A stretch of DNA of 64,000 nucleotides from Sipunculus nudus (Eukaryota; Annelida; Sipuncula; Golfingiida; Sipunculidae). Positions 1 to 64,000 of this stretch are shown here, in pieces (positions within the stretch are counted from its first letter, which is position 1; every line of letters starts with the position of its first letter). The position numbers and the translations under genes are program-made. Under the pieces are notes generated by a model. It did not search any database, was not told where the DNA came from, and saw only the letters and a list, made by a program, of their open reading frames with translations. The stretch spans positions 18,593,019 through 18,657,018 of the forward strand of contig CM049306.1 in NCBI GenBank assembly GCA_026874595.1, read 5' to 3'.

Positions 1-459
1 TTCTTGTTCTCGTTACCTCTTTGTGTAAGCAAAGAATTTTCATTTTTGCTTATATATTATGTTGAAGCCTGTTTTACCGATGTTTTGCCCTTACGTTAGT
101 TATGTTCGTATTTGTACAGTAACACACGTGCAAAACCTAATTGTTATATTTAATACACGGGGCACTGTTACTTGAGTGGAATAGATACCACATGAATAAT
201 ATTCACATGGTCATCACCGTGTATACAATACAAGGAAGCGGCACTACATGGAAGATCACCTTACATGTAACGCTAGCCGAACTGCCGGGGAGGCAGAATT
301 TTGTATAATGTTATTGATTATGTTCCGAGAAATATGTCCCAAACTATATTTATTAGTAAAATATGTGATCCTTCTGAACCCCTTATTAAAATAAACAAGA
401 AATCAGCCACCATCTAAACATCACAGCCTACGTACAAACTTGAGTACCCTCGCCCAATA

Positions 460-525
<66 letters not shown>

Positions 526-3500
526 ATGTTGCATGAAGTATAATAAAACAAATATAAAATTTAGTACGTAAAATTCCATTTGTTTTCTTGAAGAATATTA
601 TATATAAAGGTACCATAAACCTGCTTTGATATATACAGATTTCCCGGTTTCTCGGCATCAAACTGAATAGCTTTGTACAGTGACGACTTTTTTTCACCAA
701 AATTAAAACTGATTGTCCTCTATTAATTTTAAAAACTAACTAGGCAATTTTTTTGGCATAATTAGAAGTTTGTTGGGGGAAATTTTGAATCCATCCTTCT
801 GACTGTACAGTGTCATCTTCACAAAAACAATACCCTCACCCCCCCCCCCCCCGGAATATATAATATATCAACCGAGGAAACTGAGGAAGTCACACTGCGC
901 ATAAAATCGCTACCCTAATCTAAGATGAGTTAGCATGCAACCACAAAAATGATTCGTACTGCAATTTTGGCCAGAAAGAGTTGTATCTCACTGTTGTATA
1001 AATGTCTCATCTGTACTGTAATCAAACGATAATCAAATCTAATGTATTCAGCAGTCAGGAGATATATTACTTTTTGTTTTATAAGTTTTATCCATATATA
1101 TTTTCTATGGCTTTTATTCCTCTATGTATTTCTCTGTTCCTTTTCTATTTATCTGATGGGGATACATCATGACTACCGCTTTCTATTGAATCCTTCCCTG
1201 GAGATGTTATGAAGAAATGTTGGTGAAATATCGCGTGGGGTATATGAAGCATACAAGGAACAGCATTCTAAGTTTTAAAACTGATCTGGATAAAGATATA
1301 TGCTTTTGTTCAAATGATCTTTTCATGAGTTTTCACTAGTATACGCGGCCACCTTTATTCGGGCCGCAGAGCATAAGTTTGATGCAACTAAGAACTTGGA
1401 GTACAGTGGCTCACATCCCTCTATGAGCTCGCATGGGTGTATTTTATTCACACCAGTGGCGTATAAAGTTTTTTTCATTTGAGAGTATGATTGGCGCTGT
1501 TGCGCCAGTACTCGCGTTTGCGGGAACAGGGGCAGATCCCCCTCAGAAGCTGGTAGGTTTTTTTTTCCAAAGTGAATTGGTGCAATTTGATGAATACTTA
1601 TAGTGAAATTTAGATTAAAATGAACATACGAGTTACCATTGAATATGACATATTTGTAGGATAATGAAATTATATTTTAGAGCATTTATTTACTAACCTC
1701 ATTTTCATACTTTTAAATACATTTGCTCAAATACGAACCGTAAGCTTCTAGTGCTTTTTTTTTCTTTTTTTTTCTTATCACCACTGGCATAAACATGGCT
1801 TCATAAAGTTTGAAATATTGAAAAGCAGCAAAGAATAAGGTAGTAGCTACAGAAATTTCATAATGCCACATGTTGGCTATGAAAACTAAAGGTGGCAAGG
1901 CTATAATACTCTCCAGCTGGACACGTAATTTATATGATCATCAAATCAGTTGAATTGCTTGCAACCCAGCAAAATTGTTCATTTGAAACTTGGAAGGTGA
2001 GAGATCTGATTAAGTGCACACATACAGCTTATCAGTGTGCATTTACATAATTTAGATATGAAAAATCAACCACAATACTTTCAGTTCCAGCCTGAAAAAT
2101 ATACCCCGAGAAAATATCATGAAAATTGGATCACCTACCTTAAATTTGCATCATTTTTCCTCTTTACAGAATTCCCAGCTCCTATGTACAAGTACTAAAT
2201 GAGTTATTTACAAGTATTTATTGTGGTTCCATCAGCTATAATAAAGCAATCAATATACATGCAGTAATAGTTATACCAGTTCAGTTTATTTAGTTAGACA
2301 TGTAGGAGCGCAACAGATACAAACACAATGATACCGGTACGGTGTTTATAGTATTAGTAATTGAAATTGCCCAATTTTTTTTTTCGAGTCTCTGATCAGG
2401 AAGCAAACTCCTTGGCTAGGTTCATAATGTTAATGTCATCCAGCATTGACTTGTGGATGTTGGCAACTGCAAAAGGGTTCAGCCTGGTTTGAGTCATGTT
2501 GTCCCTCAATCAGGTCTTGAGTCGCCTTTTTGTTGAAAAGCTGCGTTACCATTCACAAGAAGTTACTGGAAAAACCCGCATTAACTTGAGCAAATTTTCC
2601 ATCTTTTTTTCTGGATTTGATATTATTAACGTCAACCCAAATTTCAACATTACTAAAGTAAAGGAAACTTCCTTTTAATTACCTTGGCACTGGTGTCGTG
2701 ATGTTATTATTCCAAAACTCAACCTGTTGTCCACTCCAGCTGTATCACTCTAGATGTTTCTCAAATTTGCAGAACGATACAAAGTTTTAAAAAGTTCCTT
2801 GCTATATCGTTAGTTTTTCGTATCTAATTAATTCCTCATTAAAAGTAAGTTAACAGATACAACCTATCAAATTTATAAATGCGTCGATTTGGCATAAAAT
2901 AAATAATGTCAGTGTACACAACCCTTCAGGGTGAAAGTGTGACTTAATTTGTTGTGGGTACAAGATCTGAGGACAGCGATGCTTGCATAACACTTATCCT
3001 ATTTGGTACCAGATAATTCCTGTGCTATCCAAATAATTCAGTCACCAAAATTATGCTATTAAGACAATAAAGACATTGCAAAATTTTCCACATCACTTTT
3101 ACATATTATTTAAGAAATCTCATTAGAAAATCTATTTGAATTATGGGCAATCTATGTAAACCATTCAGATTGTTAATTCATTCTTCTAGTTCAAGCAGAT
3201 GAATATTAACAAAAGATGGATTTCTTTATAAGTTTTATACATTGAGTCATTTTTTTTAATTTGTTGAATACATATTTTTGAAAGAAATATCTACACTTAT
3301 TAAGTTAGCAGATTTTCTCTACTTATGCTCTTGTAAACCATGTGATCTTTTATGTTTGCTTATTAGTTGATGGGTTTACAATTTGTCTATGAAAATGATC
3401 ACCGGCCTGCAGAGGGTTTAAAGATTTACCAAAAAAATTGGTTTCGTTCTTTGATTTAGTTCAGGCATAGGCGCTGTTAACCCAAAGGTGACCAACCCTG

Positions 3501-3975
3501 GTTGACTAATGTGGTAACTTACTGATTTATGATTCTTTCGGCATATTTGTGGGTTTTCCTCTTCCATTCTTTAAAATCCAAGCATTTTGGTTGCAAAAAC
3601 TTCAGACATGCCATTTTAATTATGCATTCTGTGACAGGGTTTTAAAGTGTGAAAATCCCAATTTAATCCCACACACAGTCGAATCATTGGGGGTATATAC
3701 CCCATCCCCCTCGGGATCTACGCCTATGATTCACACCCCTGGCGGAGGTATCTATGTGGGCTCTCACTTCTTTCTCGTTAATATCTTTTTTTTATTATAT
3801 TTAACTTCTTCCAAATGGTTAAAATTTAAATTTGTCACAACCTTGTCCATGTCTTGATCTATGCTTTAACAAATTGTTATATGCATATAATTGTTTAATC
3901 ATTACTTCGTCCTTTTTAAGTCATTCAATTTTTTCATTATAATTGATTATATTTTAATTTATTGCGATTTTATAG
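1..3975. other. Gene-free AT-rich stretch, possibly intron upstream of the syncollin-like exon
   Basis: I find no exon with convincing coding character here. The stretch holds a (TA)n microsatellite, a C run near 841-852, T runs and scattered low-complexity sequence. A short GC-richer patch at about 3685-3755 resembles dispersed repeat debris. It ends in the splice acceptor of the exon at 3976, so at least its last part is probably intron. The missing 5' exons of that gene may lie here undetected or before the window. Confidence 0.5.
467..518. repeat. (TA)n microsatellite
   Basis: Nearly perfect TA dinucleotide run of about 50 bp that decays into TGTATG. It creates an artificial Ile-Tyr repeat open frame, which is not coding. 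Confidence 0.95.
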
Positions 3976-4217
3976 GATCCTTTAATGACATGGCGTCATC
4001 CCTGGCAGTACAGACGAATTGCGTTCTGACGGTGTATGAGCACGATCACGCACGAGGCCACTGGGCGGCCTTCAACGCAGGAATCCAGATCCATCTAGCA
4101 GACTGGAAACGAGGCTTTTGGCGCAGTTACGACTGGAATGACGTCATAACATTCGTGAAATGCAATTGTAACGGGCCCATTCGCCCCCGCAGGAATAACC
4201 TACATATAACTGACTAG
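3976..4217 (+). CDS. Syncollin-like / beta-gamma-crystallin-like protein, terminal exon (partial)
   Basis: The exon encodes about 80 residues and ends at TAG 4215-4217. It is preceded by a pyrimidine/AT-rich stretch and an AG acceptor at 3974-3975, so I place the exon start at 3976 rather than at the upstream in-frame ATG at 3891, which lies in AT-rich intron-like sequence. The peptide contains NDMASSLAVQTNCVLTVYE, then a G-rich turn and FNAG, then WNDVITFVKCNC near the end. This follows the order of the C-terminal part of syncollin: ASSL-V, C-LTV, F-AG, an R-G segment, W--I and a terminal C-x-C. Syncollin is a secreted zymogen-granule protein with a crystallin-like Greek-key fold. The exon therefore covers the end of one Greek-key motif and all of the next. 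Codon use is GC-richer than its surroundings. A 20-residue tail follows the last cysteine and is longer than in vertebrate syncollin. Upstream exons with the signal peptide and first cysteines were not found. A generic beta-gamma-crystallin protein is the alternative. Confidence 0.6.
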
Positions 4218-4301
4218 ATTAATTAAGAGACCAAGCTTTTCAAAAGACGGGGTTAGTTATGTGAAAAACCACTCGGTGACCAAGTGAGCTACAGGAATAG
4301 A

Positions 4302-4307
4302 ATTAAA
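4302..4307 (+). promoter_or_regulatory. Possible poly(A) signal ATTAAA
   Basis: A common variant poly(A) signal about 85 bp after the stop of the syncollin-like exon. No canonical AATAAA was seen between 4218 and 4520. Confidence 0.3.
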
Positions 4308-4693
4308 TACCAAGAGAACAAGGTAATGGACAAGGGGAAAGTGTCACAAAAAAGGCTTCAGAGAAGTTGTTGAAGTCCCTGTATATAATAGTTTTTTATT
4401 TTATGTTGACACTTAAACGCTTTAACTTGTCACTATATGGATATGTTTTATTGTGGCTTTGCTGTCATCAGAATGACTAGAACATTATATAAGCAAATTT
4501 AATTTTCATATTTTTATTATGAAGGGATGCAATTTCTTTACAATGATGTGCCCTCTTTAACGAATTTACATAATATAATTGTTACATGGAATACATTTGC
4601 TATCATGTACAAATTCAACACTTCCTTAATACAGACCAGAGTATCTATGTTAGCTCCAGGCAAGCCAAGTCTGTACACCACAACAAGGCTGTA

Positions 4694-5290
4694 TACCGCC
4701 GATGTCAGTGTGTGATTGGGGTTGGAGTGGGGTTGGAAGGTGGCATGATTTGCGGGGAGAGGGAAGTAACCAATTTTGCCTATACATATATATTGCACCA
4801 GTGTCATTGAGATACCTCCAAAATATGTGTACGACTTAATGAGTACTTTTTTGTTCCAAATGCGGGGAGGGGACATCCCTTCCTAACCCCCCCCCCCCCC
4901 CCTTGGTTCTGCAGCATGTGTATATATTTATGTCGTTGCTATCACATTTCCAATCTAAACCAAGCATCAAAACCGCAAACACAGTACCGCCGATGTCATA
5001 GCCGTTATTGGGGTGGGGTTGGTGCTAGCAAGTTTTGATGGGGGGGGGGGGGGGACGAATAGCGTGCATTGTCCCATCAATGAATACGTTTATATACATA
5101 TTGCATCAGTGTCATTGACAGACCTCCAAAATGTGTTTTCGCCCAAGTGAGTACCTTTTTGGTCTAAATGCGGGGAGGGGACATTCCTTCTTGCCCCCCC
5201 CCCCCCCTCCCCTATCCGGTTCTGCAGCCTGTGTATATTTTTGTAGTTGCTGCCACGTTCACAATCTGTATACTGAGAATCAAAACCGCA
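4694..5290. repeat. Tandem duplication, 291 bp period, two copies
   Basis: The motif TACCGCCGATGTCA starts at 4694 and again at 4985. Both copies then share a GGGGTGGGGTTGG stretch, the phrase CAGTGTCATTGA, a GCGGGGAGGGGACAT block followed by a C run, GGTTCTGCAGC and an ATCAAAACCGC end. Copies have diverged by indels mainly in the G and C runs. No coding function is apparent. Confidence 0.85.
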
Positions 5291-6847
5291 ATTAGTTCCG
5301 GTCTTATTTTTATCATCTCAGTAAGATCATGATACATTTAAGTTTTACATGAATGGGTCTGGTGGATCAGACAAAAATTGGTTTATCTACCCCTCCAAAC
5401 TCCCTCGTCCGCCATTCAGATGTAATCTCATTCAGACCAGGATGTCCGGTCCGTGACAGGCTAATCCATGTACCGAGGGGGGGGGGGGGGGGGGGCATTT
5501 TATCATACCTGTCCCCGGACACGCACACTGTTTTTTTTAACGGATTTTGATGAAATTTTGTTCAAGTTACATCCAGAGAGTAATTTATTAAATTTAGGAA
5601 GTAACCTGAGTCACCATGATATATCTTTAATCAAAAGATTTTTGGATTAATTTTATATTTTGACCCAGGGCGATTCTACTGTCGCCGGGTAGAGCCGTCC
5701 CGCTTACATATAGTTATTATAAGGTAGGCAGTTGTTAGGCAACTGATCAGGAGAACCCTCATTACTCTAGCGTGACCCACATGATAGTTAAAATTACACC
5801 TTTGCGGGGGTACACAAGTATAGTCGTACAAATATACGCATCTAGTTTATATGTCAATCTTATTCAATTCAGTCACACCCCACTTAAAATCACACAATTA
5901 GGCAAATTATGAGAGAAAATGTCAAGAACTTCTTCAATCAGCTTTTCAGGACTAAAATATTTTCTCCAAATAATAAATTTGGTGCTATTTTTTAAATACG
6001 CAAATTAAAACATAATGACAATTTCAGAAAGTCAATAAACATGTGCTAATCTAAGTGCGTTAAATCATGAATCTTGACTATGTTAGGTATTATTTTCGAC
6101 AAGTTTAAGCTTTGCATTTAATTTTCAAGTCTGTTAACTTTGTAGTAATAAAAGCATTTGTCGAGGTTGGGTTCTCAAACACACAATCTAATGCAATAGT
6201 ATTAATTACCTTTTTATTATATATTTTATATGAAATACAAAATGTCATATGACCAACGGCCAAGTTGATAAAACATAACTGTTTTATTAAACAGGTATAC
6301 AGGCATAACAGAACAAAAAAATTATAAAAAGTTTATATTAAAAGTCTCTAAACGTCATTAAGCTGAATTTTCAAAACTATAATCTAATTTTCATAGAGTA
6401 AACATTTGGCATGGGTGTACAGTGATTGTCACCTTCTGTCGAATGCATATAGGTCATATGCGTCCAATGATCGGACACTTACAAATCATTCCATGTAATA
6501 TATGTGTTCGGTTGTGCGCAATTTTTTTCCGTACGAAATTTTGACTGATAACCTTTTGTGTGCCACTTTTGATACAAAAGCAAGGGCGTATCCATGGGGG
6601 TGCCGGAGGGGGCCATGCCGCCCCCCCCTCCCCCCCCCCCCCCTTCATCTTACTTAACATTGTAATATTAAGGGAAAAATTCTAGACAGTAATATCTCTA
6701 CATATACAACTATGGAAAATATCATAGGTCATGTTTACTTCTTTCATTACTGTACATTATCATACGCAGGTAACAAACTTTCCTTCTTGTTTTTAGTCTT
6801 AAAATTAAATGGTACAAGGATACTGAAGTAGGTTGGTTCTATAAATA

Positions 6848-6849
<2 letters not shown>
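5291..6849. other. Gene-free stretch with G and C homopolymers
   Basis: Holds long G or C runs near 5477-5496 and 6618-6643. The text around 6590-6640 (GGAGGGGGCCATGCC next to C runs) resembles the block at 50713-50752, so both are probably ends of the same dispersed element. No credible exon seen. Confidence 0.5.
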
Positions 6850-6851
<2 letters not shown>

Positions 6852-6889
<38 letters not shown>

Positions 6890-6901
6890 TATATATATAT
6901 A

Positions 6902-6951
<50 letters not shown>
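6852..6951. repeat. (TA)n microsatellite
   Basis: About 100 bp of TA repeats with two small interruptions (GATA and TTTA). Confidence 0.95.
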
Positions 6952-6955
<4 letters not shown>

Positions 6956-7468
6956 TTCCTTGCTGTTCCAAGCGAGTCATTGAAACAATATAAAATGATA
7001 TATATTACAAAATGGAGATATCCAGATTTTAAACTTTCGATTTCAAAGATTGTTTATTTGCGTTATTATAAAATGATATAATGATCGATTAGGCCAATCA
7101 ATTTCTTCCAAATGTGATTCTTGTTTTAGATTCTGATTCCAAGATATATATTAAGATATATAGATATAGGCTCTTGGTATTCTGGAAAGCATATATTGGA
7201 AGTGCATGTACAGTAGACTGAGATGGGGACATTGCATGAATAAAGCCGGTGACTAAGTGCATACAGGTGTCTCCAGGCATCTGAAATTGACAAATCCTGC
7301 CTTGTAAGTTTCAGTGTCAAAGCTGGCTTTGACCATCCAAATACTTTGACCTTGCTCGGTCATGTTCATTTCATACCCTTTTGTGATCATATTATGCAAT
7401 ATTTTTGGTCAAAGTTATGGATCGATACAAATTTAATTTTATAGTGAAAAAAATGTAACGTGATCGAC

Positions 7469-7696
7469 ACACACACACACACACGCACACACACACACAC
7501 ACACGGCCATTGTGTGCAGCAGTGTTCCCTCAGGTGGCCTACAAGGAGGCATGCCACAATAATAGAAAATACGGTTTTTTGGACTCTCATACTTCGGAGA
7601 TTAATATTAATACCCCCCCCCCCCCCCCCCATTTGCCGGAACAGGATTCGCAGTCGCACATCAATATATGTGTTAAAATATATGAATATATAAATT

Positions 7697-7771
<75 letters not shown>
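7469..7771. repeat. Microsatellite cluster (AC)n, (C)n, (TA)n, (GA)n
   Basis: An AC run at 7469-7504, a C run at 7612-7630, a TA run at about 7698-7740 and an adjoining GA run at 7741-7771. Open frames here are products of the repeats, not genes. Confidence 0.95.
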
Positions 7772-7776
<5 letters not shown>

Positions 7777-8110
7777 GAAAGACAGGAAGGCAGAGACAAC
7801 GGAATAAAGACAGGGGACGTGTGTGTGCGTGCATCAGGGGCGTCAATACAGGGGGGTGGGATGGCCAACATAATCATACCCCCCCCCCTTATATTCAGAA
7901 AATAATATTTATATATTGGAAATGAACTATATTTATTACTAGAATTATTGAATTTGGTTACATTTATGAGTTTAATGTGAAATATTATATATCATAACCT
8001 GATTAAGAATAAGCATATACTGGAAACATACCATATTTTTTAAAACCTTTTTTTTTAAACCTTATAATTGATTGTATTATATTTGAAATATGTCATACAG
8101 ACAATAAAAA

Positions 8111-8117
<7 letters not shown>

Positions 8118-8167
<50 letters not shown>
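8118..8167. repeat. (TA)n microsatellite
   Basis: About 50 bp TA run followed by degenerate TACACATACACG. Confidence 0.95.
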
Positions 8168-8170
<3 letters not shown>

Positions 8171-8174
8171 TATA

Positions 8175-9373
8175 TACACATACACGTGTGTAGGTGTGTG
8201 TGGGAAAAAAGTTGCGAGTCATCCCCCCCCCCCCTTGAAGAAAATTTGCCGTCATTGGCGTGCATGTGTGAGTAACATCTTCTTGAGGTTCAATCTGCAT
8301 CACACTGGATGAACCTAATTCATAACAAGCTTCAAAGCTTGTCCTGATAACAGCGGTATACCTATTACAGCAGAAAGGACCATTGTGTTGTCTGTGGGTC
8401 TGATCCGGTTATAAAAGCAGATGGGACGCAGGATGTACCTTAATCAGATTTGACCATTCACCGCCACCCTTGTACTGAATTAAGATAACGGCGTAAAACA
8501 TACATTAATTGATAACCAAAGAGACCACAACTTCCATCACGGATAGACTGAACATAAATGGGAAACTGTCATTTGCAAATGTTAAAAGCGGTATACTTTC
8601 ACTTGCGACTTAACAAATGAATAACTTTCATTGACGCCTTTTTAATAATACTATATACACATATATATATAGTAATTTTAATATATCTTCTTTATTATAC
8701 ATAAAATTGTATATAAAGTATACTGATTATAAGGCTGAGGAAATTTGCATGCAATATTCTAAAACATACAAGTTTTTTTTTTTTAGTATCATCAGATGTT
8801 AAAAAAAAACAAATTATGAAATATTTCGAATTAAACAATGTTACCTTTATAAACAAAAATTATATAATCAAAGTATTATGGAGGAAGCAGAATTTATATT
8901 TAACAGTCTGATGTCACTGATAATGTCGGCCTCGCCTTGGTGAACATTTTTTGCTGGCGCGTCTTTCGGGCCTGATAATTTTTCCAGCTCTACATTGAAC
9001 CTAAGGTGGCCACTTGTATATCTGGTCATTACATGATAGTCTGCAGGTCCGAATTCGGGGGAGAGTTCAGTTTGGGTCTGATAAGAGATTTTGCTACTCC
9101 GCCATAACAAATCTACAAATTACCTGATCAAATACCTATCTTTTCAGTATTTGTACGGAATCTCGCTCCCGTGCGGCGTAATGTACGTTCGGTTAGCTAT
9201 CCTGTACTCTCTCATTTAAAACTTATACCGATGGGTTATTTTGAACATCATTGAAAAAATCTTAGATAAGTTCATGTTTTGATGCACGCTGCTAATGATC
9301 AACCTTCTTTACTGTGCAGAGACGAAGACCTTTGGGAGGAACCTTCGCCATGGCCATGGCTGAAAAATTCGTG
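8175..9373. other. Gene-free stretch
   Basis: Non-repetitive AT-rich DNA with a C run at 8223-8234. No convincing exon, RNA gene or element end was recognised. Confidence 0.45.
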
Positions 9374-10167
9374 TTTTAATGATTCGTGGACGCTTGGCTT
9401 GTAACAAAAATACATTTTTGGTTCACGGATTTGACATCGGCTGGTCAAACTGTCACCACAATGCCTCTTCAGTCAAGGGTGAATGGGTATAGGCCATAGT
9501 GGCGCAAATGTAGAATAAATACACATACACAAAATATCCTCATACGTATCCTTAAATATACGTACACGCGGCTTAAAGCTGCGTGTCCACTTGTACGGAT
9601 GCGGTGCGTGTTCGGTGCGGATACGTATGCGGATATTTTGTGTATGTGTGTCCATAAGATACGTTTGTCAGTGCGTTTTTAGGTCTTTCACTCTCTTTCA
9701 CCTCTACAAAATGGCACTTTCCGCATGCGTTTCTGCATGCGTTTCCGTACCCGCGGCTACATGGTCCGGTTTTTAATGATTCGTGGACGCTTGGCTTGTA
9801 ACAAAAATACATTTTTGGTTCAAGGATTTGACATCGGCTGGTCAAACTGTCACCACAATGCCTCTTCAGTCAAGGGTGAACGGGTATAGGCCATAGTGGC
9901 GCAAATGTAGAATAAATACACATACACAAAATATCCTCATACGTATCCTTAAATATACGTACACGCGGCTTAAAGCTGCGTGTCCACTTGTACGGATGCG
10001 GTGCGTGTTCGGTGCGGATACGTATGCGGATATTTTGTGTATGTGTGTCCATAAGATACGTTTGTCAGTGCGTTTTTAGGTCTTTCACTCTCTTTCACCT
10101 CTACAAAATGGCACTTTCCGCATGCGTTTCTGCATGCGTTTCCGTACCCGCGGCTACATGGTCCGGT
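9374..10167. repeat. 397 bp tandem duplication (9374-9770 and 9771-10167)
   Basis: The second unit restarts at 9771 with TTTTAATGATTCGTGGACGC. The offset is exactly 397 bp and the copies are almost identical (I noticed only single-base differences such as GGTTCACGG versus GGTTCAAGG), so the event is recent. Each unit contains the left part of the MITE at 9974 and a hairpin: arms 9521-9551 and 9619-9650 in the first unit are imperfect inverted copies (CATACGTATCC against GGATACGTATG). Confidence 0.93.
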
Positions 10168-10304
10168 TTTCCAAAAACGTATCCGTTTCCGCACGCCGCA
10201 CGCACTCCGCACCGCGTAAGTGGACACACTCCTTCTTTATTCCATATGCGCGATTTAAAACGCGTCCGCATCCGTATCCGTACCGCATAAGTGGACACGG
10301 AGCT
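9974..10304. mobile_element. MITE with TAA flanks (PIF/Harbinger-like by flank length)
   Basis: About 331 bp bounded by TAA at 9971-9973 and 10305-10307. The left end begins AGCTGCGTGTCCACTT. The reverse complement of the right end begins AGCTCCGTGTCCACTT, followed in both by GC-rich GGATGCGG-type sequence. A second end-like segment (GTAAGTGGACACACTCC, near 10217-10233) lies inside, which suggests nested or duplicated ends. There is no transposase. The TAA flank fits PIF/Harbinger; TTAA (piggyBac/Kolobok) cannot be excluded because the left flank reads TTAA. A left-half copy starts at 9577 in the upstream 397 bp unit. Confidence 0.7.
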
Positions 10305-10413
10305 TAAGTCATAGGCTGCCCACACGACTTTGGCTTAATCTATGACCCGTATACAATGTTACGGGGTGACATAAAAGCGGACCGAACTGTTTCGCTAGTG
10401 AAGCATGCTTTTC

Positions 10414-10466
10414 TAGCGAAGCGGTTGGAATGCCGGACATGTGCGCCACCGACATAGGTTCGAATC
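10414..10466 (+). promoter_or_regulatory. tRNA-like A box/B box pair in the first LTR
   Basis: TAGCGAAGCGG at 10414 fits the Pol III A-box consensus TRGCNNAGYNGG apart from length, and GGTTCGAATC at 10457-10466 fits the B-box core GGTTCRANTC. Spacing is tRNA-like. Whether it drives transcription is inference. Confidence 0.6.
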
Positions 10467-10803
10467 ACGAATCGGCCCAAACCTTTCCCCTGCGTAATTT
10501 GTCTTTGTAACAAATTAGGGCTCGTCCAAAATGACTCCAAGATTTGTGGCCCGGGAATGGTGGTTTGAAGTAATTGAGTAATTACCGCCACCAAGTTCAC
10601 CAAAAGTGTGACTCTTTGGAAGTTTATACCAGAACGCTCATAAGAGGGGGTATGTTACGGGGTGACATAAAAGCGGACCGAACTAGTGAAACATGCTTTT
10701 CTAACGAAGCGGTTTGAATGCCGGACATGTGCGCCACCGACATGGGTTCGAATCTCGGACATAAAAGCGGACCGAAATGTCTCGCTAGTGAAGCTTGCTT
10801 TTC

Positions 10804-10856
10804 TAGCGAAGCGGTTGGAACGCCGGACATGTGCGCCACCGACATGGGTTCGAATC
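10804..10856 (+). promoter_or_regulatory. tRNA-like A box/B box pair in the middle (hybrid) LTR
   Basis: TAGCGAAGCGG at 10804-10814 and GGTTCGAATC at 10847-10856. The region can be drawn with a short D stem (GCG/CGC) and a wobble-containing T arm around TTCGAAT. The third LTR keeps diverged versions (TAACGAAGCGG, GGTTCAAATC at 11139-11148). Confidence 0.62.
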
Positions 10857-10905
10857 TCGGATCGGCCCGATATTTTCCCCTGAGCAATTTGTCTTCATAA
10901 CAAAA

Positions 10906-10918
10906 TGGGGGCTCGTCC
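10906..10918 (+). other. Primer binding site, proline-tRNA type
   Basis: TGGGGGCTCGTCC directly downstream of an LTR end plus AAA. The first internal region has a decayed version, TAGGGCTCGTCC at 10516-10527. Confidence 0.8.
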
Positions 10919-11429
10919 AAAACGTGTGCCTGGGGAATGGTGGTTTGAAGTAATTAGAAAATTACCGCAACATAGTTCACCAAAATGTGACTCCTGGGAT
11001 AGTCTTGTTCTGAGAGCAGAACGCTCTTAAGAGGGGTGTGTTACGGGGTGACATAAAAGCGGACCGAACTGTCTCGCTAGTGAAGCATGCTTTTCTAACG
11101 AAGCGGTTTGAATGCTGGACATGTGCCCCACCGACATTGGTTCAAATCTCGGATCGGCCCAAACTTTCCCCTGCGCAATTTGTCTTTGTAACAACAAGGA
11201 AAGAGGTACCATTGTGCACTTATAGGTGTGACAAGCATGATGTGACAATGCCTTGAATGATATGTAATATATATTTATATAATATATGAATGTAGATTCC
11301 CCAGTTTGTGAACCCAGTGAATCCCCAGTTTCCTGTGGGAAGATACCTTACCTGACTGAGGGAACAGGGGCGGCCTTGTTTGAAATGGGTTGCTAAGGAC
11401 GGGGAGGGGGTAGGGGTACCGGGCAGCGT

Positions 11430-11718
11430 CCACATTCTAGCGCGCGCCAGACGAGGTCTGTCATTTGAGTGGGATTTACCTATGCGCGCAAGGGGGAATC
11501 CAATCTAGACCGCGCTAGATTGCAGTATTTATCTGCGTAAACGCAATGCAGATTCTAGGCCGGGCCAAGTGCAATGCGGCCTAACAAGACAGGGTGTCGC
11601 GCTCTACAGGGTAACTTGGTCCGGCACAGTGTGAACGCAAGTTAAAATGTAGCCCGCTCCAGATTTTTCTGGACCGTTCTAGCGCGAGCCACATTTTTCT
11701 AGTGCATGTAAATGGGGC
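11430..11718. mobile_element. Partial GC-rich MITE, same family as 36741-37218
   Basis: The right end reads AATGGGGCTA at 11711-11720, flanked by TA, as in the full copy at 36.7 kb. Shared internal text includes the stretch around CCGGGCCAAGTGCAATGCGG (11561-11580), present in reverse complement near 36877-36896, and GTAGCCCGCTCCAGA-type sequence. The left end is missing. Rich in GCGCGC words, unlike its surroundings. Confidence 0.75.
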
Positions 11719-11747
11719 TAATATCGCCAAATACAGCCATGCACAGG

Positions 11748-12229
11748 CAGTGTCGGATATACGTTTGGACTGAGCTGGATGCAGCTCAGGGCCTCACATG
11801 CTAAGATTATGGGTAAGCATTTGCCTCAAAATGAAGGAACGCCTCTATTTGTCTTTGATTTTACTTTATAAAGGCTACAGGATGAGTTGATGTGTATCAT
11901 CACACAACGGTCTTGTGCCCCCCCCCCCCCCCCCAGTGAACTAATGCTAATGTCATGACATCGAGAAAAGTTAAAAAGCAGCAGTTACTGTAATGGCTGT
12001 ATAGAGGCTTGATCATAGCTCTGGACATCGTGTGTTAACTTAATTAATAATTACATAATTTGTCATAACATTAAAAATTATAAATGTATAGTCATTCTCT
12101 TTTAGCAATTCTATAATTCTAGAAATGTTCCATTTTTATTTTAAAGAAGGTGTCTTTTTTTTCTTTTTATCAGAAGGGCTTCCCTGAGTTTTTGAGACCA
12201 GGACCTCCAATTGTCTAAATCCGACACAG
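11748..12229. mobile_element. Candidate hAT-like non-autonomous element
   Basis: Left end CAGTGTCGGATATACG and right end AAATCCGACACAG form imperfect terminal inverted repeats that continue inward (CTCAGGGCC on the left; its counterpart near 12180 on the right). The CAG start suits hAT. I could not identify an 8 bp target duplication, so the boundaries are tentative. Contains a C run at about 11919-11934. Confidence 0.5.
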
Positions 12230-15200
12230 ACCATGAGACCGAACACTTCACATAAGGGTCGTCTGCTGTGTCTGTTTTGAAACAGGCATCGTGTATGGCA
12301 GGTTTCTTTTGTGAAAACAAATACAGATCCGAGACAATGGCAGGAATATATGCGTGACTTTAACAGTAATTAAATTGCATGAGAGGTGACTTATATGGAT
12401 CCTTCTTTTCCAGCGCACCAGAGCCGATCACCCAGTACTGCTGAGTGCCGACAGATGATGCTAATTTGGAGGGGAAGTCTATTATATTTCGGCACCATAT
12501 CTATACTTACCCCAACAAAAAGGCAGTGTTATTTTATATCCAAACTCTGATAGGCATCTTATGTCTAAAAACGGTAACCAACCACTAGCTTACAATTAAG
12601 GCAAAGGCATCAAGATAAGAAGCTTTATGGAATCCGGTCTGTTAATTAAACTATATACGCCTGAGCCTGAAAGCCAGGGCATCAGATGACAAAAACAGAA
12701 AGATCTAAAATGAAAAAGAAGAGACATGAAAGAGTAGATGGTACTAATTAAATGACCCGTAAACCACGTTAATGCACTTAGCCATGGCACTTAGGTATGA
12801 AAGAGGCAGTTTTCGCAGCAGGATAAAACCCAATGTAAACGTTTTTCTTGCCCTTAGTGAATCACTGTAGTGAGTTAGTTATGAGGTTAGCCGCCAGATG
12901 GCAGCAACTACGACTGACACGGGTTTTGCAGTGCTGCCCATTGTTTGTTTACTGCCAGTGTGTTAGAAGTACAGTAGGTTCTCAGAAGCCTGACTCGTTT
13001 CACTCCTATTTCAGGGAGGTTTACAGCATAATAACATTGCTAAAATTGGACAAATAACTTAGATAAACATTTGGCTTAACAATTAATCATTTAGGTGTTA
13101 AAGGCGTTTACTGTATCGTGTCATGTACCAGAGGTATAGACATGGTAACATCACGCCTCGCCTCTCCAGTCGTAATCTCCATTTATATTTTGTTCTCCCC
13201 TCCCCCATTCATTATAATCCATCCCTGTAAACTCGGTAAAATATCAGTAAGGTTTTCGTATACTCAGCGCTGGATTTAAACATTCGAAGACCAAGGCAAT
13301 GCAGGAGAGTATCTGTGTGGCCGTAAGAAATAAACCATGCATGTTATCTACTTTATCAATCTGACAATGGTAGAACTATAAAAATACTGTTTGTGAATTT
13401 ATAAGCTTAAATAACATGTGATGTTCATGGCGACGCTGGTATAGGGCATTCATGCAGAGACATGTCAATTGGTTGTGGTAAATGTTAATATTACTTAGCA
13501 ACTGGGCTAACCGGTTTCACATGTTACTAGGAAAGTCAAGTAAGTTCAGGAATAACAAAGTGTGTGTTCATGAAATTTTAACATGCTCTTTATTTGGGAC
13601 TAGGTTCTTTCAAATGAATTTTTTTTTACTTTGCAGGAAGCACCCCACTCCTACCCCTTTTTAATACTGCCTTATTAACAGGCAATGTACTGCAGCCTTC
13701 TCTGTCAATGGGTACATTCTGAATTGCACTTCCTTTTTCAGATTACCAAATCCCATGTAACTTGAAATCTCGTTCAAAATGCCGGGGGATAGGAAGAAAT
13801 ATATTCAAGATTCCAAACAATCTTGAGTAAACTTGAAATCGATTTCCCCTTGATCCCAACATTTTTAGAATACTCCTTCCCAAACAGTGTAGTTGTTTAT
13901 TTGTGTTTATTCTTTTTACTTATTTTATGCATATATGTGTGTGATTCTCATTCCTTTATCACTTATCGTTGTGATTTTTTCTATTTCTTTTTTTTTTTTG
14001 GAATGCCTCAGAATGTTTTATATTTCATATATTTATTATCTCTCATCATCGGCATCCCATCAATAAATCGAGCTCAAAGTGAACTATAAATATGGTTCAA
14101 TACAAAATAATAGAATTATATACAAAGTCAGTTAACACGAAGACAATACCATCGATAATTCCACAGATTTAACATCTGGTATTTAAAAATTTAAAAACGT
14201 TGTGATTTTTTAAATCTGATTCATGTTTTCCTAAATAACTTCTCACGGATTCACAACCAGAAACGATCTATTTTAGTGTCTACTATTTTTGCACTTTAAA
14301 GGATACTTTATGTAAAAGGAACAAATGAAACTTTATGTTAACAGTAACCCCTTTTTAGTGTTTTGAAAAATAACTTCCCCAATATATCAATATTAGCAAA
14401 TGTCAAACATATCGACTCTCATGACTGTGTTGTATAGAATACTTTCATTAATAATGTAATCAATGGTTTTGGAGGGATCCGGGCCGGTGTAATATTTTGC
14501 TGTATTTAATAATGGACATATTGCAAGAATACAGTGAACACACACGCCAGAGGCTGTATGTTCATGGCTGGACAGACGGAAACCTCATTAAACTGGAACA
14601 CATGTACGTCTCGAAATATATCACGCCTGGCTGCTCATCCACTAAACCAAATAACATCTATAAATTAATCTACAGTCACAGCCGTAAGCGATACGGCCGG
14701 CTTTATCTGTAAACGGCCAGGTCTTCCCAGAGGCAGCCAAGCCTTTGCTGTAGATTTACAGTGAGTCAAAAAGAATGGCGGCGGTGGGCTCAGAGGATCC
14801 ATTAAAACACTGTTATTGTGCGGATGGTTGGGGATGGGTTGCTCCTTCCTACAAATCAAAACCAATGAGGATCTAAATACTGTGTAGAAGGATAAAGAAA
14901 ATTTGTGATTGATAGGTTCTTCACGTCAATGGGGTCAAAGAGTTCGAGAGGCAACGGTGATGGGCTGGGCGGAAGTAAAAAGTCACCCGAAAGACGGTTA
15001 ACAGGACGTCGTGTCATTAACTTTATACAGTAGTGCGCCGTTTTTTCCAGAAATCTTGAGGGAGGCGATTTTATTAAGATCAATGTTCGTTTGGACAAAC
15101 GGTCGGGCAGATCTCATATAATACTTTTATAACCTTTAAAAAACGTAAATCCATTTCAAGCTAGCGTTTACTATTAAAAAGAAATCGAGTGAATTTTGGA

Positions 15201-16738
15201 AATCATATGTTTTTATGAAGTTTGGGGTCATCTAAGCTAGTCTAAATGCGAATCTGGGCCCGACATTATCATATAACTGATATTTTATACCAACAAGCGA
15301 CATAATATTTGATTAATCCCAACCTAAATCCCGTTTCGCGTTCTCATTTTTCTCTTGCATGGCAGTAGCTCACTGATTTTGATAACATGATAGTGAAAGT
15401 TGCATCCAAACAATCTTGAAAGAAAACGCTTTGTGTGTACAGTGTGACGGTGAGAGTTGTCTGGCATATACCCTTATTCATTAATGCCAAGCTTTAATTA
15501 ACTAAATTAGGTAATACATTTATAAACAATCACTAAACTAGTAGATGTATTAACAAACACTAAAATTTCAGTAATATTCTACTTTTATCAATTGGAAAAA
15601 AAGGTTTTTTTTGTATCCCATGCATGATCGGAGGCCTTATAAATAAGGGCGTCCCAAGGCCGTTAACCCAGGGCATCTAGTCGCTTTAATATTATACCCT
15701 ACACTTCATGAATACCGCTCTGGATTCATCCACTAATAAGGTACAAAAAGATTAACATAAAAGTCGCATGTGTTGTCCCAATACAAAATTAACTTGTGAG
15801 ATGTAGCAGCTTTAGTGCTGGTCTGTAATGTTTTATTGATGACGCATCGTTAGTCTAGACGTCCGGTTCATGCCGACAAACAATCTTTTATCTCCCAGAC
15901 TTGCGCATTCCCTTGTCAAATATTAATACCAGAACATGAATTATGCAAAAATATTTAATTTAAGCCACCCATGTATTGTCGAGGTGAAGGGTCCCGTGGT
16001 CACGTGACATCTCGTTTGGAGCAAAATGATATAGTGGCAAGGAAGACTGTAAAGTATTGGAAATAGTCTCACACCTCCTGGCAATAATGGACGTGTAGCA
16101 TTGTATGCAGGAATATACATCCATGAATACGATGATACACAACTCAAGATTTATGTGAAGAAAAACTGAGTAATGCATCGCCCCAGGGGCCCCCGGGAGC
16201 TCGTATAATGGAGGACGTATATACTTTAATACATAACACATTGGATCTGATATTAATACCAATGGAGGTGACACGCTGGTGTCAGATCGTTCGTTAAAAT
16301 AAGCCATATATCAACTTGTATGTTTTTAAAACAGATGTAATAAATATGAATAGAATACGTTGGTCGTTTAAGTTTTTTCATTAAGTTTTCAAGTTTCATT
16401 CCTGTTTTAATTAAAATTCAAAATGATTTTCTTCATCGTGGACTCAGTGGAATTTACTGGTTTGCCGAACATATTGAGGAACCTGTTCCCTTATTTACCG
16501 GGAATCTCTAGTACAAGTCGCGGATATCACATGCCGTGTGTTAAGATGGAAACGGGACGAAAGCATATATCTAGCGTCTTGGTCAAATACAATTCCATTT
16601 CTCCCCACCAATTAAGTAATATCATATTTAATAGACGTGGTGTTGCACTGTTTATATTTGATATTCTGGTCGCAACAAAGTATTTATAAAGAAATGCATT
16701 CATCAAAATAGATATATTCATTTAAATTGAGTATATAT
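12230..16738. other. Gene-free stretch, mostly unique sequence
   Basis: No ORF here has protein-like composition or splice support. A CTCF-like word lies at 12891-12905. T runs and AT-rich DNA dominate 13.6-14.5 kb. No RNA gene recognised. Parts may be introns or regulatory DNA, which cannot be decided by eye. Confidence 0.4.
12891..12905 (+). promoter_or_regulatory. CTCF-like motif
   Basis: CCGCCAGATGGCAGC resembles the bilaterian CTCF core (CCASYAGRKGGC). It stands alone in non-repetitive DNA. A single match of this length can occur by chance. Confidence 0.35.
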
Positions 16739-16769
16739 ATGAATATATATTTATATTATTTCTTATATA

Positions 16770-16804
<35 letters not shown>

Positions 16805-17529
16805 TCTTAAAAGCTTTATTCACGCTGCCCCCCCCCCCCCCTATATATGCTCAAAGAATCAACGAAACCTCTATTATTTTTACTCTGCATGCAGAATTGC
16901 TCCATTCGCTTTTCCTGCGATTTCTCCGCTTACAGAACGCTTTAACCGGTTGATATATAGATACACAAAAAGTATCGCAACACACACCACTTTTCTTCTT
17001 GATTCAGTTCAGTAATATATGTTAGCTCGTAAGGGTGGTGTGTAGGATTGTGGATAACGGGCGGAGAGGGGGGTTCTACTGGATATTCATTCCAAAGCTC
17101 GAAAATGGATATTTTGAGCGTTTTTATAATTCAATTAACACACCGGACTTATAAAGAGGAGGTCCCAGTCCTTCTGCATTTAAGGTTATCCATAAATGAA
17201 ATCTATATAGGGTATATGCTTTCATTTTACATTTTCGGAAAGATAATCATCTGCAATATGTCTGGAATAGGAAACAATTATATCATACGGGTCTCTTTTT
17301 TTTTTTTTTTTGTTTAAATCCAAGCTTCCTTGGTGCTGTTATTTAAAGCCTAGAGAAATACGTAAAATGTTACTCAGATGACAGAGAAACTGTTTATGTA
17401 GGGATGGGAACACTTTTTTAAACATGCTTTCAAGGAGTCAGTGATGAAAGAAACCCTTGTGTTTTGTAAAACAAACACTAGAAGACCCTAGGTCGAGCGC
17501 TTGCCGAGGATATAGATCAGACAGACAGA
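16739..17529. other. Gene-free stretch with AT microsatellite and C run
   Basis: TATATGAATATATATT-type repeats at about 16730-16801, a C run at 16829-16841 and a T run at about 17297-17311. No gene seen. Confidence 0.5.
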
Positions 17530-18440
17530 ATGGAAAATGCAAAAACTAATAAAATGAGCTATATTTGTGTAGATAGGATCATTTTGGACGTTATAAGCAA
17601 GATAATATCTTTTTTCTGTGTCCTGCCCTTGACCTATTTCCACTAAAAGCAAAAGACTTGCAGGAGTTTCGTTTTTCTATCAAATGTATAACTTTCAGAG
17701 CGATTGCTTGAGATTTGTGGCCTGTAGAGCGTAAAAAAGTGAAATCTTGTAATACGTGATTTCCCGAGATTAGGTATAAAGTCCAGTAATTGATCCAATG
17801 GTGCCTGAAAACCTCTCTAGACTATAATGTGACAACGTTAGATAAATGAGACCTCATCGTTTCGAATATCTTGTATTTCAGCCCAAAAAAATGCATAACT
17901 ATGGTAACAGCAGATTTAGACAGCTACATATAAGAGAAAAGCCATGGAATGGCGAGTAAAATGAGCTACAGTTTATTTGGCTACGATATATTTTGACGAA
18001 GAAAAAACTATTTTGTAGTTTTTTTATCACCTTGACCGTTACCTTTGGACTATTTACTCTGAAAGACAAATTAGGTATCATATCACAAGTATAACATTCG
18101 GAGGGATTGTTTATAAAATCCTGTCTGTGGAAAGCCATATGCCAGACGAAAGAGCAGGCAGGGAGGCGAATTTGGCGAGATGACAATTGACTAGATAAAC
18201 ATATTGAGCTATATTTTATGTAGCTAAGGTTTATAGTTTTGGAAATCTGGTAAAAGAATATCTTTTGGTGTTTTCAGTGTAGCGCACCCTAGCGGCTATT
18301 TTCCGAAAATGAAAAATCTGTTTTGAGATATTAGTGTAAGACATAAGTTGTACCAGTTTCCAAAGGATTCCTGCCAAACTGTGGGCTATAGAATGGTATA
18401 TATAAGACACAAGAACAAGCAAGCAAGCAAAATTGAGGAG
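17530..18440 (-). repeat. Dispersed repeat, inverted copy of 55.6-57.0 kb
   Basis: Read in reverse complement it shares, in the same order, text found at 55560-57000. Examples are CTTTGGAAACTGGTAC, AATAGCCGCTAGGG-type text, CTTGCTGGTTCTTGTG-like text and the block around AAGTCTTTTG / GGTCAAAGGTCAAGGGCAAGG. It has no ORF of its own, so it looks like part of a long non-coding repeat family. Confidence 0.75.
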
Positions 18441-18787
18441 GAAATAAGGCCAAAAGCATAATGCAGATTTACACAGGATAAAAAAATTAGATACAGCAAG
18501 ACACAGATAGAAATAAAACTAAGGGCAGAAGAAAGAGAAGGGGGATTAAAAGACGAAAGAGCGTGAGACAACAACAGCTCTCAAAATTAAAAATTAATCG
18601 ATATAATGAATTGAAAACTACTTAGCAATTGGCAAATATACTTTATGTAAATAGCTAATATTTTTATAACGAAGCTTCACCTTCAGACCAGTGAACTGTG
18701 TTGTATAACTGTTTTGAAGTCAAATGTACACACGACACAGGGATAATAAATATAAGCAGATAATGAATAATTCAGGTAATAAGATAC

Positions 18788-18789
18788 TG

Positions 18790-18847
<58 letters not shown>
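18788..18847. repeat. Compound (CA)n(TA)n microsatellite
   Basis: A CA run followed directly by a TA run. Confidence 0.95.
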
Positions 18848-18851
<4 letters not shown>

Positions 18852-20280
18852 GCCTTAACTTCGCAAATCAGTGAACTAGATACAAGACATTTACTCTGGG
18901 CGTAGATATAAAAGCCCGTTGTCATGTGTGCTGTAATTCCAGAAATTGCACTGGTCCGACACCTACTGATCCAGGCGGGCCTCTGCCAATTAAGAAGTGA
19001 AAAATGACCAGACTGTTGATTAGGTGCAGCCCGGATCCGGTCGTCCTCGCAGCTAATCTACGACAATCACACTTTTATTAACCTTCCTCTGGAACCTTTT
19101 TTACGTCCCAGCGGTCTTCGCGGTGCCCTCAGCGTAATGAACTTGTTGTGAGAACGAACACTTTTTCAATGGAGTATTTTGGAACACGATTATTGTTATT
19201 TACGGTAATACTACAATCCTTCCTAGAGCCATCTTGAAACGATTGGGTTGTTTTGAATATTTTTGTTGTTGTTTCACAAAACTGTGGTTCTTTGCTGTGT
19301 ACTAATACTGTACTCCCAGTTTATAATCCATTTTGTGTAAGAGGATATACAGATGGTTTGTGCAGTATGACCTCAGTCAGAAATTATATGTGTTCACAGA
19401 ATCATTTATATTAAGCACGCTTCATTAAATAAATGTGGCCCCATGAATAATTCTATTAAAAAGGCCACAATGTTATAAAACTGTAAAAGCTAGAACTAGA
19501 ATAATTTTATTTCATACAGGCAACTCTTTGATATCTAATAGATGATTCGATTACCACTGGAAAAATCTACAGAGAATTGTTATAGAATATAGGGAGTTCA
19601 GGGATACATCTCTGTATACCAGGCATAAATCTCCGGTAAATGTAAAAACTTTGCATGATATTTAATTTATTAATTAAAGATGATAGTTAAAAATGTTTAA
19701 ATACACTCACATGAACAAATGTTAATTTTTAAGTGATGAGAACTACACCTCCTCATAAATTTGTCAAAAATGAAGACAACCCCCAAAATTTACTAAGTGA
19801 AATGCTCTCACCAAGATTAATATATATGTGCAAAACATAGTGAGAATTCATACAGCCTTCGCTGAGAAAAGCCATTCTTTGTGTTTGAGTTCAATACAAA
19901 AGCGAACGAAGCAGGGCTAAAGTACCAGTGCGTCTGTCATGGTTCTGAAACACTGGTTTTCTCCAGCTTTCTACATAATTTGCATGAGAGGGATATACAT
20001 CAGGATGATGCACGCTCATTTTATAATTAGTTACATCTTGACTGCATAATGGGCCACAACCTTCAAAAGAGTGCAATTTCTTATGGGCCAAAACAAAATA
20101 AATGCACATAAATCACCAAAATAAATGTAAGTTTAGCCACCAAATTTGTTCTGTGATCTTCTTTGTCTATTTTACACTTTTTTGGGGGGAGGGGGGATCT
20201 GTCCAGGCATATATGAGGTCTGCCGCTAGTTTTAACAGAAAGACGAAAGACGGACGCCCACCATGGCGTTTTCCACGTTT
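18848..20280. other. Gene-free stretch
   Basis: A more complex, GC-richer patch at 18960-19140 has no coding frame; it could be a conserved non-coding element, which needs a cross-species alignment to tell. Nothing else recognised. Confidence 0.4.
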
Positions 20281-20289
20281 TCTACGGCT

Positions 20290-21170
20290 TTCCTGGCCCT
20301 GTAAGATATAACTGCAAATAAATATTTATTGGGCTTATTTCTTCCACGGATGAGTCGTACCACATTCTAAATTTCAGTCGGAAAAGTTTGCCTGACCAGT
20401 ATTGTATAATCAGAGGTTTCCAATTACTCTGGAACTTCAACATTTTCAAGCATTTTATCGGGCTATGTGAAATTCTTTGTCCGTCCAGGCCCCATAGGGC
20501 CCGAGAGATAAAACCTATACATATGCTGACTAACACAGTTAAAGACAAATGAGATTTTCTCTTTTTGTTCTTGCGTTTTCTTGTGTCTTTGGAAACTACT
20601 GGGGCCCACTCTGTCCCTTCTCAGCACTGATGATTAAATAACGAAGACAATTCAAATTTTCGCATTTTCAAGGAATTTTTCAATGCCCAAGGAAACTCCA
20701 TGGTGGACCCGGGCCCCATCAATAATCTACATATATGTAAGTTAACACAAATGCTAAAAGAGATTTCCTCCTTTTCAACAAATATCTTGTGCCCTAATGA
20801 AAGCACTTAGCCGGCCTGTGCATGCCCCTTAAGTCTATAATAAGTAACTCCCGATTAAAAAATTGTATGTTAGCTTATATAAATATCAAATATGACTATT
20901 TTTTCAGGCGTGTTACTGGCTTCTATATGAAACACCATTAATTCCTCAGGCCCTGCTAAAAATACCACGAAAGAAAACGAACTTTCGCATTTCAAGTGCC
21001 TTATCCATGACAAAGTCATGGCCTGCCTGGGCCCTCTCAGACTCTCTTGACAAAATTACTTATACCCACAAAATGAGACATACATTTTAAAACATTTAAT
21101 TGTGCCTTACAATTAATTTCTGGCTGGCCTCCTGGCTGCGGAGGTTATGTTTTTGCCGGCCCTTGTTTTG
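20290..21170. repeat. Degenerate tandem repeat, about 270 bp unit, three copies
   Basis: Three blocks repeat the order CATTTTCAAG or CATTTCAAG, a variable stretch, a GGCC-rich palindromic word (CCCCATAGGGCCC, CCCGGGCCCC, CCTGGGCCCTC) and a tail about a cytosine-poor region ending in AGATTTTCTC or AGATTTCCTC. Divergence is high, so the array is old. Confidence 0.55.
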
Positions 21171-22748
21171 CTTGTCTGTATTACTCAAAAAGTTACTAGT
21201 GGATTCTGATTATATTTTTACGATAGCTCGCCAATGCTACAAGGAACAATTAATTAAATTTTGGATCACCTTCTGAGTGCCCATATTCTAGTTATTCATC
21301 TGACAAATACCCTGCTTTACCTCAATCATATATAAAAACCAATATAGGCGCAAGGCGGTATCAGTATGTAGTTAGCGTGTCGTAACTGTAATTAGCATTC
21401 CTGATTACATCACACCAAACGGCCTTGTGGCAAATCTGCCCAAGGACTGGTTTTCTGGCATCATCTTAAGCCAAGTCACAATTGGGTGGGTACGGGGATT
21501 AGACGCTGATTAGTGTTGATAGCCTGGCCGTCGGCTTTGATGGGGCGGTAGGAAATCCTGCAGCAATAAAGTACATGGGTCACAAGGACGCAAGAATCCT
21601 ATTATGTCACTGTAACCACGGGTTCAGGTTCCTACGGAAGTCCACTTAATGTACGTGGCACATTGTGACTGTCTATACCTGTTCTGCGTTCAGAGGAGTG
21701 GGTGAAGCGCTCACAGTATAAGTAAAGCTTTTCCAGCCGGAATAACAAACTATATCATCGGAGTCACAGCCTTCACGCGTTGATCAGTTCTGGGGAAACA
21801 AGGTAAATCTGCACATTCTGTTTCAATTTTTTTTTTCATGTAAACTTGTTGAACAAGCCACACACTTAAATGTTGAACTGTCCTGGGCTTGTTTATTATA
21901 TGTCTTAAAAAGCTGTTGTTTATACTGATTTTCAACTGATATGATCTGTTTGGTCCAGCTATATAATCTGTCCAACGCTACCCGTCCAACGGTGATCTCA
22001 TGCACATCAATGATTTCTACCTTTGCAGCTCTGACATTCTTCATAGACCCATTAATATTCTAACCCACTGTATTCTCTTACATTTTCAGTATTTATGATA
22101 TTATATTGCCTGCTGTCAATATCCAACCTGTAGGACGGATTCAATTGTCGCTTCATGTGTTTTATAATGATTTAGGAATAACCTTTGCGACCATCTTGCC
22201 TGGGAAGAGATTCATATATCAGAAACTACTCCTGTCTTACCAAATGACATTTTATTACATTTTTAATATTTGCACAAAATATCTTTAGACTTTCTCAAGA
22301 CAGTATACTTGAATTTTCCTATATTTTTGCTTCTGATAATTTACATATCCTGAGTAATTGCCGTCGTATTAATAATTGCCATGTTTATATGTGTATTTAT
22401 GTGTATATATGTATTTCAAATGATCAGTCACAAGATCATAAAATTTACAGACAATGATTTCTCTTTTGAAATGTGCGAGGTTCATTCGCCCGATTTCCCA
22501 AAGGTAACATGCACGTGCGTTGATGTATGAACCGCAGGCTTTGAGATCCAGCGGTTTTATTTTATAACCAAATAAGACATTTACTTTAAAGACCAGCTGA
22601 TCGACCTTTATGGTGAACTTTATGGTATTTAATTTTTTAGGATACGCTATGTGGAGACTTGGTCATCAACAATTTAAAAAAAAATAACTAAAGCAATTCA
22701 TGTCCACATTAAACAGTTATTATACACATTAAAAAGTCAATATCCACA
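21171..22748. other. Gene-free stretch before the LINE fossil
   Basis: 21340-21720 is GC-richer and non-repetitive but has no supported exon. No LINE endonuclease domain was found upstream of 22749, so the LINE appears 5'-truncated. Confidence 0.4.
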
Positions 22749-24262
22749 TTGGTACATAGTGACTTGGCTGGATTTATAGAGTATAGATATATTGGAGTAA
22801 ACATTCGCTTAATAAATGATATGATGCATTTTACAAAATTAAGAAAACTTTCCAGTATTTTGCTTCAAATAGAATATGAAAAGGCTTATGATACATTGGA
22901 ATGGGAATACATAATGTATATAAAAAAAGCAATGAAGGCCTTTAATGTTGGTGATCTTTTTATATGCTGGATTGATACAATCTACAATGATGTAACAACT
23001 TTTGTTATCAATAAAGGACTCCTTTCAAGACCTATCCAGCCAGAACGAGGAGTCAGACAGGGGTGTCCGCTGTCTCTCTTTTTTGTCCTCGCAGTAGAAC
23101 TCTTCTCAATTCATGTACGAAACAATCAAAATATACAAGGTATTACAATAAGAGACACGGGAATTAAAATATCCACAAATTGCTGACGACACCAGCTGCT
23201 TCTTTAAAGACAAAAACATAACAATTATCATCACCACAAAAGTAAAAAGTAAACAGTTAAATGGTACTCAGGAGACTTCAAAGTGCTGGGAATCAAATTA
23301 GGAGCGACAGAAGCAAAAACGATTGAATGCAATTTTTATGATAGACTGAAAGATATAGAGAATTTGTCTAAAATAGTGAACATGAGACCATTAACCCTGG
23401 AAGGAAGAATATCAGTAACGAAAGCATAAGCAATACCTAAGCTAATATTACCCCTGTCTGTCCTTTAAACATTCAAGCACAAAATCTGAGACAAGCTCAG
23501 GCATTTGTCGAAAGATTTATATGGGATCACAAACTCGCCAAAAATAAAAGATACGGTTTTAGTGTCGACTATAAGAACCGGTGAGTTAAATGCTCCAGAC
23601 TTAGTGACGCAAGATCTATCTTTAAAACTGATATAGTTAAAACAATACTTACGAACTCAACCTGTAAGGTGGAAGGTTATTATTGATTATTTTTAATAAG
23701 ATTCCTATGAACATAGCTGATATACAAAACAGTAGATGTAATACGCCTTTGCCAGATGACATTCCCTTATTCTACGTAAATATCTTTAATAACTTTTCAA
23801 ACTTGAAAAAAGACATACATCCCTCTTCCAGGGAAGATGTAACAAAAGAAATGTTATGGTTCATCACCATATACATATTAATGGTAGATCTGAATTAAAA
23901 CACTGGGGATATCTGAGATAAAAATGGTACTTTTAGTTCTAGTAAAGTAATGAATACTTTTAATAACTATTCACAGGATAGTTTCACATGACAGATGGCT
24001 TTACAAAATGAATATTGTAAGTTCTCCTGTGTGCAAACATTGTCATGAAGAAGAAGAAACCCTGATACACAAATATTGTAAATGTATAGAGCTATTCGAA
24101 TTTTGTTTTGATTATTTTGTAAGCTGGTGGGATGGTATATTAATTACAAATATGAGTCTTAAAGAAACGGACATATTATTTGGAAGTTATAATGATATTT
24201 TCGAAACTTATTTGAACTATTGTCTCTTAATGGGACGGTGTATTTCCCCCATAATGATATGA
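22749..24262 (+). pseudogene. 5'-truncated LINE (L1/Tx1-like) ORF2 fossil: reverse transcriptase and C-terminal zinc knuckle
   Basis: The first frame (22749-23186) has the LINE RT order: a GFI-x-RYI-x-N-IR segment, motif A as YEKAYDTLEW, then RGVRQGCPLS and AVELFS. The active-site box ADD appears at about 23182-23190 in the next frame (QIADDTSCFF), so a frameshift lies near 23165-23180. A further shift leads to the thumb region with VLGIKLG and LTLEGRISVTKA followed by a stop, then a FIW word near 23515-23525. The 24008-24262 frame ends the protein with a C-x2-C, H, C knuckle (VCKHCHEEEETLIH) and a hydrophobic LNYCLLMGR segment typical of L1-like ORF2 tails. The catalytic Asp of motif A is replaced by Glu (IEYEKAYD). 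Several stops and frame changes mean it is dead. 5' truncation fits target-primed reverse transcription. Confidence 0.9.
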
Positions 24263-25810
24263 CGCACATATAGGATAATATATAAGTATATGAGTAAGTA
24301 TATGTACTTTGCGTGTATGTGTGTGTATCTATTTTACGTGTAGCCAATATTGTATATGTGTGGTAACGCTAGGTATACTACATCTAGGTCTATATATGTA
24401 TGAAAATAAGTACAGCTGTGTACATATAGCTGTGACCTGAAAGTTATTCTTCAATTTCCAGTATTAGTCTACCATTTTGTTCAAACTGATCTGGGAAAAT
24501 AACAGTACTGATACATTAATTTAATTTTTCAACACGAATGGAGATTGTAGACCGGTCTGTCTATATGTAAAATATCGGTATGTATTGAAATGAAAACCGT
24601 AGTGATATTATTGTCAAAAAAACAAAATCAATGCTAGACTTGTAGAAGTACATGTGAATTATTACTTGTGCATTCATTTTGTATGTTTTTGTCAAATTAC
24701 CTGTCGGTTAATAAATAATTCATGTATTCGGCCCATATTCCAAGGTTCATTCGTGCATAAGTGTCTTTATATTTGTGGAAGTAACAACACACACTCTTTG
24801 CGTGACATGCAAATGAACCACACCCTGTGTTCCTTTATTAAATAACACTAATTTATTCCGGCCATGCAAATTTTACAGTCCGTGCCTGCGTAATAGGTAC
24901 ATGTGGTTGCTAAGGTGGTTGCCACGGAAGCTTTCGGGCTATGTAACCCTCACACGGGCCCGTTTGACATTTCTGCCCTGAGATGATTTATTGCTTGCCA
25001 GAAATATTCGATTTCTGCAAGCATGTTGGTCAGTTGCGTATGTCTGTTTGTGTGTGTGTTAGTCACGACTCTACAGGCCACAGTTTTAAAGCAATTTCTT
25101 TGAAATTTATGTAATTAGTAATATAATCTATCAGCAAAAACTCCACAAATTTGCAAATATTTTGCCCCCCGTCATATACATGTATAAACATGTTTGAGAA
25201 TCAGTAGTGCTGCAACATGTGGTTTCATATTGCACAAAAAATGCAATCAAACTTGAACGTTTTTATAGGAAATCATGTTCTTTGTGACCAGCTGACACGG
25301 AGGAAAACATATTGTCCACTTAAAATATGTATTTCCTTCTTGTCTGCTTCATAATCTGTATGGTTTGAAAACAAAATTTAGAAAAATGCTCACAAGTCTA
25401 ATCCCCCCCCCCCCTCCCTTCAAAGACTAACAAATATTAGAAAAATCATCAAATCTCTGTCAGTTAATCACCATTTGCATGCACTCTTAACGCCAATGCT
25501 TTTTTTCAAACAAAAATGCACCTCCCGCCAAAAACTTCCCAATATTATATAATTAATGTAGTATTTTTCAAATAAATGATTGATGTCTTCACACATCTTT
25601 AGTATAAAAAATATATACCAATAATACATAGTACTGCATATGATTGAAAAGGGTATCCTGCATATTTGCTGAACTTTGGTTATATTCTAATCATTGTTAT
25701 TATTATAATAACTAGAATACGGGTAGTCGACAAGCGACTACGTGTGGGACGGGTGAAGTGAGGCATGGATTGAGTAACAAGGGGAAATAGAGTGAGGTGT
25801 GTTGCATATT
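24263..25810. other. Gene-free stretch
   Basis: TATATG-rich and GTGTAT-rich sequence follows the LINE. 25016-25140 shares text (GTCAGTTGCGTATGTCTGTT) with 55360-55380, marking another member of the dispersed family at 55 kb. A C run lies at 25404-25414. Confidence 0.5.
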
Positions 25811-26590
25811 AGCATGGATGTCTGCAGCCGAAATGTGTATGTAGGTTGTGCCACCTACCACAAAATCCAGAAAGCTATCAAAGTTGTATACAAATGAAAA
25901 AAGTCAAACCACTGCCGATATATGAGTGATTTTAACCCACGGCAGACAAACAGACGGATGCTGTGCAAAAAATTTGAGCATGATAAAGAGCTATGTGAGA
26001 TCTATACACATGCAAAATTTCGGCCCAATCGGCCAAACGGTTCCCGAGATATGAGCTTGGATGTCTGCAGCGCAAATGTGAATGTAGGTGGCGCCACCTG
26101 TCATTAAATCAAGAAAGCTATCCAAGATGTATAAACCTGCAAAATTTTAGGCAGATAAGTCAAACCACTGCCGAGATATGAGTGATTTTATCCCACGGCA
26201 GACAAACAGGCGGACGCTGTGCAAAAATGGTTGCAGGTGGGCCACCAGTTTTGCGTATGATAAAGAGCTATGTGAGATCTATACACATGCAAAATTTTGG
26301 CCCAATCGGTCAAACGGTTTCCGAGATATGTGCTTGGATGTCTGCAGTGTAAACGTGAATGTAGGTGGCGCCACCTGCCATAAAATCAAGAAAGCTGTCC
26401 AGAATGTATACACATGCAAAATTTTAGGTGGATAAGTCCAACCAATGCAGTGATATGAGTTATCCCGAGGCAGATGAACAGATGGACGCTGTGCAAAAAT
26501 GGTTGCAGGTGACGCCACCATTTTTTATGTATGTTATAAAGCTATCCAATTTTTTTCCGGATCGGTCAAACGGTTCCCGAGATATGTGGG
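25811..26590. repeat. Tandem repeat, about 240-280 bp unit, about three copies, with GGTGGCGCCACC palindromes
   Basis: GGATGTCTGCAG recurs near 25816, 26059 and 26336. Each unit also has a CGAGATATG word, CACGGCAGACAAACAG-like text and an alternating second GCAGGTG...CCACC site. The short open frames beginning at 25922 and 26178 are the same repeat translated twice and are not genes. It belongs to the CAGACGGAC-type repeats that I associate with bivalve genomes. Confidence 0.85.
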
Positions 26591-27079
26591 TTAATGTGTC
26601 AAAACAGACGCACAGATGAAGACACACTGGAGAGAGGAAAGGTCAGAGGTCAAAACAAAATCGGGGCGCAGCAGTTCACATGTGAACATAATCCCGGATT
26701 TCGTAAAATTCCGCCCAGCGGTTACGGAGGAGTTCTCCGGACACCTACGCGGTGGCGGCGGCGAAGGCGCAGGCGGTGGGCTATAAACATAGTATCCGCA
26801 AAACTCTGTTTTTTGCGGATACAATTACCGGAAGTGTAACCATTAAACAGTGTAAAGAATTGTTCCCTTTGAGGTATTATTGTAATAAGTTGAATAATTA
26901 CCAAGATGTCCATGAATGCGACGGTTAGTGTTCATTTGACAGAGAAAGCCATTCTGTTATGTTTCTATTTTGTGGTTAAAACTGTGACGTATGATAAGAA
27001 TGGAAACTATTTAAAAATAAAGTAAAATTTATTACAACTGGAAAAGACATTAATCATATATGAATTGCTAGGGATTATC
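26591..27079. other. Gene-free stretch after the tandem repeat
   Basis: A GC-rich triplet patch (GGTGGCGGCGGCGAAGGCGC) at about 26750-26770 stands between AT-rich flanks. No gene supported. Confidence 0.45.
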
Positions 27080-27193
27080 CTTTTCAGTAGTTTTAATATT
27101 ATTGATATAAATATTATTATTGTTGTTATTATTATTATCAATATGATTAATAATGATAATAATAATATTATCATTTTATTATCTTTATTATTA

Positions 27194-27239
<46 letters not shown>

Positions 27240-27240
27240 A
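27080..27240. repeat. (ATT)n/(TTA)n microsatellite region
   Basis: Imperfect AT-only trinucleotide repeats that become a pure TTA run at about 27180-27237. Confidence 0.95.
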
Positions 27241-27782
27241 AGAATAATCTATACGATAAATACATTTAAAAAAACATTAAGTGAAGGAGGCATATATCTG
27301 TTACAGATTGTGGGTCTCAAATTAACTTTGGAAAATGAGGAAATAATCAAGTCATCTAATGAACATTCTCATCGTTTTATAGCTGGTAGACAGGTCAAAA
27401 GACAAATTTATTTTTATATAAAGGTTTTATATTTTAAGACAAGGAAGTCTGGCATTTCTTCTGCTGATTAATTGACTGAAATTTTAATGTCACACGACTG
27501 GAATGGCACTTGTGGTAGGAAAAGCATGTTACAAATATATAGAATGAAGCGTGAAAACCTAAATGTTAAAACCTCTGGCCTCTTGATTAGCCGTGACTAA
27601 ATTCAAGGATTCTGAACACCAGATTTAAATGATCTAGGGAAGGCCTCCTGGAGTTCAAAAAAACTGTTTAAGGGACACTAGAATGACACTTAACAGTGAG
27701 AAAAATTAAGCGTAACTCTGAGTGGTATTTAAGTGTAAATGCATGCCGCAGCCCATGTTTTGCCTTACAGAGCACCGCGTGG

Positions 27783-28160
27783 TTAGTGACCTACTTTCTG
27801 TGTTGTCACGATCGGATGTGTCAATAGCCATATTAGGCCTTTGACACACCGTTTGACGGTCATAATTGGGATATTTGACAACTCTTTGTTTTCAGTGTAA
27901 TTTATCTTACAACCTTTGACAGTTGTAGCATTACCGGCCCTGACAATTTTAGCGTAATGACCATCGCGTCTTGTATCAGTTACTTTGGAACTTGTGCCAT
28001 TATAAGCCAAAGAATAATGATTAATTTTTTGCAAAAACTCTCGGAGGGTTAAATTCTCGCCCGGGGACGACCTTTGGTAAATAGGCCCCCGCAGCACCTC
28101 AGTTTCAATACTTCGGTTCAGGTTTTGTGGTGGGTTAAGGCCCTCGTGGTGCAAAATCAC
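27783..28160 (-). CDS. Unrecognised 125-residue ORF, doubtful
   Basis: An open frame from ATG to stop on the minus strand with mixed, non-repetitive composition (for example ENLTLREFLQKINHYSLAY and CVKGLIWLLTH). I recognise no family and see no signal peptide, long hydrophobic segment or zinc motif. There is no good evidence of splice sites or a promoter. In DNA with this base composition a 125-codon frame can arise by chance. It may also be transposon debris. Confidence 0.15.
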   Translation of the reverse strand: MILHHEGLNPPQNLNRSIETEVLRGPIYQRSSPGENLTLREFLQKINHYSLAYNGTSSKVTDTRRDGHYAKIVRAGNATTVKGCKINYTENKELSNIPIMTVKRCVKGLIWLLTHPIVTTQKVGH

Positions 28161-28627
28161 TGAGCATGTTTTTTATTTTATTTTCATTTCATTTTACTTC
28201 TTTTCTTTTCCTTTTTTTTCTTGCCCGTGTTCTACCAAACAGCTGATGTCCCAGGTGATAGATTTTCTCTTGAAATTAATTTTTTACCTAGATCTGGCGA
28301 CTGGAAACCTAGTTTTGCTATTGTCGCAGATTAACTAAATATCCTTTAGGCGTTCCGCCATGCTATGAAGTCTACAAAGCGCCAGTGACACGTACATGTA
28401 AAGATTATCGGGAACACCAAGAAGAACATGTCTACGTAATTCTTCTAGCAGAAATGAAAAAAACATGTGTGAAATTGTGTCTGACGGTATTGTGTAGGTC
28501 TGACGTAAAGGTGCAGTCAAACAGGATGTTTTCAGAGAGAAACCATATACAGTTTCTCAGATAAAAGGTCAGAGGCGAAATATGCAAAATATTTTGGCAA
28601 GTGCGAAATATCCACACATGCATATCA

Positions 28628-28629
<2 letters not shown>

Positions 28630-28673
<44 letters not shown>
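28630..28673. repeat. (CT)n microsatellite
   Basis: Pure CT run of about 44 bp. Confidence 0.97.
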
Positions 28674-28677
<4 letters not shown>

Positions 28678-28679
28678 TA

Positions 28680-29823
28680 AACATAATCTATATCCGGAAC
28701 ATGATAGATAGTCTGTTGATAAGATTAATGAACCCTCAAATAAACAATCTCATTGAAAAGGAGTCGGCCGGCCCGCAAAATGATATTTTGTCCCTATATA
28801 TTATTCACAATGGTTGCTTATATGTGTCTAGCTGTGTCCTTGAAGTATTTTTAATTGTTCGAGAAATGCGAGAATATGCGTTAGGCAAGAGAACACTCCA
28901 GCCACTTTGATTTGATTGCAAGGAAATATCATATTTTGATAGAACATCGCACCTAGTGAAATATATACGGTATGTTTGTTGCTCAGTTTATTCTATCTGT
29001 GAATATCAATTTCGACTATATGGAAACCTTTGAAATCACTCTCGCCGTTTTATATTAACCATTATGTTAGGAGTATGAAGATATTTGTAATTCCGAGATT
29101 CTACAATATTTAATGTTTCCCCTTCTCTTTTGCCAGCCGTAGACCGAGTAATTTTAATCTGAGTTTAAAATTACATTTTACAGAATTAGGTCTGTACATT
29201 ATATGGGCAGAACATATTATTCATTATGACATTACTCTCATTTCTCTTATAGCAGTAACACGTATTTTTTCTTGTCAACAATATCGAGAAACCTCTACTA
29301 TTGATCTAGGGATATAGAGTCGGTCCTTGTTAATTGTATATCGTACATCTGTATATCCCGTGTAATTGTATAAAATAATAAAAACCAAAACCTTTTCCTA
29401 TGTTTTATGTATACATATATATGTTTGTGTGTGTGTGTGGGTGTGTGTGTGTCCCAAATGACTTAAAGGTACCTTTGAGGTGCCGATATATTAGACCTTA
29501 ACAGAAAAGTCAGTCCGTCTTGTTTGAGGTTAAGCATACAAATTTTATCATGTTAAATTTCCAAGTCATCCAGAATAAACTTTCCCTACTTTTGCCAAGG
29601 CAAATTTGTGTACAAAATGTGTGGTAAATAGTTTAAGCCTACGCTAATAAAATCTTTGAAGTGTGTGTGTCCAAAAAGATCTGCATTCGGTATGATTGGC
29701 AAATATATATAGATCTGCTAAAGTTCTGAAGGTGTAATATGGAAGACTTCTTTACACCGCATGGGGAAAGGAATATAGTAGGCGCGATGCACAATTTGTT
29801 AGTTCTCATCAGAATAGAACAAA
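28680..29823. other. Gene-free stretch
   Basis: AT-rich, includes a GT run at about 29424-29452. No exon, RNA or element ends recognised up to the transposon at 29824. Confidence 0.5.
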
Positions 29824-31890
29824 TACCGTATTCGACGTAATAAGCGCCCCGGGCGCTCTCAAAATTAAATTTTTTAAAAAAATTTTTATACCCTAATAAG
29901 CGCCCCCTCCCCCCCCCCCCCCCACATCTGCCAACTTCAAAAGTGCATTACGATCCTCCAATTTAACACTGCGGTTTGTGTACACGTGTTTGACTTCACA
30001 GCACATTCAGGACAATTCAGAAAAAAACAATGATCATTTAACAATGGTTGTGTAATCCAAGTGATACCGATTTGCAGACGATTTTATTTTGTGTAGCATG
30101 AGAAAATTGTCTGAATGACTACAGTTCGAGATTTCCTTTGCAGGTAAAGAGGAAAAATAAGGATGGTAATAAATGAACGATTTTATAAAAGTCAAGGCCT
30201 AAAAAGGTAGCAGAATGTATAAAATGTTCATATAAAAATATATAAAACATTATTCATTTGAATGATGAAAAAAAAAAATAATACGGGACATCGGTACCCC
30301 GATTATGTCAGTCACCTTGCGCTAATACCTTTGACCGCTGAGCCGATTAATGACATGGAATGGCATCGACAATAATTGTCTTTTTTGTCTTTCATTGTGC
30401 TTGATATTACATGCAAAAGTTTAAAAAAACTGAAATACTGGCCCTCAGACTCCTGCGTATTATATTTACTTCAGTGCGTATACGAACTAAATCCGGGGTT
30501 TTGTTTTAAAATTGTTAGGAAATTTGTCATATTTATATCAAGCGGAAACACGGTCCCTTTCTTGAACTTTGTTGACCCGTTAATACATTCATTTTCTCGA
30601 CATAGTCCAATAATACAAGCTTGACAAACATTGTCACCTGAGGAAAGGCCGTTCATATTTATAATTATAATGCGTTATTGGTTGTCTTGTAATTGAAGTG
30701 CCATGAGCGAGTCTCCGTGTATGTCAGTGTGCAAGCAAGCTGACAGCGTCCGCATTCACTGGACTCGTGAACATTTTACGCAGTAAATACGGCACCATAT
30801 GAAAAAATCATCCTTGTTTTAACATACATATTACGTGCTACTGGATGGCACTTGGTTAGGCAAATTCCCAGCATCCCTTGCGCGAGCGCTGTATACACAC
30901 AGATTAACCAAGGGCACTGGGATCTTGAGAACACGGGTAAGCCCTGCACGCTGTCAGCGGCATCGACAATTATATTACTGTGTACATGTTTCAAGTGAAT
31001 TACCAAGATATTTTTTGGCAAAAAATACATTAAAACTTATATATTATCAGTATTGGGAATTCCGTTTTGGTCCGTAAATTCCGCAATTCCGTCCGCGGTC
31101 GCGTAAATTCACTGGCTCTACTGTCAGAAGGGCTTTCATATATTGATTCAGTTAAAATCCCTGTGTCAATGTGGCAAGGGCAAACCTTTTCTTTCCAATT
31201 ATTTAACTATGTGCACATGGAAATCTGATGTATAAACGATAAATTCAAATAAAAACAAAGCATTGTAATGCTCTTTATTGAGTGTATATTACCACCATAG
31301 CGACATGATCACTGATATTCACGGCATCAAGTTCGGCCGACGTAATAATTCACATTGCCGTAAATTATCCTTGGCGGCCCTGAGGACGCTGAGAAACTTG
31401 TACCAGTGTATAAGACGGCCGCCCTTCTTTGCCAATATTTTAGGATAAAATTTATCGTCCATCACGAGCAAATACGGTAAGTAATATATATTTCATTGCA
31501 TAATACATCCACATACGTACCTGAATTCAGGTCACCCAATCAGCATGGCCACCTGCAGGGTCTGCCTTCACGGACACCGTCATCCAGTGTTATCTATGAT
31601 ACACTTGACCATTGATTCTGTTATGTGTAACTAATATTATTATTATATTAGATGATAAAGCTTAACGGAGATTGAATAAAAACTGGTGGTAACTTTTAAG
31701 CTTGGCGGGGAGAAATGAAAGCATTACGTTGTCCTGTGTTATATTGGCTAGGGAGAAAAGTGAGGTTAGGATGGCTCATCCTTTAGTTTCATAAAGTGAT
31801 CTCCAAAATCCGGTGGGGGGGGGGGGGGGGGGGCTTATTACGGGTGGGGCGCTTATTACGGGTGGGGCGCTTATTACGTCGAATACGGTA
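29824..31890. mobile_element. 2.07 kb non-autonomous DNA transposon with TA flanks
   Basis: Terminal inverted repeats match for about 25 bp: the left begins TA-CCGTATTCGACGTAATAA then GCGCCCC, and the right ends in its reverse complement followed by TA. TA duplication fits Tc1/mariner-type or related superfamilies. The right end carries an extra tandem of GCTTATTACGGGTGGGGC-type units (about 31833-31876) behind a G run. The frames inside are short and show no DDE/D transposase, so it would depend on a related active element. Confidence 0.85.
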
Positions 31891-32061
31891 CGTGTGCTTT
31901 AGGCTAAACCGCCGTCTTCAAAGTCCTACCAGTAGGATAATTAATGTGATAACAAAGATGGCGTAACAATATGTATTTTGCGATAGCTGTAAAAGAGAGC
32001 ACGAAAGACTTTTCAAGCTTTATTTTTGTTCACTTACACCATTGTCTTCCAGCCATTTACT

Positions 32062-32910
32062 CAGGGGCGTAGCCAGGACTGAGGGAGGGGAGGGGGCCAT
32101 CATCAGTGGCGGATCAAGAAATTCGAAAACCGTGGAGGGGGGGGGGGGGGGCGCTAATATGCATGTATTGGTAATATGAAAACGGTTATATGTACAAGTA
32201 TATATATGTATATTATTTTTATTATTATTATTATAATTTTTACTATACTTTATATATTTTAGTGTTTGAAAAAATATATGTTTCTTATTTTTATTTATGA
32301 ACCATCGTTTAATTAGGGTTAGTTACAATATACATGGAGAGGGAATGGAAGGGGGTTTCCCCCTCACATATTGGGAAATTTTTGAATTTACGAAGTAAAG
32401 AGGACATTTTGAGGCAATTTTCACCAAAAAATGAGGATTTCCTGTTCCTGAAAAAAATCTGTTCCCTTATGTCTTTGCGTTATGTAGTCAAACTGTAGAG
32501 AGGTTCAATATTTAATATTTATATTTCTTCAAAATTAGGATATAAAATTTCAATCGTTTTCAAAAGAGTCAATGGCGCAAAAGCGCAATCACGTATGTAA
32601 CGATCAAAATATTATCTTTTAAATGTAATGCTCGTGGTTAAATAACAGATAAGCTTAATTATTATGTTAAACTTTGCATTTTACCGGGATCCGTGGTCTC
32701 GAAACGGGACTCCTAAGAGCTCAGCACAGATCTCTAGTTTGAGTACCGGTATCACCAGAGGAGCCGTAAGATTGTTCACGCGGTCGACCCTAACCATGGC
32801 CCGATCTGCAGTTGTTCTGCAGCTGTTCAGAAATATCCCTATCCTCAACTAATACATTTGAAAGTCCCTCAGGATCCGCCACTGATAGCATATATCCGCC
32901 ACTGATTTAA

Positions 32911-32966
<56 letters not shown>

Positions 32967-32985
32967 CCCCTTGGCTACGCCACTG
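32062..32985. mobile_element. hAT-like element (outer), host of a nested insertion
   Basis: Left end CAGGGGCGTAGCCAGGA; right end TTGGCTACGCCACTG. ATTTACT stands on both outer sides (32055-32061 and 32986-32992), giving 7 matching bases where hAT makes an 8 bp duplication. The interior holds the element at 32104-32884 and a (TA)n tract at about 32913-32962. No transposase is present. Confidence 0.8.
32104..32884 (+). mobile_element. hAT-like non-autonomous element (inner) with CAGTGGCGGATC ends
   Basis: Begins CAGTGGCGGATC and ends GGATCCGCCACTG. Related copies lie at 51050-51700 (inverted) and 48424-48625. A shared internal block contains ACTCCTAAGAG, GAGTACCGGTATCACCAG and GAGCCGT (32709-32766). 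No clear 8 bp duplication was found. A second end-like word ATCCGCCACTG follows at about 32895, so the insertion history is complex. Confidence 0.72.
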
Positions 32986-32992
32986 ATTTACT

Positions 32993-34384
32993 AAACTAAA
33001 AATGGTAGCAATTGAACACCTCCAAGGCTACACACTCAATCAATTGTACTACGAACCCCGACATAAAAAGAAACATTAATTTACCAGTCGGGATAAGGAA
33101 TATTTTCTCCAACTTACTGATATAATACAGCATTGTTGGATACAAAAGAAACAACCCAAAATTCAAACCATTTCAATACCTCTCGCAGACAAAGTAGTTA
33201 CATTGACGAGGACTTGGTGCACATTCACCTATAAATATAAATCGAAGAAAACTAGAAACAGAGATTGTGATTATTATTATTATTATTATTATTTTGCCTA
33301 GGCTTAAATGGAGCAAAAGCTTTCGCAATAAAAATGCCATAGTGCTAGAGTGGCATATAGTCTTCAGTTTCAAAAGAATATGCCTTCTCTGCTGTCGCTA
33401 TAAATACCGGATAGGGGGTATTTCATAGATCGACACTAATTTGCATAAAGGTCAGTTCTACCTGCATTACCTGTGTCTTTTAGGGATCATTGTGTGTGCT
33501 GAATACAAGGAATGGATTCTGACACATCCTCAAGGTCTGCAAAGTCTTTCTTTCATGCTAAGTGAGTGAATAATGTTTTATGAGCGCTTGTTGACCTGAG
33601 GTTAGTCATTTTAATCTGTAAGGTAATCTTGTACAGATTTAAATATTAAAGTTTAATTTGTTTTAACTCTCACTTTTTTCTGTAGGGAAGATTTTCATTC
33701 TAAATGAAAGTTTAGTTGAAGTCATAGCACACATTCCTATATAAAACGGTGAAATTTCATAATGATCAGGTAAGTTGTAATAAACTTTTTTACTTTAATT
33801 TTCTACTGTACGTACGGTCTGTTATGTAGGGGTTAAAGATTAATATTATAATTTATAAACAAGAAATATAAGCCATGTACATTGTCAACACTAAAAGATA
33901 AATCACGGCTAAAGGAATTTTAATATACAGTCCAAATCAATTGAACTATCAATTGAACTTGTCTTGTCGCTAGTATACACAAAGGAAGGCCAATAGACTG
34001 ATTGGTTTCAAGAATAAATAATCGTAATTAGAAAAAAATTAACTTTGCTGTAATATTACTGTCGATCTTTTCCCGTAAAATGTAAAGACTTCATTGGGAA
34101 CATATTCTAAGATTTGCGAAAGAAATTTTAACTGATGAATAACGACTATTTAATTTTTTTTTTTACTTTCACATATATATTTTTCTAAATTTTGTATTAT
34201 TTACTCATCTCTATATGTTTCTTACTTTAACATTACATTTTTAAAGTCTTCAATTTCTGAATCAATATTAATATCATATATTACCCGCAACTCAAACTTT
34301 GACAGGAACAAGAGGTTCTGACAATAAAGAAGGAAGGTAAAGCGTGGTTTTGTGATTTATTGGATAAGGATAAAATCAAATAAC
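32993..34384. other. Gene-free stretch
   Basis: Includes an (ATT)n run at about 33270-33294. No gene or RNA recognised. Confidence 0.5.
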
Positions 34385-34387
34385 TAA

Positions 34388-34725
34388 GGCCAAAAAAAAA
34401 TTTAGGTATGGTTCTCAGGCACCGCCCGCATCAATTTTAAACCCCGCATCAAAAATTTTTATTTTGATTTTCAATAAAAACTTTCCAATTTTGTGCTGCT
34501 GCCGCTCCGACTTTTCTTTCAAGAAGATAAAATTATACAGTTTCCTTTTTTATGTAGTGATTTTACTTGTTTAGCAAAATAAAACTGTTATTTTCGTGCT
34601 TTTCCCTTATCATTTGACATTTTTATCGAAACATACCAAAAAATTTAAAATAAAAAAAGCGCCCGTCCGCATTGATTTCTGAAAAAAAAGTGCCTGAGAA
34701 CCATACCTTTTTTTTTATTTTGGCC
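34388..34725. mobile_element. MITE with TAA duplication (PIF/Harbinger-like)
   Basis: 338 bp flanked by TAA at 34385-34387 and 34726-34728. Inverted ends begin GGCCAAAA and share GGTATGGTTCTCAGGCAC at about 34405-34422 and its complement at about 34690-34707. A 3 bp TAA duplication is diagnostic of PIF/Harbinger. It has no coding capacity. Confidence 0.85.
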
Positions 34726-34728
34726 TAA

Positions 34729-35834
34729 CGCCCTTTGCCTTTTGTCAAGGTTCACAAAATGGTTGAGAGGGCAGTTTTTTTTTATACAAAGATAAGAGAC
34801 TGGAGGTTGAAGAGAATGGTGTATAATTGATTTATTTAGAATTCTCTGTTTGATATATAAAATTCAGTGGTTCCGAGTTCATTATTAGAAGTGCTGCATG
34901 CATGATATGATGCGGAAACTTATTCTAGAACTGTTTTTATTTTACAACATGAAAAAATCAAATTCCATGTCACTGCCTATAGATACAGAGCTCAGGTAAA
35001 GAAAAGTTCATTAGAGATCATCCTTTATAGCCCTTCAATAAATCCAGTAAACAGTTTTTCTGTAAATATTTGCAGGAACAATTTATCTTCAAAGTCCATT
35101 GACAGGATGATGCATTACTGTAATCAGCCGGAGGAGGATTCAAGTTTCCCGTGTGTCCAAATAGTGTAATTCAATTAATATAAAAAAGATGGGAAATTTT
35201 CGTGACATTCTGGAGCAAAATATTAGACATTTTAAGGTTTTATGGATATCGTTTTCCGCTGCAAATGTGCCATTGGCCTTTGAGATTAATAAGGCCGTAT
35301 TAAAATGGCTGCGTCATAAACTGATAACTGATACTGAGTCTAAAGGCTGCAGGAGTCATGTCGAAAAATGTGTTGAAAAATATTATCATATTTTTATCTT
35401 ATTAAACGATCATATTTTACTACACTTCAAAGCTTAAATGAGTCGTGTTGCTTAGAATACACGTGACCAACCACTAAATATGTTTTTTTTTCATAACTCT
35501 TATCAACAATAACTATGTGGGACAAAGGTTCCGTTATAACTATTGCTGTATCCCACTCCTTATGGGCGTTTATTTTCTGCCCGCCGACAAACGACTCCAA
35601 CGACTTTCATGGCTGACATCTGATTTTTAGTAACCACCAGAAACGTTGGTAACTGTTTAGTTAGACATTCGTTTGATCAATGGCATACTTTGTGTTAATT
35701 CCTCCCAAAAAGTATATTACTATTAACATTCCTGCAGTGTAAAGCAGTATCGTTGTGATAGTATTAATGACAATTGTAGTATAGTACAGTTATCGACATC
35801 ACTGGTGTTACGACTCAAAGTAAGCCTTATCCAC
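34729..35834. other. Gene-free stretch up to the solo LTR
   Basis: The 82-codon frame starting at 35189 has no recognisable features. The bases just before the LTR (ACGACTCAAAGTAAGCCTTATC, broken into words CGACTCAA and GCCTTATC) recur just after it at about 36605-36631. The insertion therefore sits in a short older duplication. Confidence 0.45.
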
Positions 35835-36590
35835 TGTTACAGGTGCTCTTTTATTGTGTGACACGGGCCTAACTCGTGTTGTTGTTACATTTTATGTTTA
35901 ATCCGTACTGGTTGAACTCTCGTTGTCATGTGAGCCTTGGGTGTTCACGCCTGGTCGGGGGTCACGTGATGAGCCTGGTATGTGTAGAGACACACGGCTA
36001 TGTTTTTCTAGATAATTCCTGAAACGCGTGTTGTGCAAGAACTTATAGACTGTTCGAGAAGTGGAAAATTCCCGGCTTTGGGTGTGAAGGTATATAAAGG
36101 GGCAGACAGATTCCAGCGGACGTAGAAGCGTAAGTCAGATTCTAAGACCTTATCCGACGAATGCGGCAATTATACATTTTCAAAGATTTTCTCCTGGATT
36201 TTTTACATTTGGACTTCAGTTTACTTTCTGTGTTGTTGTTAGAACTTTCCACAGGACTGTCATACTCCGAGAGTTTACATTTAAAGGACTTATCGTGGTG
36301 ACGGTATTGGTATCCAGGTATTGTACCATTATCTTTCTGTGTAACTCTATTGACTTGTTGCTATAACCCTGTTTTACTGTATAATTGTACCGATGTAGTG
36401 AATTGTATTGTTATGGTTGTTTTAAGAATAAATTATAGTTATTTGTTAACAAAAAACCACTGACTTCTTTATTCATTCCCCTAGACATTTCACGCTGCCT
36501 AGTGTTACAGAATCTGATTTGTTTTTATCTCCATTACAAAATTTGTGTTCATCACGCATACGTGATCTGTTTATATTAGGTTCCGTAACA
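35835..36590 (+). mobile_element. Solo LTR, 756 bp, of an LTR retrotransposon
   Basis: Starts TGTTACAGG and ends CCGTAACA, giving the TG...CA ends and 6 bp inverted termini of an LTR. CCAC at 35831-35834 and 36591-36594 is a 4 bp target duplication. Inside are TATATAAAGG at 36091-36100 and AATAAA at 36427-36432, in the order expected for promoter then polyadenylation signal. No internal region remains, so it arose by LTR-LTR recombination. An inverted relative of equal length lies at 53277-54032. Confidence 0.85.
36091..36100 (+). promoter_or_regulatory. TATA box of the solo LTR
   Basis: TATATAAAGG about 335 bp before an AATAAA within the same LTR. The minus-strand relative keeps TATAAATAG at 53812-53820. 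Confidence 0.6.
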
Positions 36591-36740
36591 CCACATATCT
36601 GGGGTTTCGACTCAACGTAGGCCTTATCAGTTCAATTAGAATGCCTGCTCCGTCATGTTAATCCGTTTCATCTGGTTTTAATAAACAAACATATTTAGCA
36701 TATCTGTTCAATATTACCAGACTGAGTGTTAGAATCATTA

Positions 36741-37218
36741 GCCCAATTTACACAAGAAAAATGTGGCGCGCGCTAGACCGGTCTAGAAAAATGTGGAGCG
36801 GGCTACATTTTTACTTGCGTTCAGACTGTGCTGGACAAAGTGACCATGTAAAGCGCGCTACACTGTCAAGTTAGGCCGCATTGCACTTGGCCCGGCCTAG
36901 AATCTGCATTGCGTTTGCACGCTGATAAATACTGCAATCTAGCGCGGTCAATGCTAAATCCTAGTCACATGACGGCCGAGTCTTGCTGAAGCGCGCTATA
37001 TAGATAGCGCGCTCGACTTCTGTTTACACACGTTCGAAGCATAAATGTAGGCCGCGCCAGACTGAGTCTGGCGCGCGCTCGAATCTGGAACCGACTCAGA
37101 CCGGTGGTCAAAATGTAGCGCGTTCCAGACCAAATATCCTCGAAGTCTGGCGCGTTTGGGGGACTTGGCGCGCGCTTAACGATGTAGAGCGCGCCAGAAA
37201 AAGGTTTGTAAAAGGGGC
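36741..37218. mobile_element. GC-rich MITE with TA flanks
   Basis: 478 bp between TA dinucleotides (36739-36740, 37219-37220). Ends begin GCCCAATTTACA on the left and GCCCCTTTTACA in the reverse complement of the right. The interior is full of GCGCGC and CTAG words in direct and inverted order, so it can fold extensively. A partial inverted copy lies at 11430-11718. No coding capacity. Confidence 0.82.
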
Positions 37219-37220
37219 TA

Positions 37221-40047
37221 ATGGTTTAAAACAACCTCCGCCGATCATTGTTCAACGGTCATAACTAATAACTGGTGTAATCTGCTCCAGGAGATTCCTC
37301 TCGGTTACTCTCAGTGAGAGATACCAATGGACAGGTTTCGTGCCATCACGCATAAACTGGGCATGTGACAGCAGACCCATCTGTTATCATTAAGATCTTA
37401 TACATGCCCGCCTAGAATGGCCAGATGCCTCATAAAACCGGTCAGGGATAGTTAATTTTCGGAAATCAGTTATACGCGAGTCGCCCTGTTTATCATTAGT
37501 AACTGTCTGACCGACACGTTAATGCGATCTTCCTGCAGACACCTGGAGTTCGTGGACTCTCAAGCTGGGCTCTGCCCTGAAAGTACTCAGTGACAACAGG
37601 CTATATAAATGTCTATTTCTAGAGCAATCACAGGCTATGATACGTGGTATAAAACACTGTATGGCGAAGGCCTAATTTCTTAGGACTGCGAAATTTATTT
37701 ATGTACCGATACTTATTCTAATGTTAAAGGTGTACGGCAAACAGAGAAGTGTAACGGAGTGAGTCAGGGAACATAATTGATTTGTTTTTGTTGATCAGGG
37801 CAGATTGTTTCCTTTTCGTGATATTATATCAAATCTATTCACCAAGTCCTACTCGGAAAAAAATAAGAACGTCAGTTTCGCACCAAAAAGCACCGACTTC
37901 TGGATTTCAGACAAGGCGTGTCTCCGTAATGTGCAAAAAACTGATAAATCTACTCTCCTCTCAGAAGTAACGACAACATTTCACAGCTCAGGGAGGTCTC
38001 AATTTGTTCCTGGTTTATGCGATAACTGGAGGTTATTGGAAAAAAATTGCATAAGCGTGAAATCTTATATTGCCCTTTGAAGACAAACACATTTCCTTTC
38101 AACACACCATGTTCTTAACCAGAAACCAAACGGGCGTCGGGGCAGATGGTTTAAGTCACCTGAAGAGGTTGAGTGATTGGTTTCGAGTCTGAACCTGACG
38201 TTTAAGCGTCTGACCGACGAAATCCAATATTGGAAAGCCTTCTGCAGTTTAACGCAGAGCTTCGTTATTGACTTCGTTCCCTTTGTCCCTAAGACTTATT
38301 TTCACAAACCAGTAGCACCAGCGAGGGAAGATGGGTTTAAGGACATAAGTTTGATACAGAACAGATAATAATCCAGTCAGTTAGAGATCATCTACCAAGT
38401 CTGTGACCAATGTATTATAGATGTCTCTGTCACTTTGGCATTATAGGCCCAATCCGTCTCTTCATTTATTTCAAAGATTCAGTTTTCCCGTCCTCTGCCC
38501 TAGTTGTCTCCCGGAGGATTTACGTGACATATAAATCTGGAGGGTTTTACCTTGTTCGGGTCTGCATATCATCAACTCTGTATACAAGGGGTCCGTTTCT
38601 TAACCTGTTTCTATAATTATATATGTTTAAATCGCCGCATCGTTACTTAGTCTGGAAGGTTTATTGGTGAATTCCCTGGTTCATATGAATCGGTTAACCT
38701 TCGGTACTGAAAACAGGACAGGTCAGCCAAAAGAAATAAAGGTCACAAAACAACATTACCCGGGGAGACCAGAGTACCTCAAGAACAGCTCAAGGTGCTG
38801 ATCAGGCACAAGGGTACGCAACCCAAATAGACATTCCAGCATGCATTTGAAGAAAGTGCATGGCCTTTACAGCCCGTCGTCTTTCGGCACAAATGTGGTG
38901 TTTTCATGATTTACTATATATATGTGTGTTATTGTGTCCGTCCCAGTCGACATTTCTCCTTTTGGTTTAAGATTAATGACCAGTTTATTGCACACTGTTT
39001 TTATTCTATGTTTAAACAAATGTGTCCTCAACTTTTATACCGTTACTGCTGCCCACCTGCCCCTTCCATATGCCCATTAAAAAAGGTAAACCATATTAAA
39101 ATTCTTCTTATAGTTTTCAAGTACTGTTATTATATTTTAAGGATCAAGTTCAAGGATCGGAGGGGGAAGCGCGACTGTCGAGGTATTTCACCCTTAGGGG
39201 TTGGGTGTTTGGGTGCAAGAGGGTGTGGAAACGGATGAATCCTCTCACGTTATCAGTCACTTTGGAAGACGACCACGTGTATAATAAAACACAGACCAGA
39301 CAATACTTGAGTGTTCTAAATTAAACAAATAAACAAATTAGTACCATGGCAACCATGCACAACATATTTAATTTCCGTTCATCTGGATAACTGAAGTTTA
39401 TTTAATTGTGTATATGTAATTCTATTATCTCATAAGATTTAACAAATGGTAATTTTCTTGCCATTTCAATTCACAGACCGGATGTACAAAACAGAGAACA
39501 AAATAAGCTATTAAAGTCCCCCTACCTCTGAAAGTGCTTGTATAAGATTTACAAGGAATAAAATACATGTGAACGTTATGCTTCCCTGAACCTCGGAGAT
39601 ATTGCCTGTCGCCTGAATATGTTCGTTACCCGAGGTTAATTTTCTAGATCGTCGCTCTGGATTGTATATTGATATTTATCTACGCCAGAGGCCTCCAGCT
39701 ATCCCGAAATTCTGTTCCCATTGGCACACTGTTCTTTTCGTTGACTTGCCTCATTTGCATTCTCCGCAACGTGCGTTAAATGGATAATTTGTTGTTCCCT
39801 GTTGTATGGAAAAACACTAATTCCCTATAAATCCATAACCATCATATTATATCTCTAGTGATAGACACATTAGTTTCCTGAATTCATTCTATACAGTGTT
39901 GGTCACAAGATCTGCATGGTCGTTGATTAGGGTATTGTTTTTTTTGTAAAGAAAAGCATCAATGTTTACATTTACTTCTGGGATTTTCCACGATAATGTC
40001 TGAATTAAAATTACTTTAAATAGATGGTCATCTTGAAAATTAAGAAG
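37221..40047. other. Gene-free stretch before the satellite
   Basis: Mostly unique sequence. Frames at 37782-38080 and 38906-39238 are in places of mixed composition but show no domain or splice evidence. 37260-37560 is GC-richer and could be regulatory or conserved non-coding DNA; an alignment to a related genome is needed to decide. Confidence 0.4.
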
Positions 40048-43000
40048 GTATTATAGTCCCTCATACCCTACAATATCATAGTCCCTGATACATTACAATA
40101 TCATAGTCCCTGATACCTCACAATATTAGAGTCCCTCATACCTTACAATATTAGAGTGCCTCATACCCTACAATATTATATTCCCTCATACCTTACAATA
40201 TTTCGGTCCCTAATACATTACAATGTTATAGTCCCTTATACCTTACAATATTAAAGTCCCTTATACCTAACAATATTACGGTCCCTCATACCTTACAATA
40301 TAAAAGTCCCTCATACCTTACAATTTTATAGTCCCTCATACCTTACAATATTATAGTCCCTCATACCTTACAATATTATAGTCCCTCATACCTTACAATA
40401 TTATAGTCTCTCATACCTTACAAAATTATAGTCCCTTATACCTTACAATATAATAGTCCCTCATACCTTACAATATTACATTCCTTATACCTTACAATAT
40501 TACAGTCCCTGACACCTTACAATATAACACTCCCTGACACCTTACAATATTACAGTCCCTTATACCTTACAATATAACAGTCCTTATACCTTACAATATT
40601 ATAGTCACTGATACCTTACAATATTAGAGTCCCTCATACCTTACAATATTATAGTCCCTTATACCTTACAATATAATAGTCCCTCATACCTTACAATATT
40701 ACATTCCTTATACCTTACAATATTACAGTCCCTGACACCTTACAATATAACACTCCCTGTCACCTTACAATATTACAGTCCCTTATACCTTACAATATAA
40801 CAGTCCTTATACCTTACAATATTATAGTCCCTTATACCTTACAATATAACAGTCCCTTAGACCTTACAATATAACAGTCCCTGACACCTTACAATATTAC
40901 AGTCCCTTCAACCTTACAATATTACAGTCCCTGATACCTTACAATATTATAGTCCCTGATACCTTACAAAATTACAGTCCCTTATACCTTACAATATTAT
41001 AGTCCCTGACACCTTACAATATTATAGTCCCTTATACCTAACAATATTACGGTCCCGCATACCTTACAATATAATAGTCCCTTATACCTTACAATTTTAT
41101 AGTCCCTCATACCTTACAATATTATAGTCCCTCATACCTTACAATATTAGAGTCCCTCAAACCTTACAATATTAGAGTCCCTCATACCGTACAATATTAG
41201 AGTCCCTTATGCCCTACAATATTATAGTCCCTCATACCTTACAATATTACGGTCCCTAATACATTACAATGTTGTAGTCCCTTATACCTTACAATAATAC
41301 AGTCCCTGATACCTTCCAATATTACAGTCCCTGAAACCTTACAATATTACAGTCCCTCATACCTTAAAATATGACAGTCCCTAATACCTTACAATAGTAT
41401 AGTCCCTGACAGCTTACAATATTATAGTCCCTGATACGTTGCAATATTACAGTCCCTGATACCTTACAATATTATAGTCCCTGATACCTTACAATATTAG
41501 AGTCCCTGATACCTTACAATATTATAGTCCCTCATACCTTACAGTCCCTGATACCTTAAAATATTATAGTCCCGGATACCTTACAATATTACAGTTCCTG
41601 ATACCTTACAATGTTATAGCCCTGATACCTTACAACATTATAGTCTCTTATACCTTACAATATTATAGTCCCTGATACCTTACAATATTAGAGTCCCTGA
41701 TACCTTACAATATTAGAGTCCCTCATACCTTACAATATTAGAGTCCCTTATGCCCTACAATATTATAGTCCCTCATACCTTACAATATTACGATCCCTAA
41801 TACATTACAATGTTATAGTCCCTTATACCTTACAATAATACAGTCCCTGATACCTTCCAATATTACAGTCCCTGAAACCTTACAATATTACAGTCCCTGA
41901 TACCTTAAAATATTACAGTCCCTTATACCTTACAATAGTATAGTCCCTGACAGCTTACAATATTATAGTCCCTGATACGTTGCAATATTACAGTCCCTGA
42001 TACCTTACAATATTATAGTCCCTGATACCTTACAATATTATAGTCCCTGATACCTTACAATATTATAGTCCCTAATACCTTACAATATTATAGTCCCTGA
42101 TACTATACAATATTAGAGTCCCTGATACCTTACAATATTATAGTCCCTTATACCTTACAGTCCCTGATACCTTAAAATATTATAGTCCCGGATACCTTAC
42201 AATATAACAGTTCCTGATACCTTACAATGTTATAGCCCTGATACCTTACAACATTATAGTCTCTTATACCTTACAATATTACAGTCCCTGATACCTTCCA
42301 ATATTACAGTCCCTGAAACCTTACAATATTACAGTCCCTGATACCTTAAAATATTACAGTCCCTTATACCTTACAATAGTATAGTCCCTGACAGCTTACA
42401 ATATTATAGTCCCTGATACGTTGCAATATTACAGTCCCTGATACCTTAAAATATTACAGTCCCTCATACCTTACAATGGTATAGTCCCTGACAGCTTACA
42501 ATATTATAGTCCCTGATACGTTGCAATATTACAGTCCCTGATACCTTACAATATTATAGTCCCTGATACCTTACAATATTATAGTCCCTGATACCTTACA
42601 ATATTATAATCCCTAATACCTTACAATATTATAGTTCCTGATACTATACAATATTAGAGTCCCTGATACCTTACAATATTATAGTCCCTTATACCTTACA
42701 GTCCCTGATACCTTAAAATATTATAGTCCCGGATACCTTACAATATTACAGTTCCTGATACCTTACATTGTTATAGCCCTGATACCTTACAACTTTATAG
42801 TCTCTTATACCATACAATATGACAGTCCCTGATACCTTACAATATTATAGTCCCTGATACCTAACAATATTATAGTCCCTGATACCTTACAATATTATAG
42901 TCCCTTATACCTTACAATATTACAGTCCCTTATACCTAACAAAATATTAGTCCCTTATACCTTACAATATCATAGTCCCTCATACCTTACAATATTATAG

Positions 43001-45795
43001 TCTCTCATACCTTACAATATTATAGTCCCTTATACCGTACAATATTATAGTCCCTCATACCTTACAATATTACATTCCTTATACCTTACAATATTACAGT
43101 CCCTGACACCTTACAATATAACACTCCCTGACACCTTACAATTGTACAGTCCCTTATACTTTACAATATAACAGTCCGTTAGACCTTACAATATTACAGT
43201 CCCTGATACCTTACAATATTACAGTCCCTGATACCTTACAATATTAGAGTCCATCATACCTTACAATATTATAGTCCCTCATACCTTACAATATTATAGT
43301 CTCTCATACCCTACAATATTATAGTCCCTGACACCTTACAATATTACAGTCCCTGACACCTTACAATATTACAGTCCCTTATACCTTACAATATAACAGT
43401 CCCTAATACCTTACAATATTACATTCCTTATACCTTACAATATTACAGTCCCTGGCACCTAAAAATATTACAGTCCCTGACACCTTACAATATTACAGTC
43501 CCTGATACCTTACAATATTACAGTCTCTGATACCTTACAATATTAGAGTCCATCATACCTTACAATATTATAGTCCCTCATACCTTACAATATTATAGTC
43601 TCTCATACCCTACAATATTATAGTCCCTGACACCTTACAATATTACAGTCCCTGACACCTTACAATATTACAGTCCCTTATACCTTACAATATAACAGTC
43701 CCTAATACCTTACAATATTACATTCCTTATACCTTACAATATTACAGTCCCTGGCACCTAAAAATATTACAGTCCCTGACACCTTACAATATTACAGTCC
43801 CTGATACCTTACAATATTACAGTCCCTGATACCTTACAATATCATAATCCCTCATACCTTACAATATTATTGTCTCTCATACCTTACAATATTATAGTCC
43901 CTTATACCTTACAATATTATAGTCCCTCATACCTTACAATATTACATTCCTTATACCTTACAATATTACAGTCCCTGACACCTTACAATATAACACTCCC
44001 TGACACCTTACAATTGTACAGTCCCTTATACTTTACAATATAACAGTCCGTTAGACCTTACAATATTACAGTCCCTGATACCTTACAATATTACAGTCCC
44101 TGATACCTTACAATATTAGAGTCCATTATACCTTACAATATTATAGTCCCTCATACCTTACAATATTATAGTCTCTCATACCCTACAATATTATAGTCCC
44201 TGACACCTTACAATATTACAGTCCCTGACACCTTACAATATTACAGTCCCTTATACCTTACAATATAACAGTCCCTAATACCTTACAATATTACATTCCT
44301 TATACCTTACAATATTACAGTCCCTGGCACCTAAAAATATTACAGTCCCTGACACATTACAATATTACAGTCCCTGATACCTTACAATATTACAGTCCCT
44401 GATACCTTACAATATAAGAGTCCATCATACCTTACAATATTATAGTCCCTCATACCTTACAATATTATAGTCTCTCATACCCTACAATATTATAGTCCCT
44501 GACACCTTACAATATTACAGTCCCTGACACCTTACAATATTACAGTCCCTTATACCTTACAATATAACAGTCCCTAATACCTTACAATATTACATTCCTT
44601 ATACCTTACAATATTACAGTCCCTGGCACCTAAAAATATTACAGTCCCTGACACCTTACAATATTACAGTCCCTGATACCTTACAATATTACAGTCCCTG
44701 ATACCTTACAATATCATAATCCCTCATACCTTACAATATTATTGTCTCTCATACCTTACAATATTATAGTCCCTTATACCTTACAATATTATAGTCCCTC
44801 ATACCTTACAATATTACATTCCTTATACCTTACAATATTACAGTCCCTGACACCTTACAATATAACACTCCCTGACACCTTACAATTGTACAGTCCCTTC
44901 TACCTTACAATATAACAGTCCGTTAGACCTTACAATATTACAGTCCCTGATACCTTACAATATTACAGTCCCTGATACCTTACAATATTAGAGTCCCTCA
45001 TACCTTACAATATTATAGTCCCTCATACCTCACAATATTATAGTCTCTCATACCCTACAATATTATAGTCCCTGACATCTTACAATATTACAATCCCTTA
45101 TACCTTACAATATAACCGTCCCTAATACCTTACAATATTACATTCCTTATACCTTACAATATTACAGTCCCTGGCACCTAAAAATATTACAGTCCCTGAC
45201 ACCTTACAATATTATAGTCCCTGATACCTTACAAAATTAAAGTCCCTGATACCTTACAATATTATAGTCCCTAATACCTTACAACATTATTGTCCCTGAT
45301 ACCTTACAATATTAGAGTCCCTGATACCTTACAATATTATAGTCCCTTATACCTTACAATATTAAAGTCCCTGATACCTTACAATATTATAGACCCGGAT
45401 ACCTTACAATATTACAGTCCATGATACCTTACAATGTTATAGTCCTTGATACCTTACAATATTAGAGTCCCTAATACCTTACAATATTATAGTCCCTGAT
45501 ACCTTACATTATTATAGTCCCTTATACCTTACAATATTACAGTCCCTTATACCTAACAAAATATTAGTCCCTTATACCTTACAATATCAAAGTCCCTTAT
45601 ACCTTACAATATTAGAGTCCCTGATATCTTACAATATTATTGTCCCTGATACCTTACAATATTATATACCCTGATACCTTACAATATTAGAGTCCCTTAT
45701 ACCTTACAATATTAGAGTCCCTGATACCTTACAATATTATAGTCCCTTATACCTTACAATATTACAGTCCCTGATACCTTACAATATAACATAAC
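40048..45795. repeat. Satellite array of about 25 bp units with higher-order structure
   Basis: About 5.7 kb (around 230 units) of a 25 bp monomer: AGTCCCT, one variable base or two, then ATACCTTACAATATTA. Many units are 24 or 25 bp. Variants (AGTCCATCAT, GGCACCTAAAA, CATTCCTTATACC, CACTCCCTGACACC) recur at fixed distances. The TACATTCCTT variant starts at 43071, 43943 and 44815, exactly 872 bp apart, and GAGTCC variants at 43247, 44119 and 44991 repeat that spacing. A 299 bp sub-block is duplicated inside each 872 bp unit (43247/43546, 44119/44418). In the first half, 541 bp (41211/41752) and 223 bp (40451/40674) blocks recur. Stops occur in all frames, so it is not coding. Confidence 0.97.
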
Positions 45796-45796
45796 A

Positions 45797-46126
45797 TTAA
45801 CAGTTACGCTCTTTACACAGCGCTTTACCCATAGGCAAACTACCTGTATCATAAGTAGCTTCTCTAGAAGCACAAAATTTCCTCTGCCTCGGGATCGTAC
45901 ATAACAGTGTTTTGTGAGGTAATATGGTTTTCTCCATCTTTGATATTTTACAGCGTCCTTTAACGTCCCTGAAAGTCTGAAATTGAGGATATTGTGCCAG
46001 CTTTATTTCAGACGAAACAAGAAATGTTAAAGATAACTGGTGCTTAGTAAAACACCTGCTAACTTTAATAAGCGGTTCTATGTTATGTGTGAACGAAATC
46101 GGCAAAAATATTTTTGGGGTCGCCAA
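45797..46126 (-). CDS. Unrecognised 109-residue ORF beside the satellite, doubtful
   Basis: An open frame from ATG to stop whose 3' end touches the end of the satellite array. Composition is mixed and basic with several cysteines (for example KGRCKISKMEKT and IPRQRKFCASRE). I recognise no family, splice site or targeting signal. It may be chance or a fragment of a mobile element. Confidence 0.15.
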   Translation of the reverse strand: MATPKIFLPISFTHNIEPLIKVSRCFTKHQLSLTFLVSSEIKLAQYPQFQTFRDVKGRCKISKMEKTILPHKTLLCTIPRQRKFCASREATYDTGSLPMGKALCKERNC

Positions 46127-48352
46127 TAAAAGTCTTTTTCACCCTATTTTTTCACTCATAAATATGATATAAAAATATGCCATTGATACTCGATGACATT
46201 CATTACTAACTGTCCAACTTATGTGTTTGCCGCATTGCAGAATAAAAACTTGATCATGGTTTAATCTACAGAAATCCCCCCCCCCCTCCCCATTTTATTT
46301 TGGAAGGTTTACAACCATGGGCAGGGTAATCCTAGAACTTGGTCCACTGTGGGAATCAACAAGGATATAAAAATAAGATTAAACCAAATCCCTTTTACCG
46401 GTAGATGTTCTCGTTCTTTAGTCTGCATCACTTAAATATAAAAAAGGTCGTATGAGTATTATTACAGCCTTTTCCCTCGACGTCAGTCGTTCCTTCAAGA
46501 GATATGAGGCACTGAATAATAAATGAGGTATTGAATCCGATTTAAATGCATGACATTGCGGGTCATTGCAGGAGGGTTGTCCCTCAATAGACGATTTAAT
46601 GTGATTATTTCCAATCCTACATGGTGCTGTTCAAAACTAATATTTTTTTATGTCTATCAATTTTGAATAAAAACATAAATGTCATTGAAAGCATGTTAAA
46701 GTAAGAAATACGAAACATATTCAGGATTTGATGGTTATACAAAGAAAGTAATTTTTCTAACCTTCTGGGGGGAGAAGGGGCAACCATTATATATGGAGGT
46801 TAACGGAAAATTGCCTCAGCGTTCCTGTTTTCTTCCGATGATATATTTTCTCAGTGAGAAATAAACAAGAATGCTCCGTCGATAATACCTCACCGTGGAA
46901 CTCGGAACAATTACTGGCGGGTTAGTAAACAATGGAATCGAGATCGTACTGATATATTACTTAAATATATTTAGGCACGTGCCTATTAAAGCCATGCACA
47001 CTGAAGCTTAGTTCGGTGTCAGGGGATAGTGTCTGTCTTTGTTTCCGCTTCCTCTTTGTGTTAAGTGCTTTATTTACATTTTAGCACTTTTTGCGAGGAA
47101 CAGCCCTTCGCGTTTGCATGAAACAGTGCGACATAAATGAGTCTTTCTCCCAAATAATCAGAATCCATTCTTTATCGAAACTTAAACACCATTAGGTTGA
47201 AAGATAAATCCTGTTTGATATAATGACCCCCCCCCCCCCAAACACGCACACACACAAAGTTACTTTAATATGTTGCAAAATTTAAATTCTGCTGAGAATG
47301 GCAATATGGGTTCTGATCTTGATATCTCAACTTTTAAGAGACCACTTGAAAAAAAGTGGCACAAAATTCCGTCAGTACACATCGATGAACAGTGATATGA
47401 AACGGCAGATTGGAGGGACTATCTATAACTGGCTAAATATTTGTATTAGGGATTTTTAACGGTTATTAGATTGTAAACAAGGAAACACCTTCACACCTGA
47501 TACTAAACATAAATAAAAACGCAAATTAAATGCATGCATACATTGACATACTGAAGAATTAGTGTAATAATTAGTTCATCAAACTTCATTTGGTGGAATT
47601 GCTTTGTGAATTGTGCCATTGTGTATTCAGTGTTTATTGCCATTGTGTTTGTTGTTATAAACTGCCACTGTGTTTATTTGACCATTGTTAACATAGCACA
47701 GACTGATACATCACTCGTAGTCGGGTTAACTGGATTCTTCAATTAATTATTGACTGTTCCACGTACTCTGGGTTCTTCCGGGGTGTATATACATGATAGT
47801 ATTTCTTAGAATCAACAGTGTATAAATAGAAGCGCTAGCATTCCCAGACTGTTGTCAACCCAAGTTCTACCCGAAACAGATAACATTGACCAGGGAACGT
47901 CAGTACCACATTTAACATTCTACTAAATGAATATCAGTATGTACACGAAGGATATTATACATTTGTAAGTGACTGGAGTATGTAGTCAGTTCTGCTATAT
48001 TTGGATGCTGACTGGTCCATTTATTCCATCTATTTTCCAATAGACTCCTAACAATGGAGAGTATGCAGAATTGGGCCCTTGCTGCCACTTCACAAAATTC
48101 AATTGACTACCACGGTTAGAGATGTATTTTTGGAAAAAAACATGCACTGTTCAGCATCGAATTTTGATAACTGAAATAAAAATACGAAAAAGAAGGGTTA
48201 GCATTTAAAATGATAAGTTATAATCATATATTTTTAAACCGATCATGGAATATATTAAAAAAATGTCCTTTTTTCTACATCTATACGATACATTATTAAT
48301 GCTCCCCTGCATGGTTGAGCACTTTCACTATGATGTATTGAATTTCTATGTG

Positions 48353-48401
<49 letters not shown>

Positions 48402-48423
48402 AATTGCCTTTGCGATATATTAC
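46127..48423. other. Gene-free stretch with one promoter-like word
   Basis: C runs at 46276-46288 and 47225-47239. TATAAATAG at 47821-47829 is preceded by GACTGTTC-containing text that resembles the solo LTR upstream of its own TATA box, so a diverged LTR is possible. A (TA)n run lies at about 48357-48398. No exon supported. Confidence 0.4.
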
Positions 48424-48625
48424 CAGTGGCGGATCCAGATGTTGTATTACATTTAAAAGAAAATATTTTGCAAGCTATAAACGTTGATGCGCCTTATCGC
48501 CATTGACAAAGCATGTTGAACATGATTAAAATGTTATATCCTATGTTTGAAGAAATATGAATATTAAATATTGAACCCCTCTATTGTTTGACTGCGGCCC
48601 CCTCCCCTCCCTCAATCCTGGGCTT
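48424..48625. mobile_element. Fragment of the CAGTGGCGGATC hAT-like family
   Basis: Starts CAGTGGCGGATCCAG and then follows, in order, the words TTTTGCAAG, TATAAACG, ATGCGCC and AATATTAAATATTGAACC, also seen at 51250-51380. The other end is missing. Confidence 0.65.
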
Positions 48626-48654
48626 TCTAAAACACTGCTAACCTGTGAGTTAGA

Positions 48655-49160
48655 TGCAGGTCATTCTAAGGGTAGGATCAAAATATTTGCCATGTGGTAG
48701 TATTTGACATCAGAGGCTTATATGGTCGTCTTATATTTGCTAAATAATGAAGAAAATATTGTTACACAAAATTTATTACATTAGTGACCTCCTTTCTTCC
48801 ACTTGGTACCGATTCACACAAAGATGTCAAGCCATCATTATGGACGCAAAGACAAAATTTCGGAATAAAACCGGCCTCATTATTAAAAACCGCTGCATGA
48901 ATATACGTAAGTCCACCGTGATTGTATTATTAATTATTTTTCCCTAGAGAATCACGTGACATTTTGTCTTACTTCGGTAAAATGAGAGTTTGACAATCAG
49001 ATGAAAATGAAGAAGTACTGGTACATATGGCGTGCACATCTGCATGTACAAGAATGGATACTTGGACGTACTAGAACCTAATAGCTTGTACTGCCACCCC
49101 AACGTCTTTAGTTTATTGAAATTCGACGTTTGGGTGGCAGGCTGACGCTACCATGAGAGG
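48655..49160. repeat. Segmental duplication, copy A (no LTR inside)
   Basis: Shares a colinear series of words with 53030-54275: TTCTAAGGGT, GTATTTGA-ATCAGAGGCTT, TTTGCTAAATAAT, CTGCATGAATA versus CTGAATGAATA, TTATTTTTCCC, GTTTGA-A-GCAGATGAA, and GGGTGGCAGGCTG. At the matching point of copy B a 756 bp solo LTR is present. Copy A reads straight through. Confidence 0.75.
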
Positions 49161-50293
49161 GGGTTCGTGATGGACCGTCAATTGGCTATGGTTTTCTCCG
49201 GGTTCTCCGGTTTCTTCCACCTGTACAGCCTGCATGAGGAACGTCAGCATCATAGAGGGTGCCTCGTATTAGTTATAATTGCGAGTTGTACAAACCATGT
49301 AAAATTAATAAAGATAAGGAAGATTATATCCTGCATCCAACTCCTCACGTGTAGATTTTGGGTATATAATCATTCCCATTGCTGGGTCATAGCACAAAAT
49401 AAATATTGATAAAAGATCATTTCGTGTTTATGGTTATAGAACCTTCGTTGTGGATTATTTTACCAATCAACTGACAAGTCTGTGTAGATTTTGTTTATAT
49501 TAATGAAACAATGGTCATTTACATTTACAGACAAAAAAAAGAAACGGTAACCATGTGGTACTGTTAAGACAATATGAACCAACCTTGCTTGTCTGAAAAG
49601 CTCTTTGGTTAAATATGAACCCCCCCCCCCCCCCCCCCCATATGAACCCAACAGTCAATTTATCACAAATTCAAGACCAGAGAATCAGTTTAAACAATAC
49701 ACATGTTAAATGCAAATAAATCACGAAATATGTCGAAATATACATAAATATAGTCTAAATACAGTGAGAGGGAGAGCAGATTGTCCAAACGTTTATGTAT
49801 GGCCAGAGGAAACGCAGTGCACACAATCCTTTTAAGACAAATCACCATAACCAAGTGTTCTAATAAATTGACTTTTCCAATATATCATCGTTGAGAAGGA
49901 TGTCCCGGGGATCTTGTAACCAGGTTGAGGCGCGGGCCACATGGTGACAGATTGGGTAGTTGTGAGGTTATAAAATACGTTTTGAAGAAGGAATTAAGGT
50001 AATGGATCGTCAATGGCAACAGGTAAATAATGCTTAAGTGCACTTTATCAAGTTCCAGTAAAGCAGTGGACCGTTCATTATATGTTGAATCGGCTCGGCA
50101 AACGCGTGGTCATACCGCCTATATAACATAAAAAACTGCTTTATTTTACACACACAGATATATATAATAAATATAAATATATAATTAACTTATTTGGTGA
50201 TATTTCTTACTTAAAACGCAGTACACATTACCAGCATGTCATGGTATATCATACAGCCTCTATAACATAAAAAAACTGCTTTTTCACACACAC

Positions 50294-50328
<35 letters not shown>

Positions 50329-50799
50329 CATAGTTTGTCTAGACAACGACCACATTCTGCCGTGTACAGTTAATGATGCTGTGCATCTATTACTTTTGAT
50401 TAATAAAGTTATTCTTATTCTGGAACTTTAACTGTACTTTATTTTTTATAATATTTACTTTGTCAGATGTAATATTCAGAATTACTTATTACCTGTAGAA
50501 GCCGTTGGTAAGATTAAGAGAAGCGTACATTGTAGCACCTGGGTTGTGTTTAAAATTACGTATGGGCCGCCGTTTGATTAGGGCACATCCGGACCTACTA
50601 GCAAACAATGAATACACATGTCATGATAATAAATCCTATTAAAGTAAATAAACAAGTTAAACGGTTACATATGTAAGATAACAATACAGGTATTGACCTC
50701 AAAAAATGCCCAGGGGGGCCGCAGGGGGCCATGCCTCCCCCCCCCCCCCCCGGTCCCATCCAGTGCTCGACGTCCTTTCGGGATTTCACTTGGTCTAAT

Positions 50800-50852
<53 letters not shown>

Positions 50853-51049
50853 CAATAAATTGCGGATCCAGAGGGGGCGACCTCGACGCGGCCCCCGTTG
50901 GGCAGCAATATCTCTCATGTTATCTAATTTCCAAATTTTCGTGATTAATTTTCATTTTTCATATTTCAAATTAGCAATTAGATTGTATTTTAGTTATATG
51001 GAGTCTATTACTTTCAAATTCATTAGTTGATGATGAGTATATACATGAA
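49161..51049. other. Gene-free repeat-rich stretch
   Basis: Includes GGTTTTCTCCGGGTTCTCCGG at about 49188, a phrase common in invertebrate repeats. It also has a C run at 49620-49640, an imperfect direct duplication (CTATATAACATAAAAAACTG near 50118; CTCTATAACATAAAAAAACTG, split as CTCTATAACAT and AAAAACTG, near 50256), and (TA)n runs at 50295-50324 and 50803-50848. A GGGGGCCATGCC element end is at about 50720. No gene supported. Confidence 0.5.
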
Positions 51050-51700
51050 CAGTGGCAGAACAACGCAGAGCACCAAGACCTGGTCGGGATTTACCGTGAA
51101 TAATCTCACGGCTCTTCTGGTGATACCGATACTCGAACTCGCGATCTCTTAGGAGTCCTCTTTGCTGTCGAGTTCCCGGACCCGTAAAATTTTACGGTTT
51201 AAAGTTTAAGGTAAAACTGCAACATATCAGTTATTTTACTCCTTTAGATTTAAAAGATATCATTTTGCAAGTTATAAACGAAAATGCGCCTTTGCGGAAC
51301 TGACTTTAACATGTTGAAAAACGATAGAAATTTTATGTCCTAATTTTGAAGAAACATAAATATTAAATATTGAACCTCTCTACAGTCTGACTACTTAACA
51401 CAAAGACATAAGAGATCAGTTTATCAGGAACAGAAAATCCTTATATTTTCTGTGAACATTGCCTCAAAATGTCCTTCTTGTATTGCATATTCAAAAAAAT
51501 TTCCAATATGGGAGGGGATACCCTTTCCATAACCTCACCATGTACCTGTGATTAACTTTAACAATGGTACATAATTGAAAATTAAAAAATTATGTATTTT
51601 CATACACTAAAAATATATCACGTATAGTACTACTTATAGTAATGTTAGTTCTATAGTACCCCCCCCCCCCCCGGTTCTCGAATTTTTGGATCCGTCACTG
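51050..51700 (-). mobile_element. CAGTGGCGGATC hAT-like family, inverted copy
   Basis: Ends are CAGTGGCAG at 51050 and GGATCCGTCACTG at 51688-51700. Read on the minus strand it contains ACTCCTAAGAG, GTATCACCAG and GAGCCGT in the same order as the copy at 32.1 kb. The core word GAGTTCGAGTATC is tRNA B-box-like, so part of the element may derive from a tRNA-type SINE. A C run lies just inside one end. Confidence 0.7.
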
Positions 51701-51793
51701 ATGACATTTTGGTAATGTGTATTGCGTTTGAAGTAAGATATATCACTAAAAAATTAATTGCCTCATTTATTTATCTTCTAATCTCAATAGCGT

Positions 51794-51795
<2 letters not shown>

Positions 51796-51855
<60 letters not shown>
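51796..51855. repeat. (TA)n microsatellite
   Basis: About 60 bp of TA repeats. Confidence 0.95.
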
Positions 51856-51859
<4 letters not shown>

Positions 51860-53029
51860 TAAGGGAATAAAACTTCTACGTAGTTTCATAAGGGAAGATT
51901 GTCTGATGATTTGGTTCATTACGGTTCACATTTGAGTAATTGTTCTTGTATGGGTAATCTCTAATTCCATAAAAGTTACAGGTAAACTGGTACGTTTTTT
52001 GCTTTTGTTGAAGTATGACACATTATAGGTTACAGGAATATGCTCTGCTACCATACCATAGAGCACTCTAGTAGTTGTATATTGCATAAAAAGGTAAATA
52101 TATATAAATATATATATAAGATTAACAATTGTCATTGTATTTTTTAATTGTTTACCAATTAAATGCCCTGTAAAGGATCAAAATAATGAAACTCGCAACT
52201 TCAGTACACGTTTTTATGTTAAGAAACATTTTCCCGTGTATAAGTTGAACGTATAAACTGCAATGTAAAATGATCTTTATATTCACATTGTTTATTTTCT
52301 ATGTTTACGAATGACAAAGAGGGGGGGCTTCGATATTGGTATGTGTTAAACGAATGTATCGTACTGTACGTAAGGAGTTTGGTAACACAAATGGCCGAGT
52401 AAGAACATCCTTTAATGCATTAAGCTTACAATAATCGGAACTTTGACATCGGAAAAAAAAATCACGCTGTAGCGGGGGACGCTTAGCGGTCATGGACTGT
52501 GCTGCTGTGCCTGTTCACGGATGTTCTGACTTCTGTGTTGTTCCTGTGGGTGCTGTTGTTCTCTGGTCTTCTCATCACCTCCTCTTGCTTGTCCCCCTTG
52601 GCACGCTGGCGGCTGAAACAACTCTTTGGTTGGCTTGGTAGCATCTGCGTCTACGGTTCCGAGCAAAATTCTACGCATAGAGAGCGCCAAGGGAACAGAT
52701 CTAAGACCCTTCTAATAGGAGCGCTCAAGGGTCTTAATACATCTTCAGTCAGTCAGTATCATACACCACGGAAACATTTGAAAAGCCCAAGTTACACACA
52801 AATTTAGCTTTTAAATGGAATTAAACTAAGCTCACATGTATGTTTGACTTGTACACAAAGCGCGTGTATGTTATGTTTAATAACGGACTCAAAGAGAGGT
52901 TTTGTGTAAGTTGTAAGTAGTTCGTCACTTTGTTTAACCAGAGGTTAGCAATGACAACATAATAGCTTTTTAATATGGCACTGATAAGGGGATGTGGGCC
53001 TTGATACAAGTCATAATAGAATACCCGTT
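51856..53029. other. Gene-free stretch with a GC-richer island
   Basis: 52480-52740 is clearly GC-richer than its surroundings and has open frames on both strands. The minus-strand frame (52490-52690) is Gln/Glu-rich with no recognised domain. The island also contains an inverted pair, AAGACCCTT / AAGGGTCTT, around 52704-52737. It looks like foreign or retroposed DNA, but nothing identifies it. Confidence 0.35.
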
Positions 53030-54275
53030 CTAAGGGTTGGAAGGAAATATTTGCTGTGTGGAAGTATTTGATTTCAGAGGCTTTAATGGTTGTGTTTATT
53101 TGCTAAATAATTAAGAAAAACGTTTGTTAAACAACATTTGTGGTAGTTACCTTGGCGGCGAGATCTATAGTTTGAAGCAGTTTCGGCTACCGCAGTTTCC
53201 CCTGTCATGATGGAAGGAGAGACATATTTATGGAGTAAAACAAGGCTCGCTATAAATAACTGCTGAATGAATACATTGTTACGGAACCAAATATCAACAG
53301 ATCACGTAGTCGTGACGAAAATTAATTTTGTTACGGAGATAAATAAAAATCAGATTCTGTAACACTAGGCAGCATGAAATGTCCAGGGGAATGAATAAAG
53401 AAGTCAGTGTTTTTATTAACAAATAATTATAATTTATTCTTAAAACAACCGTAACATTACAATTCACTAAATCGATACAATTACACAGTATAATAAATAA
53501 AGTGTACAGTACCTGGATACCAGCACTGCCACAGCAGTGTCCACTGTCCTTTAAAGCGTATAATCCAGATGAACAGTTCACATAAATCTTCTCAGAGAAT
53601 AATAGTCCAATTCAATCACAAAATCAATCTGTTGTTATCCAAAAGTGAAGTTCTGGCAATAATTCCAAAGGCAAACTGAACACTATATATCCGTTACAAA
53701 TTTCGAAGAAGATCTATAACTGCTGCAATTATCGGAAAGGTCCACAATCAGACTCACACTCTTCCGTGTCCGCTGGAATATTTCTCTCTCTCCTCTGGGC
53801 TCTAAACACAGCTATTTATAACTTTTTCATCCGAAAATTCTAGAAATGGTAAACTCTATAGAACAATACACACGTTGCAGGAAACATCAAGAACAAAAAA
53901 CGCTGTGTCTCTACACGCCAGGGTTTACAGTAGGCCGGCCCGGCTCACGCGTCTCCTATGGCAACGGACAATGCTAGCGCTACACAGACACATGCAAAAC
54001 TCCTGCGCACAATAAAAGACACATCTGTAATAAAAAGTGAGTATTATAGTAATATTAATGAACGTAATGTTTATTATTTTTCCCAACAGGATAACGTCAC
54101 TCTTTGTCTGATCTCGAGAAAATGACAGTTTGATAGGCAGATGAATTGCAAAAAAATACTGTTAGAGATGGCATCTGCTTATACTAAAATTGATCCGAAC
54201 CCTATAGCTCGCACTGCTTCCTCAACGTCTTCAGTTAAAATGGGTGGCAGGCTGCCGCTAACAAGAGGTCAACCC
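53030..54275. repeat. Segmental duplication, copy B (interrupted by a solo LTR)
   Basis: Colinear with 48655-49160 on both sides of the solo LTR at 53277-54032. Divergence is substantial, so the duplication predates the LTR insertion. Confidence 0.75.
53277..54032 (-). mobile_element. Solo LTR, 756 bp, inverted relative of 35835-36590
   Basis: On the minus strand it ends GGTTCCGTAACA like the first copy. Its start is decayed (TATTAC in place of TGTTAC). Shared internal text includes CACTGACTTCTTTATTCAT, TCCAGCGGAC and CAATAAAAGA-like words. A TATAAATAG box (53812-53820) and AATAAA (53433-53438) keep the LTR order. No clean target duplication remains. Confidence 0.78.
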
Positions 54276-54450
54276 GGGATGTGATAAACAACATGGTCTG
54301 ATGATTCCGGTAAGTTGTTTTATCTCCCATTGATGGCGTTTTAGGCATAGGTGTGAAAACCTCGAACCATCCTTGCAAGGCAGGGGTAATGGACGACTTC
54401 CCCTGAAGTGGATGTCAAATAACTGAAAATGGTGCCGAATTGTCTTAAAA

Positions 54451-54676
54451 TTTAGTTTCAAATATCCCAAATTTAGTTTCAATTAAACGGGGAATTTAAT
54501 CAATAGGAAATAGGGAATATTTGGGACAATTGACTTGCAGTTAAATGATTTTGGTACCTATAGTTTAGTTTCAAATATCCAAAATTTAGTTTCAATTAAA
54601 CGGGGAATTTAATCAATAGGAAATAGGGAATATTTGGGACAATTGACTTGCAGTTAAATGATTTTGGTACCTATAT
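54451..54676. repeat. 113 bp tandem duplication, two near-identical copies
   Basis: TTTAGTTTCAAATATCC starts at 54451 and 54564. The following bases are almost identical through TTTTGGTACCTATA, so the duplication is young. Confidence 0.95.
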
Positions 54677-54727
54677 AGTTGATCGCCCCTTTCACGGGAA
54701 TGTCCATTAAAATACACATATTTAAAT

Positions 54728-55159
54728 TGTTACGAAGTCATATTGTTGAGGGGGAAAATTCTGAGCAGATCCGAGAGTCGAACCAAGGTGGGTGGCGCAC
54801 AAGTCCGGCGAACCAACCGCTTCGCTAGCAAAGCAAACTTCCCTAGCGAGACAATTCGGTCCGCTTTTATGTCACCCCGTAACACACCCCCTCTTAAGAG
54901 CGTTCTGCTATCAGAACAAGTCTAGTTATCCCAGGAGTCACACTTTGGTGAGCTTATTTCCTGGGCCACAAAGTAAACCGTCACGTTAGACGAGCCCCCA
55001 TTTTGTAACGAAGACAAATTGTTGAGGGGAAAATCCTAGGCCGATCCTGGTTTCGAATCCAGGTAGGTGACGTACAAGTCCGGCGTCCCAACCGCTTCGC
55101 CAGCAAAGCAAGCTTCACTAGCGAGACAGTTCGGTCCGCTTTTATGTCACCCCGTAACA
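54728..55159 (-). mobile_element. Complete TRIM-type miniature LTR retrotransposon, 432 bp
   Basis: Two LTRs, 55004-55159 (5' LTR on the minus strand, 156 bp) and 54728-54884 (3' LTR, 157 bp), enclose a 119 bp internal region. AAAT at 54724-54727 and 55160-55163 is a 4 bp target duplication. The primer binding site TGGGGGCTCGTC (minus strand of 54989-55000) lies 3 nt inside the 5' LTR. The polypurine tract AAGAGGGGGTG (minus strand of 54885-54895) abuts the 3' LTR. Internal sequence also conserved in the 10.4 kb copy includes GTGACTCCTGGGATA, a perfect hairpin GTTCTG/CAGAAC, and the palindrome CTCTTAAGAG next to the polypurine tract. There is no protein-coding capacity. This is the best-preserved copy and defines the family. 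Confidence 0.92.
54774..54827 (-). promoter_or_regulatory. tRNA-like A box/B box in the 3' LTR
   Basis: On the minus strand, A-box-like TAGCGAAGCGG (54817-54827) precedes B-box GGTTCGACTC (54774-54783). A 4 bp D stem (GCGA/TCGC) with a GG-containing loop can be drawn. The other LTR has a T-arm-like hairpin CCTGG/CCAGG around ATTCGAA at about 55050-55066. Confidence 0.62.
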
Positions 55160-55559
55160 AAATATACATTAAAATCTATTGTGTCGAAGTCGAAGGAACA
55201 AAAGGCAGTTTCGTTACAGCGACTTTTAGCTGGCGCGGAGTTGGGCCACGCCATAAAATGTTGCAATACGGACTCTGGGGGCCAAACTATGAAGGGAACG
55301 GGCGAGACAAAATACGTATTTTTGCTTTCCGAAATCTCTGATTTTCATAAGCAGGTCGGTCAGTTGCGTATGTCTGTTTGTGTGTTTGTTTGTCCGTACT
55401 TTCCTGGCCACAAATTTGTAGTAGTCGATCTGAAATTTACATTTCAGATTTATTTGAGTTGATTGAAATCCAAAAGTCGTGGAAGCCTAATGTTTTTGGT
55501 TAGTCAAAGTCAAAGGTCAAGGTCATAAAAAAGTCAAAATTTTATTTTCGTCATAACTT

Positions 55560-57000
55560 CGTCATAATTGTCCTATCTACATAAACTATAGCTCATTTTG
55601 TTCCTCTAGGCTTTCACCATGCGATGGTGTAATCAAATATTATCTCCTATGTATCAGTGTGTCAGTATTGCTGTCTGTTTGTCAGTTGTCCTCAATTTCG
55701 TCTGCTTGCTGGTTCTTGTGCCTTACATATACCATTATACAGGCAACAGTTTGGCAGTCATCCTTTGGAAACTTGTGATCTTATGTCTTACACTAATATC
55801 TCAAAACTTCATTTTTGGAAAATAGCCGCTAGGGGACGCTGCATTCATAACACTGCAACATATTGTTTTTAGCCATATCTCTAAAACTAAAAACCTTAGC
55901 TACATAAAATATAGCTTAATATGTTCCTCTATGTTTTCCTCAAAGGATGGACTAGTTATCTGACATCTCGGATGTGTCAGTGGGTCAGTATGTCTATCTG
56001 TTTTTCGGTTGCTCTCAATTTGGCTCGTTTGCTGGTTCTTGTGTCTTACATATACCATTCTACAGGCCACAGTTTTGCAAGAATCCTTTGGAAACTGGTA
56101 CATCTTATTTCTTATACTAATTTCGGGGTTTTCGTTTTCGGAAAATAGCCGCTAGGGGCGCTGCATTCAAAACACTGCAACATATCTTTTTTTTTTGTCC
56201 ATATCTCTTAAATTGTAAATCTAAGCTACAAAAAATATAGCTCAATATGTTCATCTATTCTTTCCCAGTTGATGATCTAATCCATTGTCATCTCAGATCT
56301 CTCAGTATGTCAATATGTCCGTCATTTTGTAAGTTGTCGTCAAATTCGTCTCCCTCCTTGTTCTTTGTGGTATATATGGATTTCCCCAGGCCAGCTTTTT
56401 TAAACAATCACTCTGAATGCTAAACTGTTGATATAACACCTAAAGTGTTAAGGTCAAGGTCATTAAAGACTACAAAATATTTTTTTCTTCATATCTTCAT
56501 CAAAATTTAACGATGCTACATAAAATGTAGTTAAATTTACTCGCCATTCAATGGCCATTCTTTTGATATGTAATTGTCTAAATCTGCTGTTACCATGATT
56601 ATGTATTTTTTGGGGGGAAAATTCATGATATCCCAACAAATGGTGTCATTTTTCCAACCTTGTCACTTTTAAAGGTAGATTGGTCTTCAGGTACCATTAG
56701 ATTTACTGTACTTTATACCAAATCTCGGGAAATCTCGTACCGTTTCTCGTCAAATGAGATACAAGATTTCACTTTTCACAAATATCAAGCAATCGCTATG
56801 AAAGTTATACAGTTGATAGAAAAACGATACTCATGCAAGTCTTTTGTTTTAAGTGGCGATAGGTCAAAGGTCAAGGGCAAGGTCACACAAAAAAATATTA
56901 TTTTGCTCATATCGTTGTGCAAAGTTGTCCTGTCAACACAAACTATAGCATATTTTAAAAGTCTTTGCATTCTCCGTTATGTCCGTCTGTCCTATTTCAA
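55560..57000 (+). repeat. Dispersed repeat, inverted copy of 17.5-18.4 kb, with internal sub-repeats
   Basis: Contains two or more internal copies of a block with AAAATAGCCGCTAGGG, GCTGCATTCA and CTGCAACATAT (near 55820 and 56140), and phrases such as GGTCAAAGGTCAAGGGCAAGG. The 163-codon frame starting at 56660 falls in this repeat and shows no domain, so it is not annotated as a gene. Confidence 0.75.
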
Positions 57001-57059
57001 TTTTCGGCAAGCACTCGACCTATGGTCGTCTATTTTTTTTTTTTTTTTTTTTGCAGCTG

Positions 57060-59809
57060 ACAGGAAGGATACATATATGTGCGACATTTCTAGGAATGGT
57101 TCAGATGAACCACACAAAAATCAATCCACTTTAGCTTATGTAAAACCTTAGTAATGGAATTTTTTAATTGTTAATACACATGAATTATGTGAAGGAAATC
57201 AGGCTACAGTACAAATTAACAACTGTATTACCAAAGTGTAAGTGCTCCTTCACACGCCCCCCCCCCCCCCCAAGCCCAATAAAAATCTCGAAAATTAGGA
57301 GCAGTGATTCTGTAGAATATTTATTTCTTGGCGTGGCCTTAGCTCATGTTTACAAAGGAAAATAGCTGCTAAACCGTTGCTGCTTAAAAACCACGCAAGA
57401 TTAACGTAATACCATTTACCTGCTCTTATTCTATGAGGCGTATTCGACCGGTTTATTTTGTGTAGCACATTCTCCGCCATTCTATACATTTTATATTCGG
57501 CTGGTAGGCTGTGTTACACGATCTCCCCGAGCCTGTAGAACAAACGTTCGAAATAAATCCGCGTTCAATAAATATAATTGGTCACGTAATCGGTACTTTA
57601 GTGTCTGTCATACAAGCGAGATTCCGCTTATGGTCACCGGCAGCGAATTTTACCAGAGTTTTATACCACTAGTTCATTTCTTAGTTCTACTTCTTGGCTA
57701 CTGTCGAGGTGGGCGGAGCTGAATTAACTCCTCGAAATAGGTCCAGTCTAATACAGCAAAAATATCGATGTTTTATCAGTAACCCGGCGTCGATGATCGA
57801 TATTTGAACTTCTCCCGAAAACCAGCAAATACCCTACACTCCCTGACAAGTCTCTGTACACTTCTAGAAATTGGGTGATTGTTATGCACGGATAAACTCT
57901 AAAATAACGGATGACTCTGTGAAGTTTTTGCTTAGACAACGTAAAACCTCGGCCATAATTCTAATAAACCTTAAACTATTTCTGCAGGGGAAAAAGTGTC
58001 ATCACCAAGGGGTGATCACATTTGAGCTCTGCCGACTAAAATAAAGGCGGCCCCTGAATCGTTATAATCCTTGCCTTACCTGACAATATTCATCAGAATT
58101 CTTAGAGAATATTCTTTGGTGATACAGGTTACTTTCAAAATTTAATAAAACAATTACAATATCTTATTGAAGTTACATTATCCCGCTAGCAAATTTAATT
58201 AAAATCAATCTTTAACTTTCTTGGTGAATTTGCTTACTCCTGGTGATTCATTTTAATTATTGTTTTATCTACAACACCACAAACAGAACCAACCCTGTTA
58301 CACAATTATTTAGACAGCTGCAATAACCCCACCTCCAACGAATAGTTTGTTTTGAAAACAATCCTGTGTAATAATCAACCCAGTGTGTATTTGGTAACGC
58401 CTGTATTGTGTTTTACATTCTGTATATTAGTCAGGGGATGGGGGCACATGCGGTTATGCTTGTAATTAGTTAATATACATATAAAAATAAAAAGAAACCA
58501 TATGGTACATGGTAAGAAATGGTAGTTTTAAATGAAAGATATCAATTTTTTTTTCTAATGTATTAATTTCATTGAACAGGAAAAAAAACACCGGTTTTGC
58601 TTCTATTAATAATAAATTATATTACTTACACTTGCATATAACATGCAATCAAAATATACACATGGTAGACTTGTAGATTTAGAGTTTTGTCCAACTGCCC
58701 GATTTTGCCATTTCAATATATCTATATATGTATTATGTAAAATCACTTTGATTCAGAGCCGGAAGTACCCACAAAATCTGAAATTTGAGCAAATTACGCC
58801 ATCTATATTTGTTAAAGGTGCCATTCTGATTGCGCGCGACATGCATTATTGGATTGTTTAAATGTATTGTTTAGAATCCTAAGCCATTATACCGCTGTGG
58901 TATACACCTGTCAAATAAATCAAAAAATGAATTTCGCAGAAATGTCTTTGACACATTTTTTTAGCCAAAATAGTCTAAATTTCAGCTAATTTTTAGTTAG
59001 GCCTCCGTAGATGCACTATGGATTTCTTCCAAACTTTACCTTCTGACTGAAGATGTGTTTAGTCTTATCGAGCGGTTACAGGTTGCTGCAGTCTGGGACT
59101 TCAGCCCTGTGGGCTCCTTAAGCGTAATTTTGATAGAGCCGATAGACGAGATACCACACAAGCTAAGCAGCAAAGAGGACGTCGTCATTTTTCCCTACTG
59201 GTGACCGGAGAAAGCTACAGCATATACAGTCTCAAAGTCCAGGGCAGGACACAAGACCGGCACCGATCTTAGCGACAAGTACCCAGCCAATCCAGAGAGC
59301 AGAACTCGTGCGAACGTTAAAGCGAGCGATCAGTGTTTTCTTCATCAGTCAACATTTACGATATTTCGCAAGAATAGGTAACTTCGTCATTTTGGTTGCC
59401 ATAAATACACTTATCATGAGGGATTGAATGTTTTCATAACTTTGATAGCCTTAGAAATGTATTCATCCGGAAACCTGTGCCGGATTTATCTATGGGTTTA
59501 GTCTGCTGTTACCCAGGGTTAATAGGGGAGGGGAGCTTGCTGCTGCTTGAAGAGCAGAATAAATGTTACCCTTAAATTCATTTCACTTATAACGATAAAA
59601 AATGGAACGTGCCTGACGCCAAATAAATGTGTAAACACAAACCCAAAATGCAGGAATACTTTGTTGGAAGCGATGAACGCACGCGCATGGGGGTTCCAAT
59701 ATGTATTCACGGTTGCTTACATTAGCAACAGCAGCCTGTCGCTGTACACACCTGAATCGAACAGTGCTTCGCTTGATACATAGCCTAGGACGTTTTTTTT
59801 TTTTTAGCT
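57060..59809. other. Gene-free stretch; possible promoter or conserved non-coding DNA
   Basis: C run at 57257-57272. Two patches, 57490-57960 and 59040-59390, are complex, GC-richer and non-repetitive. The second ends in AATAGGTAAC, compatible with a splice donor, so a non-coding first exon is conceivable. Nothing firm can be called. Confidence 0.35.
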
Positions 59810-61420
59810 CAGCTGACTTTCAGTCATGCTGAGCTATAGCGATCACTCTTTGTCCGTCGTCCGTCTGTCCGTCTGTCTGTCTGTATGTCCGTCTGTCCGT
59901 CTGCCTGTCTGTCCGTTAACTAGGCACAAATCGTAACCGCTGGACCTAGAATCTTGTAACTTGAAATTCTGAGAGGTCGATATAAAATCTCCTAGGAAAC
60001 CAGAAATTAGGTCTCTGAAACCCATATCCTTTGAGCTATGGGGCCCAAAAGTACCCCCCAGAATAGTAAAAAATTTCATACAAAAACTTCAATATCTCAT
60101 TAACTACATCACTGATGGTCATGATTTTTGGCATACATATTGATCATGAGATGTTTCATCAGTTTCTGCAGACTGGTGGCGCCACCTGTATTTTTCGATT
60201 TTTTATGATTTTTTTTCTGTATTTTTGAGACCTTTAAAAATGTGAACATCTGTTAACAGGGCACAAAACTTATAGACTGGACCTAGAATCTACATTCTTG
60301 ACACAGTGAGAGACCTATGAAAAGTCTCCATTGAAACTAGAAATTAGGTCTCTGTTACTCATATCCTTCCAGCTATGGGGCCTCAAAGTACCCCCCCCCC
60401 CCCCCCCCCAGAATAGTAGAAAATTTCATACGAAAACTTCAATATCTCATTAACTACATCACTGATGGTCATGCTTTTTGATCATGAGATGTTTCATCAG
60501 TTTCTGCAGACTGGAGGCGCCACCTGTATTTTTCGATTTTTTACGAGACCTTTAAGGATGTAGTTATCTGTCAACAGGATACAAATCGTAACGAATGGAC
60601 CTAGAATCTTCATTCTTGACACACAGGGAGACCCATGAAAAGTCTCCATGGAAACCTAAAAAATAGGCCACTGTTACCCATATCCTTTGAGCTATGGCAC
60701 TCCAAAGTACAGCTCAGTATAATGGAAAATTTGATACAAAAGCTGAAGTATCTGAACAACTAATGCAGAGATCACCATACTTGTTTGCATGGATATTGAT
60801 CATGGAGTGTTTCATCAGTTTCTGCAGACTGGTGGCACCACCTGTATTTGTTTGGTTTTTTTTTACGAATTTTTTTTTTCGATTTTTGAGACCTTTAATG
60901 ATATGAACATCTGTTAACAGGGCACAAATCATAACAACTGGACCTAGAATCTTCATTCTTGACACACAGGGAGACCCATTAAAAGTCTCCATGGAAACCT
61001 GAAATTAGGTTTCTGTTACCCATATCCGTTTAGCTGTATGGCTCCAAAATACCCCCGAGATTAATGGAAAAATTTGATACAAAAACTGCAGGATCTCAAT
61101 AACTACAACACTGATGGTCATGATTTTTGGCATACATAATTATCATGAGGTGTTTCATGAGTTTCTGCAGACTGGGTGCGCCACCTCTATTTTTTTTCAA
61201 ATTTTTACGAATATTTTTCTTTATTTTTGAGACCTTTAAAGATGTGGTTATCTGTCAACAGTTTTCAAATCTTAACAACTGGACCTAGCATCTTCATTCT
61301 TTTCATGCAAGGAGGCCCATCAAAGTGTCTGTGGAAACCTGAAATTAGGTCTCTGTTTCCCATATCCTTCAAGCTATAGGACTCCGAAGTATCCCTTAAG
61401 TATCCGATACTTGACATTGT
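59810..61420. repeat. Tandem repeat, about 320-340 bp unit, five copies
   Basis: GGACCTAG(A/C)ATCT recurs near 59942, 60279, 60597, 60940 and 61281. Every unit has CCCATATCC, GAAATTAGGT or a close variant, a CTGATGGTCATG-type word, TTTCTGCAGACTGG and a GGTGGCGCCACC-type site. The array starts with AGCTCAGCTGACTTTCAGT and a (GTCCGTCT)n run (59851-59915), the signature of a repeat family abundant in molluscs. Not coding. Confidence 0.92.
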
Positions 61421-62345
61421 TTCTGAAGGTTAGGTGCTATCAAAGTCGAGCCTTACACGGTATCATAGCCCATGTCCTGCTCCTACTTTTTACCGGTACT
61501 GTCTCATACAGATATGCATGATCATTTCACCAGAGAAATAAAGGAATGAGTATCATTCTTACATACCAGTGGTACATTCTCTCAGTTTTTAAGGTTGTCA
61601 AAAAAGCTAAGAACAACATTTGTCGTATATATACTGTTGGTGACTGTAACAGAATCTTGAATAAGTCCAAATTGGCGAGGTACCCGTTGTACCCATTATG
61701 GTAGCAGGACTGGTCCCCCTGAATGACCTTTGTTTCGGGTTTTCCCTTGCATTGAACAATCCAATACCTTAAAGTATACATTTTCTGAAAGCTAAGTAGA
61801 TTCTCTACTTTTTTGGTAAATATATATATTGTTTTGAAGGATTATGTTTTTAATTTATGAGCGTTTTAATTAAATTATATTTAACAGTAATTCCAGCACA
61901 TCTAAAGCAGGCATATAATATGTTTTTATATTAATCGAAAATTAAGATAAAAATCACGAGGCGTTTTATTTTGTGAGTTAAGTTTAAAAATTTCGATTTA
62001 ACGGAGTATTTATTCTCGAAACCCTAAAAAATTCATCATTTCAATTTTTACATTTTCCTGAATGAAAACCTTCCAATTAAGTTTGGAGTAAAATAAAAAA
62101 ATGTTTTTCAGTGCAGTTTTCTTTTTCAATGTAGTTGAATTGACTATGATTGAGCTCCCGTTTTCTTAAAAGTCTGTATACATTCTTTCTTATTTAAGGA
62201 TTTTGTCCTTTTCATCACTTTGAAAATCACAGTTACAAGCAATATTGGATTCAAGCAAAATAGCTCATGAATCTTGTTTTACATAAAAATGCACCCTATG
62301 TGATTCACGCCCACGCATGTGTCTGTCACTCTGTTTTATCTTTAG
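61421..62345. other. Gene-free stretch, probable intron before the 62346 exon
   Basis: AT-rich with no supported exon. Ends in TCTGTCACTCTGTTTTATCT then TAG, a strong pyrimidine tract and splice acceptor. Confidence 0.45.
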
Positions 62346-62557
62346 AAAATCTGTTTATGAAGGCTCTTCATGAAAGAAATGAACATATTAGTGATAGAAG
62401 TCTTGACAAAATACTTACTTCTTCTCCCTCTTCTTCATCATCATCTTCCTTTGCTTTCCATAGCAAAACTGATAAGCCCACAGAAGATTTATGTCTAAAC
62501 CTAGATGATGATCCTATGATATTTAACTTAATAGATCCCGATGTTTCCAACATTTGA
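62346..62557 (+). CDS. Unrecognised protein, probable terminal coding exon (partial)
   Basis: The frame runs from the acceptor AG at 62344-62345 to TGA at 62555-62557, about 70 residues. It begins NLFMKALHERNEHISDRSL, a likely charged helix. It continues with a serine run (SSPSSSSSSSF) and ends in an acidic, hydrophobic tail (LNLDDDPMIFNLIDPDV). I start it at the acceptor rather than the upstream ATG at 62267 because a clear pyrimidine tract lies between them. The composition (charged, no repeat-driven Ile/Tyr runs) and an AATAAA 260 bp downstream support a real last exon. The serine run is TCX-rich and partly microsatellite-like, which weakens the case. I do not recognise the family and found no upstream partner exon. 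Confidence 0.45.
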
Positions 62558-62819
62558 CTTGGTCTATATTGCTTTAACCATTAGCATGTGTCTGATTACG
62601 CACATTTAATCTTGAATCAACACAAAAATGCAACACATCAGAGACAAAAAAATCACACAACAGAGTCAGATTATTTGCCGCAATTTAATTGGCGTGAATG
62701 AATTAATTTGATTAATTTGCATGATTAGTTGAATTAGTTAATTAACAAAACACCATGCATGAACCTCAGCGCAAATAACAGCACTTCCTCCGAGTTAGGC
62801 ATCATATCTCTTACATCAT

Positions 62820-62825
62820 TAATAA
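62820..62825 (+). promoter_or_regulatory. Possible poly(A) signal AATAAA
   Basis: Canonical hexamer about 263 bp downstream of the stop at 62557, a plausible 3' UTR length for the exon at 62346. Confidence 0.35.
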
Positions 62826-64000
62826 AATATCATGTCCCATCAACCAACCGTAATTAAAGTGAACCGGCTAACTTTGATATTTGCTCCCGTGTCTTTTCAA
62901 GAGCTTAAGATTTGTCCTCCATTACACAGCAGGAAAGACTGTCTTGTAGGTGGAAGTTACCTATTTTTAGGTCCCCCGCCGTAGGAGGGAGGACTACTTT
63001 AAAGGTCCACGACCGTCCGTCGTGCTGTCCTCCTGTCCGTCATTCTGTCCGTCCGTCCCGCCCCATTCTTTTACCACATATCTCTAAGACCCTTGCTGCT
63101 TTCCTCACCAAATTTTACAGACTTACTCAGCACATTACTGATATGTGATTATAACCTGCAGGTGGTCTCACTTCTGTTTAACGGGTGTCTGCGCACCAAA
63201 ATGGAGAAAATAAGAACACTTTAGCCTTCAAATCATAATATGCAAGGATTCCTTGGAGCTAGGGAAATTCAATGAGTATTCTATAGAATATAATTATTTT
63301 CAGACTGATGTCTCTACCGGAGTTCAAATTCTGCTGGTCGCGAAATTTTACTTATTTCACATGTTTATATATATCGTGCAAAATCTTTTTCCTTTTATCT
63401 CATGAACCACTTCTAGTACTTCAGCCAGACCCGAAAATTTGGATCATTGGTACCATTTTGGTGACAAATTTTCACCATGTATGCTTGATAGGTATACATG
63501 TGTAGGTAATAAAAATGCCTGATAGCAGTATGAGAGTGGTAGCTTTCAGTGAATAAATGGATGTTTTATGTCGGATGACGTATAATTTTTTTTTTCGTCT
63601 CAAGGACACCGACTTCAGAGTGGTTATAAGCCCATTACTACTAAATATGTAAAACGTATCCAGTCAAAGTTGGTCTCAAATGTTAGCTTTAACCATACGC
63701 TTCAGTATGACATGCCATTTATGGTCACTGGGGGTATACTGCTTAAGTAATATATTCTTATAGTTACACTCACCTTAGGAAAAACGACAAAAGATGATTA
63801 TATTAATTTACTTCATACAACTTTATATGCCAAACTTATATCAAGCAAAATAATCTTTTCAATGATGTATCATTTATGATCAATAGGTGTTTACCTACAG
63901 TTAAACTTTCTTATACCCTCACAGGGACAGATCCAGGATTTAAAATGGAGGGGTCCACGCCAGGACTGATGGCTGAAGTTGTAAAAAAGGTCCCCAGGTT
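62826..64000. other. Gene-free stretch with a GTCCGTC-type repeat
   Basis: 62970-63170 (GGTCCCCCGCCGTAGGAGG, then CGTCCGTCGTGCTGTCC and further TCCGTCC words) resembles another tandem-repeat family common in molluscs. The end of the window (GGGACAGATCCAGGATTTAA, about 63924) resembles the start of a hAT-like or other dispersed element. No gene seen. Confidence 0.45.

Follow-up and report, generated by a model that had tools for sequence, protein, structure and literature searches.

A Helenus-type miniature LTR element in the genome of Sipunculus nudus and its likely Gypsy partner

The window analysed here, a stretch of 64,000 nucleotides from the genome of Sipunculus nudus, contains a short repeat that has the ends of an LTR retrotransposon and, within each of these ends, promoter boxes of the tRNA type. 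This raises the questions of what kind of element it is, how it would be transcribed and whose enzymes would copy and insert it. The original prediction of a miniature LTR element in the window is confirmed, and its features are as follows:

54728..55159, minus strand: Helenus-type TRIM, copy 1, 432 bp, LTR-internal-LTR
55004..55159, minus strand: 5' LTR in the sense of the element, 156 bp
54728..54884, minus strand: 3' LTR in the sense of the element, 157 bp, 85.4% identical to the 5' LTR
54885..55003, minus strand: internal region, 119 bp, non-coding
54989..55000, minus strand: primer binding site TGGGGGCTCGTC, 12-nt match to the tRNA-Pro 3' end, 3 nt from the LTR
54885..54895, minus strand: polypurine tract AAGAGGGGGTG at the end of the interior, the commonest form among the sampled copies
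54724..54727, no strand: 4-bp target site duplication AAAT, one side, exact
55160..55163, no strand: 4-bp target site duplication AAAT, other side, exact
55092..55102, minus strand: A box of the 5' LTR, 0 mismatches
55049..55059, minus strand: B box of the 5' LTR, 1 mismatch, start 43 nt past the A box start
54817..54827, minus strand: A box of the 3' LTR, 0 mismatches
54774..54784, minus strand: B box of the 3' LTR, 1 mismatch
55030..55033, minus strand: TTTT run past the B box, predicted Pol III terminator (T4 here in 83/93 sampled LTRs)
55139..55146, minus strand: TATA-like CATAAAAG, LTR positions 14-21, start 44 nt upstream of the A box start

Most of what had been read from this locus was recovered, including the paired LTRs of 156-157 bp with TG...CA termini, the AAAT duplication on both sides, the polypurine tract at the other LTR, an interior without coding capacity, and A- and B-box matches at tRNA spacing in each LTR, both pairs of which were returned by our box scan. 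The proline-type primer site does lie 3 nt from the LTR, as had been claimed, but its exact match in copy 1 is 12 nt rather than 13 nt, counted against the 3'-end letters of tRNA-Pro. The orientation is also corrected here, since copy 1 reads on the minus strand, so that the LTR at 55004-55159 is the 5' LTR. With two LTRs, a length below about 1 kb and no coding capacity, copy 1 is a TRIM. The identity between its LTRs makes it the second most diverged among the 31 pairs that were measured (range 84.5-97.4%), and this copy is therefore probably old.

A blastn search with the LTRs against the window identified a second copy, overlooked in the original reading, which has two interiors and three LTRs, the middle LTR having its core duplicated:

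10357..11193, plus strand: second element copy, tandem LTR-internal-LTR (core duplicated)-internal-LTR
10353-10356 and 11194-11197, no strand: ACAA flanks of the second copy, the same 4 bp on both sides

In one of the interiors of this copy, the match to the tRNA-Pro 3' end is 13 nt long. Several other repeats were observed in the window. A 397-bp unit is present in two tandem copies that are 99% alike at positions 9374-10170, just upstream of the second copy, and a 113-bp unit occurs twice, also 99% alike, at positions 54451-54675, close to copy 1. A satellite array of 5.7 kb with about 231 copies of a 25-bp unit covers positions 40049-45791, and a reverse transcriptase fragment at positions 22749-23186 matches RVT_1 at 2.2e-6, just under the curated cut-off.

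Related copies are dispersed across the 1.43-Gb genome. Two samples of these were taken as the best matches to two queries, with a bias toward the best matches and no random draw: sample A, from the best 40 of 2,874 first-look candidates, comprises 41 distinct places (all 55 matches, which fall at 40 places, plus the second copy in the window; L001 and L041 were left out as the same places as W1 and L007), and sample B, from the best 40 of 3,672, comprises 30 loci. Exact 4-bp duplications flank the element at 30 of the 41 best-match places in sample A, as compared to 43 of 1640 mismatched flank pairs (2.6%), and at 14 of the 30 best-match places in sample B. For the two samples combined without repeats (L042 and L057, both inside the 14/30 of sample B, were left out as the same places as W2 and L044, while L031 and L039, which have similar 5' flanks and may be one duplicated insertion, were kept), the count is 42/69, or 28/48 where the flanks contain no TA run. 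TA runs of at least 4 units were found at 12/69 insertion sites, as compared to 86/5269 background positions. Because exact 4-bp duplications flank 42 of the 69 sampled places, we conclude that the element integrates as an LTR element and not as a SINE, which agrees with the retrovirus-like integration originally proposed. Copies that mostly lack the interior and the duplications had been named as the mark of a plain SINE; the sampled copies, which were retrieved with a query that includes the interior, retain it. Among the 74 sampled interiors with a recognisable primer site, the tRNA-Pro match is only 12-13 nt in 53 (13/57 and 6/36 interiors without a recognisable site were left out of this count). 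The exact LTR-start pattern gave no matches in viral contigs or in prokaryote genome contigs, and a DNA search of phages returned no match to the element.

TRIMs with tRNA-like LTRs were named Helenus (TRIMp3) by Kojima (2024; PMC10886601), whose text reports 51 bivalve families, and the earlier statement that no equivalent is established in molluscs is thereby overturned; taken as a whole, the original interpretation is partly supported. Our element fits the Helenus kind by structure, the published families being compared by description only. Common to both are the TRIM size, LTRs with A and B boxes at tRNA spacing, the primer site and the purine tract, as well as the 4-bp target duplications that are described for Helenus in animals (PMC10886601). 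According to the same text, tRNA-Pro is among the primers of the bivalve families and is also the primer type of Gypsy-13_CGi, and tandem arrays were reported for one zebrafish family. A difference is seen in the A box, which starts with TRGCG here as compared to TRGCY in most Helenus families (PMC10886601), such that the fifth base is G and not Y. Helenus was described there from sequence only, Pol III transcription is unproven in that text, and the partners of the animal families were inferred from the likeness of primer sites (PMC10886601). In the open-access papers searched, no further research paper on Helenus was found beyond Kojima (2024), the one other item being a meeting report.

We also compared the element to two other TRIMs. 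Cassandra of plants has, according to the text of PMC7215508, a Pol III promoter and terminator in its LTRs, an LTR structure and tandem arrays, as predicted or seen here, but it is derived from 5S rRNA, whereas the boxes here are of the tRNA type. According to PMC10886601, transcription of Cassandra by Pol III has been demonstrated. The biv-TRIM of bivalve molluscs (Satovic, 2019; PMC6934838) is about 500 bp long and also occurs in tandem forms, but its repeats are 202-218 bp, its interior is 77-80 bp and, as described in that text, it has no clear primer site. Membership in biv-TRIM was ruled out by the contrast between LTRs of 156/157 bp with AAGAGGGGGTG and repeats of 202-218 bp with a GGGGAGA tract; a term search of the text of that paper found no mention of Pol III or of A and B boxes (PMC6934838).

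To locate promoter boxes, both strands of the window were scanned with at most one mismatch per box and with A and B starts 33-64 nt apart. In total, five A+B pairs were identified in the 64 kb, every one of which is located inside the LTRs of the two copies, namely in both LTRs of copy 1 and in three of the four LTR cores of copy 2, while the last LTR of copy 2 (11039-11193) falls outside the limits of the scan. By chance, 0.017 pairs are expected per window, with a maximum of one in 60 order-1 Markov simulations. Lack of conservation of the boxes in other copies had been named as evidence against the original prediction. Among 93 near-full sampled LTRs (partial LTRs below the length limits were left out of all LTR counts), the A box (TRGCNNAGYGG) is exact in 72, the B box (GGTTCGANNCC) in 57 and both in 43, and in 40 of these 43 the spacing from A to B is 43 nt. 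Both the box consensus and the 43-nt spacing are as in tRNA genes. At the level of elements, 30 of the 41 in sample A have both boxes exact in at least one LTR. In the sampled copies, the original prediction thus withstood both of the checks that had been named for it, on the interior with its duplications and on the boxes.

A recognisable tRNA in the LTR was ruled out: ARAGORN identified no tRNA anywhere in the window, the Rfam tRNA model did not come up for either element, and for the box region of copy 2 the predicted fold was no better than those of its shuffles (z +1.34). Since neither ARAGORN nor Rfam finds a tRNA, the LTR has promoter boxes at tRNA spacing with no recognisable tRNA. To judge from these motifs, it looks like a tRNA-type gene promoter minus the tRNA, as Kojima (2024) concluded for Helenus, and Pol III transcription from this predicted promoter is plausible.

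The alternative that deserves most attention is an ordinary TRIM transcribed by Pol II, in which the tRNA-like boxes were left behind by a former SINE or tRNA insertion and no longer have a function. The TATA-like CATAAAAG, exact in 72/93 sampled LTRs, is suited to this explanation, although its position would suit initiation by Pol III as well as by Pol II. So is the conserved TTTT run past the B box, which would end many Pol III transcripts from the 5' LTR before the primer site. Column conservation in the sampled copies is also barely higher in the A and B boxes (0.930-0.967) than elsewhere in the LTR (0.924-0.930), and the two free B-box positions reach 0.939 in sample B. In sample A, however, these free positions vary (0.731) while the fixed positions stay (0.954), and samples A and B differ at 8/156 columns, one of them a free B-box position, while the A box, the T4 run and the fixed positions of the B box show no such difference. 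This pattern from sample to sample fits a constraint on the boxes but is not significant by rough arithmetic. A Pol II origin of the transcript is further opposed by the fraction of LTRs in which both boxes are at consensus with the spacing of 43 nt, and by a poly(A) signal (AATAAA/ATTAAA) in just 5 of the 93 sampled LTRs. Overall, we regard transcription by Pol II with relic boxes as unlikely.

A candidate for the machinery was found through the primer site. In its full 18-nt form, the proline primer site has 529 occurrences genome-wide, as compared to 0 for the reversed control. The first 30 of these places were sorted manually, such that 14 were located after a Helenus LTR, 10 after another repeat, a Gypsy element, two were hybrids (L077, L081) and four were neither; the 18-nt site in the Gypsy places is a given, as the places were selected by that pattern. 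The difference between the Gypsy places, at 18 nt, and most sampled Helenus interiors, at 12-13 nt, counts against a partnership of the two. Nine Helenus copies with the 18-nt site were aligned with 28 sites of 12-13 nt, and among these L074/L075 are identical neighbours and L088/L089 a close pair, while the rest aligned poorly. The Gypsy LTR is roughly 0.8 kb long, starts with TGTTACAGG and ends with CCGTAACA, with the terminal TGTTAC/GTAACA common to the Gypsy and Helenus LTRs, and TA runs were present at three of the five Gypsy LTR starts that were examined. Pieces of the Gypsy Gag match the SCAN domain (PF02023) at 1.2e-8 and, below the cut-off, at 8e-5, and in one copy (L102) the integrase H2C2 domain at 965-1465 is located upstream of the reverse transcriptase at 1623-2999. 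Gmr1-like Gypsy elements are described in the texts of PMC3587641 and PMC3424704 as having the integrase before the reverse transcriptase, and the SCAN domain as derived from Gag. By its domain order and SCAN-like Gag, as read in one copy, the partner would thus be assigned to the Gmr1-like Gypsy elements.

Copies that join the two families were searched for with a hybrid pattern consisting of the Helenus LTR end, the 18-nt primer site and the start of the Gypsy leader. This pattern has 12 exact matches in the genome at 10 places, as compared to 76 for the pure Gypsy form, 65 for the pure Helenus form (18-nt site plus GACGG leader) and 0 for the reversed control. The ten places were each read in part, and the Gypsy leader was found to align past the primer site in nine of them (79-96% identity per aligned piece), while merely about 42 bp are shared with the Gypsy leader in L081. 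Six hybrid places have the exact Helenus spacer AAA before the site and the Gypsy leader directly after its 18th base, and the switch is therefore located inside the 18 shared nucleotides. Seven of the ten (L104-L110; L108 has a variant spacer) have no Gypsy-type spacer before the primer site. The remaining three (L077, L081, L103) have a Gypsy-like spacer there, which suggests that they switch a few bases upstream of the site; the position of the switch is partly preselected, in that the pattern itself fixes the primer site and the leader. The most complete of these copies is the hybrid L106/L113 on chromosome C8, read at its ends only, whose two ends are a Helenus LTR and a Gypsy LTR (79.9% identical), with ATAC on both sides of the whole unit, a 4-bp match with a chance of about 2.6% by the mismatched-flank control. 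In two places, L108 and L110, tandem units of Helenus LTR (a piece of the 3' LTR in L110), primer site and Gypsy leader were observed, which are miniature elements with a borrowed interior.

We consider it probable that the miniature is a Helenus-type non-autonomous element that is transcribed from the predicted Pol III promoter in its LTR, and is packaged, reverse transcribed and inserted by the Gmr1-like Gypsy of the same genome. The transcript would begin in the 5' LTR, shortly before the A box, and would end in the 3' LTR at its TTTT run. These positions would give an R region of about 85 nt, and Pol III would have to read through the TTTT run of the 5' LTR. Inside the Gypsy particles, minus-strand synthesis would begin from tRNA-Pro annealed to the primer site that both families have in common, and the TGTTAC...GTAACA ends would be inserted into the target by the integrase of the Gypsy. 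In the second strand transfer of LTR elements, the strand that carries the new LTR and the primer site anneals to the minus strand at the complement of that site. If a Helenus strand annealed to a Gypsy minus strand in this way, the product would have its 5' LTR from Helenus and its interior and 3' LTR from Gypsy, and the ends of the C8 copy match this expectation. Such a pairing would in turn imply that the two elements share a particle and that the integrase accepts ends of either kind. We tentatively suggest, at somewhat less than an even chance, that the Pol III-transcribed miniature shares particles with the Gmr1-like Gypsy, and that the common tRNA-Pro site lets the strand with LTR and primer site hop onto the Gypsy minus strand, by which LTRs are swapped.

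The hybrids could instead have arisen by recombination at the DNA level, or by nested insertion of old copies, with no exchange of templates in a shared particle, in which case the partner would be left unnamed. Both families are repetitive and decayed, the two tandem places L108 and L110 are rearranged, and at two of the three hybrids that were probed about 5 kb downstream, where the 3' LTR is expected, no Gypsy match was found. Such an origin would, however, have to account for the switch inside the 18 shared bases at seven of the ten places, selected by pattern as they are, and for the unlike LTRs of the C8 hybrid within a 4-bp duplication around the whole unit. Nor was a single founder seen: when hybrid LTRs were compared to 141 ordinary and 7 other hybrid LTRs, the nearest neighbour was an ordinary Helenus LTR in six of the eight tested (L105 and L110, with partial LTRs, were left out), which argues weakly against one hybrid founder, as the odds of 141 to 7 favour that outcome. 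A DNA-level origin is in our assessment improbable. A plain tRNA-derived SINE spread by a LINE, with its LTR appearance due to chance or to secondary tandem arrangement, would have the A and B boxes at tRNA spacing, the small non-coding unit and the tandem copies, but was rejected on the integration pattern (exact 4-bp duplications at 30/41 and 42/69 places) and has practically no standing, given that most sampled copies show TG...CA ends, a primer site after a 3-nt spacer, a purine tract and exact duplications, and that there are hybrids with the Gypsy at the primer site.

A pair with hybrid elements is also known from rice, namely Dasheng and RIRE2. Dasheng is a non-autonomous LTR element with RIRE2 as its autonomous partner, as proposed here for the miniature and Gypsy, but the LTRs of the rice pair are alike (PMC1940013), whereas the Helenus and Gypsy LTRs are of unequal length, and in the hybrids compared no match to the Helenus LTR was obtained with the Gypsy LTR as query. 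New here is the likely Gypsy partner of Helenus, with the same primer site and with hybrid copies; hybrids are not mentioned in the text of the Helenus paper, as judged by a term search (PMC10886601). Through hybrids that combine LTRs of both parents, a likely partner for a Helenus of animals can be proposed from nothing but the genome sequence. If particles are shared and the strand hop occurs, Pol III and Pol II elements would swap LTRs, such that Gypsy copies gain a 5' LTR of the Pol III type and the miniature gains new interiors, of which L108 would be an example. The hybrids also make it possible to test in a single species whether a Pol III transcript can serve as the genome of an LTR element.

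Two further arrangements were observed at the primer site in other copies. L079 and L080 have the end of the primer site joined to LTR sequence from past the B box, which results in repeated LTR 3' ends with no interior. In L084, L085 and L090, the box region of the LTR comes after the primer site in reverse-complement orientation, as though a switch in synthesis had occurred at the T-arm of the tRNA primer.
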